Source: an uncultured Bacteroidaceae bacterium (lineage in GTDB: Bacteria; Bacteroidota; Bacteroidia; Bacteroidales; Bacteroidaceae). Taken from it: 64,000 nucleotides of DNA. Where the stretch lies: positions 1 to 64,000 of the forward strand of contig CAJOEI010000001.1 of NCBI GenBank assembly GCA_905233465.1. The letters run 5' to 3'. A model generated the notes under the pieces. It saw only the letters and a list, made by a program, of their open reading frames with translations. It was not told the DNA's origin and did no database searches. Below are positions 1-64,000 of this stretch, piece after piece (the first letter of the stretch is position 1; every line of letters starts with the position of its first letter). The translations under genes and the position numbers were made by a program.

Positions 1-1
1 C

Positions 2-1285
2 AACAGCGACAAGGTGAATGAGAACATCCTGCTTGACAATGATGTTGAGGTAGTGAATGTGGATGGAGCACAGATTGTCTGCATTCGTGTTCCTCAGGCA
101 GACTGGAGAGCAAAGCCTATCTATCTGAATGGCAATGTATATAAAGGTACATATAGGCGCAACAATGAGGGTGACTATCATTGTACAGAGGCTCAGGTGA
201 AGGCGATGATACGTGACTCCAATGTGGATGGTAACGATAGTATCTTGATAGAATACTATGGTATGGATGACATTGATCCAGATTCCTTGCGCCAGTATCG
301 TACAGAATTCAGGCAGGAGAATAGCACCCATGTTTGGAATAGGGATGACGACAAGACTTTCCTCAGGAATCTTGGTGGCTATACCGAGGATAGGCAGACT
401 GGCAGAGAGGGGTTGACGCTGGCAGGACTGATGATGTTTGGAAAGGGACTCGCCATAAGAGACCGTTTTTCTAACTTCCGCATGGACTATTTAGACATGA
501 GCCATCTGGTGGGTGATGAGCGGTATCATGACCGGCTGACTTACGATGGACTATGGGAGAACAACCTGTATCAGTTTTTCCGCATCGTATCACCAAAGGT
601 GCAGTTCGACCTGCCGAGACCTTTCAAACTGGAGAAAGGCGGCAAGAGGAATGATGACACGCCTCAGCATGAGGCTGTACGTGAAGCCTTCACGAATGCA
701 ATTATCCACTGCGACCTGATGGCGGATGCTGGTATTCTGAGGATAGAGAAACATGATGACCGTCTCTGCTTCCGCAATCCAGGACTGTTGAAGTTGCCAG
801 TAGAGACTATCTATCGTGGTGGTAACTCCAAGGCTCGTAATCCCAAGATTCAGAATATGCTTCGGATGATTGGCTTTGGTGAGAATGTCGGCTCTGGATT
901 CCCCAAGATTATTGCAGCATGGAAAGAAACCAATTGGGGTGAGCCACAGCTGATGAATAAACTGGATGTTGACGAAGTGGAACTTGTACTGCCTGTGCCA
1001 TCGGTTAAGTCTAGTATTATAGGGTTGTCTAATAGGTTATCCATAGAGTTGCCTGAGGGGTTGTCTATAAGGTTATCTAAAGAGTTATCTAAAGGGTTAT
1101 CTGAAACTGCTGCTAACATATATAAGATGATATATGCTGATAACTATATCACAAGGAGTGAGATTGCGAATCGAATCGGAATATCTGTGACAGCAGTCCA
1201 AAAGCACATCAATAAACTTAAATTATTGAGATTCATTGACCGTGATGGATCTACAGGTCACGGTAACTGGATAGTAATAGAGTGA
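2..1285 (+). CDS. AlbA/Schlafen-type DNA-binding protein with RecG-like ATPase domain (5' partial)
   Basis: The reading frame is open to the left edge, so the start lies outside the window; the GTG at 14 is only the first possible start inside it. The first ~80 visible residues match the end of an AlbA_2 (Schlafen-like, putative DNA-binding) domain, with a KPIYLNGNVYKGTYRR segment. Around residues 220-305 an HATPase_c_4-like region follows (HEAVREAFTNAIIH, then GFGENVGSGFPKI). The last ~60 residues form a probable winged helix (ITRSEIANRIGISVTAVQKH). Between the two lies a low-complexity linker made of seven four-residue units. Proteins of this build are common in Bacteroidales and are usually called transcriptional regulators or ATP-binding proteins; their real role is mostly unknown. 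The usual NHRD-type motif reads NAIIHCDL here. The family call is firm; the function is not. Confidence 0.8.
   Translation, partial: NSDKVNENILLDNDVEVVNVDGAQIVCIRVPQADWRAKPIYLNGNVYKGTYRRNNEGDYHCTEAQVKAMIRDSNVDGNDSILIEYYGMDDIDPDSLRQYRTEFRQENSTHVWNRDDDKTFLRNLGGYTEDRQTGREGLTLAGLMMFGKGLAIRDRFSNFRMDYLDMSHLVGDERYHDRLTYDGLWENNLYQFFRIVSPKVQFDLPRPFKLEKGGKRNDDTPQHEAVREAFTNAIIHCDLMADAGILRIEKHDDRLCFRNPGLLKLPVETIYRGGNSKARNPKIQNMLRMIGFGENVGSGFPKIIAAWKETNWGEPQLMNKLDVDEVELVLPVPSVKSSIIGLSNRLSIELPEGLSIRLSKELSKGLSETAANIYKMIYADNYITRSEIANRIGISVTAVQKHINKLKLLRFIDRDGSTGHGNWIVIE
1022..1105 (+). repeat. 12-bp in-frame tandem repeat in the linker of the AlbA-type gene
   Basis: Seven degenerate 12-bp units encode GLSN, RLSI, ELPE, GLSI, RLSK, ELSK and GLSE. 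Each unit keeps the frame, so copy number could vary without destroying the protein. The repeat sits exactly between the ATPase-like domain and the winged helix, where it would change linker length. Confidence 0.75.
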
Positions 1286-1613
1286 GATAATCAACATGTC
1301 ATAACGGTAGAAGGACGTAGCCTAATACGCACCTTTCTGGCAAGTGCCACAAAAGATGCCGCAATCAGTTCAAGAGCGACGACGAGCAAGCTCAGAAGAA
1401 ATAGACTGCCTTTATACAAAGAAAAGCTGAGAAATCTTCCAAAGTTTTGAAAAAACTTAGTTTTGGAGCGAAGAAACGTTTTATCCCAATTCAGTCATAA
1501 GGACTGATTTCGGGTCGTATGTGTTGTTCTTTGTCGCTTTGCCGTGCCAACACATCAGGACGATAAAAGTGCTTCCTCTGTAGGTTTTCGGTTCAAAATC
1601 CGGATGTTTCTTT
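1286..1613. other. intergenic stretch without a supported gene
   Basis: No credible gene is visible. The frame of the upstream gene stays open for about 54 codons past its stop (to the TGA at 1448) but has no start of its own and no recognised similarity. A short CAGTC/GACTG hairpin lies near 1494 without a U-tract. Confidence 0.4.
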
Positions 1614-1699
1614 GAGTCCATGTGCACGGACTCAAGAGTCCATGTGCGTGGACTCAAGAGTCCATGTGCGTGGACTCAAGAGTCCATGTGCGTGGACTC
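1614..1699. repeat. tandem array of four 20-bp hairpin units (22-bp period)
   Basis: Four copies of a 20-bp unit are separated by AA. Each unit is an inverted repeat, GAGTCCA-6 nt-TGGACTC; the first copy has CACGGACTC instead of CGTGGACTC. The array is bounded by TTTCTTT on the left and AAAGAAA on the right, so it is also a long palindrome as a whole. It lies between convergent genes (AlbA-type gene on plus, thioesterase on minus). There is no Cas gene nearby and the spacing is only 2 bp, so this is not a CRISPR. Confidence 0.9.
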
Positions 1700-1760
1700 A
1701 AAGAAATGACCGGAAAATGATGTTTGGTTCTCTTGACGAATCAGCAATAATGCCCGTAAG

Positions 1761-2159
1761 TTACATTAAATGTGTTGATTTGCGATAACCCATACCTGTA
1801 ACGTGGCAAATCAATTTGCCGTCCTGATTGGTCACGCGCACCTCTACGCTGGGAATCTTGTGATGGGCAGCAACGTTGACAGCCTCAGCACGTAGCAGGT
1901 CGCCCTCCTTGGCACTCGACACAAACATGATGCTGTTGCTGATGCCAAATGTCAGTTGACCGCTATAGTTCATCAAGGCTGCTATCGCCAAATCGGCCAA
2001 CGTAAACAGTGCTCCACCCTGACAAACATTTCCGCCGTTGAGGTGCGCCGACGTAACCTCCATCTCTGCCACAGCATGATGCTCGTCGACTTCCGTAATC
2101 CTGCATCCGGCATTGGCCGCAAACCTATCCGTGCGATTCAGTATCTCCTGTATGTCCAT
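1761..2159 (-). CDS. PaaI-family hotdog thioesterase
   Basis: The 132 residues match a single hotdog-fold acyl-CoA thioesterase domain of the PaaI/4HBT type, of normal length for the family. The central helix motif reads HLNGGNVCQGGALFTLADLA at about residues 39-58, where the common PaaI pattern has HGG; QGG is seen in place of it. These enzymes hydrolyse acyl- or aryl-CoA thioesters in the cytoplasm, but the substrate cannot be told from sequence. It starts at an ATG at 2159, close to the rpoC terminator, so it is probably transcribed separately from rpoBC. Confidence 0.8.
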   Translation of the reverse strand: MDIQEILNRTDRFAANAGCRITEVDEHHAVAEMEVTSAHLNGGNVCQGGALFTLADLAIAALMNYSGQLTFGISNSIMFVSSAKEGDLLRAEAVNVAAHHKIPSVEVRVTNQDGKLICHVTGMGYRKSTHLM

Positions 2160-2183
2160 ATCTTGTCTTTGTGAAAAATGAAT

Positions 2184-2228
2184 ATAAAAAACGCCTCAGC
2201 TCTGTTACTGTGCACATGAGCTGAGGCG
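2184..2228 (-). terminator. Rho-independent terminator after rpoC
   Basis: Read on the minus strand, an 11-bp stem (CGCCTCAGCTC / GAGCTGAGGCG) with a 15-nt loop is followed directly by TTTTTTAT. It lies 27 bp past the rpoC stop codon and closes the large transcription/translation operon. Confidence 0.93.
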
Positions 2229-2255
2229 ATAATCATATAAGTTGCTTAAAGAGGA

Positions 2256-5200
2256 TTAGTCCATCTCGTAGTCCAGGATGGCCTTGCGGTTGGACAAGAC
2301 GCGGTCGTAGTCTTCCTTGGAACCCACGATGATGCGGTCGAACTCGCGCAGACCTGTGCCGGCGGGTATGAGGTGACCGCAGATGACGTTCTCCTTCATG
2401 CCCTCGAGTGTGTCGCTCTTGCCGTTGATGGCAGCCTCGTTGAGCACCTTGGTGGTCTCCTGGAAGGATGCAGCAGACATGAACGATGTGGTCTGTAGGG
2501 CAGCACGCGTGATGCCTTGCAGGATCTGCGTCGACGTGGCGGGTACGGCGTCGCGCACCTGCACGGGGCGCATGTCGCGGCGCTTGAGAGCGGAATTCTC
2601 GTCGCGCAGCTTGCGGGCTGTGACAATCATACCGGGCTCCATAGTCTCGCTGTCGCCACCGTCGGTGACAACCTTCTTGCCCCAGATGCGGTCGTTCTCT
2701 TCGGCAAACTCCTGTTTGTCAACAACCTGCTGCTCGAGGAAGCGGGTGTCGCCGGGCTCGTCGATCTGAACCTTGCGCATCATCTGACGCACGATGACCT
2801 CAAAGTGCTTGTCGTTGATGGTCACACCCTGCAGACGATAGACGTCCTGAACCTCGTTGACGATATACTCCTGAACGGCTGTTGGACCTTGGATGGCAAG
2901 GATGTCGGCAGGGGTGATGGCACCGTCGGACAGAGGCGTGCCGGCACGCACATAGTCGTTCTCCTGCACGAGGATCTGCTTGGACAGTGGCACGAGGTAG
3001 TGGCGCTCGTCGCCGACCTTTGAGGTGACGACAATCTCGCGGTTGCCGCGCTTGACCTTACCCATAGTGACCTCACCGTCAATCTCGCTGACGATAGCTG
3101 GGTTGCTCGGGTTGCGGGCCTCGAAGAGCTCTGTCACACGAGGCAGACCGCCGGTGATATCACCAGCCTTGCCCACGGCGCGAGGTATCTTCACAAGAAC
3201 CTCACCGGCACGAACTTCCTGATGGTCTTCCACGCTGATGTGGCCGCCAATGGGGAAGTTGTAGGTGCGCAGCACGTCGCCGTCAGCACTGATGATATGT
3301 GCCTGAGGTATCTTGGTCTTGTCTTTGGACTCGATGATGATGCGGTCGCGCAGGCCTGTCACTTCGTCGTTCTCGACACGGTAGGTGACACCCTCGATGA
3401 CGCCCTCAAACTCCACGCGTCCAGCCATCTCGGTAACGATGACGGCATTGAATGGATCCCATTTGGCGATGATGTCACCCTTCTCCACCTTGTCGCCCTC
3501 GCCCTTGTAGAGCGTCGAGCCATAGGGGACGTTCTGGGTGAGCAGCACGATGCCGGTGTTGATGTCCACGAAGCGCAACTCAGCCAGACGGCCAACGACC
3601 ATCTTGGCGGGCTGACCACCCTCGTCGACGATATCCACGGTGCGCAGCTCCTCAAATTCCAAGCGTGAGTTGTACTTGGCCTTGATGGTGGCGTTGGCAG
3701 CTGCATTGTCGGCCACACCACCGGCGTGGAACGTACGCAGCGTGAGCTGTGTTCCAGGCTCACCGATGGACTGGGCAGCGATGACACCAACTGCTTCTCC
3801 CTTCTGCACCATGCGTGCGGTGGCCAGGTTGCGGCCGTAGCACTTCATGCACACACCCTTGCGGCTCTCGCAGGTGAGCACCGAGCGAATCTCGACGCTC
3901 TCGATGGGGCTGGCCTCAATCTCAGCGGCGATGGCCTCGGTGATCCCCTCGCCGGCAGCCACGATGAGCTTGTTGGTGGAGGGGTTGATGATGTCGTGCA
4001 CGCTGACACGACCCAGGATGCGGTCGTAGAGTGAGCTGATCACCTCGTCACCGTTCTTCAAAGCGGTGCAGACCAAGCCACGCAGTGTGCCGCAGTCTTC
4101 CTCGGTGATGATGACATCATGCGACACATCAACCAGACGACGCGTGAGATAACCTGCGTCAGCGGTCTTCAGAGCGGTATCGGCCAGACCCTTGCGGGCA
4201 CCGTGGGTGGAGATGAAGTACTCGAGCACCGACATGCCTTCCTTGAAGTTCGACAGAATGGGGTTCTCGATGATCTGTGCCTCGGCACCTGCCTTCTGAG
4301 GCTTGGCCATCAGACCACGCATACCAGAGAGCTGGCTGATCTGACCTGCCGAGCCACGGGCACCGGAGTCGAGCATCATAAACACGGAGTTGAAGCCCTG
4401 ATCGGCCTCGCGCATCGTCTTGAGCAGGATGTTGGAGAGGTCGTTGTTGACGTGTGTCCACACATCGATGACCTGATTGTAGCGCTCCTTGTCGGTGATG
4501 AAACCCATGTTATAGTCACCGGTGATGCGCTCAATCTCGTCGTTGCCTCGCTGCACGAGGGCTGCCTTCTCTTCGGGGATGATGATGTCGCCGAGGTTGA
4601 ACGACAGACCGCCGTCGTAGGCCAGCTTGTAGCCCAGATTCTTGATACCGTCGAGGAAAGCGCAGGCACGAGCCACACCCACAGTCTTGATGACATCCGT
4701 GATGAGGGGGCGCAGTGTCTTCTTGGAGATCACGTCATTGAAGAATCCAACTTCCACGGGGATGATATCGTTGACGATGACGCGGCCCACGGAGGTCTCC
4801 ATCATGTGGCGACCGATGGTGCCGTCCTCCATCTTGTCTTCTACGATGACTTTCACGGGGGCGTGGACGTCCACACGGCGCTCATTGTATGCGATGATGG
4901 CTTCCTCAGGACCATAGAAGGTGAGACCTTCGCCCTTGGCGCCCGGACGCAGCTTGGTGATGTAGTAGAGGCCGAGCACCATATCCTGCGATGGCACGGT
5001 GATAGGAGCACCATTGGCGGGATTGAGGATGTTGTGGCTCTGGAGCATCAGTATCTGTGCCTCGAGGATGGCCTCGTTGCTCAGTGGGAGGTGCACAGCC
5101 ATCTGGTCGCCGTCGAAGTCGGCATTGAACGCCGTACATGCCAGCGGGTGCAGCTGAATGGCCTTGCCCTCAATCATGTGGGGCTGGAAGGCCTGGATGC

Positions 5201-6545
5201 CAAGGCGGTGCAGTGTCGGAGCACGGTTCAGCAGTACGGGGTGACCCTTCATTACATGCTCAAGGATGTCCCAGATGATTGGGTCTTTGCGGTCGACAAT
5301 CTTCTTGGCCGACTTCACGGTCTTGACGATGCCGCGCTCGATGAGCTTGCGGATGATGAATGGCTTGTAGAGCTCTGCGGCCATGAGCTTGGGCAGACCG
5401 CATTCACCCATATTCAGTTCGGGACCCACAACGATAACCGAGCGGGCAGAGTAGTCCACACGCTTACCCAATAGGTTCTGGCGGAAACGACCTTGCTTAC
5501 CCTTTAGTGAATCGGAGAGGGACTTGAGCGGACGGTTGCTCTCGCTCTTGACAGCGCTTGACTTGCGGCTGTTGTCGAAGAGGCTGTCCACAGCCTCCTG
5601 CAACATACGCTTCTCGTTGCGTAGGATGACCTCTGGAGCCTTTATCTCGATGAGACGCTTCAGGCGGTTGTTGCGGATTATGACTCGACGATAGAGGTCG
5701 TTGAGGTCGGATGTGGCGAAGCGGCCGCCGTCTAATGGCACCAAGGGACGCAAGTCGGGAGGTGTCACAGGCAGAATCTTCATAATCATCCATTCGGGCT
5801 TGTTGCGCTCGCGGCTTGCTCGGAAGCTCTCTACGACTTGCAGACGTTTCAGGGCCTCGGTCTTGCGCTGCTGGGCAGTGTCGCTGCTGGCGCGGTTGCG
5901 CAGCTCATACGAGAGTTTGTCCAGATTAAGCTCCTGCAACAGCTGCAGGATGGCTTCGGCACCCATCTTGGCAACGAACTTCTGTGGGTCGTCATCAGGC
6001 AGATACTGGTTGTCTGGCGACAAGCGGTCGATGTGCTGGATGTACTCCTCCTCGCTCAGCAGGTCGTACTTGGCCAGAGGCTGTTCCTCGCTGGAGGCAG
6101 CGAATGGGCCGGGATTGATGACCACATAACGTTCGTAGTATATCACAGCGTCGAGCTTCTTGGTGGGCATACCCAGCAGGTAGCCTATCTTGTTGGGCAG
6201 GCTGCGGAAGTACCAGATGTGTGCTACGGGCACCACCAGCTCGATATGGCCGGAGCGCTCGCGACGCACTTTCTTCTCTGTCACCTCCACACCGCAACGG
6301 TCGCACACGATGCCCTTGTAGCGGATGCGCTTGTACTTGCCGCAATGGCATTCGTAGTCCTTTGTGGGACCGAAGATGCGCTCGCAGAACAGACCATCGC
6401 GCTCGGGCTTGTAAGTGCGGTAGTTGATGGTCTCGGGCTTCAGCACCTCGCCACAGGAGTTGAGCTTGATTTCCTCAGGTGAGGCCAGACCAATGGTGAT
6501 CTTTGTGAAGCTATTCTTGACTTTTGTTTCTTTCTTGTAAGGCAT
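2256..6545 (-). CDS. rpoC: DNA-directed RNA polymerase subunit beta'
   Basis: This is the catalytic large subunit of RNA polymerase, 1429 residues, a normal length for Bacteroidales. The N-terminal zinc site is seen as C66, C68, C81 and C84. The Mg-binding active-site motif NADFDGD is at residues 474-480. A second Cys cluster ([11 protein letters not shown]) lies in the C-terminal half. The start [16 protein letters not shown] agrees with the usual N-terminus, and the stop is followed by a strong terminator. It lies 64 bp downstream of rpoB in the same operon. The long open frames on the opposite strand are shadows caused by codon bias. Confidence 0.99.
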
Positions 6546-6609
6546 AGTCTTATAATGTTCTCATTCCCCTTGGGGAAAGATGATATGTTTTTGGGAAGGT
6601 GAGAGATTA

Positions 6610-9600
6610 CTAATCAAGCGATATGCTGAGGCCCAGACCGCGCAACTCATGCAAGAGCACATTGAGCGATTCGGGAATGCCAGGTGTTGGCATGGGCTCG
6701 CCCTTGACGATTGCCTCATAGGCCTTGCTGCGGCCCGTGACATCATCGGACTTGATGGTGAGAATCTCCTGAAGAACATGGCTCGCACCAAAGGCCTCGA
6801 TGGCCCAGACCTCCATCTCACCGAAACGCTGGCCACCGAACTGGGCCTTACCTCCAAGAGGCTGCTGGGTGATGAGGCTGTACGGACCTATAGAACGAGC
6901 ATGCATCTTGTCTTCGACCATGTGGCCGAGCTTGAGCATATAAGCTACACCTACAGTGGCAAGCTGGTCAAACTTCTCGCCGGTGGCTCCGTCGTAGAGC
7001 TGAGTTGAACAGTAGCGCGGCAGGCCAGCCTTGTCTGTCCATTCACAAAGGTCGTCTAATGATGCACCGTCGAAAATAGGAGTTGCGAACTTGACACCCA
7101 GTTGCTTGCCGGCTGCGCCCAAAACGGTCTCGAAAATCTGACCGATATTCATACGTGAAGGCACGCCGAGGGGGTTAAGCACGATGTCAACAGGTGTACC
7201 GTCAGCCAAGAAGGGCATGTCCTCTTGACGGACAACCTTGGAGACAATACCCTTGTTGCCGTGACGACCGGCCATCTTATCACCAACGCCGATCTTGCGC
7301 TTCTTGGCAACATAGACCTTAGCCATCTGCATGATGCCAGACTGAAGCTCGTCACCGATGGTGATGGCGAACTTGCGGCGATGACGCTCGGCATCAAGTA
7401 GTTTGTACTTCTTAACGAAGTTGATGATGAGCTTGCTGATAAGGCTGTTGGTGTGTTCGTTGCTTGTCCAGCCTGAGAGCTGGATGCCTGTGTAGTCGAG
7501 GTTCGCCAGATTGGACTCTGTGAACTTGGCACCCTTGGCGATTATTTCGGCGCCCATGTAGTCCTTCACGCCCTGAGATGTAAGGTCGCGGGTGAGTTCC
7601 AACAACTTGTCGATGAGAATAGCCTTGAGATCATCTACCTTGGTGTTGAACTCATCGTCAATCTTGGGCAAGCGAATCTTGTCTTGTGCTTTCTCCGAAC
7701 GAGTCTTGATGGCACGAGAGAACAGCTTTTTGTCGATGACGGTACCGGAGAGAGAGGGAGATGCCTTGAGCGATGCATCCTTGACATCGCCAGCCTTGTC
7801 GCCGAAGATGGCGCGCAGCAACTTCTCTTCGGGTGAAGGATCGCTTTCGCCCTTGGGCGTAATCTTACCGATGAGGATGTCGCCAGGCAGCACCTGTGCG
7901 CCGATGCGGATAATACCATTCTCGTCAAGATCCTTAGTGGCATCTTCGCTGACATTGGGGATGTCGGATGTGAGCTCTTCGACACCGCGCTTGGTCTCAC
8001 GAACTTCGAGATTGAATTCCTCAACATGAACGCTGGTGAGTATGTCTTCACGCACCACACGTTCGTTGAGCACGATGGCATCCTCATAATTGTATCCCTT
8101 CCAAGGCATGTAGGCAACCAGCAGGTTCTTGCCAAGAGCCAGCTCGCCGTTGCTGGTGGAGTAGCCTTCGGTGAGGATGTCGCCAGCTTTGACACGTTGA
8201 CCCTTCTCGCATATCGGACGCAGGTCGATGGTCATATTCTGGTTGGTGCGACGGAACTTGGGTATGCGATATTCCTTCAGTGCGGGTTCGAAGCTGACAA
8301 ACTCTTCGTCTTCGGTGCGGTCGTAGAGGATGCGTATGGTGGTAGAGTCAACATACTCCACAACTCCGGCACCCTCGGCGGTAATCATCGTGCGGCTGTC
8401 CTCGCACACCTGACGTTCGATGCCGGTACCCACGATGGGAGCTTCTGTGCGGAGCAATGGCACAGCCTGACGCATCATGTTGGATCCCATCAGTGCGCGG
8501 TGGGCATCATCGTGCTCCAAGAATGGAATCAAGGAAGCAGCTATGGATGCAATTTGCTGTGGAGCAACGTCCATGAGGTCAACATCTGCGGGAGGCACGA
8601 CGGGATAATCATCATCCTGACGGCATTTCACCACCTTGCGGATGAAGGTTCCGTCGTCGCGCAACGGGGCATTGCCCTGACCGATAATGAGGTTCTCCTC
8701 TTCCTCAGCAGTAAAGTATTTTATGCCTTCAGGACTGAGGTCGACAACTCCGTTGTTGACCTTGCGGTACGGTGTCTCAATGAAGCCCAGATCATCAATC
8801 TTAGCATAGACGCACAGTGATGAGATGAGTCCGATGTTAGGACCTTCAGGACTCTCAATGGGGCAGAGACGGCCGTAGTGTGTGTAGTGCACGTCACGCA
8901 CCTCGAAACCGGCACGCTCGCGGCTCAGACCACCAGGACCCAAAGCCGAGAGACGACGTTTGTGAGTCACCTCGGCAAGAGGATTGGTCTGATCCATGAA
9001 TTGTGACAGGGCATTGGTGCCAAAGAATGAGTTGATGACGCTTGAGATGGTTTTAGCGTTGATGAGGTCAGTGGGAGTGAAGACCTCATTATCACGAACA
9101 TTCATGCGCTCACGTATAGTGCGGCTCATGCGGGCAAGGCCAATGGCAAACTGATTGGCCAACTGCTCGCCGACTGTGCGAACGCGGCGGTTGGAGAGGT
9201 GGTCGATGTCATCGACATTGGCCTTGGAGTTGACGAGCTCAATGAGATACTTGATAATCTCAATGATGTCCTCGCGCGTCAGTACACGCACTGTGGGGTC
9301 TGTCTCCAGTCCCAGTTTGCGATTGATGCGGTAGCGGCCCACTTCACCAAGGTCGTAGCGCTTTTCGGAGAAGAAGAGGTTGTTTATGACCTCGCGTGCA
9401 CTGGCATCATCGGCTGGGTCGGCGTTGCGCAACTGCCGGTAGATGAAGAGTACGGCCTCTTTCTCGCTGTTTGAAGGATCCTTGGCAAGGGTGTTGAAGA
9501 TAATACTGTGGTCGCTAACATCGGCATCTTCGTTGTGCAGCAGAATGGTCTGTTCGCCGCTGTCGATGATGTTCATGATATTATCTTCGTCGAGAACAGT

Positions 9601-10419
9601 CTCACGGTCCATGATGATATCATTGCGCTCGATGCTCACAACCTCGCCGGTATCTTCGTCAACGAAGTCTTCAACCCATGATTTGAGGACACGTGCGGCC
9701 AGCTTGCGACCAATGCATTTCTTGAGATTATTCTTTGTGACCTTGACTTCTTCAGCTAGATTGAATATCTCAAGGATATCTTTGTCGTTCTCAAAGCCTA
9801 TGGCACGCAGAAGAGTTGTAACAGGCAACTTCTTCTTGCGGTCGATGTAGGCGTACATCACATTGTTGATGTCTGTGGCAAACTCGATCCATGATCCCTT
9901 GAACGGAATGATGCGGGCGCTGTAGAGCTGCGTGCCATTGGCGTGGACGCTGGAGCCGAAGAACACACCGGGTGAACGATGCAGCTGGCTCACCACAACA
10001 CGTTCAGCACCGTTGATGATAAACGTGCCGTTGGGAGTCATGTATGGGATGGGACCCAGGAAAACATCCTGAATGACGGTGTCAAAGTCCTCATGGTCAG
10101 GGTCAGTACAATAGAGTTTGAGCTTGGCCTTAAGAGGAACAGCGTAGGTCAGACCACGCTCCAGACATTCTTCTATGCTGTAACGGGGCGGGTCGATGAA
10201 ATAATCCAAGAACTCCAATACAAAATTATTGCGTGTGTCGGCAATAGGGAAGTTCTCGGAGAAAACCTTGTATAGTCCGTCGTTCTTGCGTAACTCCGGG
10301 GGTGTGTCAAGCTGCAGGAAGTCGTTGAAGGACTGCAGCTGCACCTCGAGGAAGTCCGGATAAGGCATCGGATTCTTCACTGAGGCGAAGTTTACTCTGT
10401 CTTTAATGATGTTTGCCAT
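6610..10419 (-). CDS. rpoB: DNA-directed RNA polymerase subunit beta
   Basis: This is the beta subunit of RNA polymerase, 1269 residues. The rifampicin region reads [20 protein letters not shown] followed by SALGPGG, so the Asp, His and Ser positions where resistance changes usually occur are all wild type. The C-terminal region that binds beta' ([18 protein letters not shown]) is intact. It follows rplL after 98 bp that contain an attenuator-like hairpin and precedes rpoC by 64 bp; that gap holds only a short TTCCCC/GGGGAA hairpin. It starts at the ATG that gives [16 protein letters not shown]. Confidence 0.99.
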
Positions 10420-10445
10420 ATCAATGTTTGTGATGTTTGTAGACG

Positions 10446-10482
10446 CAAAAAGTAGAGGACTCTCTACCAGAGAGTTCTCTAC
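10446..10482 (-). terminator. attenuator-like hairpin between rplL and rpoB
   Basis: On the minus strand AGTAGAG-A-ACTCTCT, a GGT loop and AGAGAGT-C-CTCTACT form a 15-position stem with one A/C mismatch, followed by TTTTTG. This has the form of an intrinsic terminator inside the operon. A partial terminator at this junction is known from E. coli, where it lowers rpoBC relative to L12; the same role here is inferred. Confidence 0.8.
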
Positions 10483-10517
10483 TATGTTGATTCAGAAGTG
10501 AATCAGTGCGGTGGAGC

Positions 10518-10895
10518 TTACTTGAGCTCGATCTCTGCACCAGCCTCCTCGAGGGTCTTCTTCAGAGCCTCAGCGTCAGCCTTGGGCATACCTTCCTTCA
10601 GGGTGCTGGGAGCACCGTCAACGAGCTCCTTAGCTTCCTTCAGACCGAGACCGCAAGCTTCCTTAACGGCCTTCACGACCTGGAGCTTTGCAGAACCAGC
10701 GCTCTTGAGGATGACATCAAAGTCAGTCTTCTCCTCAGCAGCGGGAGCTGCGCCAGCAGCGGGGCCAGCAGCAACAGCAACAGCAGCTGCAGCGGGTTCG
10801 ATACCATACTCCTCTTTCAGGAGGTTCTTCAAATCATTCACTTCCTTCACTGTCAAGTTAACCAACTCTTCAGCGATAGCTTTAATATCTGCCAT
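10518..10895 (-). CDS. rplL: 50S ribosomal protein L7/L12
   Basis: This is the ribosomal stalk protein, 125 residues. It has the N-terminal dimerisation helices, the Ala/Gly-rich hinge (about residues 36-52) and the C-terminal domain with [20 protein letters not shown] and [12 protein letters not shown], which contacts translation factors. It lies 50 bp after rplJ; their products form the stalk base and stalk. Confidence 0.99.
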
Positions 10896-10945
10896 AAATC
10901 TAATTATGAATTTTGTTTGTTTTTACGTAGATGTTGTTTTGATGA

Positions 10946-11479
10946 TTATTCGCCCTTTTCGGCGAGGGTCTCGAGAACACCGTGTATGGTGTTTGCTCCA
11001 GACTCCAGAGCTGAAATGACGCCCTGTACAGGACTTTGCAGCATTGCCACAATGTCTGCGATGAGTTCTTTCTTGCTCTTGATTGCGCACAATGCGTCAA
11101 GCTGGTCGGCTCCAACATAGAAACCTTCCTCTGCGTAGGCTGCTTTCAGTGCGGGGGTCGTAACACCCTTCGGGTTCTTGGAAATGATGTCCTTCAACAT
11201 CTTTGCAGGAGCGTTGGCGACCTGCGTGAAGAGGACAGCTGTTGTGCCCTTCAGGGTTTCGTAGAGAGGGGTGTAATCAATCTCACTGTTCTCAAATGCC
11301 TTGTGAAGCAATGTGTTCTTCACCAGCACCATCTTAACCTCGTTCTTGAAGCAGGTACGACGCATGGCCGCTGTGCGGACACTATTGAGACCAGTTACAT
11401 CAACCAGATAGAAGTGAGGATACTCCTTCAGCTTCTGACCTAATTGCTCAATGATGATGCCTTTATCTTCCTTTCTCAT
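10946..11479 (-). CDS. rplJ: 50S ribosomal protein L10
   Basis: L10, 177 residues, anchors the L7/L12 dimers to the ribosome. The N-terminal RNA-binding part (MRKEDKGIIIEQLGQKLKEY) and the C-terminal helix are visible. Only 17 bp separate it from rplA, so there is no room for a separate L10 autoregulatory leader between them. Confidence 0.98.
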   Translation of the reverse strand: MRKEDKGIIIEQLGQKLKEYPHFYLVDVTGLNSVRTAAMRRTCFKNEVKMVLVKNTLLHKAFENSEIDYTPLYETLKGTTAVLFTQVANAPAKMLKDIISKNPKGVTTPALKAAYAEEGFYVGADQLDALCAIKSKKELIADIVAMLQSPVQGVISALESGANTIHGVLETLAEKGE

Positions 11480-11496
11480 GATTGTAATGTCTTTAA

Positions 11497-12195
11497 TTAG
11501 ATTTCATCAACGGCCTTCGGATCTATCTTAATGCCGCGACTCATAGTACTGGAAAGATAAATACTCTTGAGATACGTGCCTTTGGCAGCAGCAGGCTTGA
11601 GCTTGATGATGGTTGAAATAAACTCCTTGGCATTCTCAGCAATCTTGTCGGCACTGAATGAAACCTTGCCTATCGATGCATGAACAATACCGGTCTTGTC
11701 AACCTTGAAGCCTATCTTACCTTGCTTCACCTCGCGGATAGCCTTTGCTACATCCATGGTGACGGTGCCACTCTTGGGGTTTGGCATCAGTCCACGAGGA
11801 CCGAGGACGCGACCCAGAGCACCAATCTTACCCATGATAGAGGGCATAGTGATGATAACATCAACGTCAGTCCAGCCGCCCTTGATTTTGTCGATGTACT
11901 CATCCAGACCAACATGGTCAGCACCTGCTTCCTTAGCAGCTGCCTCCTGATCTGGAGTGCACAGACAAAGCACACGGGTGACTTTACCTGTTCCGTTGGG
12001 CAGAGAAACGACACCGCGCACCATCTGGTTGGCCTTACGGGGGTCAACACCCAGTCGGCAATCAATGTCGACAGAAGCATCGAACTTGGTTGTGGTTATT
12101 TCCTTGACCAGTTGCGAAGCCTCCTTCAGAGTGTATGCTTTCCCTGCTTCAATCTTCTCAGCGACCAACTTTTGATTCTTTGTCAGTTTACTCAT
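11497..12195 (-). CDS. rplA: 50S ribosomal protein L1
   Basis: L1, 232 residues, binds 23S rRNA at the L1 stalk and in many bacteria represses its own L11-L1 operon. The signature ([25 protein letters not shown], given here in part) is at about residues 120-145. It lies 26 bp after rplK in the same operon. Confidence 0.98.
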
Positions 12196-12221
12196 AATGA
12201 TGAATTGAAGTTTAATGTGAA

Positions 12222-12659
12222 TTAAGCGGGAAAGTCACCCTTGACAGTAATACCCATGCTGCGAGCTGTACCGGCAACCAGTTTCATGGCGGCCTCCACA
12301 GTGAAGCAGTTCAAGTCGGGCATCTTGTCGGTGGCGATGGCACGAACGTCATCCCAGGTCACAGCTGCAACCTTCTTACGATTGGGCTCGGCGCTGCCGC
12401 CTTTCACCTTAGCTGCCTCCAGCAACTGAATTGCCACAGGAGGTGTTTTGACGACAAAGTCATAGCTCTTGTCGTTGTAATAGGTGATGACAACAGGCAG
12501 AACCTTACCGGCCTTGTCCTGAGTTCTGGCATTGAATGCCTTGCAGAAATCCATGATGTTGATACCCTTGGAACCAAGAGCAGGACCCACTGGGGGAGAT
12601 GGATTCGCAGCGCCTCCTTTAATCTGTAATTTGATTAATCCAGCAACTTCTTTTGCCAT
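12222..12659 (-). CDS. rplK: 50S ribosomal protein L11
   Basis: L11, 145 residues, binds the GTPase-associated region of 23S rRNA. The N-terminal proline-rich loop ([20 protein letters not shown]) and the C-terminal rRNA-binding domain with [11 protein letters not shown] are present. It lies 62 bp after nusG. Confidence 0.99.
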
Positions 12660-12721
12660 TGTTAATTAATTCGTTAGATATTGATGTATATACGAGGTTT
12701 CGAGCGCGTAACATGTTCGCT

Positions 12722-13273
12722 CTACTCCTTCGTGACCTGCATGAAACCGAGCTCCAAAGGAGTCTTTCTTCCGAAAATCTTGACCGAAACCTTCAGCTTC
12801 TTCTTTTCGTTATTCACTTCCTCGACAACAGCCTCAAAGCCGGAGAATGGACCGTCGACAACCTTTACGGCATCACCTTCTGTGTATGGAATCTGGATGT
12901 CTTCAGGCACATCGGCCATTTCGTCCACCACGCCGAGGAGCCTTTTCATCTCGCTCGGACGTATGGGCATGGGTTTGCTACTATCTTTTGTCTCGCCGAG
13001 GAATCCCAACACATTAGGGGTGTTGCGCAGCATTGCTTGCACCTCACCCTTTAGATTGGCCTCTACCAGAACATAACCGGGCAGATGGCAGCGTTCCTTC
13101 ACAGTGCGTTTGCCGTTGCGGACAACGACATACTTCTCTGTAGGGATAAGCACTTGGGACACGTTGCCGTTGTAGTCACCTTGGGCGACCTGAGCTTCAA
13201 CGTATTCCTTTACTTTGCCTTCTTTGCCGCTTATGGCACGCATCACGTACCATTGCATACCTAAATCTGCCAT
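12722..13273 (-). CDS. nusG: transcription termination/antitermination factor NusG
   Basis: NusG binds RNA polymerase and influences pausing, termination and coupling to ribosomes. The product is 183 residues from the ATG at 13273 (MADLGMQWYVMRAISGKEGK). The frame is open further upstream, but that extension runs into secE and has no similarity, so the internal start is chosen; it leaves a 14-bp gap after the secE stop. The NGN domain occupies roughly residues 6-110 and the KOW domain (GDAVKVVDGPFSGFEAVVEE) follows. There is no large insertion between the two. Confidence 0.95.
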   Translation of the reverse strand: MADLGMQWYVMRAISGKEGKVKEYVEAQVAQGDYNGNVSQVLIPTEKYVVVRNGKRTVKERCHLPGYVLVEANLKGEVQAMLRNTPNVLGFLGETKDSSKPMPIRPSEMKRLLGVVDEMADVPEDIQIPYTEGDAVKVVDGPFSGFEAVVEEVNNEKKKLKVSVKIFGRKTPLELGFMQVTKE

Positions 13274-13287
13274 TTGCACTGTCCCGA

Positions 13288-13479
13288 TTAGTTGGGATAA
13301 ACCAATTCCATTAAATGTTGGAATGTGAAATCCATAACGAAAACAACCACCGCGATGAGTAGGGAAGCAGTTAATACTACAATCGCGCTGTTCATAAGTT
13401 CTGAACGCGTAGGCCAAGTGGTCTTATGCACGAGTTCTTCGTAGGATTCCTTGCAGTAATTTACAAATCTCTTGAACAT
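13288..13479 (-). CDS. secE: preprotein translocase subunit SecE
   Basis: SecE, 63 residues, is the small inner-membrane subunit that clamps SecY. The single membrane segment is visible at about residues 30-53 (AIVVLTASLLIAVVVFVMDF), preceded by the conserved amphipathic part with ELVHKTTWPTRSEL. The single-helix form is usual outside Enterobacteria. It lies directly before nusG. Confidence 0.97.
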   Translation of the reverse strand: MFKRFVNYCKESYEELVHKTTWPTRSELMNSAIVVLTASLLIAVVVFVMDFTFQHLMELVYPN

Positions 13480-13495
13480 TCTTCTGATGTTTTAG

Positions 13496-13568
13496 CACGG
13501 GAAGAGAGGCTCGAACTCCCGACACCTGGTTTTGGAGACCAGTGCTCTACCAACTGAGCTATTCCCGT
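13496..13568 (-). tRNA. tRNA-Trp (CCA)
   Basis: A full cloverleaf can be drawn: acceptor ACGGGAA/TTCCCGT, D-arm GCTCAGTTGGTAGAGC, anticodon stem CTGGT/ACCAG with loop CTCCAAA, and T-arm GGGAG-TTCGAGC-CTCTC. The anticodon is CCA. It lies between tuf and secE, the usual Bacteroidetes position. Confidence 0.97.
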
Positions 13569-13573
13569 GTATA

Positions 13574-13604
13574 AGGGAGTCACGCGTTCATCGAGTGACT
13601 CCCT
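13574..13604 (-). other. hairpin between tuf and tRNA-Trp
   Basis: A perfect 10-bp stem (AGGGAGTCAC / GTGACTCCCT) with an 11-nt loop lies just upstream of tRNA-Trp on the minus strand. It is followed by TATACAC, not a U-run, so it may be a weak terminator or an RNA processing signal that separates tuf mRNA from the tRNA. Confidence 0.6.
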
Positions 13605-13633
13605 GATGTTGTGTTATTGGTTGTTCGTGTGAA

Positions 13634-14818
13634 TTAATCGTCGAGAATCTCTGTAATCTGACCGGAACCCACTGTGCGACCACCCTCGCGGATAGCGAAG
13701 CGCAGACCGACGTTCAGAGCAACGGCGTAAATCAGTTCGACCTTAATCTCAACGTTATCGCCGGGCATCACCATCTCAGTGCCTTCGGGGAGATGAATCT
13801 CACCTGTGCAGTCCATGGTGCGGAGATAGAACTGAGGACGATACTTGTTACCGAACGGAGTGTGACGGCCACCCTCTTCCTTCTTCAGGACATAGATGGA
13901 AGCCTTGAAGTTCTTGTGGGGCTTGATAACACCCGGGTGGGTGATAACCATACCACGCTTAACTTCGTTCTTGTCGATACCGCGGAGCAGCAGACCAACG
14001 TTGTCGCCAGCTTCACCCTCATCGAGGATCTTGCGGAACATCTCGACACCGGTGATGACGGACTTCTTGTCCTCACCAAGACCCAGAATCTGAACCTCGT
14101 CACCGACCTTCACGCGGCCAGTCTCGATACGACCTGTAGCCACGGTGCCACGACCTGTGATTGAGAACACGTCCTCAACGGGCATCAAGAAGGGCTTCTC
14201 AACGTCGCGGACAGGCTCCTGAATCCATGTGTCGCAAGCGTCCATGAGCTCCATGACCTTAGCTTCCCATTCGGGCACACCGTTGAGTGCACCGAGAGCG
14301 GAGCCGCGGATGATGGGAGTCTCAGCCTCAAAGTCGTACTGAGCGAGAAGCTCCTGCATCTCCATCTCAACGAGTTCAAGCATTTCCTCGTCGTCGACCA
14401 TGTCGCACTTGTTGAGGAACACAACCAGACGGGGCACGTTCACCTGACGGGCGAGCAGGATGTGCTCACGGGTCTGAGGCATAGGACCGTCAGTTGCAGC
14501 AACAACGATAATAGCACCGTCCATCTGGGCAGCACCAGTTACCATGTTCTTCACATAGTCAGCGTGACCCGGGCAGTCAACGTGAGCATAGTGACGCTTT
14601 GCTGTCTCATACTCAACGTGAGCGGTGTTGATGGTGATACCACGCTCTTTCTCCTCAGGAGCATTGTCGATCTGATCGAAGCTCTTCACTTCAGAGAGAC
14701 CCTGCTTTGCCAGCACTGTGGTGATGGCAGCTGTCAGAGTTGTCTTACCGTGGTCAACGTGGCCGATAGTACCAATGTTGACATGCGGTTTGGTTCTTTC
14801 GAATTTTTCTTTAGCCAT
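13634..14818 (-). CDS. tuf: elongation factor Tu
   Basis: EF-Tu, 394 residues, delivers aminoacyl-tRNA to the ribosome as a GTP complex. The P-loop GHVDHGKTT is at about residues 19-27, DCPGHADY at about 80-87, and NKCDM at about 135-139. Domains II and III are complete, ending [16 protein letters not shown]. It is preceded by three tRNA genes and followed by tRNA-Trp, secE and nusG in what looks like one transcript. Confidence 0.99.
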
Positions 14819-14896
14819 AGCTAATTTCTACTTGTTTTAGTATAAATAAATTGGAATCTATTACTTTGTGTCTCAGAACATTCTCTCCTTGGAGAG

Positions 14897-14968
<72 letters not shown>

Positions 14969-14990
14969 ATTTTCTGAAGTCTGTCTCGAG

Positions 14991-15063
14991 AGCGGAAGAC
15001 GGGGCTCAAACCCGCGACCCCCAGCTTGGAAGGCTAGTGCTCTATCGACTGAGCTACTTCCGC
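14991..15063 (-). tRNA. tRNA-Gly (TCC)
   Basis: Acceptor GCGGAAG/CTTCCGC, D-arm GCTCAGTCGATAGAGC, anticodon loop CTTCCAA (anticodon TCC) and a normal T-arm (GCGGG-TTTGAGC-CCCGT). It lies between tRNA-Tyr and tRNA-Thr. Confidence 0.96.
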
Positions 15064-15087
15064 GTTATCCTCAGGCTACTGTCTTGG

Positions 15088-15170
15088 TGGGCAAAGATGG
15101 ATTCGAACCACCGAAGGTAACAACCAGCAGATTTACAGTCTGCCCCATTTGGCCACTCTGGAATTTGCCC
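15088..15170 (-). tRNA. tRNA-Tyr (GTA)
   Basis: The 83-nt length and the long variable arm mark a class II tRNA. The acceptor is GGGCAAA/TTTGCCC and the anticodon loop CTGTAAA gives GTA. It is the first gene after the operon promoter. Confidence 0.96.
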
Positions 15171-15258
15171 TTACAGAGCCCTTTTAGATGCTTCTCTCGA
15201 GCCTTGTTTTTGAGTCCCAGACGACCGTCTTGGAAGCAAAACCCTCTCAAAACGGCTG

Positions 15259-15290
15259 CAAAGGTAGATGTTTTTTTTCGAACTCAAAAA
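15259..15290 (-). promoter_or_regulatory. promoter of the tRNA-Tyr–tuf–rpoBC operon
   Basis: On the minus strand a -33-like TTTTTG (15290-15285) and a -7 TACCTTTG (15266-15259) are 18 bp apart, which fits the Bacteroidetes primary sigma factor consensus. It lies about 90 bp upstream of tRNA-Tyr. Confidence 0.8.
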
Positions 15291-15306
15291 CTTTTCAGAG
15301 ATTTTT

Positions 15307-15603
15307 TTATCTGTTCTGTGATTTTTCTTTGTTTTTCTGCAATTGGCGCACCAGTGCGTCCATGCAATTGTCTATTGCTTCTTCGAATGTGTCGCAAGTT
15401 TTCTCTGCAAAGAGCTCTGTTGCAGCGTTGACGCGTATTGCAACTTCCTTGTTCATTGCAGTTTCCGGCTTGACGACCTTTAATGACACCTCTACCTTTC
15501 TTATTTCGTCGCTGAATTTTTCAAGTTTGCCTACTTTCTTGTTGATGAAGTCTTGCAACTTCTCTGTAGGCTCAAAGCGGATGGCTTGAATCTTGATATC
15601 CAT
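15307..15603 (-). CDS. hpf: ribosome hibernation-promoting factor, short form
   Basis: The 98 residues form one HPF/RaiA domain (start MDIKIQAIRFEPTEKLQDFI), without the C-terminal dimerisation domain of long HPF. Such proteins bind the decoding site of idle 30S subunits during slow growth. The ATG is preceded by GGAGG 6 bp upstream, an unusually clear Shine-Dalgarno sequence for this phylum. It lies 30 bp after the recombinase gene in a probable rpsU–xerC–hpf operon. Confidence 0.92.
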   Translation of the reverse strand: MDIKIQAIRFEPTEKLQDFINKKVGKLEKFSDEIRKVEVSLKVVKPETAMNKEVAIRVNAATELFAEKTCDTFEEAIDNCMDALVRQLQKNKEKSQNR

Positions 15604-15633
15604 AGGAACCTCCTTTTTTTAATTAGTTAAACT

Positions 15634-16530
15634 TTATGCCCTTGGATGGGCGTTGTGATAAGCTTTCTTGAGTTCTTCGAAAGTCGTGTGAGTGTAAATC
15701 TCTGTTGTGGATAGTTTCTCGTGTCCCAGCAGCTCTTTGACTGCCTCCAGACCAGCTTCGTGATTGAGCATGGTTGTTGCGAAGGTGTGTCTGAGCACGT
15801 GTGGGCTTCGCTTCTTCTGGTCCGTGACCAGCGCCAGCTTTTGCGTCACGACTTCCCGTACTATGCTGTAGTACATCCGTTCTCCTTTTTTGGTAACGAA
15901 TAGCGCCTCTGTCTTGATGTTGTTTCGTCGGGCTCTTTCTCCTATATATATATATATAAGGTGTAGCAGCCTCTCCCCGAAGGGGACGATTCTTTGTTTA
16001 TTGCCTTTCCCTCTCACACAGAGGGTCATGGCAGAAGTTTTGACATCCTCGACGTTGATGGCTATGAGCTCAGCAGCTCTGATGCCAGTTTCGTAGAACG
16101 TTTCAATAATCAACCTGTCACGTATGCCGATGAAGTCGTTGGTGAAAGCATCCTCGCTGTCCAGCAAACGTTGCATGTCACTTTCCCTGACGAAAACGGG
16201 CAATGTTCGCTCGCCCTTTGGTGCGGTGACGTTTCTTATGGGATTGCGTTGGACTATTCCCTTTTTATGCAGGAATCTGAAGCACGACTTCAATGCGGAT
16301 AGCCTCCGTTGTGTTGACGTGGCTTTATTGCCCTTGTCCATCATGCTGACAATCCATTCTCTTGCGATGTCAGCATCGATGTCGTCCCATGTCAGGTTGT
16401 TGTCAAGTTTCTGGAAGAACGCCTCAAACGCTTTTAAGTCGCCCTGATAACTTTGTACTGTCATCGGTGACAGTGCTTTCTCGTATCTCAGGTAATCCAG
16501 AAATGCTTCGACGTACTGTTTGTTATTCAA
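15634..16530 (-). CDS. xerC: tyrosine recombinase, XerC/XerD type
   Basis: The 298-residue product has an N-terminal SAM-like core-binding domain and a C-terminal catalytic domain. The catalytic Arg is in ETGIRAAELIAI, HxxR in SPHVLRHTFATT, and the last His and the Tyr nucleophile in LLGHEKLSTTEIYTH. Length and motifs fit a chromosome-dimer-resolving Xer recombinase rather than a mobile-element integrase, and there is no sign of an element around it. The start appears to be TTG (MNNKQYVEAFLDYLRYEKAL). A (TA)8 tract lies inside the frame. Whether it is XerC or XerD cannot be settled here. Confidence 0.9.
   Translation of the reverse strand: MNNKQYVEAFLDYLRYEKALSPMTVQSYQGDLKAFEAFFQKLDNNLTWDDIDADIAREWIVSMMDKGNKATSTQRRLSALKSCFRFLHKKGIVQRNPIRNVTAPKGERTLPVFVRESDMQRLLDSEDAFTNDFIGIRDRLIIETFYETGIRAAELIAINVEDVKTSAMTLCVRGKGNKQRIVPFGERLLHLIYIYIGERARRNNIKTEALFVTKKGERMYYSIVREVVTQKLALVTDQKKRSPHVLRHTFATTMLNHEAGLEAVKELLGHEKLSTTEIYTHTTFEELKKAYHNAHPRA
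15943..15958. repeat. (TA)8 dinucleotide tract inside xerC
   Basis: Sixteen bases of alternating T and A encode the IYIYI part of HLIYIYIGERARR. Loss or gain of one TA would shift the frame and remove the catalytic His, Arg and Tyr. Confidence 0.9.
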
Positions 16531-16571
16531 GATTGCCTTGAAAAATCAGCTGTTATTAACTGTGATTTTCT

Positions 16572-16763
16572 TTAGTCTTCTACGCGGCGTAACTGCTGAA
16601 CGTACACTGCACGCTCCTTAGCGAGACGCTTGAGCACGGACGGCTTGTCGAACTGCTGACGGCGACGGAGTTCCTTCACGACACCTGTCTTTTCGAATTT
16701 GCGCTTGAATTTCTTGAGAGCTCTTTCGATGTTCTCGCCTTCCTTAACGGGTACTACGATCAT
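16572..16763 (-). CDS. rpsU: 30S ribosomal protein S21
   Basis: S21, 63 residues, very basic (FKRKFEKTGVVKELRRRQQF). In Bacteroidetes S21 lies near the 16S 3' end and is thought to help explain why Shine-Dalgarno sequences are little used; that is family knowledge, not seen here. It is the first gene after a strong promoter and precedes xerC by 41 bp. Confidence 0.97.
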   Translation of the reverse strand: MIVVPVKEGENIERALKKFKRKFEKTGVVKELRRRQQFDKPSVLKRLAKERAVYVQQLRRVED

Positions 16764-16858
16764 GTTTTGATTTGTTTGTTGTTTTTGTTGATGATAAAGA
16801 TGTTTAACTCACTGCTTCCTTTTCATGCCGTTTTTATAGGCTGATAGGAAAGCGGGTG

Positions 16859-16889
16859 CAAAGTTAGGCATATTTTTGTGTTGTTCAAA
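16859..16889 (-). promoter_or_regulatory. promoter of rpsU–xerC–hpf
   Basis: On the minus strand TTTG (16889-16886), 19 bp, then TAACTTTG (16866-16859): an exact match to the Bacteroidetes -33/-7 pattern, about 95 bp upstream of the rpsU ATG. Confidence 0.85.
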
Positions 16890-16949
16890 TTTTTTTGCCC
16901 GTTTTTTGTATTTATGTCTTATTTTAATGACTGCGACATCTGCTGTGGA

Positions 16950-17771
16950 CTATAGCACTATGGCTTGTGCCTGCACACTGTGTCCCACAAAGAGCGATGC
17001 ATTGTCGTTGAAGGCTTCCGGCTGTTCCGTGGTGAGGAATGTTACAGAGCCCCCTGTTGACAGGCGCTGTTGCATGTCCTGGTGTCGTTGCAGGTAGTTT
17101 TCCAGGCTTGCTGCCACATATTTCCCTTGTGGGATGATGTTGATGTGTTGCGGCGTGAACTGTCGTATCTTGTTCATCAATAGCGGATAGTGTGTGCATC
17201 CGAGTATGATGGCGTCGATGAGCGGATCCTGTTGCAGCAGTCGGTTGATGTGTTTCTTGACGAAGTAGTCAGCCCCTTCGCCGTCAGCCTCCCTGTTCTC
17301 CACGAGCGGCACCCACATGGGGCAGGCCTCGCTGTTCACCACTATATCCGGTGCTGTCTTTGCGATTTCCAGGTCGTATGTCCTGCTCATTATGGTGCCT
17401 CTTGTTGCCACGATGCCTATGTGCCGTGTCTTTGTGAAGGTGTCGACGGCTTCTGCTGTCGGCCTGACCACTCCCAGCACACGTAGTGAACTGTCGCCCA
17501 TCTGTGACAGGTCGCACTGTTGTATTGTCCTGAGCGCCTTGGCAGAGGCCGTGTTGCATGCCAGGATTATCAGCGGACATCCAAGTTCGAACAGGCGTTT
17601 CACAGCTTGCAGTGTGAACTCATACACCAGCTGGAACGACCGCTGTCCGTATGGAGCCCTCGCATTGTCGCCAAGGTACAGATAGTCGTACTGCGGCAGT
17701 CGTTGTCGTATCTGCCGCAGTACTGTGAGTCCTCCGTAACCGCTGTCGAAAATTCCGATGGGTGCTATCAT
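16950..17771 (-). CDS. murI: glutamate racemase
   Basis: MurI makes D-glutamate for peptidoglycan in the cytoplasm. The product is 273 residues, a normal length. The N-terminal GIFDSGYGGLTVL holds the first catalytic region, LACNTAS at about residues 70-76 carries the first catalytic Cys, and LGCTHYPLL near residue 191 carries the second. Its ATG overlaps the stop of the preceding OmpH gene by 4 bp (ATGA), so the two are translationally linked. Confidence 0.97.
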   Translation of the reverse strand: MIAPIGIFDSGYGGLTVLRQIRQRLPQYDYLYLGDNARAPYGQRSFQLVYEFTLQAVKRLFELGCPLIILACNTASAKALRTIQQCDLSQMGDSSLRVLGVVRPTAEAVDTFTKTRHIGIVATRGTIMSRTYDLEIAKTAPDIVVNSEACPMWVPLVENREADGEGADYFVKKHINRLLQQDPLIDAIILGCTHYPLLMNKIRQFTPQHINIIPQGKYVAASLENYLQRHQDMQQRLSTGGSVTFLTTEQPEAFNDNASLFVGHSVQAQAIVL

Positions 17772-18364
17772 TCTGCTTGTGGGTTCTGTTCTTCGCTGAT
17801 TTGTTGTGCCAGCCCCAACTCTTGCAGCACGGCTTCGTACAAGCCCACCCCCATATCTTCGTCGATGTATGGCGTGGTGTTGTTGTCCGTGTTGACCACG
17901 ATGGCCAGTCTCAGACGTCGTGCCACAGTCTTGATGGCTTCGTTCAGCTTGTCGCGTGCAGGCTGTTGCAGCTCTTCCTGAGCTTGTGCCAGCAGCCGCT
18001 GTGCCTCTTCTCTGAAGGCTACGCTTTTCTCCATCAGCTCCTGCAGTTCGGTCTGCCTTTTCTGCATGATGCTTCTGGGAAAATCCTTCTGTCCTTGCAG
18101 GAAATCCGAGAACTTGCGTTGGAACTCGTCCTCGGCTCTCTTGGCTTCAGCGTCATATTTCTCGCGGAGCTGGTCATAGCTCTGCTGTGCTGTGGCGTAT
18201 TCAGGCATCTGCTGCAGCACCTTGTCGTATGGTATGTAACCGATGTATGCGACAGCATCGGTCACATCCTCTTGTGCATGCAGGCTCACTGCTGCCGCTA
18301 CGATGCATATCGTAGTGAGCAGCATTCGCCTTAGGCGTCTTGTCATGTTTGTGGCAGTGTTCAT
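17768..18364 (-). CDS. OmpH/Skp-family periplasmic chaperone (copy 1, next to murI)
   Basis: The 198-residue product has a signal peptide (RRMLLTTICIVAAAVSLHAQ) and a long charged coiled-coil region at about residues 60-145, as in Skp. The next in-frame ATG, at residue 7 (MTRRLRRMLLTT), is an equally good start. Skp-type proteins hold outer-membrane proteins in the periplasm before BAM assembles them. It is the third of three tandem paralogues downstream of bamA and lies 6 bp after copy 2. Confidence 0.88.
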   Translation of the reverse strand: MNTATNMTRRLRRMLLTTICIVAAAVSLHAQEDVTDAVAYIGYIPYDKVLQQMPEYATAQQSYDQLREKYDAEAKRAEDEFQRKFSDFLQGQKDFPRSIMQKRQTELQELMEKSVAFREEAQRLLAQAQEELQQPARDKLNEAIKTVARRLRLAIVVNTDNNTTPYIDEDMGVGLYEAVLQELGLAQQISEEQNPQAE

Positions 18365-18370
18365 TCGGAA

Positions 18371-18874
18371 TTAGTTGATACCCAGTGCCTTTTTGATTTC
18401 GTTTGTCAGGTCTTTGGACAGCGTTGTGCTGATATATGGTATGCCAGCCGAGGTGTCCATGATGTAGACATATCCGCCTTCGTCACCGATTTTCTTCACG
18501 GCAGCCGTGACTTTCTCCGAGAGAACTTGCATCTTTTCGCTCTGAGCTTTCTGGAAGGCCTGCTGGTTGTCCTGCACGCTTTGCTGTATGCGCTGTGAGA
18601 GGTCCTGCAGTTCTGCCTCGCGACGCTGGCGAACATTCTCTAACAGATTAGCCTGTTCCTTCTGATACTCTTCGTATTTCTTCTGGAACTCATCCTGCAT
18701 TCTCTTCAGGTCGGCCTCATACTGTTCTGCCAGTGTCTGCAACTCTTTCTGTGCTGCGGCATATTCAGGCATAGCAGGAACGACGTCAGCTGTGCTGAAG
18801 TGTCCGAATTTCTGTTGTGCGTTTGTGTTGATGGAAGCAAGCATGATGAATGCTGCAAAAAGAATCTTTTTCAT
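18371..18874 (-). CDS. OmpH/Skp-family periplasmic chaperone (copy 2)
   Basis: 167 residues with a signal peptide (MKKILFAAFIMLASINTNAQ) and a coiled-coil from about residue 37 to 120 rich in Glu, Gln, Lys and Arg. The mature N-terminus (KFGHFSTADVVPAMPEYAAA) follows the Skp pattern also seen in its two neighbours. It lies 45 bp after copy 3 in the bamA operon. Confidence 0.93.
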   Translation of the reverse strand: MKKILFAAFIMLASINTNAQQKFGHFSTADVVPAMPEYAAAQKELQTLAEQYEADLKRMQDEFQKKYEEYQKEQANLLENVRQRREAELQDLSQRIQQSVQDNQQAFQKAQSEKMQVLSEKVTAAVKKIGDEGGYVYIMDTSAGIPYISTTLSKDLTNEIKKALGIN

Positions 18875-18919
18875 ACTTTAATATTTGCTATTTGTTGTCT
18901 GCCAATAAAATATTATGCA

Positions 18920-19441
18920 TTAATTAAGTCCGAGTTTTGTCAGCACATCAGCCGAGATGTCAATCTTCGGTGAGGCAAAGATGATGCCGCTGTCGCTGGC
19001 GCGGTCCAGAATGAGGCTATAGCCCTTGGTCTCGCAGATATCCTTGACGACCTCGTATATCTCGTCCTGTATGGGCGTCATCAGGCTTTCGCGTTTTTTG
19101 TAGAGTTCGCCCTCCGGACCGAAGTATTTCTTTTTCAGGTCGGCAGCTTCCTTTTCCTTGGCCACGATAGCTTCCTCGCGTTCCTTCTTCTGTTCGGCGC
19201 TGAGGAACACAGCCTCACTTTGATAGGTCTTGTACAGGTTCTGTGCTTCGGTTGACAGCGCCTCCACCTCTGCCTGCCACTTGCGTGAGATTTGGTTCAG
19301 CTGTTCTCCCGCACGCTCATACGCGGGCATATTCTTGAGTATATACTCCATGTCAATGAGTGCAAACTTCTGAGCTGAAGCATTGATGCTGATGGCAAGT
19401 GCGCAGACCGCCAAGGCAATGATTGTCAGTTGTTTTTTCAT
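18920..19441 (-). CDS. OmpH/Skp-family periplasmic chaperone (copy 3, next to bamA)
   Basis: 173 residues from the ATG at 19441, which gives a clear signal peptide (MKKQLTIIALAVCALAISIN then ASAQ). The frame is open further upstream but that part overlaps the 3' end of bamA, so the internal start is preferred. The mature protein begins KFALIDMEYILKNMPAYERA and continues as a coiled-coil. The position right after bamA supports a role in delivering outer-membrane proteins to BAM. Confidence 0.93.
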   Translation of the reverse strand: MKKQLTIIALAVCALAISINASAQKFALIDMEYILKNMPAYERAGEQLNQISRKWQAEVEALSTEAQNLYKTYQSEAVFLSAEQKKEREEAIVAKEKEAADLKKKYFGPEGELYKKRESLMTPIQDEIYEVVKDICETKGYSLILDRASDSGIIFASPKIDISADVLTKLGLN

Positions 19442-19481
19442 AATTGTAATTAATGTTTGTAAATTATGAATTATACTGTGT

Positions 19482-22106
19482 TTAGAATTCTTGTCCAAGG
19501 ATAAAGTGGAACTGCGAGCCGCCGTAGGTCCTTGAGCCAAACACCTTGTCGAAACCGTATGCCCAGTCTATACCCAGCAGGCCGACCATCGGCAGGAAGA
19601 TGCGTGCTCCCACGCCAGCCGAGCGTTTCATGTCAAAGGGGTTGAAGTCGCGGATGTTGTTCCATGCGTTGCCGCCTTCCACGAATGCCAGACCATAGAT
19701 ATTGGTTGAGTTGCTCAGGATGAACGGGTAACGCAGCTCCAGCGTGAAGCGGTCGTAGGCGTAGCCGTTGTAGCCTCGTGGCGTCAGCGAGCCGTTGTCG
19801 TAGCCTCTCAGACCGATGGTCTCGGTGGCATAGCTGTAGGAGTAGCCGCTCATGCCGTCGCCGCCGACATAGAAGGTCTCAAACGGCGAGCGCTTGTTGG
19901 AGTTGTAATGCCCCAGCAGTCCGAACTCCACACGTGTAGACAGCACAGGGGCTTTCTTCTTGTCCGACAGCGCAGTATATGTCCTGCTCTTGAATTTCCA
20001 TTTGTGGTATTCAATCCACTGGTATTTGCTCTGCAGTTCAGACATATACGAACTGGAGTTGGGATTCGTGGCCATGTTGGCGTAGTCGCGTCCGTCCCAG
20101 AGCGAGTATGGTGGGGTGAATGCCGCCGTGAACGTGAACTCCGACCCTCGACGTGGGTATATCGGGTTGTCCGATGAGTTGCGTGACAGCGTGAAGTTCA
20201 AACTGATGTTGTTACACGTACCGTTGGAGATGAGAAAATACTCCCAGTCCTTGAGCGAGTAGCGCGTATAGCTCAGGTCTGCCATCAGCGTGAAGTAGTC
20301 GTCAGGCCACGACAGGCGCTTGCCCCAGCCAAGGGAGAAGCCATATATCTTCACGAACTTGTCAGGGTCGTAGAAGTTCTCATAGTAGTTGCCATAGCTG
20401 GTGCCGTAGCCGTACATGTAGTTGTAGTAGGAGTTGTACACCGAACTGTTGTAGTACCTGTCGCTGACATCCGTCTGCTTGGAGAAGAACGCTGAGAACT
20501 GCAGCGAGTTAGGTCGCTTGCCTCCGAACCACGGATCCAGATAGTTGATGCTATATGCCTGGTAGTAGCGTCCGTTGGTCTGACCGCTGATGCTGAAGGT
20601 CTCGCCGTTGCCTTGTGGCAGCACGCCGCGCCGCAAGCCGTCCTTGGCGAACAGGTTGTGCAGACTGAAGTTGCTGAACTTCAGGCCTATCTTTCCTATC
20701 ACACCCGTCTGACCGTAGCCCAGCGAGAACTCCACCTGGTCTGTCGACTTTGGGGTGAGGTTCCATGTGAGGTCTACTGTGCCGTTGTTGGGATCGGGCT
20801 TGATGTCATAGTCTATGGCCTCAGGGTCGAAATGGCCCATGCTGGCTATCTCGCGGAACGAGCGTTCCATGGCCTCTTTCGAGAATAGGTCACCGGGCTT
20901 GTTGCGCAGCTCACGACGCACAACTTCTTCATATACACGGTCATTGCCGTTGATGGTCACGTGTGACAGATATGCTTGTGTGCCCTCTTGTATGCGCATT
21001 TCCAGGTCCACACTGTCGCCCACGATGTTCACCTCCACGGGATCGAGCTGATAGAAGACGTAGCCGTTGTTATAGTATAGGTTGCCTATTGCATCCTCGT
21101 CCTCGCGCAGGCGTTTCTGCAGGTGCGTCTGGTTGTACACGTCGCCGCGCTGCATGCGCAGCAGCTGCGAGAGGTCGTCGCTGGCATACAACGTGTTGCC
21201 CACCCACTCGATGTTGCGGACATAATATTTCTGACCTTCTTCTACCTTAATATATATGTCAACGGACTTCTCGTCGTGAGGCTTCACGCTGTCATACACC
21301 ACGCGGGCGTCGCGATAGCCCAAGGCATTGTATTTCTCGATGAGACGGCCTTTGTCTTCGCGCCAGCGCTCGTCGATGAACTTCTTCGAGCGGAACCAGC
21401 TACTGATTTTGTGGCGCTCGTGTGTCTTCTTGAAGGCTCCGTTGGCAAACAGCGTTCCCTTGATCTTCGACATCTTCAATGCCGTGTTGCCCATCACGGT
21501 GATGCTGTTCACCTTCACCTTGTCCCTCTTATTGATATTGATGTCTACGATGGTCTTACCCGGGTCGCTGATGTCGTCGTGTTGCACGATTTCAATCTCA
21601 GCATTCTTGTAGCCCTTCTCGTCGAAGTACTTCTTTGCCAGTATTTTAGTGCGGTTGACGATGTTCGGGGTCATGTGTCCATCGCGGATTAGTCCCAGTC
21701 GGCTCTCCAGATCCTCTCTCTCGCTTTTCTTCACGCCGTTGTAGTTTATGGCGGCTATGCGCGGTCGTGCGGCCAGCTTGATGTGCAGATATGCCGAGTC
21801 GGCCACAATGCTGTCCACGCTGATAGCCACGTTGCTGAAGAGGCCGTTGCGCCAGTATCGCCTCACAGCCTGCGAGATATCCTCTCCAGGGATGGTGATG
21901 CGCTGCCCTTTCGACAGCCCCGACAGCCCTATGAGCACGTAGTCGTCGTAGGTCTTGATGCCTTCCACGGTGATGTCGCCGATGACATACTGTTGCGGCG
22001 TGCGGGTGTAGTCAATGGTGGGATTGACTACGCGCTCCGTCTGGGCGTATAGCCACGAGGACATGCACCACAGCAGAAGGTATGATATAATGATTCGATG
22101 TTTCAC
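19482..22106 (-). CDS. bamA: outer membrane protein assembly factor BamA
   Basis: BamA inserts beta-barrel proteins into the outer membrane. The product is 874 residues from a GTG at 22106, which gives a good signal peptide (MKHRIIISYLLLWCMSSWLY, then AQ). A longer version from a TTG at 22121 would begin inside a repeat and is less likely. About 400 residues of POTRA repeats (first one: YVIGDITVEGIKTYDDYVLI) are followed by a C-terminal barrel that ends FHFILGQEF with the expected aromatic last residue. Barrel loops are rich in Tyr and Asn. It follows uppS and precedes the three Skp-like genes. Confidence 0.96.
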   Translation of the reverse strand: MKHRIIISYLLLWCMSSWLYAQTERVVNPTIDYTRTPQQYVIGDITVEGIKTYDDYVLIGLSGLSKGQRITIPGEDISQAVRRYWRNGLFSNVAISVDSIVADSAYLHIKLAARPRIAAINYNGVKKSEREDLESRLGLIRDGHMTPNIVNRTKILAKKYFDEKGYKNAEIEIVQHDDISDPGKTIVDININKRDKVKVNSITVMGNTALKMSKIKGTLFANGAFKKTHERHKISSWFRSKKFIDERWREDKGRLIEKYNALGYRDARVVYDSVKPHDEKSVDIYIKVEEGQKYYVRNIEWVGNTLYASDDLSQLLRMQRGDVYNQTHLQKRLREDEDAIGNLYYNNGYVFYQLDPVEVNIVGDSVDLEMRIQEGTQAYLSHVTINGNDRVYEEVVRRELRNKPGDLFSKEAMERSFREIASMGHFDPEAIDYDIKPDPNNGTVDLTWNLTPKSTDQVEFSLGYGQTGVIGKIGLKFSNFSLHNLFAKDGLRRGVLPQGNGETFSISGQTNGRYYQAYSINYLDPWFGGKRPNSLQFSAFFSKQTDVSDRYYNSSVYNSYYNYMYGYGTSYGNYYENFYDPDKFVKIYGFSLGWGKRLSWPDDYFTLMADLSYTRYSLKDWEYFLISNGTCNNISLNFTLSRNSSDNPIYPRRGSEFTFTAAFTPPYSLWDGRDYANMATNPNSSSYMSELQSKYQWIEYHKWKFKSRTYTALSDKKKAPVLSTRVEFGLLGHYNSNKRSPFETFYVGGDGMSGYSYSYATETIGLRGYDNGSLTPRGYNGYAYDRFTLELRYPFILSNSTNIYGLAFVEGGNAWNNIRDFNPFDMKRSAGVGARIFLPMVGLLGIDWAYGFDKVFGSRTYGGSQFHFILGQEF

Positions 22107-22110
22107 CGTT

Positions 22111-22184
22111 TCAATTTTCAACTCTCAACTTTCAATTTTCAACTTTCGCCTTTCAACTCTCAACTCTCAACTCTCAATTCTCCC
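22111..22184. repeat. CAACTTTCAA/CAACTCTCAA-type repeat filling the uppS–bamA junction
   Basis: The plus strand carries degenerate 7-8 bp units (TTTTCAA, CTCTCAA, CTTTCAA), about nine in a row. It runs from the last codons of uppS, whose stop lies within it, almost to the bamA start. A shorter run of the same family lies at 36139-36160. Confidence 0.8.
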
Positions 22185-22911
22185 CTTCCTCCACCTGTTC
22201 GCTCGTCATGCCGTAGCGGCGTTCGCGACGCTGGAACTCTGCTATGGCCTGATGCAACTCCTCTTCTCCGAAGTCTGGCCAGAATGTGTCGCAGAAATAC
22301 AGCTCGGTGTATGCCAGCTGCCACAGCAGGAAGTTGCTGATGCGTTTCTCGCCTCCAGTGCGGATGAGCAGGTCGGGATCAGGCATGAAGCTGGTCTGCA
22401 TGTAGCTCGCCACCATGCGCTCGTCGATGTCGTCCTCACAGCGGCCCTGGCTCTGCATGTCGACATAGATGTCTCTGCATGCGCGTGTGATTTCCCAACG
22501 TGCCGAGTAGCTCAACGCTACGACCATCGTCATGGTATCGTTGTTGCGGGTGTTGTGCTCCACTTCCTGCAGCTTGTCCTGCACGGCCTTTGGCAGCCTG
22601 TAGCGGTCGCCGATGACGCGGAAGCGGACATTGTTCTTCTGGAATATCTCTTCCTCCAGATGTGTCAGCACCAGCCCCATCAGGGCGTTGACTTCTTCTT
22701 CGGGACGGTTCCAGTTCTCAGTGGAGAAGGTGTACAGTGTCAGATACTTCACGCCTATCCGTGTGCACTCCTGTGTGATGCGCCTCACAGCTTCCACACC
22801 CTCTACGTGTCCAGCGGTACGTGGCAGCCCCTTGGCTTTAGCCCATCGACCGTTGCCGTCCATGATGATGGCTATGTGTGTCGGGATATGTGTCAGGTCT
22901 AATTGTTGCAT
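22174..22911 (-). CDS. uppS: undecaprenyl diphosphate synthase (isoprenyl transferase)
   Basis: This cis-prenyltransferase makes the C55 lipid carrier for peptidoglycan and other glycans. The product is 246 residues from the ATG at 22911 (MQQLDLTHIPTHIAIIMDGN), which gives the family's usual length; the upstream open frame overlaps the previous gene and has no similarity. The catalytic motif IIMDGNGRWAKAKGLPR is at about residues 15-31, and TLYTFSTENWNRP near residue 70. It overlaps the DUF6089 gene by 13 bp, and its stop codon lies in a repeat. Confidence 0.96.
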   Translation of the reverse strand: MQQLDLTHIPTHIAIIMDGNGRWAKAKGLPRTAGHVEGVEAVRRITQECTRIGVKYLTLYTFSTENWNRPEEEVNALMGLVLTHLEEEIFQKNNVRFRVIGDRYRLPKAVQDKLQEVEHNTRNNDTMTMVVALSYSARWEITRACRDIYVDMQSQGRCEDDIDERMVASYMQTSFMPDPDLLIRTGGEKRISNFLLWQLAYTELYFCDTFWPDFGEEELHQAIAEFQRRERRYGMTSEQVEEGEN

Positions 22912-23627
22912 TTGCGGTATTTGGGTGATATGTCGTATGTTATGAAGACGTATGTCAGTGTGTAGCAGTCTTTGTTCTTGAACATCCCGCTCTTGATGGC
23001 ATACGGGTCTTTCAGCTGTGTGCCCTCGTGGGTGGCATCGATGGCATCGGTGGTAGTGAATCTTGTTGACCATTCGAGGCCCAGATTCAGTCGCGGCCGC
23101 AGTTTGTATCGAAAGCCAAGTCCCAACGGGATGTTCACGCCTGCCGCAACGCGGGCTCCGCCGCCGGTGACCAGCGTGACGCCGGCTCCCATGAACACGT
23201 ATGGTGTCCAGCGCTTCAGGCCTTTGTATGCCTGACCTAAGCCGTAGCCTAGGAAGTTGAGTTCAAACTGTGCGCCCAAGTCCATCACATTACGCCCGAA
23301 GTGGATGGGCTTGGCTGGTTCGCCGCCTTGAGGCACCTCGTCCCAGGCGTTGGTGGGGATGAACAGCCCCTCGGTGTTGCCGCTCACATGGCCCATTGCC
23401 AGATTGGTTTTCACCACCATGCGCTGGTTCAGGTTGCGGCGCCACAGCAGCGTGCCCATCATTCCGGGATGGCTCAGGATGCCGCCGCCGGCATCACCGA
23501 TGTATGAGCTCAGACCTATGCCGCCGCCTATCTCCTGCTGGTACTGCAGCAACTCGCCCTGCTGGGCGCGTGCCGTTGCCATAGCCACGAGCAGCGCTAT
23601 TGTTGTGATGGAGAATCTATTTTTCAA
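22899..23627 (-). CDS. DUF6089-family outer-membrane protein
   Basis: This matches a Bacteroidetes family of unknown function that is typically found just before uppS and bamA. From a TTG at 23627 the protein is 242 residues with a good signal peptide (MKNRFSITTIALLVAMATARA). An ATG at 23672 would give 257 residues but puts 15 charged residues before the signal and overlaps the upstream gene more. The mature part looks like an eight-strand-type beta-barrel with alternating aromatic residues and many Gly (GIGLSSYIGDAGGGI; FMGAGVTLVTGGGARVAAGV). The fixed neighbourhood suggests a link to outer-membrane assembly, but this is inference. Confidence 0.75.
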   Translation of the reverse strand: MKNRFSITTIALLVAMATARAQQGELLQYQQEIGGGIGLSSYIGDAGGGILSHPGMMGTLLWRRNLNQRMVVKTNLAMGHVSGNTEGLFIPTNAWDEVPQGGEPAKPIHFGRNVMDLGAQFELNFLGYGLGQAYKGLKRWTPYVFMGAGVTLVTGGGARVAAGVNIPLGLGFRYKLRPRLNLGLEWSTRFTTTDAIDATHEGTQLKDPYAIKSGMFKNKDCYTLTYVFITYDISPKYRKCNN

Positions 23628-24609
23628 TTTTCCATGTTTCTTCTCCAACCACCAACCAGATGCACGTGCCATCGGTGGTGACGTTCATCGTGGCCGGCGT
23701 GCCGTCGGCAGCGAGCACCGTCACCTCGTCGGGCATGGTCAGGTGCGAATCGGTTTTCCAAGTGATGCCGTTGTCGTGGCTCACAAGGATTTCTCTCTTG
23801 CCTTCCATGAAGGCTACCAGCATATTGTCTGCTGCCACGAGGTGCAACGTGGCTTCCGCTGTCAGGGTATAGTGGTTGTCGGGGGCGATGTCGAAGCATG
23901 TCCAGCCCTCGTCGCTGTTGGCCAGCAAGCTCCATATGGTCAGGGGTGTTGTCGCGGCTGCGCCATGCTGCTGGCACGCCAGCAACACACGCTCATTGCC
24001 GTTGCTCTGGGTGTATGCCACGTGCGCCAGGATGTCATAGCCAGCCAGAATCTCTTCACTGGCTTCCCACGCGAAAGTCTCTGCCGTCGCAGCGGGTGCC
24101 GCCTCGGTGGTGCGCGTCCATGTGTAGTCGTCAGGATCCGACGTGCGGCTATACAGGCTCACCGTGTAGTCCCTGTAGTTGCTGCCGTCGGTGGAATACA
24201 CGCGGTAAATGCGCGGAGAGGTGAAGTCGATGGTGTCCTTCGAGTCATAGGCCGTCCACTCGGTGGTGTCATTCTCCGGCGCGTGCACCACAGCGCCCAC
24301 GTAGGTCAGCGTCGTCAGCACGGCGTCCAAGCAGGTGCGCTCGGGCAGCGCCGTCGCCAGACTTATCGTCTGCTTGCGCTGGTCGATGGTCATGGGATAG
24401 TACGAGCCCGAGAAGGCGAGATAGTATGTGCTGTCGCTTCCCGTGCTACTCGTCACTGTCAGCGCGCGACGCATCTGTCCCAGCGTGAACGAGGTGATAT
24501 AGCAGTTGTCGCTGATAACCACCGTCTCGTCGTCGTCACTGCTCGAGCAGCCCATCGGCAGCAGCAGTGTCGTCACGATGGCTATGGCAGCAAGGATATG
24601 TCTTTTCAT
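23617..24609 (-). CDS. DUF6242-like lipoprotein
   Basis: The chosen ATG at 24609 gives 330 residues with a lipoprotein signal (MKRHILAAIAIVTTLLLPMG then CSSSDDD); an ATG eight codons upstream adds only MPRFMTRY. The body resembles the DUF6242 family of Bacteroidales (NCYITSFTLGQMRRALTVTS near the mature N-terminus), followed by a segment with SHDNGITWK, a sialidase/BNR-repeat-like pattern. The acidic residues after the lipid-anchored Cys are typical of surface-exposed lipoproteins in this phylum. Function is unknown. It is the first gene of the envelope cluster. Confidence 0.75.
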   Translation of the reverse strand: MKRHILAAIAIVTTLLLPMGCSSSDDDETVVISDNCYITSFTLGQMRRALTVTSSTGSDSTYYLAFSGSYYPMTIDQRKQTISLATALPERTCLDAVLTTLTYVGAVVHAPENDTTEWTAYDSKDTIDFTSPRIYRVYSTDGSNYRDYTVSLYSRTSDPDDYTWTRTTEAAPAATAETFAWEASEEILAGYDILAHVAYTQSNGNERVLLACQQHGAAATTPLTIWSLLANSDEGWTCFDIAPDNHYTLTAEATLHLVAADNMLVAFMEGKREILVSHDNGITWKTDSHLTMPDEVTVLAADGTPATMNVTTDGTCIWLVVGEETWKIEK

Positions 24610-24630
24610 GTAGCGTGTCATAAAGCGGGG

Positions 24631-24638
24631 CAAAGGTA
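24631..24638 (-). promoter_or_regulatory. -7 element upstream of the envelope cluster
   Basis: TACCTTTG on the minus strand, about 22 bp upstream of the ATG at 24609. No convincing -33 TTTG is seen at the right spacing. Confidence 0.5.
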
Positions 24639-24792
24639 CGCAAAAGTTTGGAGTTTAAGCCGCCGTGTTTATAGTTTTTTGGCGTTATCACCCAAAGTTT
24701 AACGTTTTCTTACGCATTCGGCAGCCCTATTCACATGAATTACCATGAATTACCCGCAATCGCGCCCCGCAAAAAGGCGTATATAAAACATT

Positions 24793-24824
24793 CGGCGACA
24801 ACCGAATTTCTTCGATTGTCGCCG
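24793..24824 (-). terminator. terminator hairpin after tRNA-Pro
   Basis: CGGCGACAA / TTGTCGCCG form a 9-bp outer stem, with CGAA/TTCG extending it around a short loop. On the minus strand it is followed by AATGTTTTAT. It lies 5 bp past the tRNA 3' end. Confidence 0.75.
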
Positions 24825-24828
24825 TCAG

Positions 24829-24901
24829 TCGGAAAGAGGCGACTCGAACGCCCGACCCCTACGTCCCGAACGTAGTGCGCTACCAACTGCGCTACTTTCC
24901 G
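24829..24901 (-). tRNA. tRNA-Pro (CGG)
   Basis: Acceptor CGGAAAG/CTTTCCG, D-arm GCGCAGTTGGTAGCGC, anticodon stem CTACG/CGTAG with loop TTCGGGA (anticodon CGG), T-arm GGGCG-TTCGAGT-CGCCT and discriminator A. Confidence 0.96.
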
Positions 24902-24912
24902 ATTTTGCGCCG

Positions 24913-24920
24913 CAAAAGTA
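24913..24920 (-). promoter_or_regulatory. -7 element of tRNA-Pro
   Basis: TACTTTTG on the minus strand, 12 bp upstream of the tRNA-Pro 5' end. Confidence 0.55.
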
Positions 24921-25012
24921 CTGCTTTTTTCTGAACTGACGAAGAATATGACCGTTTTTCTTGCTTTTTACCAACTTTTTTATGCCAAAAACCACTTTTT
25001 TGAGCGAAAGTC

Positions 25013-25043
25013 TTGCACGGTTCATAGAAATGTACTACTTTTG
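25013..25043 (+). promoter_or_regulatory. promoter of tRNA-Phe
   Basis: TTG (25013-25015), 20 bp, then TACTTTTG (25036-25043), about 30 bp upstream of tRNA-Phe. Confidence 0.7.
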
Positions 25044-25072
25044 CACCCGCAAAACGCAAGATAGCGTTTTTT

Positions 25073-25145
25073 GGTGTCATAGCTCAGTTGGTAGAGCAAA
25101 GGACTGAAAATCCTTGTGTCCCCGGTTCGATTCCTGGTGACACCA
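25073..25145 (+). tRNA. tRNA-Phe (GAA)
   Basis: Acceptor GGTGTCA/TGACACC, D-arm GCTCAGTTGGTAGAGC, anticodon stem AAGGA/TCCTT with loop CTGAAAA (anticodon GAA), T-arm with GGTTCGATTCC and discriminator A. Confidence 0.97.
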
Positions 25146-25154
25146 CCCTCAGAA

Positions 25155-25186
25155 GAAACCCTAATCGGCATGTCGGTTAGGGTTTC
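25155..25186 (+). terminator. hairpin after tRNA-Phe
   Basis: GAAACCCTAA / TTAGGGTTTC, a perfect 10-bp stem with CGGCATGTCGG able to extend the loop. It is followed by AAACG, so it lacks a U-run; it probably ends or trims the tRNA-Phe transcript. Confidence 0.6.
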
Positions 25187-25209
25187 AAACGTCCTGGGGG
25201 TTTGCAGCA

Positions 25210-25292
25210 ATATCACCAGTGAGACTCGCAAGTATCTCCGGTGAGACTTGCAAGTATCACCGGAGATACTCATGCGTCTCACTTGGTGATAC
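25210..25292. repeat. ~83-bp near-palindrome of TATCACC/GTGAGAC units
   Basis: The stretch reads almost the same on both strands: ATATCACCAGTGAGACTCGC at the left and its imperfect complement GTCTCACTTGGTGATACT at the right, with AGTATCTCCGGTGAGAC and GTATCACCGGAGATACT in the middle. It could fold into one long cruciform or hairpin, or several small ones. Confidence 0.8.
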
Positions 25293-25485
25293 TACTCGTA
25301 AGTTCCAAGGCGTTTTTGACCGACATGCTATTCAGGCATAATCAATCCTAATGAGGAATGTAGGTTGTATGTAGGTAACCGTCATAACCGTCATAGGAAC
25401 TTACATAGTTTTATTGCGTTGATATTTAGGTGGTTCTTGTGCCTTCGTGTAGGCATGTAGGTTGTTTTTGGCAGAACCAGTGAGT

Positions 25486-25501
25486 GCGCGCGTACGCGCG
25501 C
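25486..25501. repeat. 16-bp alternating purine-pyrimidine palindrome
   Basis: GCGCGCGTACGCGCGC, a perfect palindrome of Z-DNA-prone sequence, 16 bp downstream of the DUF3108 stop. Confidence 0.85.
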
Positions 25502-25516
25502 GTAAGGAATTTGCCG

Positions 25517-26335
25517 CTATTGCTTTATCAGTGCTGTCTGCGGGTTGCGGAGCCCAGTGGCCTGACGCAGGAACGCTTTGGCAGTGCCGAAGCGTAGATA
25601 GAGGTCCAGCCGCACGGGCATGTGGTTGAGGTCGTCTGTGACGTAGAATGTCACGACCTCTTTCTCCTTGCGACCTTCGATGTCCACAAATGAGAACACC
25701 AGGCATCGGTAGGTGTCGCCGGTGTTGTCCATCTTGAAGGTCTCGCGGCCGCGGTAGATGAGTGTGGCTTGTCGCACCTTGTGCCCGTCGGCCATGGGGA
25801 AGGTGATGCGCTGGCCTTCTTTGTAGTCCTTGGGGTCAAACGACCGTGCCCTGAGCAGCATGCTACACATGTCGTATGGGCACTCGGTGGTGTGTTCCTG
25901 CTTGACAGACACCTCGCCGCGGTGGCTTACAAAGCGTTGGTCCAGCGTCACGCCGCCGTTGGCTGGATAGCTGTACCACAGCTCGTCGACGTAGTAACGC
26001 TTGCCCTCCAATGCTCCCTTGCGGTAGTACAGCGGCAGCAGGTCGTGGCTGACGTACGACACCAGCGTGTCGCGCATCATGAAGAACTTGTCTGTACGTG
26101 CGTTGCCGCGTGTGATGAGATGGCAGCGGTAGGCTGGCTGGCCATTGTGTGTCGCCTGGCTGATGTTAAGGTTGGCGGTGCCAGCCTTCATCCAGATGAA
26201 CTTCCAGTTGAAATAGAGTTGGTAGTGCAGATCCTCGCCAGCGTCGAAAGCTGTGTTCGTGGCAGGACATTGTGGTGCTGCTGTGCCGCAGCACAGCGCC
26301 AGCAGCACTATTGCGAGTAAGCGTGGCAGGGACAT
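25517..26335 (-). CDS. DUF3108 domain-containing exported protein
   Basis: 272 residues with an N-terminal signal (MSLPRLLAIVLLALCCGTAA). The body matches the DUF3108 pattern: FDAGEDLHYQLYFNWKFIWM near the start and CLVFSFVDIEGRKEKEVVTF with FYVTDDLNHMPVRLDL near the end. The family is periplasmic or outer-membrane associated and of unknown function. It is downstream of the Ig-like lipoprotein gene by 34 bp, so probably in one operon with it. Confidence 0.85.
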   Translation of the reverse strand: MSLPRLLAIVLLALCCGTAAPQCPATNTAFDAGEDLHYQLYFNWKFIWMKAGTANLNISQATHNGQPAYRCHLITRGNARTDKFFMMRDTLVSYVSHDLLPLYYRKGALEGKRYYVDELWYSYPANGGVTLDQRFVSHRGEVSVKQEHTTECPYDMCSMLLRARSFDPKDYKEGQRITFPMADGHKVRQATLIYRGRETFKMDNTGDTYRCLVFSFVDIEGRKEKEVVTFYVTDDLNHMPVRLDLYLRFGTAKAFLRQATGLRNPQTALIKQ

Positions 26336-26369
26336 GGTGGGTGTGGTTACAGGTGTTGCGGGACGCAGC

Positions 26370-28421
26370 CTACAGTTTCAGGCCGCCCATGTTCAGGCCT
26401 CCTCCCGACGACGACTGGCGTTTGCGTGATTCGCGTTCCATCTCCTTCTTGCGGTCGCGGTTTCGGTTGCGCTGCTCGCGTTTCTTGTCAGCTTTCTGCT
26501 TGATGAGCTTTTCGGGTTTCTGGCGCATGGTGGCTATGCCGCGTGCATCCCATTTCTGCTCTATCTCCCATTGAGCCTTGACGGTCATGGGCTTAGGAAA
26601 GTAGAACACTTCCTCTGGCTGCTCGCCGTCGTCGAAGGAGCCTGTGGTCCACACGCCGTCGCCGTTGCGGTCGATGAAGCAGCGCATGTAGTAGTCTTCG
26701 GGTTTGAGATAGAAGAAGTCAGCGCGGCCGCTGGCGTTGGCACGTTCCGTACGGACTACCTTGTCGCTGGCATTGAGCAGCTGCACCACGACGTTGCTGT
26801 CGGGCAGCTGCACCTGTATGTAGAGTGAGCCGTAGTCTTCGGCTTTCTTGGTCTGATATTCTAGTTTCACGGCCCCGTTGATGTGGCCGAGGACGCCGTG
26901 CAGGGCGGCGCTGTCAATTTCCAAACGGTATTTGGTGTCCAACTCCCATTCGGCAAAGAGCTGCATCTCGGCCGGATGGCCCTCGTGTTGCATCAGTTCG
27001 AATGGTGCCGGCACCCATGTCGAGTCGTTCTCAGCCACGAGGAATCGCACGGCAGCACTGTCTGGCATAGCCGTGATGGGTTCGGAGATGGTGATGATAG
27101 GGTTCTGATTGGGGTCCATCGTTCCCGACGGTTTGCTCTTGACGTCGAGCAGTGTTGTCAGATGCGGATTGGGCTCAGGCTGGAAGTTCTTGTTCTTCTT
27201 GCGTTTCTTCTCCTGCTCCTTCTCCCAGTCGGCTATCTTCTCCTGCAGTTCCTTCATCTGCTTGGCGTGTGTGGTCTTTGGCACCAGCTCCAGCGTGTCG
27301 GTCTTCCACGCCAGCTGGCCTGCGGTGTCGGTGTCAAGGTAGCTGTATGCAAATCGCAGCGTGTCGGCCCACGCTATGTTGGTGTCTGGTATCCAATATG
27401 TGATGGTGTCGCCACCGACGCTGTGTTCCGTCACAAAACCTCCCTCGCCCTCGAAGCTCATTCCCTGAATGCGCGGCATGGTGTCGGCCGGTGCTGTGAA
27501 ATATACCGTAAACCGTTCTGGCACAGGGCGCTCGGTCTTCACCAAGTGGCGGTCTTGTCCGGCCTCCGTGAAGGCTCGTAGTACAATGTTATCGGGGAAG
27601 AAGTGTGTGTACCTCACCGGGCGTATGCTGTCGTAGTGCGTGGAGTCAGCCCACACTGTGTCAAGACGTATGTCGGGTCGGCAGGAGGTGGTGAAGTGTG
27701 TGGTGTCCATGGCCAGCATCTCGCTCTTCTGGCTGAAGCGGAAGTTGCCGTCCATGTCCTGCAACGCGAAGGCACGGTAGCGACGGTTGGCTGCTACGCC
27801 CTTGATGACGAAGTATCCGCTGCCGTTGGTGCGGCTCACGCGCTGCAGTGCTTCGGTGCGGAACAGGCTGTCGGGCACGCCGCTGTCTGTCACGGGTTCG
27901 GCATAGAGGCCCACCATGATGCCTTTGATGGGTTCCAGGTCTTCGGCATTAAGCACATAGCCTGACACCTCCATCGTGTCGATGTCCGGGCCGGTAGAGA
28001 AAGAGAAGGTGTAGTTGCCCATGGGGTTGCCCTCGTTGTTGTCCACGATGGCATCAGCAAAATCCACAGTGTAGGTGGTGTTGGGCTTCAGGGTGTCGAA
28101 TAGTTCTATGCGCACGCGTTTGCCGTCGGCACGCACGTTGGCCATCTCCACCTGCGGCGGCGAGACAATAACCTTCTCGCTGGCGTTCTCAATCTTGATG
28201 TATTCGTTGAAGAGGATGCTGATTTTCTTGCGGTTGGAGTTCGTGGCCTTGTTCAGCGGCTGGCTTGTCACCACGCGTGGCGGATCCTCGTCATATTCGC
28301 CGCCGTCGGGGCTACCGATGCTGGCACAGGCTGCCACGACTATTGCCACGGCCACTGTCAACGGCAACAGCCACAGTTGGCGGCCGCCGCCGAGCATTGT
28401 TTTATGGTCGTTATTTTTCAC
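26370..28421 (-). CDS. lipoprotein with N-terminal SbsA-type Ig-like domain
   Basis: 683 residues. The GTG at 28421 has AGGAAGG 7 bp upstream, a good ribosome binding site; an ATG at codon 9 is the alternative. The signal ends in the lipobox VVAAC. The first ~100 mature residues fit a Big_5/SbsA Ig-like domain (PRVVTSQPLNKATNSNRKKI through NYTFSFSTGP), followed by a carboxypeptidase-regulatory-like segment (SGYVLNAEDLEPIKGIMVGL). The C-terminus is very basic (KADKKREQRNRNRDRKKEME) and Gly/Ser-rich at the end. The family is widespread in Bacteroidetes and of unknown role. It starts 2 bp past the GH3 gene stop. Confidence 0.85.
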   Translation of the reverse strand: MKNNDHKTMLGGGRQLWLLPLTVAVAIVVAACASIGSPDGGEYDEDPPRVVTSQPLNKATNSNRKKISILFNEYIKIENASEKVIVSPPQVEMANVRADGKRVRIELFDTLKPNTTYTVDFADAIVDNNEGNPMGNYTFSFSTGPDIDTMEVSGYVLNAEDLEPIKGIMVGLYAEPVTDSGVPDSLFRTEALQRVSRTNGSGYFVIKGVAANRRYRAFALQDMDGNFRFSQKSEMLAMDTTHFTTSCRPDIRLDTVWADSTHYDSIRPVRYTHFFPDNIVLRAFTEAGQDRHLVKTERPVPERFTVYFTAPADTMPRIQGMSFEGEGGFVTEHSVGGDTITYWIPDTNIAWADTLRFAYSYLDTDTAGQLAWKTDTLELVPKTTHAKQMKELQEKIADWEKEQEKKRKKNKNFQPEPNPHLTTLLDVKSKPSGTMDPNQNPIITISEPITAMPDSAAVRFLVAENDSTWVPAPFELMQHEGHPAEMQLFAEWELDTKYRLEIDSAALHGVLGHINGAVKLEYQTKKAEDYGSLYIQVQLPDSNVVVQLLNASDKVVRTERANASGRADFFYLKPEDYYMRCFIDRNGDGVWTTGSFDDGEQPEEVFYFPKPMTVKAQWEIEQKWDARGIATMRQKPEKLIKQKADKKREQRNRNRDRKKEMERESRKRQSSSGGGLNMGGLKL

Positions 28422-28422
28422 C

Positions 28423-29940
28423 TTAGAACCTTCCTATATTCATTTTCAGCATTTCCTCGATGATGTCGCGGTTGTTGGACAGTCGTGGCACCTTGTGCTG
28501 CCCGCCCAGCTTGCCGTGTGATGCCAGCCACTCGTTGAACAGTCCTGGCCGCGCCGTGATGAGTTGCAGGCGTTGCAGTGTGATGTCCTTGGCACGCTTG
28601 GCTTCGTAGTCGGTGTTCTGGCGTTGCAGCTCGCGGTCGAGGCAGTCGGCAAAAGCCTCGCTATCGGCTGGTGGGCGCGAGAACTCGATGAGCCATTGGT
28701 GGCGGCAGCGGGCATGGCCGTCCATGAAGATTGGTGCGGCAGTGTATTCCAGCACTTCGGCACCTGTCTGTGTGCAGGCTGCGGCCAGTGCATGCTCGGC
28801 GTTATCCACTATCAGCTCTTCGCCAAAGGCGTTGATAAAGAACTTTGTACGTCCTGTGATGACGAACTTGTATGGGTCACGTTGTGTGAAGCGCACGGTG
28901 TCGCCCAGCATGTAGCGCCACAGACCGCTGCTGGTGGAGATGACTATTGCGTAGTTGCGACCCGGCTCCACGCCCCATAGCGGCAGCACGGTGGGGTGGG
29001 GGCTCTCCACCTCGTCGATGGGTATGAATTCGTAGAACACGCCGTAGTCCACCATCATCAGCATCGCCTCGTCGGTGGGTGATGACTGCACACCAAAGAA
29101 GCCCTCGCTGGCGTTGTATGTCTCGACGTATGACATCTCTTTGTGGCGGAAGAGGTGACGGTATTGTTCGCGGTAGGGCGTGAAGGCCACGCCGCCGTGC
29201 CAGAACACTTCCAGATTCGGCCACACGTCGTCCAAATGTTCTTTGCCAGTGAGCTCCAGCACACGCGTGATTACTGAGAGCATCCACGACGGCACACCGC
29301 TCAGGCTGGTGACGTTGCGGCCGGCGGCCTCGCGGGCTATGCGTTCGCGTTTCTCGGCAAAGTCCGACAATAGCGCCGTTTGTTTGCGCGGTACACGCAC
29401 GAAATTCACTATTGGATTGGCGTTCTCGATGAGGATCGCACTCAGGTCGCCCACGTAGGAGTGTGGCAGGTTGTAGTTCGGCGCGTGTGAACCGCCCAGA
29501 ATCAGCGCCTTGCCGTCGAAGATGCGGCTGTGTTGCTTGTGGGTCAGGTATGTTACCACCGAGTCGCGTCCGCCGGCATAGTGTGTGTCCTTCAGCGCCT
29601 CTGGCGAGACAGGAATGAACTTGCTGCGCTCGCTCGTCGTGCCGCTGGACTTGGCATACCAGCGTATGCGGCCTGGCCACAGCACATCGCTTTGGCCGTG
29701 GCGCATGCGGTCGATGTATGATTTGAGATCGTCGTAGCTCTGAACCCCGAAGGCAGCGGCAAACTGCTCGTAGCTGCGTATGTCGCTGTAGCCGTGGCTC
29801 CGGCCCCATTCCGTGGAGCGGGCGCGCTGTAACAGATGCCGCAGCACAGACATCTGCAGTGCCTCGGCATCTTGCTCGTAGCGGTCCAGACGGTGGCGTC
29901 GGCCGCTCAGGGCAGCGTCAACGATACTTGTGAAGTTCAT
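28423..29940 (-). CDS. GH3-family acyl-adenylating enzyme
   Basis: 505 residues over full family length. The GH3 (auxin-responsive promoter) fold belongs to the acyl-adenylate-forming enzymes; plant members join amino acids to hormones, while the bacterial substrate is unknown. Visible landmarks are AKSSGTTSERSKFIPVS (phosphate-binding loop, about residues 92-108), YNASEGFFGVQ near residue 278 and GLWRYMLGDTVRF near residue 341. It overlaps the rnc stop by 4 bp and sits between rnc and the Ig-like lipoprotein gene, probably in one operon. Confidence 0.9.
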   Translation of the reverse strand: MNFTSIVDAALSGRRHRLDRYEQDAEALQMSVLRHLLQRARSTEWGRSHGYSDIRSYEQFAAAFGVQSYDDLKSYIDRMRHGQSDVLWPGRIRWYAKSSGTTSERSKFIPVSPEALKDTHYAGGRDSVVTYLTHKQHSRIFDGKALILGGSHAPNYNLPHSYVGDLSAILIENANPIVNFVRVPRKQTALLSDFAEKRERIAREAAGRNVTSLSGVPSWMLSVITRVLELTGKEHLDDVWPNLEVFWHGGVAFTPYREQYRHLFRHKEMSYVETYNASEGFFGVQSSPTDEAMLMMVDYGVFYEFIPIDEVESPHPTVLPLWGVEPGRNYAIVISTSSGLWRYMLGDTVRFTQRDPYKFVITGRTKFFINAFGEELIVDNAEHALAAACTQTGAEVLEYTAAPIFMDGHARCRHQWLIEFSRPPADSEAFADCLDRELQRQNTDYEAKRAKDITLQRLQLITARPGLFNEWLASHGKLGGQHKVPRLSNNRDIIEEMLKMNIGRF

Positions 29941-30785
29941 GTGTTGTCCTCTTCTTCTGCTATTTCGTCGGTGATGTCCTCTTCTTTGGATTCGGATGCC
30001 GTGGTTGTGCGGCGCTCGCGTGCCAGGAATATGGCGTTGACCGTCTGACGGTCGGCATGCAGCGCACGCAGGGTGGCATGTGCGGCGTGCTGGTGGCTCT
30101 CTTTCTTAGAGTAGCCTTGTCCTGTCTCACATTCTATGCCTTCGATGACGGCGCGCGAGACAAAGACTGGTGAACTGCCATTGTCTGTCCTCTCGTCTGT
30201 GAGGCGGAATTCCAGATTCAGGCGATGCTTCTGGCACCACTCTATGAGTTTGGACTTGAAATTCACCTCTTCGGCGGCGATGTCATCGATGTTGATATAG
30301 TGGCCCAGCACATGGTGGCGGATGAAATGCATTACGGCATCGTAGCCTCGGTCCAAATACACAGCCCCGATGAGCGCTTCAAAGGCGTTGCCGCCCATGT
30401 AGCTGTTGTGTGCATTGGAATGGCTGTTGGAGCGTATCAGACGTGACAGTCCCGTGGCGGCTGACAGGTGGTTGAGAGAGCTGCGCTGCACAATCTTGCT
30501 GCGTGTGTTGGTGAGGAAGCCCTCGCCCTTGCCTGGAAAATAATGGAAGACGATGTCTCCCACCACGGCGTCGAGGATGGCGTCGCCCAAGAACTCCAGA
30601 CGCTCGTTGTTCTCGCCACGACGGGATTTTGAGTTGGAGCTGGTGGACTTATGCAGCAGTGCCTGACGGTAGTAGTGTATGCGGTGCGGGTAGAAGCCGA
30701 GCACGCTGAACAAAGACGAACGAAGCTCCCTGTCCGACTGGAAAGGGAGCCTCATGCGGTCTAATATGTTCTGTCGAAAATACAC
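29937..30785 (-). CDS. rnc: ribonuclease III
   Basis: RNase III cuts double-stranded RNA in rRNA and mRNA processing. 282 residues, longer than the E. coli enzyme because of extensions at both ends, as is usual in Bacteroidales. The signature NERLEFLGDAILDAVVGD is at about residues 60-77; the dsRNA-binding domain is in the C-terminal half (NFKSKLIEWCQKHRLNLEFR ... GYSKKESHQHAAHATLRAL). The C-terminal tail is acidic (EEDITDEIAEEEDNT). The start is a GTG at 30785; an ATG at codon 11 is possible. It lies 32 bp after fabF. Confidence 0.95.
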   Translation of the reverse strand: MYFRQNILDRMRLPFQSDRELRSSLFSVLGFYPHRIHYYRQALLHKSTSSNSKSRRGENNERLEFLGDAILDAVVGDIVFHYFPGKGEGFLTNTRSKIVQRSSLNHLSAATGLSRLIRSNSHSNAHNSYMGGNAFEALIGAVYLDRGYDAVMHFIRHHVLGHYINIDDIAAEEVNFKSKLIEWCQKHRLNLEFRLTDERTDNGSSPVFVSRAVIEGIECETGQGYSKKESHQHAAHATLRALHADRQTVNAIFLARERRTTTASESKEEDITDEIAEEEDNT

Positions 30786-30817
30786 GCTGTGCAGGCGTTA
30801 ATGAAGTTCAACAAACT

Positions 30818-32083
30818 CTAAACGTGTTTCTTGAAAATCACGCAAGCGTTGTGTCCGCCGAAGCCGAACGTGTTGCTCATGGCAGCGCGCACCGTGCGCT
30901 CCTGTGCCTTGTTGAAGGTGAAGTTCAGACGATAGTCGATCTCCTCGTCCTCGTCACCGTCCTCGTGGTTGATGGTCGGTGGCACGATATCGTGATACAC
31001 CGACAGCACGCTGATAAGGCCTTCCACGGCACCGGCGGCACCCAGCAGGTGGCCTGTCATGGACTTCGTGGAAGAGATGTTCAGCTTGTAGGCGTGGTCA
31101 CCGAAGAGGGCTTGTATAGCCTTGGCCTCGCTGATGTCGCCCACGTGTGTCGACGTGCCGTGAACATTGATGTAGTCTATCTCATCGGGGTTCATGCCTG
31201 CATCTTCCAATGCATTCTGCATCACCAACTTAGCACCCAATCCTTCGGGGTGAGTGGCGGTGATGTGGTAGGCATCGGCACTCATGCCCTCGCCGACCAT
31301 CTCGGCATAGATGCGTGCGCCGCGGGCCTTGGCGTGCTCCAGTTCCTCCAGTATCAGGCAGCCAGCACCCTCACCCATGACGAAGCCGTCGCGTGAGGCG
31401 CTGAAAGGTCGGCTGGCAGTGGCGGGGCTGTCGTTGCGTGTGGACAATGCCTTCATGGCGTTGAAGCCGCCCACGCCGCCTGTGGTGATGGCGGCCTCGG
31501 CACCGCCGGCAACGATGGCGTTGGCCTTGCCAAGACGGATGAGGTTATATGCCTCGGCCAGGGCGTGGGTGCTGCTGGCGCAGGCAGAGGTGGTCACAAA
31601 GTTGGGGCCGTGGAAACCGTACATGATGCTGATGTGGCCAGCAGCGATGTCAGCTATCATCTTGGGGATGAAGAACGGGCCAAACTTAGGACCTATCTCG
31701 GCTCCTGTGCGGCCGTAGGCCTCCACTTCTTCCTGGAAGGTCTGTATGCCGCCGATGCCTACGCCAAACACCACGCCGATGCGTGTCTTGTCCTCGGCTT
31801 CGATGTCCATGCCGCTGTCCTCCAAGGCTTGCTTGGCGGCGGCGATGGCATACTGGCAGTAGGGGTCCATCTGGCGGGCCTTCTTGCGGTCCAGATCCCA
31901 GTCCTCGGGGTTGAAGCCCTTCACCTCACAGGCGAATTGCGTCTTGAACTTTGCGGTATCGAATCGGCTGATGGGTGCAGCACCGCTCTCGCCGGCTACC
32001 AATGCTCGCCAGGTGTCGGCGACGTTATTGCCTAAAGGGGTGATGGCTCCAAGGCCGGTCACTGCTACTCGTTTTAATTCCAT
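30818..32083 (-). CDS. fabF: beta-ketoacyl-ACP synthase II
   Basis: FabF extends fatty acids by condensing malonyl-ACP with acyl-ACP. 421 residues. The catalytic Cys is in TTSACASSTHAL (about residue 167), and the two His residues are in NVHGTSTHVGD and STKSMTGHLLGAAGA. It lies downstream of acpP and upstream of rnc, a common order. The acpP–fabF gap (166 bp) holds a long inverted repeat. Confidence 0.98.
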   Translation of the reverse strand: MELKRVAVTGLGAITPLGNNVADTWRALVAGESGAAPISRFDTAKFKTQFACEVKGFNPEDWDLDRKKARQMDPYCQYAIAAAKQALEDSGMDIEAEDKTRIGVVFGVGIGGIQTFQEEVEAYGRTGAEIGPKFGPFFIPKMIADIAAGHISIMYGFHGPNFVTTSACASSTHALAEAYNLIRLGKANAIVAGGAEAAITTGGVGGFNAMKALSTRNDSPATASRPFSASRDGFVMGEGAGCLILEELEHAKARGARIYAEMVGEGMSADAYHITATHPEGLGAKLVMQNALEDAGMNPDEIDYINVHGTSTHVGDISEAKAIQALFGDHAYKLNISSTKSMTGHLLGAAGAVEGLISVLSVYHDIVPPTINHEDGDEDEEIDYRLNFTFNKAQERTVRAAMSNTFGFGGHNACVIFKKHV

Positions 32084-32110
32084 ATTGTTCTCGGCTGTCT
32101 ATGAAAAACA

Positions 32111-32190
32111 GATTACACCGATTTCACGGAAAGAACGCCTGCGCCACAAGCGGCGGATGCGGCATGTCTGACCGTAAAATCCATGTAATC
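32111..32190. repeat. inverted repeat between acpP and fabF
   Basis: GATTACACCGATTTCACGG (32111-32129) pairs with CCGTAAAATCCATGTAATC (32172-32190) with three imperfect positions. The 42-nt loop holds a GC-rich segment. It resembles a dispersed intergenic palindrome more than a terminator, since no U-run follows on either strand. Confidence 0.7.
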
Positions 32191-32249
32191 CGATATTATC
32201 GCTATTGTTCGGAAGCCTTGCACTTCCTCCTTGCGACGGGAAAAGATGA

Positions 32250-32483
32250 TTACTGGTGGGACTCGATATAGTTCAGGGCATCGCCGACAGTGGAAATCTT
32301 CTCAGCATCCTCATCGGGAATGGTGATACCGAATTCCTTCTCAAACTCCATGATGAGTTCTACTGTGTCAAGAGAGTCGGCACCCAGATCGCCGGTGAAG
32401 CTCTTCTCTGCAGTTACCTCGCTGGGGTCTACACCCAACTTGTCAACGATGATGTCAATTACTTTGCTTTCTTTTTCAGACAT
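32250..32483 (-). CDS. acpP: acyl carrier protein
   Basis: 77 residues, strongly acidic. The phosphopantetheine attachment Ser is in [15 protein letters not shown] (about residues 34-48). It carries growing acyl chains for FabF and other enzymes. A strong promoter lies about 80 bp upstream. Confidence 0.99.
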
Positions 32484-32559
32484 AGTTGTAATGTTTTTTT
32501 AATGAATATCAAACTTAGTGGAGGTTCAGTATAGGACACAGAACCTCATTTTGCGGCTG

Positions 32560-32591
32560 CAAAGGTCGTACATTTTATCCATATTACCAAA
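32560..32591 (-). promoter_or_regulatory. promoter of acpP–fabF–rnc
   Basis: On the minus strand TTTG (32591-32588), 20 bp, then GACCTTTG (32567-32560). The -7 differs from TAnnTTTG at two bases. A GAGGTTC/GAACCTC hairpin (32521-32547) falls at the very start of the transcript. Confidence 0.6.
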
Positions 32592-32657
32592 CAAATGAAC
32601 ATTTTTCTTGTTCATGTGCTGTCTTTTTGTAGCCTTTTTGTGCAGGAAATATGCTGA

Positions 32658-33749
32658 TTAGGCCAACTCTACCACTTCTCTTCGCAGGGGATAATGGCCG
32701 CGTTGCGCCTCAAATGTGGCTGGTGAAGCTTTCAGGCGTGCGCTGTCGCGACGCGGGTCGTAGAGCCACAGCTGCAGCTCCGCAGCGCTCATGTCTGAGT
32801 GATATGGTGCTCCTGCCGGTGACCCCACTTCTGTGGCGAAATGTGGCAGTCGCGGGGCGTGGATATCGAAGGTGTCGGGCAGGTGCAGGTAGTCGGCCAC
32901 AGCTGCCATGCTCATGCGTGTAGCATTGACTTTGCCGTCGGCGCTGTAGCCTGCGATATGTGGCGTGGCGATGACGGCGCGTTCCAGTAGTGTAAGGTTG
33001 ATGGCGGGCTCGCCCTCCCATGTGTCGATGATGGCAGCGCTCACCTTACCACTGTCCAAGGCATGCAGCAGTGCTTCTTCGTCGACAACGCCTCCACGCG
33101 CAGCGTTGATCACTGTTGGCTGCCGCCTCATCTGCGCAAAGGCTTCAGCATCAAGCAGGTGCAGGGTGGGGTATGGGCCGTCGACGGTCAGTGGAGTGTG
33201 CAGCGTCACTACGTCGCTCTCCGTCAGCACCTCTGTCAGCGACGACCAGCGTAGGCCGGATGGTGGGGCGGCATGCTGTTGTTCGAGCGGCGGATCGTTG
33301 AGCAGGATGCGCCCTACGCCTATCTTTTGCGCGGCGCATGCCACGGCACGGCCCACATGGCCTACGCCGATGATGCCTAAGGTAATGTCGCTCGGGGAGC
33401 ACGTGGCGATAAGACATGAGCATACATACTGTGCCACGCTCGTGGCGTTGCAGCCAGGACAGTTGGTCCAGCGTATGCCGGCGGCATCGAGCCACGGCGT
33501 GTCGAGATGGTCATAGCCTATGGTGGCCGTGACGACAAGGCGCACGGCGCTATCCTCCAGCAGGCTGGCATCGCAGCGGGTGCGGGTGCGCACAATCAGT
33601 ATCTCGGCATCCCGTACGTCAACTGGTTGGATGTCGCCTCCGCTCTTGGCCAGCACTTGCAACGGCTCGCCGCGTGCCGCCAGCATCTCGCGCAGTTGCG
33701 TCAGCGGCCCGAGCATATAAGGAATCTTATCGTCAACGACAATTTTCAT
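32658..33749 (-). CDS. pdxB: 4-phosphoerythronate dehydrogenase
   Basis: PdxB oxidises 4-phospho-D-erythronate in pyridoxal phosphate synthesis. 363 residues. The NAD-binding Rossmann motif is GIIGVGHVGRAVACA (about residues 144-158), and catalytic regions are INAARGGVVDEEALL and VIATPHIAGYSADGKVNATR. The C-terminal extension of ~70 residues, beyond simple D-2-hydroxyacid dehydrogenases, fits the PdxB dimerisation domain. The gene between acpP and murF is not obviously linked to either in function. Confidence 0.93.
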   Translation of the reverse strand: MKIVVDDKIPYMLGPLTQLREMLAARGEPLQVLAKSGGDIQPVDVRDAEILIVRTRTRCDASLLEDSAVRLVVTATIGYDHLDTPWLDAAGIRWTNCPGCNATSVAQYVCSCLIATCSPSDITLGIIGVGHVGRAVACAAQKIGVGRILLNDPPLEQQHAAPPSGLRWSSLTEVLTESDVVTLHTPLTVDGPYPTLHLLDAEAFAQMRRQPTVINAARGGVVDEEALLHALDSGKVSAAIIDTWEGEPAINLTLLERAVIATPHIAGYSADGKVNATRMSMAAVADYLHLPDTFDIHAPRLPHFATEVGSPAGAPYHSDMSAAELQLWLYDPRRDSARLKASPATFEAQRGHYPLRREVVELA

Positions 33750-33758
33750 TGTTTATAG

Positions 33759-33828
33759 GAAATCCTAGGAAACCCTAGGAAACCCTAGGAAACCCTAGGA
33801 AGACCTAGGAAATCCTAGGAAAACCTAG
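33759..33828. repeat. 10-bp tandem repeat with CCTAGG core
   Basis: Seven units of about AACCCTAGGA, with variants AATCCTAGGA and AGACCTAGGA, lie between murF and pdxB. Six CCTAGG palindromes occur at 33764, 33774, 33784, 33794, 33804 and 33814, exactly 10 bp apart, with CCTAGT at the right end. Confidence 0.92.
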
Positions 33829-33840
33829 TCTCACTAGCTT

Positions 33841-35148
33841 CTATAGTATTTCTGGCAGCTCGTGTAGACGAGTGCCATTGGAGCCTTTGATGAGTATCAG
33901 TCGGTGTTCGGGGCGTGAAGTGGCTATACAGCTCTTCACAGCTGCCACATCGGGGAAGCATGTCACACGCGCATCGTTCTGTGCAGCTGCCGCCTTGCCG
34001 AACTCCTCGCCCACGAGCCAGATGGTCTTGGCATCGCTGGCCAAGGCTGCTGACAGCACACGGGTGTGTTCGCTTGCGCTCTCTGCACCCAGCTCGCGCA
34101 TGTCGCCGAGGATGAGCATCTTGTGTGCGTGACGCATGTTGCAGAAGTTGTCCAAGGCTGCCATCATAGATGTCGGGTTGGCATTATAGGCATCCACGAT
34201 GAGCTCGTTTGTTGCCGTGCGGCGCAGCTCCGAGCGTCCGAGGCTGGGCACATAGTCTGTCAAAGCCGCGTTGATGTCCGTTGCTGCTACTCCGAAGTGC
34301 GAGCCCACGGTGGCGGCAGCACGCACGTTGGCCATGTTATATCGTCCCACGAGATGTGTCTGGACGCGGTGTCCGTGACCCTCGCTGTCGATCCATGTCA
34401 TGCTCATCTCGGCACCGCTGTCGGCGCTGATGGCACCCGGCACATAGCGCACGATGTGCTCGGCTGCGAAGCCGCGTTCGGAGGCCATGGCCATCAGGTC
34501 GGTGTCGTCGCCGTTGACAAACAGCGTGCCGTCGTGTGCCGACAGGTAGTCGTAGAGCTCACCCTTGGTGCGCTTCACGCCGTCAAACGAGCCGAAGCCC
34601 TCAAGATGTGCGCGGCCCACATTGGTCACTAAGCCGCAATCAGGCTGCACTATGCGTGTCAGAGCGGCTATCTCGCCAGGATGGTTGGCACCGGTCTCGA
34701 TGATGGCCACCTCGTGTTCTGGCCGCAGACGCAGCAGTGTCAGCGGCACGCCGATATGGTTGTTCAGATTGCCCTGCGTGTACAGCACGCGGTAGCGGCG
34801 GCTCAGCACGGCAGCCAGTAACTCCTTAGTCGTCGTCTTGCCGTTGGTGCCCGTCACCTGCAGCACCGTGCCGCGGAAGCGGCGGCGATGTTCCGCTGCG
34901 AGCTCCTGTAGCGTGGTCAGCACATCGGGCACCAACAGTGCGCGGTCGCCAAGGCGCTCTGCCACGGCAGCGTCGTCAACCACCGCCACGGCGCAGCCCG
35001 CAGCCACCGCCTGCTCGGCGTATGCATTGCCGTCGAAACGCTCGCCACGAAGGGCAAAAAACATGCTCCCTGCCGCCGGACGACGGCTGTCTGTGGTCAC
35101 CTCCTGATGCAGGAGATACACCTTATTATATATATATAGGCTGTCCAT
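33841..35148 (-). CDS. murF: UDP-N-acetylmuramoyl-tripeptide–D-alanyl-D-alanine ligase
   Basis: MurF adds D-Ala-D-Ala to the peptidoglycan precursor in the cytoplasm. 435 residues. The ATP loop VTGTNGKTTTKELLAAVL is at about residues 98-115; the Mur central-domain motif ETGANHPGEIAALTRIVQPD follows near residue 151, and VDAYNANPTSM lies near residue 316. Codons 4-7 fall in a (TA)6 tract. A promoter-like element lies about 30 bp upstream. Confidence 0.97.
   Translation of the reverse strand: MDSLYIYNKVYLLHQEVTTDSRRPAAGSMFFALRGERFDGNAYAEQAVAAGCAVAVVDDAAVAERLGDRALLVPDVLTTLQELAAEHRRRFRGTVLQVTGTNGKTTTKELLAAVLSRRYRVLYTQGNLNNHIGVPLTLLRLRPEHEVAIIETGANHPGEIAALTRIVQPDCGLVTNVGRAHLEGFGSFDGVKRTKGELYDYLSAHDGTLFVNGDDTDLMAMASERGFAAEHIVRYVPGAISADSGAEMSMTWIDSEGHGHRVQTHLVGRYNMANVRAAATVGSHFGVAATDINAALTDYVPSLGRSELRRTATNELIVDAYNANPTSMMAALDNFCNMRHAHKMLILGDMRELGAESASEHTRVLSAALASDAKTIWLVGEEFGKAAAAQNDARVTCFPDVAAVKSCIATSRPEHRLILIKGSNGTRLHELPEIL
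35127..35138. repeat. (TA)6 tract in the first codons of murF
   Basis: Twelve alternating T/A bases encode LYIYN of MDSLYIYNKVYLL, seven bases inside the start codon. Confidence 0.85.
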
Positions 35149-35176
35149 AAGCGGATTTTGCTGGTTTTTTCGCCTG

Positions 35177-35184
35177 CAAAGTTA
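35177..35184 (-). promoter_or_regulatory. -7 element of murF
   Basis: TAACTTTG on the minus strand, 28 bp upstream of the murF ATG. No -33 TTTG at the ideal spacing. Confidence 0.55.
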
Positions 35185-35257
35185 GCTCTTTTTCCCTACA
35201 TTAGCTGCCTGAGCACAAATATTTTTGTGAAAACACATCCAGCACAACAAAAATCAC

Positions 35258-35265
35258 TATATTTG
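35258..35265 (+). promoter_or_regulatory. -7 element of folP
   Basis: TATATTTG, 24 bp upstream of the chosen folP ATG at 35290. It supports that start over longer open-frame starts upstream, which would lie before the promoter. Confidence 0.6.
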
Positions 35266-35289
35266 CGCCCGAAAACCGCAAACCTGCGT

Positions 35290-36135
35290 ATGACAATTAA
35301 CATCCGAGGACGATTGATGTCGCTTGATGAGCCCATAGTGATGGGCATCATCAACGCTACACCCGACTCCTTCTACGCGCCCAGCCGCGTAGAAGCTATA
35401 GAGTCTATAGAGTCTATGGAGTCTATGGAGTCTATTGCCTCTATAGAGTCTATGGCCCGCAGGCATCTCGACGAAGGTGCCGCCATCCTTGATGTTGGAG
35501 CCTGCAGCACGCGGCCGTCGTCGGCCCCTATCTCCGAGGCCGAGGAGCTGGCGCGCCTCGATGCTGTGCTGCCCGCCTTGCGCCGTGCTTGCCCTGATGC
35601 TATCGTCAGCGTTGACACTTTTCGTCCTGCCGTGGCGCGGCATTGTGCCGAGCGCTACGCTATCGACATCATCAACGACATCTCCGGCGGCTCACCCGAC
35701 ATGTTCTCTACTGTTGCTGATCTCCGCCTTCCCTATATCCTGACATATAACGCCGCCTCTACGACGGCAGAATCACCCTCCCCTTCCGCGGCTGCCCGCT
35801 ATCTCGCCGAGCGCCTCCAGACGCTGAACGACCTCGGTGCCACGGATGTCATACTCGACCCAGGCATAGGCTTTGGCCAGACACCGGAGCAGAGCTTCGC
35901 TATCCTCGCGGCACTGCCGCAGCTCATCGCTGCCTTCCCCAACAGCCCCTGGCTTGTGGGACTGTCGCGCAAGCGCATCGTCTACCAGACACTTGGCATC
36001 ACACCCGACGAGGCCCTCAACGGCACCACGGTCCTCAACACCATAGCCCTGCAAGCCGGCGCACATATCCTCCGAGTCCACGACGTGCGTCCCGCCAGGG
36101 AATCCATTACATTACTGCAGGCAATGAAAGCATAA
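35290..36135 (+). CDS. folP: dihydropteroate synthase with an in-frame repeat insertion
   Basis: FolP joins para-aminobenzoate to the pterin pyrophosphate in folate synthesis and is the sulfonamide target. The chosen ATG at 35290 gives 281 residues (MTINIRGRLMSLDEPIVMGI). Motifs: GIINATPDSFY (about residues 19-29), ILDVGACSTRPSS, DIINDISGG and LVGLSRKR. Right after the first motif, in the segment that normally forms the first helix, seven 9-bp units encode EAI-ESI-ESM-ESM-ESI-ASI-ESM. The product is close to family length, so the repeat may have replaced native sequence, not only added to it. The catalytic motifs are intact, so activity is likely but untested. Confidence 0.95.
   Translation: MTINIRGRLMSLDEPIVMGIINATPDSFYAPSRVEAIESIESMESMESIASIESMARRHLDEGAAILDVGACSTRPSSAPISEAEELARLDAVLPALRRACPDAIVSVDTFRPAVARHCAERYAIDIINDISGGSPDMFSTVADLRLPYILTYNAASTTAESPSPSAAARYLAERLQTLNDLGATDVILDPGIGFGQTPEQSFAILAALPQLIAAFPNSPWLVGLSRKRIVYQTLGITPDEALNGTTVLNTIALQAGAHILRVHDVRPARESITLLQAMKA
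35392..35454 (+). repeat. 9-bp in-frame tandem repeat (GAGTCTATA) inside folP
   Basis: Seven units: GAAGCTATA, GAGTCTATA, GAGTCTATG twice, GAGTCTATT, GCCTCTATA, GAGTCTATG. The same nonamer family, with CTATAG core, forms intergenic arrays at 47011-47073 and 50747-50823. Confidence 0.92.
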
Positions 36136-36138
36136 TCC

Positions 36139-36160
36139 TTCAACTTTCAACTTTCAACTT
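36139..36160 (+). repeat. CAACTTT repeat between folP and the diadenylate cyclase gene
   Basis: Three copies of TTCAACTT in tandem lie directly before the next start codon, in the place of a ribosome binding site. Same family as 22111-22184. Confidence 0.75.
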
Positions 36161-36927
36161 TGTTCTTCTCTATCGGCATAAAAGACATCATTGACATCCT
36201 TCTGGTGGCCGTTTTACTCTACTACAGCTACCGACTGATGAAGGAGTCGCGCTCGCTGAACATCTTCTTCGGCGTGCTTGTCTTCATTGTCTTCTGGCTC
36301 TTCGTGTCCCAGATCCTTGAGATGCGACTGCTCGGTACGCTGCTCGACCGCGTTGTGAGCGTGGGAGCCATAGCACTGTTGATACTCTTCCAGGAGGAGA
36401 TACGCAAGTTCTTCTTCACCATAGGCACCCACCAGCGGGTGCGCTCCGCCGTGCGTTTCTTCAGCGGCGAGGAGAAGCAGACCCATACCCGTGAGGACAT
36501 CATGCCCATCGTGCGTGCATGCATGGCGATGTCCAAGCAGAAGATAGGAGCCCTCATCGTCATGCAGCGTTCGCTGCCGCTGAACGACTTCATCCGTTCG
36601 GGCGAGGTCATTGATGCCCGCATCAGCGAGCGCCTCATCGAGAATATCTTCTTCAAGAACTCTCCGTTGCACGACGGCGGCATGATCATCAGCCATAAGC
36701 GCATCGCCGCCGCGGGCTGTGTGCTGCCAGTGGCTCACGACACCACCATCCCCAAGGAGCTCGGTTTGCGCCACCGTGCCGCGATGGGTGTGAGCAAGGA
36801 AACCGATGCGCTGGCCATCGTCGTGAGCGAGGAGACAGGAAACATCAGCATCGCATTCCGAGGAGCCTTCCAGCTGCGCATCTCTGCCGAGGACCTGGAA
36901 CGCATACTCACTGAAGATGCCTTCTGA
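36160..36927 (+). CDS. dacA: diadenylate cyclase, CdaA/DacA type
   Basis: This membrane enzyme makes cyclic di-AMP from two ATP. 255 residues with a TTG start at 36160 (MFFSIGIKDIIDILLVAVLL); no earlier start fits. Three membrane segments cover about residues 10-27, 33-52 and 60-78. The DisA_N catalytic domain has NSPLHDGGMIIS (about residues 167-178; DGA is DGG here, as is common in the CdaA branch) and GLRHRAAMGVS (about 205-215). It follows folP by 24 bp and is probably co-transcribed. Confidence 0.93.
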   Translation: MFFSIGIKDIIDILLVAVLLYYSYRLMKESRSLNIFFGVLVFIVFWLFVSQILEMRLLGTLLDRVVSVGAIALLILFQEEIRKFFFTIGTHQRVRSAVRFFSGEEKQTHTREDIMPIVRACMAMSKQKIGALIVMQRSLPLNDFIRSGEVIDARISERLIENIFFKNSPLHDGGMIISHKRIAAAGCVLPVAHDTTIPKELGLRHRAAMGVSKETDALAIVVSEETGNISIAFRGAFQLRISAEDLERILTEDAF

Positions 36928-37346
36928 CGGGGTACACCTTAATTATATATACGTGCGCGAGGCTTTTTACACATTTTTAACATCAGAATACGCTATTTTA
37001 GCTATCAAAACATAAAAAAACACCGTCAAAACATAAAAAAACACAGTGTTCATGCATTTTTTTAATCATTTTTTTTGGAAGAAATGAAATTATACGTACT
37101 TTTGCACCCACAAAATGTATATATCTCTACAATCGAGACTACAAGAAACGTGTCCAATATGCCTTGCCCTGAGGGGCGTCGGGCTTAGAAAGACCAAATG
37201 TTCGGGGTTAGGAGGCCCTCTTTAAGAAACAGAAAAAGTGATATCAACGCCCTCTTCTGGCGGCCTGTAGTGCGGGCGGGAAGTAAAAAAGAGAAAACAA
37301 AAGTAAATTTTTTTAATAATCCAACTTTTCAAATTAATTTTATTTT
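36928..37346. other. intergenic region with promoter and long leader of the surface-protein locus
   Basis: AT-rich from 36928 to 37096, with a 19-bp direct repeat (CAAAACATAAAAAAACAC type) at 37005-37023 and 37026-37044. The promoter is at 37074-37104. From about 37110 to 37290 the sequence turns GC-rich and can fold locally (GCCC/GGGC near 37170; GAGGGCC-type pairing near 37210-37225; GCCC/GGGC at 37250-37280). No open frame is supported. Confidence 0.6.
37074..37104 (+). promoter_or_regulatory. strong promoter of the collagen-like lipoprotein gene
   Basis: TTTG (37074-37077), 19 bp, TACTTTTG (37097-37104): a full match to the Bacteroidetes consensus. The predicted 5' leader is about 235 nt, much longer than for other genes in the window. 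Confidence 0.85.
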
Positions 37347-41888
<4,542 letters not shown>

Positions 41889-41923
41889 TCTGAAACAAGT
41901 CTTTAATTGACAAACTGAATACT

Positions 41924-41955
41924 GGGGGCAGGTATGAAAATGCCTGCCCCCTTTT
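41924..41955 (+). terminator. terminator after the collagen-like lipoprotein gene
   Basis: GGGGGCAGG, a 10-nt loop, CCTGCCCCC, then TTTTAC. It lies 36 bp past the stop codon. Confidence 0.9.
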
Positions 41956-42030
41956 ACAAAAAAACAAAGTCTCTGCTGAATAGAGGCACACCGCCTTCAA
42001 CACCTGAAGGCACAACCAAAGAAAAAAGTG

Positions 42031-42654
42031 ATGAAAAGATATAGCTCTATCATTCTGATGCTGGCCTTGGCCGCATTCATTGTCGTCGGTTGCAAGAGCA
42101 AGAAGGAGACCGAAACCAACAACAACCTCACAGCTTTTGAGCGTGGCCTGAACTATGATGACTCCATCTTCGTCGTGGCTGCCGTAGATAACTTCTTCGG
42201 ACTCCTTGAGGCCGGTAATGTCGACTTGGCAGTGTCAACACTCTTCAAGGTAAACCCCGAGGATGTCTACAAAGAGCCTCTGGCACTCAACAACGAGGAG
42301 ATGGCTGAGGTCCGTAAGGTCTTTGAGGTGTTCCCCATCATTCGTCACCGCATCGACTATATCAAGTTCTATGAGAGCTATCTCAATGAGGTCAAGGTCA
42401 CAGCAGTCTTCCGTGAGGCCGATGGCGACATCCCCGAAGGTACTACGACCTACTACCTCCGAGCCATCAACAACGTCGGCCAGTGGGTGCTCTGCGCTAT
42501 GAACACATGGACCGGTGATGATGTGGCACTCGTCCGCGACGAGGACAAGGACTCCCTGACACGCAAGTTCCAGCAGGATAAGCGCCGTCTCGACTCCATC
42601 GTCATCGAAGCTACGAAGGACATCCTGCCTGTTAACACACCTAACGGCAAATAA
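42031..42654 (+). CDS. small lipoprotein of unknown function
   Basis: 207 residues from the ATG at 42031; a GTG one codon earlier is possible. The lipoprotein signal is MKRYSSIILMLALAAFIVVG then CKSKKE. The mature part is mostly a single compact domain of about 120 residues (DNFFGLLEAGNVDLAVSTLF to NNVGQWVLCAMNTWTGDD) whose pattern could be an NTF2-like fold, followed by a charged helical tail. I do not recognise the family. It lies between the two large surface proteins after a terminator. Confidence 0.8.
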   Translation: MKRYSSIILMLALAAFIVVGCKSKKETETNNNLTAFERGLNYDDSIFVVAAVDNFFGLLEAGNVDLAVSTLFKVNPEDVYKEPLALNNEEMAEVRKVFEVFPIIRHRIDYIKFYESYLNEVKVTAVFREADGDIPEGTTTYYLRAINNVGQWVLCAMNTWTGDDVALVRDEDKDSLTRKFQQDKRRLDSIVIEATKDILPVNTPNGK

Positions 42655-42778
42655 TGTTGACTATCCCCGATGCCGGCGAGGACACTCTTCCGTCCCCGTC
42701 AGGCAATCGTCTATATAGATATTCACTTCGCTAAAGAATAAAACCAAATAAATTAACAACATTTTAATCTTTACAATT

Positions 42779-45760
42779 ATGAAAAGAGGTTTACTTAGCA
42801 TGATTGCGCTTGCACTGAGTTTCTTCGGTGCCATCAGCGCGTCTGCACAGAGCTGGACAGCCTCATCCGTTCAGGCAGGTAATTTTGTCCTGTACAATGT
42901 TGGTTCTGGCCGGTATTTTACTCGTGGTAATGGTTGGACTACCCAAGCAAGTATCACTGAATCTGAGAATCAGGGTGATGCTCTTCGTCTCCAGCTTGAA
43001 GCCGTTGGTTCCAATTTTAAGATTCGCACTGACGTAAATGGTACTGGCTATGGTGTTGAACACCTTAGTGGCGGTACAATCTACACTGACCAGTCACGTG
43101 GTAAGAACTCCAGTTGGACTTTCACTCAGGTCGGCACTGATAACGGCCCTGTCTACACTATCATGTCGGCAGATAATCATGTTGGTGGCGCTGGCAAGTA
43201 TATGTCTGCCAATAGTAGCAACACCATTGTAGATCCCGTTGATGACGCTTCATCATCATACGCTCAGTGGAAGCTGCTGCAGGTAAAGAGTGCTCAGGAA
43301 ATTGCTGACGATGCTGTCGCTGCAAAGACTGCTACACTGGCTGCTCTGCCTTCTGCAACGCCGTCAAGCCCCATTGATGCTACTCCTGTTATCCTTGATG
43401 CTAACTTCGACATTGCACTTCTTCAGAGTAACTGGACAGTTGAGACAACAAACAGTAATTTGCAGGGTGGATCTTCCTCCAATCCTTGTGCTGAGTCTTG
43501 GAGAGCCGCATTCACCATCTCTCAGACGATCACTGGTCTGCCCGAAGGAACATTTGTTTTGAAGGCTCAGGCTGCTCTGACCGATTATGCTGGTCTCTAT
43601 AATGGTGCTGACTATCCTGTGGTGTTTGCAAATGAGGTTACTACTCCTTTCATTGATATGGAGGAGGCCGATCGCGGTACAAGCATGACACAGCTTTCCG
43701 GCTCATTTAGCGCTGGCAAGTACGAGGTTGCTCCCATCACTGTTGTCGTTGGTGAGGACGGTGTGCTGACCGTTGGTGTCAAGGGTACACGTACAGATAC
43801 TTGGGCTATTTGGGATAACTTCCGTCTGACATTCTATGGCTTCGACCAGTCTGCTCTCGTAGCTGCTTACAAGAATGCTCTTGCTGAGGCACAGGGCATC
43901 GAAGGTCTGATGAGCAAGACTGCTGCCCAGGAGCTTGCTGACGCTATCTCCACATACAGCAGTGTAGATGAGAGTAGCAAGGACGCTGTCCGTGCAGCTC
44001 TGAACGCTCTCAAGACAGCTAATGCCAATGCCAAGCAGAGCATCGAGGACTACAAGGCTATTGCCAAGGAACTCGACAACATCCCCAGTGGCAGCGGCAA
44101 GACTACTCTGAACAATAAGTACCAGCAGGGCGATTTCGCTTCTCTCGATGACTTCTATGTACAGCTGCGTTCTGTCATCCTCGGTGGCCTCGGCAGCGAC
44201 GACAATGTCGATATCACAGCGGTTATCCTGAACCCCACTCCCGTATCAAACGCTGACCACTGGACTGTCAAGAAGGACGATGGCACAGCCGGTAACGTCA
44301 ATGTCTTTGATCCAGGTAATAACAATGCTGAGTTCTGGAACCAGAGCGGTTACAGCATTGAGCAGACCATCCCTGGCCTGCCCGAAGGTACCTATACTCT
44401 CTACTGCACTGCTTTCACACGTGATGGCATGACAGCTACTCTCTCCGTTTCCGACGGTGCAAGTGCAAGTGTTAACCTTGTTACTATTCCAAACACTATT
44501 GCCAACTCACGTGCTCAGGCAAAGGATTACTTTAATGGTGGCGGTGGTCAGAATGCTCTGACTTTCAACATCGTTGGCAGCCCCAAGGATGTTACCATCA
44601 AACTGAAGGCCGACAACACCACTGGTGACCACTGGATTGTATGGAGAGACTTCCGTCTCGTATATCAGCAGCTGATGCTGCTTGTTCCTCAGGTTTGGGG
44701 TTCAACCACTGTTAAGCTTGCTTCTGGTAGTGCTATCGCAGCTGGCGATGTTGTTGCAGCCAACGCTGCTAAGATTAGCAATGGTGTGCAGATTTCCTTC
44801 CCCGGCACTCAGATTCAGAACGCTCATATTCACCCCTGCGCATATCAGGCAAAGGGTAAGATCTGGAACAAGACCGACGATATCACTTACATCGTTCGTT
44901 CCAATGGCTACTACCACAACGGTTACAACCCCGACTGGACCATCAGCTTCGGCGCAGGTCTCTTCGGCTGGGGTGACAACGCTCTTGCAGACTATGCTGC
45001 TTGGACTCCCTCTGAGGGCAACAAAGTTGGTTCAACCGTCAAGGCTAAGGAGTACGAGGTTACCCTCAATGAGGTTGCTTTCGTAGACTTCGAGATGGAT
45101 GCTATCTATGCTCCTACAGGCTATGAGGTCAATGTTGTCAACATGCCGTTCCAGTGGGGTACATACACTGTTCCCGATGCCGATAATACTGATATGACCG
45201 CTGAGGACTATCAGCAGGGCAACTATATCTGGAACATGTTCGTTGAGTACTACACTGCTAAGCATGGTGGTGCTCCCACAGTGAGCAACCAGGATGTAGA
45301 TGCACTGCTTGAGCAGGAGCGCTATCGTCAGGGCTGGAAGGCTGGTGATGCATACGTCGTGAACTACGTTAGCACATATCCCACCACCAATCCTTATCCC
45401 GCTCTCACCGACGACGAGGTTGAGTACATCCGCTTCTTCCTCGCTACATACTGCGAGGGTGTCATCCTCCAGAAGAACGACGGCCTCAACATCACCGTTC
45501 CCTTCACTTTCACCATCAACACTGATGCCAGCGTGAAGCAGGATGCTGAGAAGATTACCCGCGACCAGGTTGTCACAGCTTGGGATGTCAAGGGCAATCA
45601 GGTTACCGACCTGCTCTTCGAGCCCAGTGTGGAGACACGCATCGAGGGCATCGAGGCCGGCAGCGCCAACACCACTATCTACAACCTCGCTGGTCAGCGC
45701 GTACAGACCGCCCGTCAGGGTATCTTCGTTGTCAACGGCAAGAAGGTTGTGCTGAAGTAA
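42779..45760 (+). CDS. large secreted protein with ricin-like and CBM-like modules and a C-terminal sorting-like motif
   Basis: 993 residues with a signal peptide (MKRGLLSMIALALSFFGAIS then ASAQ). Residues ~25-165 resemble a ricin-type beta-trefoil (GNFVLYNVGSGRYFTRGNGW ... SYAQWKLL). Two related beta-sandwich modules, possibly carbohydrate binding, share SxxQTIxGLPEGTxxL (near residues 248 and 534). A helical FIVAR-like stretch lies between (QSALVAAYKNALAEAQGIEG). The last 40 residues (IYNLAGQRV ... GIFVVNGKKVVLK) look like the C-terminal motif found on many Prevotella secreted proteins. No catalytic domain is recognised. Function is unknown; an adhesin or glycan-binding role is a guess. Confidence 0.8.
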   Translation: MKRGLLSMIALALSFFGAISASAQSWTASSVQAGNFVLYNVGSGRYFTRGNGWTTQASITESENQGDALRLQLEAVGSNFKIRTDVNGTGYGVEHLSGGTIYTDQSRGKNSSWTFTQVGTDNGPVYTIMSADNHVGGAGKYMSANSSNTIVDPVDDASSSYAQWKLLQVKSAQEIADDAVAAKTATLAALPSATPSSPIDATPVILDANFDIALLQSNWTVETTNSNLQGGSSSNPCAESWRAAFTISQTITGLPEGTFVLKAQAALTDYAGLYNGADYPVVFANEVTTPFIDMEEADRGTSMTQLSGSFSAGKYEVAPITVVVGEDGVLTVGVKGTRTDTWAIWDNFRLTFYGFDQSALVAAYKNALAEAQGIEGLMSKTAAQELADAISTYSSVDESSKDAVRAALNALKTANANAKQSIEDYKAIAKELDNIPSGSGKTTLNNKYQQGDFASLDDFYVQLRSVILGGLGSDDNVDITAVILNPTPVSNADHWTVKKDDGTAGNVNVFDPGNNNAEFWNQSGYSIEQTIPGLPEGTYTLYCTAFTRDGMTATLSVSDGASASVNLVTIPNTIANSRAQAKDYFNGGGGQNALTFNIVGSPKDVTIKLKADNTTGDHWIVWRDFRLVYQQLMLLVPQVWGSTTVKLASGSAIAAGDVVAANAAKISNGVQISFPGTQIQNAHIHPCAYQAKGKIWNKTDDITYIVRSNGYYHNGYNPDWTISFGAGLFGWGDNALADYAAWTPSEGNKVGSTVKAKEYEVTLNEVAFVDFEMDAIYAPTGYEVNVVNMPFQWGTYTVPDADNTDMTAEDYQQGNYIWNMFVEYYTAKHGGAPTVSNQDVDALLEQERYRQGWKAGDAYVVNYVSTYPTTNPYPALTDDEVEYIRFFLATYCEGVILQKNDGLNITVPFTFTINTDASVKQDAEKITRDQVVTAWDVKGNQVTDLLFEPSVETRIEGIEAGSANTTIYNLAGQRVQTARQGIFVVNGKKVVLK

Positions 45761-45776
45761 TTGAGAAATGACATAG

Positions 45777-45808
45777 GCTGCGTCTGGGCAACGACGCACG
45801 GACGCAGC
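45777..45808 (+). terminator. hairpin after the 993-residue protein gene
   Basis: GCTGCGTC / GACGCAGC, 8-bp stem, 16-nt loop, followed by TTCTC. It is only a weak terminator by sequence, as the U-run is short. Confidence 0.5.
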
Positions 45809-45844
45809 TTCTCATGATTCAATAATAATCAAAATTATACGCAC

Positions 45845-47005
45845 ATGAAAAAGATTCTTTTCTTCGTAGCTCTTCTGGCAACAGCTTTCACAGCTCAGGC
45901 CCAGGAGGCAGAGCCTCAGGGTGACTGGACAGAGACCAAGGTCGAGTTCGTTCCTCATCTCTTCCTGCAGCTCCAGGGTGGCGCAAGCTACACACTTGGT
46001 GAGGCTTCATTCAAGGACCTCATCTCGCCTGCTGCACAGATTGCATTAGGCTATCAGTTCAATCCCTGGTTGGGTCTGCGTCTGCAGGTCAGCGGTTGGG
46101 AGAGCAAGGGCGGCTGGCCCGCAGGCTATGCATTTGACAATGTTCAGAGCCCCGGCGATGCCTACACCTACAAGTGGAACTATGTTGCTCCAGGTCTTGA
46201 CCTGAAGCTGTCTCTGACCAACCTCATCGGTGGTTGGAATCCCGATCGTTTCTTCAACCTCGGTATCATCCTCGGTGGTGCTGCCAACATCGGTTTCGGC
46301 AACGACGAGGCACAGGACATCGCTTGGTTCCGTGGCATGAATCATCCTTACACCATGGCTCAGAACTACAAGAGCGACTACTATCTTGAGTATCTCTGGG
46401 ATGGCACCAAGGTTCGTCCCGTGGGCCGCATGGGTATCGATATGGACTTCCGCATCAGCGACCGCGTAGGTATCAACCTCGAGGCAAATGCCAATGTCCT
46501 CTCCGACAAGTACAACAGCAAGAAGGCTGAGAATCCCGATTGGTACTTCAACGCCCTGCTGGGTGTGAAGGTTGCCTTGGGCAAGACCGTGGAGCGCACT
46601 GTCATCGAGCACAAGGCTCCCGTGGTCATTCCCGATCCCGAACCAGATCCAGAGCCTGAGAAGCCTGTCATCATCAAGAAGCCCACTATGCGCACTGAGA
46701 TCTTCTATGCTATCCGCGAGACCATCGCTGTCGGCGTAGAGGAGCAGAAGCTGAACGAGCTCATCAAGTTCCTGAAGGAGAACCCCTCCACCAAGGTCAG
46801 CGTGACTGGTTATGCTGATGCTGGCACAGGTAACCCGAAGATTAACGAGATGTATGCTTCACAGCGTGCCGCCAATGTAGCCAAGGCTCTTGTTGACGCT
46901 GGTATCGCTGAGAGCCGTATCACTGTTGACAGCAAGGGTGACACCGTGCAGCCGTTCGCCGAGAACGACAAGAACCGCGTTACCATCGCTATCGCTGCTG
47001 AGTAA
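45845..47005 (+). CDS. OmpA-family outer-membrane protein
   Basis: 386 residues with a signal peptide (MKKILFFVALLATAFTAQAQ). Residues ~35-250 form a probable beta-barrel (VEFVPHLFLQLQGGASYTLG). A Pro/Asp/Glu hinge (IPDPEPDPEPEKP) leads to a C-terminal OmpA-like peptidoglycan-binding domain: VSVTGYADAGTGNPKINEMY, ASQRAANVAKALVDAGI and ENDKNRVTIAI. It would tie the outer membrane to the cell wall. A 9-bp repeat array and a terminator follow. Confidence 0.9.
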   Translation: MKKILFFVALLATAFTAQAQEAEPQGDWTETKVEFVPHLFLQLQGGASYTLGEASFKDLISPAAQIALGYQFNPWLGLRLQVSGWESKGGWPAGYAFDNVQSPGDAYTYKWNYVAPGLDLKLSLTNLIGGWNPDRFFNLGIILGGAANIGFGNDEAQDIAWFRGMNHPYTMAQNYKSDYYLEYLWDGTKVRPVGRMGIDMDFRISDRVGINLEANANVLSDKYNSKKAENPDWYFNALLGVKVALGKTVERTVIEHKAPVVIPDPEPDPEPEKPVIIKKPTMRTEIFYAIRETIAVGVEEQKLNELIKFLKENPSTKVSVTGYADAGTGNPKINEMYASQRAANVAKALVDAGIAESRITVDSKGDTVQPFAENDKNRVTIAIAAE

Positions 47006-47010
47006 GCTTA

Positions 47011-47073
47011 GCTATCGCGGCTATAGAAGCTATAGATGCTATAGAGACTATAGAGTCTATAGAAACTATAGAA
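47011..47073. repeat. 9-bp tandem repeat (GCTATAGAA type) after the ompA-like gene
   Basis: Seven units in series: GCTATCGCG, GCTATAGAA, GCTATAGAT, GCTATAGAG, ACTATAGAG, TCTATAGAA, ACTATAGAA. Each intact unit contains the CTATAG palindrome. It starts 6 bp past the stop codon. Confidence 0.92.
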
Positions 47074-47087
47074 GCAAAAAACAATAT

Positions 47088-47121
47088 AGAGGCCTGGGGC
47101 CATGTGCCTCGGGCCTCTTTA
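47088..47121 (+). terminator. terminator after the ompA-like gene
   Basis: AGAGGCC / GGCCTCT with GGGGC/GCCTC pairing inside, followed by TTTAACT. It lies just past the 9-bp repeat array. Confidence 0.75.
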
Positions 47122-47158
47122 ACTAAAATAGTAACTTTACTAAATTAGAAGTGAAACA

Positions 47159-50100
47159 ATGAAACGAATCTATACATACGCTTCGGCTTTGTTGCTGACG
47201 TTTGGGCTCACAACCGGTGTATATGCCGGAACAGGTGAGCTCATGTCGCTTTCAGGCACTGAGGTGATGATGACAGATGACGACCCACCTTCAGGTGACC
47301 CCTCAGGTGATCCTTCAGGTGACCCCACTCCCGTCCATGAGATGGTTGGCGAAGGTACTTTGGCCAATCCTTATACTGTTGAGGATGTCAATGCCCTTGA
47401 TCTCACTGATGAAGGTATTGAGAAGCAGGGCCTATGGGTTAAGGCTAAGATCTACGGCTATGTTGATGGTGCAACTTTCAACTACACCTCTATTGTCACC
47501 TCTGCCGTGATGCCCGAGGATCAGACTATCTACAACCTTGCTCTTGTTGATGCTGCTTATACTACCGTTCCCGATGGCCCTGCTTTGACACAGCTGATGC
47601 CTGTGCAGCTTGTTGGCTCGTCGTTGGATAACGCCAAGGCTAAGGATGCGTTGAATCTGGCAGACAACGCTACTCTGCTCGGCACCGTCGTGTATCTCTA
47701 TGGTGACTTGATGACCTATAAAGGCGTAAACGGTATCGGTAATATCGAGAAGTGGAGCTTCGACGGCACTGAAGTCTTCCCTGCTGTTCTTCCGCCTGAG
47801 CCCGTCAACACAAGCTATAATCTTTGGCTTGGAAAGACTCAGGTTACGACAGAGAATGCCTCTAACATCACCGACAACTGTCTAACTCAAGGCACAGCTC
47901 GTTATGACGCATCGACTAACACACTGTATATGACATCAACAGTGTGTAAGTTCTTTGCCGCAGATCGCTCAGGGTATGCTATTACCAACCAGATTGATGG
48001 CCTGACAATTGTCTATGAGGGTGTCAACCAAATCCAAGGTCAGGCACTTCTCTGCGAGGCCAACACCACATTGAAGGGAAACGGCACAAGTCCAAAGTTG
48101 TCTATTTCCGGTGGTTACAATATCCGTTGTTATGACCACGCGCTGACAATCAAGGATATGACAGTGACTGTTTCCAGTTCGACCGGTGCTCCTATTGATG
48201 CTCGCAACGGTACTATCACTTTTGATAAGTGTACGTTCTCCGTGACAGCTAATCCGCCTGTGCTGCGCGCCAGCCAGGAGCCGACATTTATCGATTGCCG
48301 CATCATCTTCTCTACACCTGCTGATCCGTACTTTGATGTGGCATCTGGCATGTACAAGGCATTGGACAATGGTGTTATCACCAATGTCGGCACTATAACC
48401 GTCAGCACTGGTTCTGCACCCACCACCCGTCAACAGTGTGGCTTCACTCTGACCAACTCCAGTAGCACGTTCATTGTGTTGCCTGGCAAGGAGTCGTCGT
48501 TCGTCGCTCCCAAGGCATCCTGCGTGAGCGGCTACGATGGTGTGATTTCCTACGCCAGCAGTGATCCGAGTGTGATTTCTGTACACAATACCAATGGTGA
48601 CCTGACCTTCCATAAGGCAGGTTCAGTGACTATCACCATCACAGCATCCGAGACGGCGAACTACTATGGTGCTACGGCCCGTTACCGCATCAGCTACGGC
48701 AAGGCCGATCCCGATGTTCACTTCTCGCAGGAGAGATATAGCTTCTCGTATGAGTCCATCACCATCGGCGATGCCGAAGTGCTATATGCTATGCAGACGG
48801 GTGACGGTGCCATCACCTACACCTCGTCCAACAACGAAGTCGTCTGGGTAGATGCTCACGGTGGCATTCACCTCGGCTTGCCCGGTACGGCAACCTTTAC
48901 GGCTACGTCGGCTGAAACGAACAACTACTATTCTGGCACAGCAACGTGCACCGTGATTATCAGCGACAACCCGACAGCAGGTCTGTACTTTGATGATCCT
49001 GAGTTCACCGTGGTCTATGGTCAGGAAGCAAGCTTCGTATCGCCGAGGGTTCGCTATGGTCAGGGCTATAGCGGCCTCATCACTTACGCCACCAGCAATC
49101 CTCAGATAGCCACCGTGGATGCCAACACCGGTGTGGTGACCTTCGTGAAGCCTCTTGGCGACGTGGAGATCTCCGCCACGGCAGCTGCCACGACAGGCTT
49201 TGAGGGTTCAAGTGCCAAGTATACCATCCACTACGAGCGTGCTGCAGGCCAGCTGGCCTTTGCTGCTGCAAGCGTCAACTGCCGTCTGGGTGACGGCGTG
49301 GTACGCCTGCCTGAGTTCTCTATACAGAAGGGCGACGGTACCATCACCTATACCAGCAGCAATACTGCCGTGGGTACCGTGGATGGCGCTACACGCACTG
49401 TGACGCTGAAGAGCGCCGGCACGACGCGCATCACTGCCACCATGTCCGCAGGCACATACTACAAGGGTGCCAAGTCGGTGTGTGACATCAATGTCAGTTC
49501 CGAGGGTGGACAGTCTGTGAGCACTCTTGCCGTGTCGCCCACCTCAATCGCTATGACTGTGGATGGCGGCGAGAAGACCGTGACTGTGCAGAGCGATGCT
49601 GATTGGACAGTCACTTCCAGCGAGACCTGGTGCACAGTGTCGCCGAACATAGGTAGCGGCAACGGAGCCTTCATCATCAAGGTGACACAGAACACCAGCA
49701 CTGACACCCGCACAGCAGAGGTGACAGTGAAGACCGTGTCGCAGAGTCTGGCCATCGCAGTCTCTCAGGCCGGCACAACCATCACCCCGCATACCGCCAA
49801 GACCCCGACGCTCATCGTGCGTCCGTCTGTCCTGTCGATAGAGATGGGCGGTCAGGATTCTACCCTGCCTATCGTGATGGTGAACTACAACGGCGACGGT
49901 GCCATCTCTATGGAGACCGACAACGTAGCTGTTCTGCGCGCCAAGTCTGACGGCACCATGCATGTCGTGGGCGGCGGTGAGGCCAAACTGAAGATCAAGA
50001 CGGCTGCCACTGACGACTTCCTCGCAGCCGAGGTGGAGATACCTGTCACCGTGAAGGTGAAGGATCCCGATCCCGTCAGCGATGTTGCAGCCATCAGCGG

Positions 50101-50746
50101 CAACGTGACAATCACGTTTGCTAACCTCGCAAACCTCGACATGAGCACTGGTGGCACTGATGGCGATATCTACTACAGCCTGAATACCGACATCAGCGTG
50201 GGCGATGGATACTATCCTTCTAACCAGTCGCTGATCCTGAACTCCACGATGACCGCAGACCAGATGCAGGAAATCGTCGGTCAGTCGCTGATTGACGTTG
50301 ACGAGGACGGCGTGTTCCGTGGTCTCATCTTCAAGGTTCCAGCAGGCAGTGGCACTATCGAGTTCGACTACCAGACAGGTGGCACACACGCACTGAACGT
50401 GAAGGTGGGCAATGCCAATGCTGCACCTAACATGTCAACGTCGCGCGCACATCTGAGCGTGCCCTACACAGTATCAGCACCGACATACGTGTATGTCTAT
50501 GCTACGGATGTCGCAGCTCAGGCTAAGTCCAGCTTGCTGAGCGTGCGTCGTGTTCCCGTGCTGAAAGCCAACAGTGTGCAGCTCTTCAACCTGAAGATTA
50601 ACACAACTCCCAATGGTGTGAAGGGCGTCTACATGGAAGACTCTGATGTCGATCTCTACAATGTAGGTGGTCAGCGCGTTGCATCGCGCAACGCCCGCCA
50701 CGGAGTGTTCATCGGCACTGATGGCAGCAAGACGGCTGTGAAGTGA
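47159..50746 (+). CDS. large secreted protein with DUF6359, Ig-like and BACON parts
   Basis: 1195 residues with a signal peptide (MKRIYTYASALLLTFGLTTG then VYAG). A short PSGDPSGDPSGDP repeat at residues ~42-56 leads to a DUF6359-like OB domain (GEGTLANPYTVEDVNALDLT to GIGNIEKWSFDG). Residues ~240-400 look like beta-helix sequence. From ~420 to 780 there are about four Big_2/MBG-like Ig repeats (GDGAITYTSSNNEVVWVDAH; GDGTITYTSSNTAVGTVDGA). A BACON domain lies near residues 785-870 (DADWTVTSSETWCTVSPNIG). The C-terminus (LYNVGGQRV ... GVFIGTDGSKTAVK) is like that of the 993-residue protein. A surface or secreted adhesin-like role is inferred. Confidence 0.82.
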   Translation: MKRIYTYASALLLTFGLTTGVYAGTGELMSLSGTEVMMTDDDPPSGDPSGDPSGDPTPVHEMVGEGTLANPYTVEDVNALDLTDEGIEKQGLWVKAKIYGYVDGATFNYTSIVTSAVMPEDQTIYNLALVDAAYTTVPDGPALTQLMPVQLVGSSLDNAKAKDALNLADNATLLGTVVYLYGDLMTYKGVNGIGNIEKWSFDGTEVFPAVLPPEPVNTSYNLWLGKTQVTTENASNITDNCLTQGTARYDASTNTLYMTSTVCKFFAADRSGYAITNQIDGLTIVYEGVNQIQGQALLCEANTTLKGNGTSPKLSISGGYNIRCYDHALTIKDMTVTVSSSTGAPIDARNGTITFDKCTFSVTANPPVLRASQEPTFIDCRIIFSTPADPYFDVASGMYKALDNGVITNVGTITVSTGSAPTTRQQCGFTLTNSSSTFIVLPGKESSFVAPKASCVSGYDGVISYASSDPSVISVHNTNGDLTFHKAGSVTITITASETANYYGATARYRISYGKADPDVHFSQERYSFSYESITIGDAEVLYAMQTGDGAITYTSSNNEVVWVDAHGGIHLGLPGTATFTATSAETNNYYSGTATCTVIISDNPTAGLYFDDPEFTVVYGQEASFVSPRVRYGQGYSGLITYATSNPQIATVDANTGVVTFVKPLGDVEISATAAATTGFEGSSAKYTIHYERAAGQLAFAAASVNCRLGDGVVRLPEFSIQKGDGTITYTSSNTAVGTVDGATRTVTLKSAGTTRITATMSAGTYYKGAKSVCDINVSSEGGQSVSTLAVSPTSIAMTVDGGEKTVTVQSDADWTVTSSETWCTVSPNIGSGNGAFIIKVTQNTSTDTRTAEVTVKTVSQSLAIAVSQAGTTITPHTAKTPTLIVRPSVLSIEMGGQDSTLPIVMVNYNGDGAISMETDNVAVLRAKSDGTMHVVGGGEAKLKIKTAATDDFLAAEVEIPVTVKVKDPDPVSDVAAISGNVTITFANLANLDMSTGGTDGDIYYSLNTDISVGDGYYPSNQSLILNSTMTADQMQEIVGQSLIDVDEDGVFRGLIFKVPAGSGTIEFDYQTGGTHALNVKVGNANAAPNMSTSRAHLSVPYTVSAPTYVYVYATDVAAQAKSSLLSVRRVPVLKANSVQLFNLKINTTPNGVKGVYMEDSDVDLYNVGGQRVASRNARHGVFIGTDGSKTAVK

Positions 50747-50823
50747 TAGAGCTATAGAAACTATAGACTCTATAGAGACTATAGAAACTATAGTGGCTAT
50801 AGAGAGACTATAGCTGCTATAGA
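50747..50823. repeat. 9-bp tandem repeat (NNCTATAGA) after the 1195-residue protein gene
   Basis: About eight units: AGCTATAGA, AACTATAGA, CTCTATAGA, GACTATAGA, AACTATAGT, GGCTATAGA, GAGACTATA, GCTGCTATA. It starts immediately after the stop codon and ends 14 bp before the next terminator. Confidence 0.92.
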
Positions 50824-50837
50824 AAAAGATTCTACAT

Positions 50838-50881
50838 AAAAGCTAAAAAGGGGCGGCAATAGTCGCCCCTTTTTAGCTTTT
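50838..50881. terminator. strong bidirectional terminator before the OPT transporter gene
   Basis: AAAAGCTAAAAAGGGGCG / CGCCCCTTTTTAGCTTTT: a perfect 18-bp stem with an 8-nt loop. A-runs on the left and T-runs on the right make it work in both directions. Confidence 0.92.
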
Positions 50882-50885
50882 TCAT

Positions 50886-50893
50886 TACCTTTG
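50886..50893 (+). promoter_or_regulatory. -7 element of the OPT transporter gene
   Basis: TACCTTTG, 30 bp upstream of the ATG and 5 bp past the terminator stem, so any -33 region would overlap the terminator. Confidence 0.6.
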
Positions 50894-50922
50894 CGGCGCA
50901 AATACTGAAAAAGACAGACAAA

Positions 50923-52956
50923 ATGGAAGACAACAAACAGATGCAGCTGCCGGAGAACGCGTTCCGCGAGCTGCGTGATGGTGAGACGTATGAGCCGTTG
51001 ATGGACGGCCGTAAGAATTACCCTGAAGTCAACGCTTGGAGTGTGGCTTGGGGCATCGTGATGGCAGTGCTGTTCTCTGCTGCCGCAGCCTATCTTGGAC
51101 TGAAAGTCGGTCAGGTATTTGAGGCTGCCATACCTATCGCCATCATCGCCGTTGGCGTGAGCACCGTGGCCAAGCGTCGCGGTGCCTTGGGTGAGAACGT
51201 GATTATCCAGAGCATTGGTGCCTGTTCGGGCAGTGTGGTGGCGGGTGCCATCTTCACCCTGCCGGCGCTGTATATCCTTCAGGCCAAGTACCCCGAGGTG
51301 AGTGCATCGTTCGTGAGCATCTTCATGAGTTCGTTGCTCGGTGGCATTCTGGGTATATTGTTTATGATTCCGTTCCGCAAGTACTTTGTCAGCGACATGC
51401 ATGGCAAGTATCCGTTTCCCGAGGCCACTGCCACCACGCAGGTGCTGGTGAGTGGCGAGCAGGGCGGCTCGCAGGCCAAGCCCCTGCTCATCGCGGGCTT
51501 GGTGGGCGGATTGTATGATTTCATAGTGGCTACCTTCGGTTGGTGGAACGAGAACTTCACAAGCCGCGTTACATCGTGGGGTGCCGACGTGGCTGAGCGT
51601 GCGAAGCTGGTGTTCAAGGTGAATACAGGTGCTGCGGTGATGGGTCTCGGATATATTGTGGGTCTGAAATATGCTTTCATCATCTGCTGCGGTTCATTCT
51701 TCGTGTGGTGGCTGCTGGTGCCTGGCATGGCTCTTCTGTTTCCCGATACGGTGCTCAACCAATGGGATCCGAGCATCACGACAGCTGTTGGCGCGATGTC
51801 GCCCGAGGCCATCTTCCGTGCATACGCCAAGAGCATAGGTATTGGTGGCATCGCCATGGCTGGCTTGATAGGTATATGGAAGAGCCGTTCCATCATTGTC
51901 GGAGCGGTGAAGAGGATTGGAGGAGAGAAGACGACCGTCGGCGGCAAAACCGCCGACCACACTGTTGCTGCTGGCGTTGGGGCTGCTGCCGGTGAAACGG
52001 TGCTCCGCACAGCGCGTGACCTGCCTTTCCGCCTGATAGCCTGGGGCGCAGCGCTGACGATATTAGTGACGTTCCTGTTCTTTTGGTTCGGTGTCATGGA
52101 CGGCAATCTGCTGTTTGCTGTTGTGGGCATCGTGCTTGTGGCCGGCATCGCCTTCCTATTCACCACTGTGGCGGCGAATGCCATAGCCATCGTGGGTTCG
52201 AACCCTGTGTCTGGCATGACGCTTATGACGCTCATTCTGGCCAGTGTGGTGATGGTTGCCGTTGGTTTGACAGGCACTGGTGGCATGGTAGCCGCGCTGA
52301 TTATGGGCGGCGTGGTATGTACGGCTCTGAGTGTGGCAGGCTCTTTTATCACAGACCTGAAGATAGGTTACTGGCTTGGTACCACTCCGTCCAAGCAGGA
52401 GACGTGGAAGTTCCTTGGCGTGCTGGTGTCTGCTGCCACTGTTGGTGGCGTTATGATTCTGCTCAATGCCACCTACGACTTTGCAAGCGGTGAGCTTGCC
52501 GCTCCGCAGGCCAATGCTATGGCGGCTGTCATAGAGCCATTGATGAGCGGCGTGGGTGCTCCGTGGTTGCTCTATGGCGTGGGTGCCTTGATCGCTCTTG
52601 TGCTGACGTGGTGCGGCGTGCCGGCGCTGGCCTTCGCGCTGGGTATGTTCATTCCATTGGAACTGAATACTCCGCTGCTTGTGGGCGGACTCATCAACTG
52701 GTATGTTACGACACGGTCACAGGATGCTGCCGTCAACAAGGCACGTGGTGAACGTGGCACGTTGTTGGCTTCTGGTTTCATCGCCGGCGGTGCACTGATG
52801 GGTGTGGTGTCGGCACTGCTGCGTTTCGTGGGTTTCAACCCCATCAGTGAGGCGTGGTTGGAGAACCCGATGTCGGAACTCTGCTCGCTGATAGCATATA
52901 TCCTGCTTATCATCTATGTGGTGCGTGCCAGCCTCGCGGCGGCGAAGGCCAGATAG
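50923..52956 (+). CDS. OPT-family oligopeptide/metal-chelate transporter
   Basis: 677 residues with about 14-16 hydrophobic segments, the build of the OPT (oligopeptide transporter) family. The N-terminal part has AAAAYLGLKVGQVFEAAIPI and GENVIIQSIGACSGSVVAGA; KYPFPEATATTQVLVSGEQG marks the family. It is an inner-membrane transporter, probably proton-driven, for small peptides or peptide-like chelates; the substrate is not evident. It is a single gene between two terminator-like structures. Confidence 0.92.
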   Translation: MEDNKQMQLPENAFRELRDGETYEPLMDGRKNYPEVNAWSVAWGIVMAVLFSAAAAYLGLKVGQVFEAAIPIAIIAVGVSTVAKRRGALGENVIIQSIGACSGSVVAGAIFTLPALYILQAKYPEVSASFVSIFMSSLLGGILGILFMIPFRKYFVSDMHGKYPFPEATATTQVLVSGEQGGSQAKPLLIAGLVGGLYDFIVATFGWWNENFTSRVTSWGADVAERAKLVFKVNTGAAVMGLGYIVGLKYAFIICCGSFFVWWLLVPGMALLFPDTVLNQWDPSITTAVGAMSPEAIFRAYAKSIGIGGIAMAGLIGIWKSRSIIVGAVKRIGGEKTTVGGKTADHTVAAGVGAAAGETVLRTARDLPFRLIAWGAALTILVTFLFFWFGVMDGNLLFAVVGIVLVAGIAFLFTTVAANAIAIVGSNPVSGMTLMTLILASVVMVAVGLTGTGGMVAALIMGGVVCTALSVAGSFITDLKIGYWLGTTPSKQETWKFLGVLVSAATVGGVMILLNATYDFASGELAAPQANAMAAVIEPLMSGVGAPWLLYGVGALIALVLTWCGVPALAFALGMFIPLELNTPLLVGGLINWYVTTRSQDAAVNKARGERGTLLASGFIAGGALMGVVSALLRFVGFNPISEAWLENPMSELCSLIAYILLIIYVVRASLAAAKAR

Positions 52957-52963
52957 GTAAGAA

Positions 52964-53007
52964 TTATCCCCAATCGGTCATCAAGATTAATGACCGGTTG
53001 GGGATAA
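52964..53007. other. long hairpin after the OPT transporter gene
   Basis: TTATCCCCAATCGGTCAT / ATGACCGGTTGGGGATAA: 18 paired positions including one T-G, with an 8-nt loop. It is followed by A's on the plus strand. It may stop or protect the 3' end of the OPT transcript, or back up the minus-strand terminator next to it. Confidence 0.7.
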
Positions 53008-53220
53008 AAAAACGACCCTTCTCACGAAGAGCCGCCCTTAAAACATAACTATGAACAAATCTTTTCTTACAATTGAACCTCTCACTCAGCCTACGCATCG
53101 CGCGCCAGCTTTCGGTCTTGAAGGCTCATTCAATCATTTACCTTAACTAACTTACCTAAAGTGAGCAGTCAAAAAGCGACTGCTACAGAAGATGAAAACC
53201 TTTAAAACTAACCTAATACC

Positions 53221-53271
53221 ATGAAAAACCGTATTCCTATTCTTGACTCGCGTCAGACGCGAGGTTTTTAG
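53221..53271 (+). other. possible 16-residue leader peptide with three Arg codons
   Basis: ATG to TAG encodes MKNRIPILDSRQTRGF. The last part overlaps the plus-strand terminator hairpin at 53247-53269. Arg makes up 3 of 16 residues and the next genes downstream are for arginine, which is suggestive; but argR has its own promoter further down, and the stretch may simply be the antisense of the small RNA. Confidence 0.2.
53247..53269 (+). terminator. plus-strand intrinsic terminator
   Basis: CTCGCGT, CAG loop, ACGCGAG, then GTTTTT. On the minus strand the same hairpin lies within the candidate small RNA. Confidence 0.6.
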
Positions 53272-53308
53272 CATTAGTAATGAACGCTGTCATTTTCTTT
53301 TGACGATG

Positions 53309-53343
53309 CAAAGGTACAACGTTTTTAGGTGTATTTCATACAC
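53309..53343 (-). promoter_or_regulatory. minus-strand promoter with overlapping palindrome
   Basis: TACCTTTG (53316-53309, minus) has a perfect palindrome, GTGTAT-TTC-ATACAC (53329-53343), just upstream, in the place of the -33 region. This looks like an operator for the candidate small RNA. Confidence 0.5.
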
Positions 53344-53486
53344 TGATGTATAATTTTTTGTATTCACCTATTGTTTATTGATGTATGTCAAATGCATATA
53401 TCTTGTTAAACATCAAAGTGATGCAAAAATTATTTTTAGACACACATTTTGCAACTTTTGTGTATAATATGCATTAGGAATGAAAA

Positions 53487-53520
53487 ATTATTCGTAGCTT
53501 TGCGGCCGCAAACGAATAAT
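53487..53520 (+). promoter_or_regulatory. argR promoter inside a perfect inverted repeat
   Basis: The -7 element TAGCTTTG (53495-53502) is flanked by ATTATTCGT (53487-53495) and ACGAATAAT (53512-53520), a perfect 9-bp inverted repeat 16 bp apart, with GCGGCCGC between. GAATGAAAAATTATTC (53478-53493) is also roughly palindromic. These are candidates for ArgR binding and autoregulation; no ArgR site from this genus was compared. Confidence 0.5.
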
Positions 53521-53521
53521 C

Positions 53522-54022
53522 ATGCAAAAGAAGCAAGCGATAGACACGCGTTTGGAGGTGATAAAGATGATTGTCACCAGCCAGGAGCTCACGACGCAGG
53601 ACGAGCTGTTGCTGGAACTGGAGAAGGCCGGATTCCCCTCAACTCAGGCCACGCTGTCCCGTGACCTGCGCAAGCTGCGCATCACCAAGGGTCTGAACGA
53701 ACGTCAGCAATATATCTATATGATGCCTGACGAGCAGCGTTACCAGCGTGTGAGCGACACGCACATGACTGTTCACAACCTCAACCGGCTGGGACTGGTG
53801 AGCATACGTTTCAGCGGCAACATGGCTGTGCTGCGCACGCCACCTGGTCATGCCTCTCACGTGGCATACGACATAGACCATGCTCAGCTGCCTGCCGTGC
53901 TGGGTACCATAGCCGGTGATGACACTATCCTCGTGGTGTTGACAGAAGATGCTGAGCGTCAACAGGTACTGAATGGGATATCAGCCGTTGTGCCTTCGGG
54001 ACAGTACTATATTGAGAGTTGA
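53522..54022 (+). CDS. argR: arginine repressor
   Basis: 166 residues. The N-terminal winged helix has [20 protein letters not shown] and [14 protein letters not shown] (recognition helix, about residues 40-53). The C-terminal arginine-binding and oligomerisation domain has the family signature [12 protein letters not shown] near residues 130-141. ArgR senses arginine and regulates its synthesis. It heads a cluster with the GNAT, argG and argC genes, so it probably controls its own operon. Confidence 0.95.
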
Positions 54023-54042
54023 ATATTGAAAACATATAATAT

Positions 54043-54699
54043 ATGAATAACGAATCAAATAATCCGGAGATTCAGATTCTGGTGGCCGACGAGAGCCATG
54101 AGTGCTATGTCGACACTATCTTGCGCACCATAGAGGAGGCCGCCAAGGTGCGCGGCACGGGCATCGCCAAGCGCACGCACGAGTATGTTGCTACGAAGAT
54201 GCGCGAGGCTAAGGCCGTGATAGCCTTGGCACCACAGGCCGACGGCAGTGAGCCGCGCTTTGCAGGTTTCAGCTACATCGAGACGTGGGGCAACAAGCAG
54301 TACGTCACGACCTCTGGACTTATCGTGCACCCCGACTTTCGCGGACTTGGCATAGCCAAGCGCATCAAGGACCTGACCTTCTCGCTGGCCCGCACCCGTT
54401 GGCCACATGCCAAGATCTTCTCGTTGACCAGCGGCAAAGCGGTGATGAAGATGAACACACAGCTGGGCTATCTGCCTGTGACTTTCGACGACCTCACTGA
54501 TGATGAGGCCTTCTGGCATGGCTGCGAGGGCTGTGTGAATATCGATGTGCTGCGTGAGCGCAACCGCAAGTTCTGCATATGCACTGCCATGCTCTTTGAC
54601 CCCGAAGAGCACCTGCCTGCAAAGATTCCGCAGGATGTCATAGAGCGCATAAACCGATTAGACGGTGTGGCACCCAACAGCCAGGAATTCAGAGATTGA
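54043..54699 (+). CDS. GNAT-family acyltransferase, probable first step of arginine synthesis
   Basis: 218 residues with a GNAT fold: TSGLIVHPDFRGLGIAKRIK (acyl-CoA-binding motif A, about residues 89-108) and MKMNTQLGYLPV. It lies between argR and argG, 20 bp and 26 bp from them. An N-acylglutamate synthase role is inferred from the position. In Bacteroides the pathway runs through N-succinylornithine, so the acyl donor could be succinyl-CoA rather than acetyl-CoA; that is family knowledge and cannot be seen here. The C-terminal half has an unusual Cys-rich piece (WHGCEGCVNIDV and KFCICTAM). Confidence 0.8.
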   Translation: MNNESNNPEIQILVADESHECYVDTILRTIEEAAKVRGTGIAKRTHEYVATKMREAKAVIALAPQADGSEPRFAGFSYIETWGNKQYVTTSGLIVHPDFRGLGIAKRIKDLTFSLARTRWPHAKIFSLTSGKAVMKMNTQLGYLPVTFDDLTDDEAFWHGCEGCVNIDVLRERNRKFCICTAMLFDPEEHLPAKIPQDVIERINRLDGVAPNSQEFRD

Positions 54700-54725
54700 T
54701 AAAAAACCCAATAGCACCAACCAAT

Positions 54726-55928
54726 ATGAATAAGAAGAAAGTTGTTGTCGCCTTCAGTGGCGGCCTTGATACAAGTTATACAGTGATGAAACTTGCGCAG
54801 GATGGCTATGAAGTGCATGCTGCCTGCGCCAACACCGGCGGTTTCAGTGCCGAACAGCTGCGCACCAACGAGGAGAATGCATACAAACTCGGAGCGACGC
54901 AGTATGTGACGCTCGACGTAACACAGGAGTACTATGCCAAGTCGCTGAAATATATGATTTTCGGCAATGTGCTGCGTAACAACTGCTATCCCATCAGCGT
55001 GAGTTCGGAACGCATATTCCAGGCACTGGCTATAGCACGCTATGCCAAGGAGATTGGTGCCGATGCCATTGCTCACGGTAGTACGGGTGCAGGCAACGAC
55101 CAGATACGCTTTGACATGACATTCCTCGTGATGGCTCCAGGTGTTGAGATTATCACTCTGACGCGCGACAAGAAGCTGACCCGCAAGGAAGAGGTGGACT
55201 ATCTCAACGAGCACGGCTTCAATGCCGACTTCGCCAAACTGAAATACTCTTACAATGTTGGCATCTGGGGCACGAGCATCTGCGGTGGAGAGCTACTTGA
55301 CGCCACACAGGGTTTGCCCGAGGAGGCATACTTGAAGCATGTCACGGCAGCCGAGCCTACAGCACTGTTGAAGATAGAGTTCGACAAAGGCGAGATTGTT
55401 GGTGTCAACGGCGAGCATTTTGACGACCGCGTGAAGGCCATACAGCGTATCGAAGAGATTGGTGCTAGTTATGCAATCGGTCGCGATGCCAACGTGGGCG
55501 ACACCATTATCGGCATTAAGGGTCGTGTGGGCTTCGAGGCAGCTGCGCCAAAGCTCATCATCGAGGCTCACCGCCTGCTTGAGAAGTCCACGCTGTCGAA
55601 GTGGCAGCAGTATTGGAAGGATCAGGTGGCCAACTGGTACGGCATGTTCCTGCACGAGAGCCAGTATCTGGAGCCCGTTATGCCCGACATCGAGGCTATG
55701 CTGCAGAGCTCACAGCGCAATGTCACCGGCACGGCCATCCTGCGTCTGCGCCCGTATGGCTATGAGACGGTGGGCGTTGACAGCGTCAACGACCTGACCA
55801 AGAGCAAGCTTGGTGAGTATGGCGAGACACAGACGGGCTGGACAGCGGACGAGGCCAAGGGCTTCATCAAGGTCCTCTCCACACCGCTCCGTGTGTACTA
55901 CGGTATCCACAAGGACGAACAACGATAA
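54726..55928 (+). CDS. argG: argininosuccinate synthase
   Basis: ArgG joins citrulline and aspartate using ATP. 400 residues from the ATG at 54726 (MNKKKVVVAFSGGLDTSYTV); a start ten codons upstream would overlap the GNAT gene. The ATP pyrophosphatase P-loop FSGGLDTS is at residues 10-17. AHGSTGAGNDQIRFDM, near residue 115, fits the citrulline/aspartate-binding region. It resembles the shorter Bacteroidetes type of the enzyme. Confidence 0.97.
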   Translation: MNKKKVVVAFSGGLDTSYTVMKLAQDGYEVHAACANTGGFSAEQLRTNEENAYKLGATQYVTLDVTQEYYAKSLKYMIFGNVLRNNCYPISVSSERIFQALAIARYAKEIGADAIAHGSTGAGNDQIRFDMTFLVMAPGVEIITLTRDKKLTRKEEVDYLNEHGFNADFAKLKYSYNVGIWGTSICGGELLDATQGLPEEAYLKHVTAAEPTALLKIEFDKGEIVGVNGEHFDDRVKAIQRIEEIGASYAIGRDANVGDTIIGIKGRVGFEAAAPKLIIEAHRLLEKSTLSKWQQYWKDQVANWYGMFLHESQYLEPVMPDIEAMLQSSQRNVTGTAILRLRPYGYETVGVDSVNDLTKSKLGEYGETQTGWTADEAKGFIKVLSTPLRVYYGIHKDEQR

Positions 55929-55946
55929 TTCGTTGAGAAAAGAATC

Positions 55947-56942
55947 ATGATAAAAGTAGGTATCATAGGTGGCGCAGGCTATACGGCGGGTGAGCTCATC
56001 CGCCTGCTGCTGCACCATCCCGAGGCAGAGATAGCCTTTGTACACAGCACGAGCAATGCCAAGAACTTGCTGACCGATGTCCACGAGGGGCTGCTGGGCG
56101 AGACCGACATGCGTTTCACCGATAAGCTGCCATTGCGCAGCGTCGATGTACTGTTCCTGTGCATGGGTCACGGCAAGAGTGCCGAGTTCCTTGCAGAGAA
56201 TCCTGTGCCGCAGAACGTGCGCATCATCGATCTGGCGCAGGACTTCCGGATAGCGGGCCCCCACGACTATGTCTACGGCTTGCCCGAGCTCAACGGCGAG
56301 GCTATACGTCAGTCTCGGCATATTGCCAACCCCGGCTGCTTCGCCACGGCGATACAACTCGGCCTGCTGCCGCTGGCTGCCAACTGGCTGCTGCATGATG
56401 ATATCTCGGTAAATGCCATCACTGGCTCTACGGGCGCTGGCGTGAAGCCAGGAGCGACAACACATTTCTCGTGGCGCATGGGCAACATGAGCATTTACAA
56501 ACCCTTCCGCCATCAGCATGTAGCAGAGATACGCCAGTCGTTATCGCAGCTGCAGCCAGGCTTCGATGCATCTGTGGATTTCATTCCTTATCGTGGAGAC
56601 TTCGCCCGCGGCATCTTCTGCACGGAGGTGGTGCGCATCGATGCATCGCTGACACAGGCTGATGTTGACATGATGTACGGACAGTTCTACGAGACGGCAG
56701 CCTTCACGAACTATATCGCCAATCGTGACCTGGACCTGAAACAGGTGGTGAATACCAACAAGGCCCTTGTTCATGCCGAGGTAGTGCCGCCGGCCCATGA
56801 GGGTGGTCAGGGCCGTCTGTTGGTGACATCGGTGATAGACAACCTGCTCAAGGGTGCCAGTGGTCAGGCCGTGCAGAATATGAACCTCATCTTCGGCCTC
56901 GATGAGCGTGCAGGGCTTAATCTCAAGCCCAGCGCGTTCTGA
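55947..56942 (+). CDS. argC: N-acyl-glutamyl-phosphate reductase
   Basis: ArgC reduces the N-acylglutamyl phosphate with NADPH. 331 residues. The N-terminal Rossmann motif is GIIGGAGYTAGELIRLL (residues 5-21), and the catalytic Cys is in IANPGCFATAIQLGLLPL (about residue 132). It lies 18 bp after argG. The substrate may be the succinyl form in this group, as for the GNAT gene. Confidence 0.96.
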   Translation: MIKVGIIGGAGYTAGELIRLLLHHPEAEIAFVHSTSNAKNLLTDVHEGLLGETDMRFTDKLPLRSVDVLFLCMGHGKSAEFLAENPVPQNVRIIDLAQDFRIAGPHDYVYGLPELNGEAIRQSRHIANPGCFATAIQLGLLPLAANWLLHDDISVNAITGSTGAGVKPGATTHFSWRMGNMSIYKPFRHQHVAEIRQSLSQLQPGFDASVDFIPYRGDFARGIFCTEVVRIDASLTQADVDMMYGQFYETAAFTNYIANRDLDLKQVVNTNKALVHAEVVPPAHEGGQGRLLVTSVIDNLLKGASGQAVQNMNLIFGLDERAGLNLKPSAF

Positions 56943-56954
56943 ACGCGATAAATC

Positions 56955-57854
56955 ATGACTATGAGAAAGTCGAACTTCATCATTCTGCTGCTTGTCATCC
57001 TTTCGGCGTTGCAGCTATGCTACGTTGCGGCAGCATCTGCGCGGACGCTAACCGTTGGAAGCTATAACATACGCTACTCCAACCGGCATGACAGTATCCG
57101 TGGCGACGGTTGGCAGCAACGTTGTCCGCGGTTGTGTGCGCAGTTGCGATGGGAGCGGCCGGACATCTTCGGCGCACAGGAGGTGCTGCATAGCCAGCTT
57201 CAGGATATGCTGACGGCACTGCCCGGCTACAAGTATATCGGTGTGGGGCGTGACGACGGCGCACAAGCTGGTGAATATGCTGCTATCTTCTACGATACGC
57301 TGCGGATAGAGCTGCTTGATGAAGGACACTTCTGGCTCAACGAGACCCCCGACCGTCCGGCCAAGGGATGGGATGCCGCCTGCGTGCGCATCTGCACTTG
57401 GGGTCACTTCCGCGATTGCGAAAGCGGGATTGATTTCTATTTCCTCAACCTCCACATGGATCATGTGGGTGTTGTGGCCCGTCGTGAGGCTGCCAAGCTG
57501 GTGATGCAGCGCATCACTTTGATGACAGACGCCGGGAGTCATCCCGCTGTGCTTACCGGCGACTTCAACGTTCCTCAGACAGATGAACTTTATGCCCTTT
57601 TCACACAGTCGGGTGTGCTGAAGGATTGCTATACCAGCGCAGCCGACCGTTTTGCTGAGAATGGCACATACAATAGTTTCAGCTCTCAATCCCACACTTC
57701 TGAGCGTATTGACCACATCTTCGTGACACCAGCGACGCAGGTAGAGGCATACGCTGTGTTGACTGACGGCTATTGGGTAGCTGATGCCAAGGGTGTGATG
57801 TCGCGACGCACTATCTCCGACCACTATCCTGTCTTTGCCCGCATACGTTTCTGA
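56955..57854 (+). CDS. exported endonuclease/exonuclease/phosphatase-family protein
   Basis: 299 residues with a signal peptide (RKSNFIILLLVILSALQLCY then VAAASA). The EEP fold is clear: SYNIRYSN near the start, FGAQEVLHSQLQDM (metal-binding Glu), LNLHMDHVG, LTGDFNVPQTDELY and DHYPVFARIRF with the final catalytic His. Members cut nucleic acids, phospholipids or inositol phosphates; the substrate is unknown. It starts 12 bp after argC but does not look like an arginine gene. Confidence 0.9.
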   Translation: MTMRKSNFIILLLVILSALQLCYVAAASARTLTVGSYNIRYSNRHDSIRGDGWQQRCPRLCAQLRWERPDIFGAQEVLHSQLQDMLTALPGYKYIGVGRDDGAQAGEYAAIFYDTLRIELLDEGHFWLNETPDRPAKGWDAACVRICTWGHFRDCESGIDFYFLNLHMDHVGVVARREAAKLVMQRITLMTDAGSHPAVLTGDFNVPQTDELYALFTQSGVLKDCYTSAADRFAENGTYNSFSSQSHTSERIDHIFVTPATQVEAYAVLTDGYWVADAKGVMSRRTISDHYPVFARIRF

Positions 57855-57932
57855 GTGGGCGGCATTAGACAAGTATTGGTGCTATTTCTTCAACTTTTCG
57901 CGTAACATTGCTGTTGTTCAATGAAAAATGTG

Positions 57933-57940
57933 TACCTTTG
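57933..57940 (+). promoter_or_regulatory. -7 element upstream of the second EEP gene
   Basis: TACCTTTG, about 50 bp upstream of the chosen start. TTG trinucleotides at 57908 and 57914 are possible -33 elements. Confidence 0.55.
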
Positions 57941-57988
57941 CGCCTTCAAAATCAAATAGAAGCTGGATAACAGCAGTCCGTTGAGAGG

Positions 57989-59068
57989 TTGAAGATTCTC
58001 AAAACCATAGCAGTACAGACATTTACAGGCGTTAACATAGCAACGATAGCGTTGCTGTGGATGAGCTGTGCAGTGACCTATCTCAATCCGAGTATATTCC
58101 CGAGGTTGAGCCTTTTGACGTTGGCATTTCCCATCTTTCTGGCTGTCAATCTGGCTTTTGTGCTGTTTTGGCTTATCTTCAAGGCCAGCCGTGTGTGGCT
58201 TCCTCTGGCGGGTGTTGCCTTGTGTTGGAATTTCGTACGCGATTACATTCCCGTCAACTTACCATCGCCGGCTCCGGCCGACACGTGGAAGGTTATCACA
58301 TACAACACCTGCACCTTCGGCGGCAAGGAAGCCCTGGATGACGAAGGTCATAATCAGGTTGTTAGCTATTTGGGGGAGTCCAATGCCGACATCATCTGCT
58401 TGCAGGAGACGTGGGGCGAGGCGAGTGTCAAAGAGCTCCGGGAACTCTTGGAGGGCCAGGGATATGAGGTTGTGCGCTACAAAGGTGAGATGTTGTGCTC
58501 ACGCCTGCATATCATTGAGAGCGACACACTATCCTTTCCCACACGTTCCAATGGCGGCTTCCGCGCCTTACTCACCGATGATGTGGACACACTCTTGCTC
58601 GTCAACTGTCATCTCGAGAGCAACCACCTCTCGCAGGAAGTGAAGCGTGAATACAAAGATGCTGTACGTAGCTACGAGAGTGATTCCATAGTTCATGGCC
58701 TCATGCCCATGTTGCGCCTGCTCAGCGTGGCAGCACCCATGCGTGCGGCACAGACAGACAGCATTGCCGCCATCATTGAGCGCAATCGGGACTTGCCGAT
58801 TATAATATGCGGCGATTTCAATGACACGCCCGTGTCCTACACCCACCGTGTCCTCACTCGTCGCCTGTCCAGCGCCTATGTCAAGAGTGGTCGTGGAGCC
58901 GGCATAACATTTCTCGACAGGGGTTTCCCGGTGCGCATCGACCACATCCTATACGACGGTAACTATTTCAACAGCTTTGACACACACATAGATCACTCAA
59001 TTTCGTTTTCAGACCACTCTCCTGTCATCACTTTTCTGGCAAAAAAGCACGAAAATCTCAGAAAATGA
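57989..59068 (+). CDS. membrane-anchored endonuclease/exonuclease/phosphatase-family protein
   Basis: 359 residues from a TTG start (no ATG fits near the promoter). The first ~85 residues contain two or three membrane segments (IATIALLWMSCAVTYL; LTLAFPIFLAVNLAFVLFWL; VWLPLAGVALCW). The EEP domain follows, with TYNTCTFGG, ICLQETWGE, LLVNCHLESNHLS, IICGDFNDTPVSYTH and FSDHSPVITF. The catalytic domain probably faces the periplasm, though this is inferred. It is a second EEP protein next to a secreted one. Confidence 0.88.
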   Translation: MKILKTIAVQTFTGVNIATIALLWMSCAVTYLNPSIFPRLSLLTLAFPIFLAVNLAFVLFWLIFKASRVWLPLAGVALCWNFVRDYIPVNLPSPAPADTWKVITYNTCTFGGKEALDDEGHNQVVSYLGESNADIICLQETWGEASVKELRELLEGQGYEVVRYKGEMLCSRLHIIESDTLSFPTRSNGGFRALLTDDVDTLLLVNCHLESNHLSQEVKREYKDAVRSYESDSIVHGLMPMLRLLSVAAPMRAAQTDSIAAIIERNRDLPIIICGDFNDTPVSYTHRVLTRRLSSAYVKSGRGAGITFLDRGFPVRIDHILYDGNYFNSFDTHIDHSISFSDHSPVITFLAKKHENLRK

Positions 59069-59122
59069 GCTATAAAAACTAAATATTTGTGTTTTGATGC
59101 CCTTTCGTATTGAAAAAAACGC

Positions 59123-59130
59123 TACATTTG
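59123..59130 (+). promoter_or_regulatory. -7 element of secDF
   Basis: TACATTTG, 56 bp upstream of the secDF ATG. Confidence 0.55.
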
Positions 59131-59186
59131 CGCGCTAATTTGCACTCGAAGCAACAATAATCATTAAATAAACTCAAAAAACAACA

Positions 59187-62100
59187 ATGCAAAACAAAGG
59201 TTTCGTAACACTTTTAGCTGTTCTGCTTGCCCTTGTCTGCGTCTTTTATCTCAGCTTCTCGTTTGTGACCAAACACTTTGAGAGCAAAGCTGAGCAGATT
59301 GCAGCCGTTGAGGGTGAGGCCGCTGGACAGCATTATTTGGATTCGCTGAGCAATGAGCCCGTATACATGGGCGTGTGGTCGCTCAAGGAGTGCCGTGAGA
59401 TGGGTATTGGCCTCGGCCTTGACCTGAAAGGTGGCATGAATGTCATCCTTGAGGTGAGCGTGCCCGAAGTGGTGAAAGCCCTTGCCGGCCACAAAGATGA
59501 CGCAGCATTCAACCAAGCCGTGGAACAGGCCACAAAGGAGGCAAAAGAGAGTTCCACAGACTTTATCACACTGTTTGTTCGTGACTATAAGCAGCTTGCC
59601 CCCAACAGCACACTGGCAGAGATCTTTGCCACACAGCAGCTGCGCGGCAAGGTGAACACCAAGAGCACCGACCGCGAAGTGGAGCGTGTGCTGCGTGATG
59701 AGGTGTCCGCTGCTATCGATAATTCATACAACGTCCTGCGTACACGTATCGACCGTTTCGGCGTGGTGCAGCCCAACATCCAGGCCCTCGAAGGTCAGGA
59801 GGGACGCATCATGGTTGAGATGCCTGGCATCAAGGAGCCGGAGCGCGTGCGCAAGCTGCTTCAGGGTTCTGCCAATCTGGAGTTCTGGGAGACATTCTTC
59901 ACCACTGAAGCCGCTCCCTATCTCGTGCAGCTTGACAGCAAGCTCGCAGCTGTAGCCGGCAACGACAACAGCGAGAGCACAGAGGTGGCTGAGGCTACTG
60001 AAGAGACTGCTGAGGTTGAGGCTGCTCCTGCTGACGAGGCTGCCGCCGCTGATAGCAGCGCCGCTGCTGACGAGGCTGGTCTGGCCGCTATCGCCAAGGG
60101 TGCCACCAGCGACGATGCTGCTGCCAAGGCTAATGCTGCTGCCGATGCTGCCGCACTGAAGGCTCATCCGCTGTTGGCACGTCTGCAGGTGCTCAACCAG
60201 AACTATGGTTGCGTCGTGGGCTACGCCAACAAGCGTGACATGAACGCCATCGACTCTCTCCTCCAGACCCCCGAGGCCAAGGCTGTGCTGCCTGCAGAGC
60301 TGAAGCTGTTGTGGGGCGTCAAGGGCGTGGACAAGAACGACGAGGTCTATGAGCTCTATGCCATCAAGGTTACCGAGCGCAACGGCCGTGCACCCATTGA
60401 GGGTGATGTTGTCACCGACTCCAAGGACGAGTTTGACCAGAACGGTCGCCCCTGCGTGACGATGTCCATGAACGTCGACGGCGCACGTCGTTGGGCAACG
60501 ATGACCAAGAACAACGTCAACCGTTGTGTGGCCATCGTGCTTGACAACTACGTCTACAGCGCACCTAACGTGATGAACGAGATTACTGGTGGTAACACAC
60601 AGATCACTGGTTCCTTCACTCCCGAGGAGACACGCGACTTGGCCAACGTGCTGAAGTCCGGTAAGATGCCCGCTCCCGCAATGATTGTCAGCGAGGAAAT
60701 CGTAGGTCCTACACTCGGTCAGGAGTCCATCAACCAGGGTATGATCTCCATGCTGCTGGCATTCATCGCCCTGATGCTTTACATGATTGCCATGTATGGC
60801 TTCACTCCGGGTATGGTTGCCAACTGCGCACTGTTGCTCAACCTCTTCTTCACACTCGGTATCCTCACCAGCTTCCAGGCTGCCCTCACCATGAGTGGTA
60901 TCGCCGGTATGGTGCTGACGCTGGGTATGGCAGTGGACGCCAACGTGCTTATCTATGAGCGTACCAAGGAGGAGATGCGCACCGGCAAGAATGTCCGTCA
61001 GGCTATCTCTGCTGGTTATAGCAACGCCTTCAGCGCTATCTTCGACTCCAACGTGACCAGTATCCTCACGGGTATCATCCTCTACTATTTCGGTACAGGC
61101 CCCATCCGCGGCTTCGCTACTACTTATATTATAGGTATTGTCATCTCGTTCTTCACTGCTGTGTTCCTCACACGTGTAGTCTACGAGTTCATGATGTCCA
61201 AGGACAAGTGGCTTGGCCTGACCTTCCAGACCGGTCTGTCGAAGAAGTTCATGCAGGGCACCAGCTTCAAGTTCATGTCGGCCTACAAGACATCGTTCGC
61301 CATCTTCGGCGCCATCGTCCTTGCAAGCGTAGTCTTCTGGACAGCACGTGGCTTCTCTCGCTCCATTGACTTCACTGGCGGTCGCAACTTCGTTGTCGTC
61401 TTCGAGAATGAGGTGCAGCCGGAGAGTGTACGCACACTGCTGGCCGAGGCCTTCCCCGAGAGCAACACCAGTGCCATCGCACTCGGTACTGAGGGCAAGA
61501 CCATCCGTATCTCCACCAACTATCGTATCGACGAAGACGGTTCTGAGATAGACAGCGAGATCGAGGAGAAGCTCTTCAATGTCCTGCAAGGTGGCAACCT
61601 GCTGGCATCCGACCTCACGCTGGAGCACTTCATCAACCGCGACGAGCGCGCCGGTGGCTCTATCATCAGTTCGCAGAAGGTGGGTCCGTCCATCGCTGAG
61701 AACATCACCCGTGGTGCTATCATCTCGGTCATCCTTGCTCTCATCGTCATCTTCTTCTACATCCTCCTGCGTTTCCGCAACGTGGCCTTCTCCGTGGGTG
61801 CTATCGTTGCTCTGGCAGTCGACACCGTCTTCATCCTTGGTGTCTACAGCGCATGCTGGGGTTGGATGCCGTTCTCGTTGGAGATTGACCAGACGTTTAT
61901 CGGCGCTCTGCTGACCTGTATCGGTTATTCTATCAACGATAAGGTGGTGGTCTTCGACCGTATCCGTGAGAACCTCGGTCTGCATCCCAAGAAGGATCGT
62001 CAGCTGTTGTTCAACCAGTCGCTGAACGACACTCTGGCACGTACCATCAACACCTCTATTTCTACGTTGATAGTGCTGCTCTTCATCTTCATCTTCGGCG

Positions 62101-62228
62101 GTGCCAGCATCCGCAGCTTCGCTTTCGCTATGATTCTCGGTGTCACCATCGGTACGCTGACATCAATGTTCATAGCTGCTCCCACGGCATACCTCGTCAT
62201 GGGCCGCAAGATCAATGAAGAGGCATAA
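59187..62228 (+). CDS. secDF: fused protein translocase subunits SecD and SecF
   Basis: 1013 residues, a SecD–SecF fusion that uses the proton gradient to help pull proteins through SecYEG. SecD part: first membrane segment at about residues 7-27, GLDLKGGMNVILEV near residue 77, then the periplasmic region and a membrane domain with LTLGMAVDANVLIYERTKEE. SecF part: IDFTGGRNFVVVFE near residue 728 and CIGYSINDKVVVFDRIRENL near the end. Between residues ~255 and 330 of the SecD periplasmic part is an Ala/Asp/Glu-rich low-complexity insertion. Twelve membrane segments are expected from the family. Confidence 0.97.
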   Translation: MQNKGFVTLLAVLLALVCVFYLSFSFVTKHFESKAEQIAAVEGEAAGQHYLDSLSNEPVYMGVWSLKECREMGIGLGLDLKGGMNVILEVSVPEVVKALAGHKDDAAFNQAVEQATKEAKESSTDFITLFVRDYKQLAPNSTLAEIFATQQLRGKVNTKSTDREVERVLRDEVSAAIDNSYNVLRTRIDRFGVVQPNIQALEGQEGRIMVEMPGIKEPERVRKLLQGSANLEFWETFFTTEAAPYLVQLDSKLAAVAGNDNSESTEVAEATEETAEVEAAPADEAAAADSSAAADEAGLAAIAKGATSDDAAAKANAAADAAALKAHPLLARLQVLNQNYGCVVGYANKRDMNAIDSLLQTPEAKAVLPAELKLLWGVKGVDKNDEVYELYAIKVTERNGRAPIEGDVVTDSKDEFDQNGRPCVTMSMNVDGARRWATMTKNNVNRCVAIVLDNYVYSAPNVMNEITGGNTQITGSFTPEETRDLANVLKSGKMPAPAMIVSEEIVGPTLGQESINQGMISMLLAFIALMLYMIAMYGFTPGMVANCALLLNLFFTLGILTSFQAALTMSGIAGMVLTLGMAVDANVLIYERTKEEMRTGKNVRQAISAGYSNAFSAIFDSNVTSILTGIILYYFGTGPIRGFATTYIIGIVISFFTAVFLTRVVYEFMMSKDKWLGLTFQTGLSKKFMQGTSFKFMSAYKTSFAIFGAIVLASVVFWTARGFSRSIDFTGGRNFVVVFENEVQPESVRTLLAEAFPESNTSAIALGTEGKTIRISTNYRIDEDGSEIDSEIEEKLFNVLQGGNLLASDLTLEHFINRDERAGGSIISSQKVGPSIAENITRGAIISVILALIVIFFYILLRFRNVAFSVGAIVALAVDTVFILGVYSACWGWMPFSLEIDQTFIGALLTCIGYSINDKVVVFDRIRENLGLHPKKDRQLLFNQSLNDTLARTINTSISTLIVLLFIFIFGGASIRSFAFAMILGVTIGTLTSMFIAAPTAYLVMGRKINEEA

Positions 62229-62269
62229 TAATTTTCACGGTCAAATCATCTGACCATCATCTTCAACAG

Positions 62270-62302
62270 CGGATTCCATGAGCTTCATGCTTGTGGAATC
62301 CG
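62270..62302 (+). terminator. terminator after secDF
   Basis: CGGATTCCA-TGAGC, loop TTCAT, GCTTG-TGGAATCCG: a continuous 14-bp stem with two G-U type pairs, then TTGTTCACTTGT. It covers the TTG at 62291 that could start the next frame, which argues against that start. Confidence 0.7.
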
Positions 62303-62341
62303 TTGTTCACTTGTCTATATTCCAAACTCACTCATAACGTA

Positions 62342-63301
62342 GTGGCTTCAAAGTTTAAGGTTTATGTCGTCCGGCCCGTCCGCGACCGCATCATCTATCT
62401 GTTTTTTAGGTCTATGTTGGTCGTTGGCCAGTTTGTGCCTCGCAGGTTGCAGCTGTGGTGGCACGGCTTGCTGGCCAGGCCCGCTTATTTGCTCACTAAG
62501 AACACGCGCAAAGCCATATCACGCAATCTGACAACGGCCTTTGGCCCCGAGAAGCAGAAGGGAGAATACGACAGGATGGGGTTGCGTCTCTTTCAGGTGC
62601 TCACGTGGACAATCACCGACTACGCCCTGTTCTGGAAGCTTAAGACCCGCGAACAGTTCTCACGCTACTTCACCTTCGAGGGCGAGGAGCACCTGCGTGC
62701 CGCCCACGCTCGCGGTCGCGGTGTGCTGTGTCTGATACCTCACACCGCAGGCTGGGAGTTCTCGGCTATCATGCCTCCCGTGATGGGTTACAAGACTATG
62801 GGTGTGAGCCGCAGCCTGCACAATGCTCCCCTGGGACGGTTGATGGTTGACTTGCGAGAGTCACGTGGCATGGCAGACGTCATTCGTGACAACTGCTTCA
62901 ATGTGCTTGTCGAACGGCTCAAGCAAGGCGAGTGCCTGATAATCATGATAGATCAGGACAGCGTTCGTGTGCGTGGCGAGTTCCTGAAGTTCTTTGGCAA
63001 GGATGCCTATACGCCCATCGGCTGTGCGCGGTTGGTTATGGCTACAGGCGCAGCTGTGGTGCCGATGTACACATTGCGCAATGACGATGACACCTACGTG
63101 TTCCGCATCCTACCCGAAATCCCGTTCGTGGAGAAGGAAACTGAGTTAGAGACCATCCGCTACAACACTCAGTTGCACAGCGACGCGATGGAACAGATTA
63201 TCCGCCAGCATCCCACGCAATGGGTATGGATGCACAATCGTTGGAAGACGACGCCCGAATCCTTGCACCAATATTTGGAAGAGAAAAGACAAAGGCAATA
63301 G
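62342..63301 (+). CDS. lipid A-type lysophospholipid acyltransferase
   Basis: 319 residues from a GTG at 62342 (MASKFKVYVVRPVRDRIIYL). A longer frame from a TTG at 62291 would begin inside the terminator hairpin. The LpxL/HtrB-type acyltransferase motif HTAGWE (HX4E) is at about residue 134, and there is MIDQDSVRVRGEFLKFFGK near residue 215. An N-terminal hydrophobic stretch would hold it at the inner membrane. It probably adds a secondary acyl chain to lipid A or to another lipid such as an amino lipid; which one is not clear. Confidence 0.85.
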   Translation: MASKFKVYVVRPVRDRIIYLFFRSMLVVGQFVPRRLQLWWHGLLARPAYLLTKNTRKAISRNLTTAFGPEKQKGEYDRMGLRLFQVLTWTITDYALFWKLKTREQFSRYFTFEGEEHLRAAHARGRGVLCLIPHTAGWEFSAIMPPVMGYKTMGVSRSLHNAPLGRLMVDLRESRGMADVIRDNCFNVLVERLKQGECLIIMIDQDSVRVRGEFLKFFGKDAYTPIGCARLVMATGAAVVPMYTLRNDDDTYVFRILPEIPFVEKETELETIRYNTQLHSDAMEQIIRQHPTQWVWMHNRWKTTPESLHQYLEEKRQRQ

Positions 63302-63394
63302 TATAGGTATATGCATGATGTTAAAATTCTATAATTTTCACGTTGTTCGTGCAGAAAACGATGGATGGCAAGCACCTAAGTCACAAATAATGTC

Positions 63395-63402
63395 TACCTT
63401 TG
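63395..63402 (+). promoter_or_regulatory. -7 element of rpsO
   Basis: TACCTTTG, about 105 bp upstream of the rpsO ATG. Confidence 0.65.
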
Positions 63403-63423
63403 CAGCCACTTAACGCATTCAAG

Positions 63424-63461
63424 GGTGGGCTCTCGATGAATGATGACATCGGTTCTCCACC
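63424..63461 (+). promoter_or_regulatory. structured leader of rpsO
   Basis: In the ~95-nt leader, GGTGG (63424-63428) pairs with CCACC (63457-63461), and CGATG (63434-63438) with CATCG (63447-63451), with an internal loop GCTCT/GTTCT and an 8-nt apical loop. S15 represses its own mRNA through different leader RNAs in several phyla; a similar role here is inferred. Confidence 0.5.
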
Positions 63462-63506
63462 TGAAGGATGTGATTTACAAACCCTTATTATCATCAATCA
63501 AAACAA

Positions 63507-63776
63507 ATGTACTTAGATTCAGCTAAGAAAGCCGAACTCTTTGAGAAGTTTGGCAAGGGTGCAACCGACACCGGCAGTGCAGAGAGCCAGATTGCCCTCT
63601 TCACCTATCGTATCGCTCATCTCACTGAGCACATGAAGCAGAACCGCAAGGACCACAGCACAGAGCGCTCTCTGACAGGTCTCGTCGGCAAGCGTCGCGC
63701 ATTGCTCAACTACCTTAAGACACGCGACATCATGCGCTATCGTGCTATCGTCAAGGCACTCGGCCTGCGTAAGTAA
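63507..63776 (+). CDS. rpsO: 30S ribosomal protein S15
   Basis: S15, 89 residues, binds the three-way junction of 16S rRNA helices 20-22. GATDTGSAESQIALFTYRIA and HMKQNRKDHSTERSLTGLVG are the conserved parts. It is a single gene with its own promoter and terminator. Confidence 0.99.
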   Translation: MYLDSAKKAELFEKFGKGATDTGSAESQIALFTYRIAHLTEHMKQNRKDHSTERSLTGLVGKRRALLNYLKTRDIMRYRAIVKALGLRK

Positions 63777-63786
63777 CGGTATTGAT

Positions 63787-63853
63787 TAACAGATTAACAA
63801 ATTAACACGTTAACATGTGCAGCTTGTTAATCTGTTAATTTGTTAATCTGTTA
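63787..63853 (+). terminator. AT-rich terminator-like inverted repeat after rpsO
   Basis: A perfect 21-bp inverted repeat built of TTAACA/TGTTAA units (63787-63807 with 63833-63853) starts 10 bp past the stop and is followed by TTTCG. Confidence 0.75.
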
Positions 63854-63902
63854 TTTCGTTAGTACACAATCTCTTTTGTATATCCGTTAATCCCTCAAGC
63901 AC

Positions 63903-64000
63903 TTGAAACGCTTTCTCCCTGATGTGCTGGCGATAGTGTTCTTCGTCGCACTCTCGTTGGCATATTTCATCAACCCAGTCAGTAATGGGTATGTCCTCAC
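63903..64000 (+). CDS. N-terminus of a probable YfhO-like membrane protein (3' partial)
   Basis: A frame from a TTG at 63903 encodes MKRFLPDVLAIVFFVALSLA followed by YFINPVSNGYVL and runs off the window. A stop codon lies 12 bp upstream, so this TTG is the first usable start. The sequence looks like the start of the large YfhO-family membrane proteins of Bacteroidales. With only 32 codons the call is tentative. Confidence 0.5.
   Translation, partial: MKRFLPDVLAIVFFVALSLAYFINPVSNGYVL

What the first reader, a model, noticed from the sequence alone, without database searches (positions are those of the whole stretch)
35392..35454. Intergenic-type 9-bp repeat in frame inside folP
Seven 9-bp units of the CTATAG/GAGTCTATA family lie inside folP just after the first active-site motif (GIINATPDSF). 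The same nonamer forms intergenic arrays at 47011-47073 and 50747-50823. A short repeat shared between intergenic DNA and an essential enzyme suggests that it can spread or expand, and that a 9-bp period makes insertion in a coding frame tolerable. It could also alter the helix next to the sulfonamide-binding loop.
Basis: partly seen in the sequence, partly recalled or inferred. Interest (0 to 1): 0.75.

Follow-up and report, generated by a model that had tools for sequence, protein, structure and literature searches.

The report
Repeat arrays paired with helix-bundle genes
The odd nine-letter repeat inside a folate enzyme gene belongs to a repeat family scattered through the genome, and the same family also flanks a gene for a small helical protein of unknown function; related genes are flanked by repeats of their own, which suggests an undescribed system linking such proteins to short DNA repeats.

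Summary
Confirmed: folP holds an in-frame array of about 6.4 nonamers, and the same CTATAG+NNN array follows two other genes in the window; 21 array places were collected in this genome. It is not peculiar to folP. Of 175 arrays pooled from several species, 16 lie inside genes, all 16 in one reading frame, and 69 of the 111 between same-direction genes start within 20 bp of a stop codon. The key result lies outside the window. A 252-aa "four helix bundle suffix" gene (TIGR02436+TIGR04258) has CTATAG arrays on both sides; homologues sit beside CTATAG arrays in other species, and paralogues beside other palindromic arrays: CCTAGG (also in this window, after a Mur ligase gene), ACTAGT, CTTAAG. 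In loci fetched by the gene alone, core type follows the protein tree with the fewest possible changes (5; shuffled mean 16.1; 31 of 54 loci labelled). Best reading: a REP/RAYT-like pairing of dispersed palindromic tandem arrays with a protein that is not a recognised transposase; folP carries one copy at an indel-tolerant loop-helix junction. The pairing is shown; what the protein does to the arrays is inferred. Spread and in-frame tolerance are supported; any sulfonamide effect is untested.

The parts
35317..36135 (+). folP (dihydropteroate synthase) carrying the in-frame array
   Evidence: Pfam Pterin_bind E 2.6e-49; PDB DHPS E 1.1e-35; AlphaFold model mean pLDDT 94.2, best PDB match E. coli DHPS 9p5i_A, TM 0.83
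35396..35453 (+). CTATAGNNN array in frame; codes IES IES MES MES IAS IES (residues 28-45 of folP)
   Evidence: TRF; codons
47012..47072 (+). CTATAGNNN array just after the stop of an OmpA-family gene (45845-47005; Pfam OmpA), before a terminator-like hairpin (read by eye)
   Evidence: RNA fold z -2.4 for array plus hairpin
50746..50825 (+). CTATAGNNN array just after the stop of gene 47159-50746, before a terminator-like hairpin (read by eye)
   Evidence: RNA fold z -10.9, hairpin of the terminator included
33756..33828. Second family: CCTAGG+NNNN array, period 10, 12 bp after the stop of the Mur ligase gene 33841-35148 (minus strand; murF by recall, Mur_ligase domains)
   Evidence: TRF, context, exact cores at 33764-33814 every 10 bp; the same core flanks the second TIGR04258 gene of this genome
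33841..33846 (-). Single CTATAG core containing the TAG stop codon of the Mur ligase gene

Best explanation
The folP array is one copy of a dispersed repeat family whose unit is a fixed 6-bp palindrome (CTATAG) plus three free bases. The family is paired with a gene for a four-helix-bundle protein with a 49-residue suffix domain and a long C-terminal helix; arrays of the same core flank that gene, and paralogous genes are flanked by other palindromic cores. Shown: the arrays, their place after stop codons, their single coding frame, the conservation of the core over the spacer, the flanking of the genes, and the agreement of core type with the protein tree. Inferred: the protein recognises its core, as DNA or as the transcribed hairpin, and by copying, binding or protecting it makes arrays spread and keeps the core intact; array length then changes by whole units. 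Where a copy lies in a coding region in the one tolerated frame, at a C-terminus, linker or loop, it survives as an I-(D/E/A/V)-(S/T/P/A) tripeptide repeat; folP is such a case, at a loop-helix junction where relatives carry other inserts.
For: The own gene has arrays 24 bp upstream and 3 bp downstream. Among 119 loci fetched by the array pattern alone, 11 hold a homologue and in 10 it lies beside the array (one a fragment, L193; L085 is the one without). Among 30 loci fetched by the suffix domain alone, 22 have an array of period 8-11 (or a small multiple) within 350 bp, against 3 of 21 folP and 3 of 23 OmpA loci (P 3e-7). Arrays of period 9-10 near the gene against far from it in the same loci: 45 to 6 in the genus, 16 to 0 in the order; folP loci 2 to 3, OmpA loci 0 to 1. 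Core type on the protein tree: 5 changes for six classes, the minimum; shuffled mean 16.1, none of 200 as low. In G105, G209 and G365, one genus of another family, each CTATAG triple lies beside a TIGR04258 match. Of 64 palindromes CTATAG makes 550 period-9 triples in the held loci, the next 4 (loci chosen for CTATAG). Same-place arrays in L088 and L134 keep all four cores and 2 of 9 spacer bases.
Against: G018 has 60 CTATAG triples and no TIGR04258 match (80% complete); G016 and G437 also have arrays without one. Of 41 array-bearing genomes 30 lack a homologue of at least 59% identity over 150 residues (one search gave 31 because I had left out G506). Genomes with the CTATAG-type gene are often rich in CCTAGG arrays too (5 of 7), so presence alone does not show specificity, and arrays beside the gene are part of the count. 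In the tree test 23 of 54 loci had no exact palindromic pair and were dropped, and nine of the 31 labels rest on a single pair. Outside the genus 11 of 29 gene loci have an array near the gene. In G105 and G365 the match is a short open frame of 82 and 74 residues. G235, G381 and G407 have triples that are not beside a listed match. Spacer order shows no block copying between loci in the own genome. No nuclease, transposase or polymerase domain was recognised. No activity was measured.
Confidence: 0.66

Rival explanations
1. The four-helix-bundle protein is only a regulator: arrays are its binding sites in DNA or in transcript ends, kept by selection at the genes it controls and around its own gene, and nothing moves them. 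The folP copy would be a chance in-frame site or an operator inside a coding sequence.
For: Core kept while spacers change; arrays on one or both sides of the gene; arrays fold as RNA hairpins; one array between a conserved gene and a tRNA-Trp keeps its place in L087, L145 and L110.
Against: None of 18 relatives shows a CTATAG array in the stretch read after the OmpA-family gene; orientation to the upstream gene is even, 57 to 52 with 2 ties; arrays lie in frame inside unrelated proteins; many array-bearing genomes lack a detected close gene.
Confidence: 0.3
2. Self-driven microsatellites: palindromic cores form hairpins during replication, expand by slippage and persist where constraint is low; the link with the four-helix-bundle genes is incidental.
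For: Whole-unit length difference between close relatives; repeated spacer strings within arrays in G018; the place after stop codons is partly what free space alone gives, 69 observed within 20 bp against 45.8 (sd 3.5) expected.
Against: In the held loci one of 64 palindromes accounts for nearly all period-9 triples (loci chosen for it); patterns read backwards give 0 in the genus and order scans; the flanking of one gene family and the tree-label match are not explained.
Confidence: 0.08
3. The folP insert is an adaptation of the enzyme, selected for its effect on substrate or drug binding.
For: It lies beside loop 1 and near invariant residues.
Against: The same spot carries unrelated inserts in relatives; the repeat also sits in other proteins and at the C-terminus of other folP proteins.
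Confidence: 0.03

Closest known systems
REP / RAYT: repetitive extragenic palindromes and REP-associated tyrosine transposases (PMC2817692, passages seen)
   Same: Palindromic repeats scattered between genes; a protein gene flanked by its cognate repeats; several related protein-repeat types; cognate repeats abundant where the gene is present
   Different: The protein here matches four-helix-bundle and suffix models and no transposase model; repeats are tandem arrays of 9-10 bp units; the two arrays around the gene are direct, not inverted (9 of 9 informative among 12 with both)
GGGNATC heptad repeats of Xanthomonas and Nostoc (PMC4692102, abstract seen)
   Same: Short tandem repeats between aligned genes and within 50 bp of stop codons, able to form structure
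   Different: Unit of 7 bp, G-rich, quadruplex-forming; the abstract names no cognate gene
TAACTGA heptamer repeats of Beggiatoaceae, cyanobacteria and five Bacteroidetes (PMC4679880, abstract, passages and section 12 seen)
   Same: Dispersed short tandem arrays in few lineages, sometimes at or in the ends of coding sequences; mobility suspected
   Different: Unit of 7 bp; in the main genome mostly just upstream of start codons; the abstract sees no mechanism of transfer
23S rRNA intervening-sequence / S23 four-helix-bundle family (PF05635, TIGR02436)
   Same: N-terminal part matches both models above cut-off; nearest solved folds are of this family, 2gsc and 2rld, though none reaches E 0.001
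   Different: Extra TIGR04258 suffix and a long C-terminal helix; in the own genome the gene stands beside a biotin/lipoate ligase-family gene, not in rRNA

Membership tests
REP / RAYT | Protein is an IS200/IS605-related tyrosine transposase | tested here: not met
   Only PF05635, TIGR02436 and TIGR04258 pass their cut-offs; all-helical model, nearest folds S23 family
REP / RAYT | Gene flanked by two cognate repeats in inverted orientation | tested here: not met
   Arrays on both sides in 8 of 30 loci; direct in 9 of 9 informative loci of 12 with both sides
REP / RAYT | Repeat type goes with protein type | tested here: met
   5 changes for six classes, minimum possible, none of 200 shuffles as low; 31 of 54 loci labelled
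REP / RAYT | Repeat abundance correlates with presence of the cognate gene | tested here: inconclusive
   CTATAG arrays in 7 of 7 genomes with a homologue of 75% or more against 34 of 132 others (P 1.3e-4), 11 of 13 against 30 of 126 at 59% (P 2e-5); arrays beside the gene are counted, and CCTAGG arrays correlate too (5 of 7)
TIGR04258 four helix bundle suffix family | Score above the curated cut-off (40 bits) | tested here: met
   63.3 bits for P0121, 76.5 for the second paralogue
Diversity-generating retroelement accessory protein (Avd) | Reverse transcriptase and template/variable repeats nearby | not tested
   The family resemblance is recalled; no search for a reverse transcriptase was run, and no such chain is among the 50 fold matches shown
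Heptad repeats (STRR, GGGNATC, TAACTGA) | Unit of 7 bp | tested here: not met
   768 of 859 successive CTATAG cores within 45 bp lie 9 bp apart; the CCTAGG family has period 10 in this genus

The most novel reading that the evidence does not exclude
TIGR04258 four-helix-bundle proteins are the makers or movers of short palindromic tandem arrays: a repeat-writing system unrelated to known transposases, with many protein-core pairs in the order, which places arrays after stop codons and now and then in frame inside essential proteins such as DHPS.
Probability: 0.38. Interest if true: 0.95.

Novelty: categorically new. Interest (0 to 1): 0.82.

Why it matters
It would give a protein family of unknown function, present in 91 of 139 genomes of this genus and 49 of 393 sampled genomes of the order, a testable nucleic-acid target, and would explain why some bacterial genomes carry many copies of one short tandem repeat. 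It also shows a route by which repeat DNA becomes protein sequence in essential enzymes, since arrays with a period divisible by three can be read through.

Tried and rejected
Slippage without a partner gene: disfavoured by the gene linkage. Block copying of arrays between loci: in the own genome shared spacer triples are 1 against 0.4 expected; in G018 9 against 2.2. An RNA element of fixed orientation: 57 sense, 52 antisense, 2 ties. Arrays as in-frame tandem stop codons: of 75 arrays near a stop 25 are in register (1 in 9 expected, P 2.7e-7) and in 23 the stop is an in-register TAG; arrays that overlap the gene end and supply its stop explain this most simply. Phage origin: no phage record matches the protein; one record of the plasmid collection does, a 568-kb replicon of Prevotella nigrescens; the 46 viral stretches with a CTATAG triple were not studied. 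A conserved place after the OmpA-family gene: not seen in 18 relatives. Papers: ten searches, for CTATAG, tandem repeats near stop codons, intergenic repeats, TIGR04258, TIGR02436 and four helix bundle terms; the listings showed no report of this pairing, and the library lacks most subscription journals.

Full report
What was checked. The window lies in a 2.54-Mb genome of 57 contigs, 84.8% complete, in a genus of which 139 genomes were searched. A contig of the genus member G018 has the length and array position of a contig of the goat-rumen Bacteroidaceae MAG RGIG3623, so I take the genus to belong to the Bacteroidaceae.

The repeat family. The unit is CTATAG, a palindrome, plus three bases. 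In 53 arrays of six or more units the core columns differ between neighbouring units in 0.5-1.1% of comparisons and the spacer columns in 22, 56 and 49%; arrays were found by exact cores, which favours the core. A fairer figure: 550 triples of exact cores at 9-bp spacing, against 43 successive cores that stand 18 bp apart with a decayed unit between them. In the pair L088/L134, by my reading, all four cores agree and 2 of 9 spacer bases. Of 64 six-base palindromes CTATAG gives 550 period-9 triples in 1.08 Mb of held loci, the next best 4 (the loci were mostly chosen for CTATAG). Patterns read backwards gave 0 in the scans.

Where arrays lie. By my gene calls on 175 arrays, 111 lie between genes of one direction, 17 between convergent and 9 between divergent genes, 16 inside genes and 22 too near a locus edge. 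For the 111, the distance from the upstream stop is 15 bp at the median and that to the next start 73 bp; 69 start within 20 bp of the stop, against 45.8 (sd 3.5) expected if placed evenly in the gap with 25 bp before the start kept free. All 16 arrays inside genes read as ATA GNN NCT, giving I-(D/E/A/V)-(S/T/P/A) repeats; the other open frame was not seen (P 3e-5 against one half). Among them are a UvrA-family protein of G018 (UvrA interaction domain) and the C-terminus of G018's folP.

folP itself. In the alignment of 31 loci G002, G019 and G016 have other inserts at the spot after loop 1 and only the own genome has the array there. G018 lacks it there and ends in IEAIDAIDAIDAIEAINRKS. Of 120 listed protein relatives three match a tripeptide-repeat pattern of three or more units: the own protein, the G018 protein and P0022, the latter two at the C-terminus; P0025 and P0027 carry 10-residue repeats at the loop-helix spot. 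The model (mean pLDDT 94.2) puts array residues 28-46 at the end of loop 1, in a short helical turn and in the first part of helix 37-52, with block pLDDT of 74, 83 and 95. So the insert lies where length varies in the clade; nothing here speaks to drug binding.

The cognate gene. A comparison of the genes next to arrays brought out one family beside arrays in many species. The own member (P0121, 252 aa, G000:C34:38064-38822) has arrays 24 bp before its start and 3 bp after its stop and matches TIGR02436 and TIGR04258 above cut-off. The model of P0122, the same protein from a start two residues later, is all helical with a long last helix (mean pLDDT 87.6, pTM 0.66); its nearest solved folds are S23-family proteins 2gsc and 2rld, target TM up to 0.88 and 0.77, but no match reaches E 0.001. 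In 59 rows DRTxDQMxQAARSGKQNIxEG is nearly invariant.

Tests of the pairing. (i) From arrays to gene: of 119 array-selected loci 11 hold a homologue and 10 have it beside the array, one a fragment. (ii) From gene to arrays: 22 of 30 domain-selected loci have an array within 350 bp, against 6 of 44 control loci. (iii) A question written down before looking: does the second own paralogue carry another family? It carries CCTAGG+NNNN, period 10, on both sides, the family of the array at 33756-33828. CCTAGG triples occur in 33 of 139 genus genomes, among them G002 with 43 and no CTATAG triple. (iv) Core type against protein tree on gene-selected loci: 31 labelled proteins in six classes need five changes, the least possible; shuffles need 16.1 on average and none of 200 as few. 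23 of 54 loci had no label and nine labels rest on one pair. (v) Distance: G105, G209 and G365, one genus of another family, have one or two CTATAG triples each, all beside a TIGR04258 match, in G105 and G365 within a short open frame; G235, G381 and G407 have triples elsewhere. (vi) A named organism: the Prevotella nigrescens homologue (54.5% identity) is followed by four CTAG-centred units resembling CCTAGG, spaced 9 and not 10 bp apart; this is compatible with the pairing but weak.

What limits it. Of 41 genus genomes with CTATAG triples 30 lack a detected homologue of 59% identity over 150 residues, G018 with 60 triples among them; incomplete assemblies, or arrays that outlive their gene as I recall for REP systems, could explain this. 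Presence and absence are not specific, since CCTAGG arrays are common where the CTATAG-type gene is (5 of 7). Outside the genus 11 of 29 gene loci show an array, though all 16 period 9-10 arrays in those loci lie near the gene. CCTAGG arrays, which cannot stay in frame, lay inside genes in 0 of 27 non-edge cases from seven genomes against 16 of 153 for CTATAG: the expected direction, not significant.

How it may work. Shown are the pairing, the fixed core, the free spacer, the direct orientation of the two flanking arrays (9 of 9 informative), the even orientation of dispersed arrays and whole-unit length change. The simplest inference is that the protein recognises its core. Whether this spreads arrays (maker) or uses them as control sites or transcript-end hairpins (reader) is open; I lean slightly to the maker because places are mostly not shared and orientation is even. 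The folP case then needs no special selection: a copy or expansion in the one tolerated frame at an indel-tolerant junction.

Comparison with known kinds came last. It works most like REP/RAYT but fails two defining features, the transposase and the inverted flanks. Stop-proximal heptads of Xanthomonas and Nostoc are the nearest repeats by position (PMC4692102, abstract). The ten paper searches listed no report of repeats paired with this protein family.

Noticed in passing
window 22109-22177 and 36139-36161: Heptad arrays (TTTCAAC/TTCAACT) at or just after stop codons, one of them 3 bp after folP; another post-stop repeat type in the same genome.
   Followed up: partly
window 63784-63853: Two 8-bp arrays (GATTAACA and TGTTAATC) in inverted order, starting 7 bp after a stop codon, able to form a long hairpin.
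   Followed up: no
window 1614-1701 and L073 just after 7940: 22-bp units GAGTCCATGTGCGTGGACTCAA, each with a palindrome; the same word follows a CTATAG array on another contig.
   Followed up: no
window 37868-37959: Nonamer array CAAGGGCGA coding a collagen-like GDK repeat inside a predicted 1513-aa protein.
   Followed up: no
L068 (G003 folP), P0025 and P0027: Other relatives carry inserts in folP: about 24 residues elsewhere in G003, and about 32 and 44 residues with 10-residue repeats at the same loop-helix spot in P0025 and P0027.
   Followed up: partly
L284 and L146: CTATAG arrays in frame inside two homologous proteins (64% identity; the first UvrA-family), apparently at different sites.
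   Followed up: partly
L087, L145, L110: A CTATAG array between the end of a conserved gene (EF-Tu by recall) and tRNA-Trp is kept in three related genomes with changed spacers.
   Followed up: partly
loci L299-L328: Further TIGR04258 genes have period-9 arrays with other, partly palindromic units (for example GTCAGACTT, TCGGAGTAC), suggesting more protein-core pairs than the six classes labelled.
   Followed up: partly
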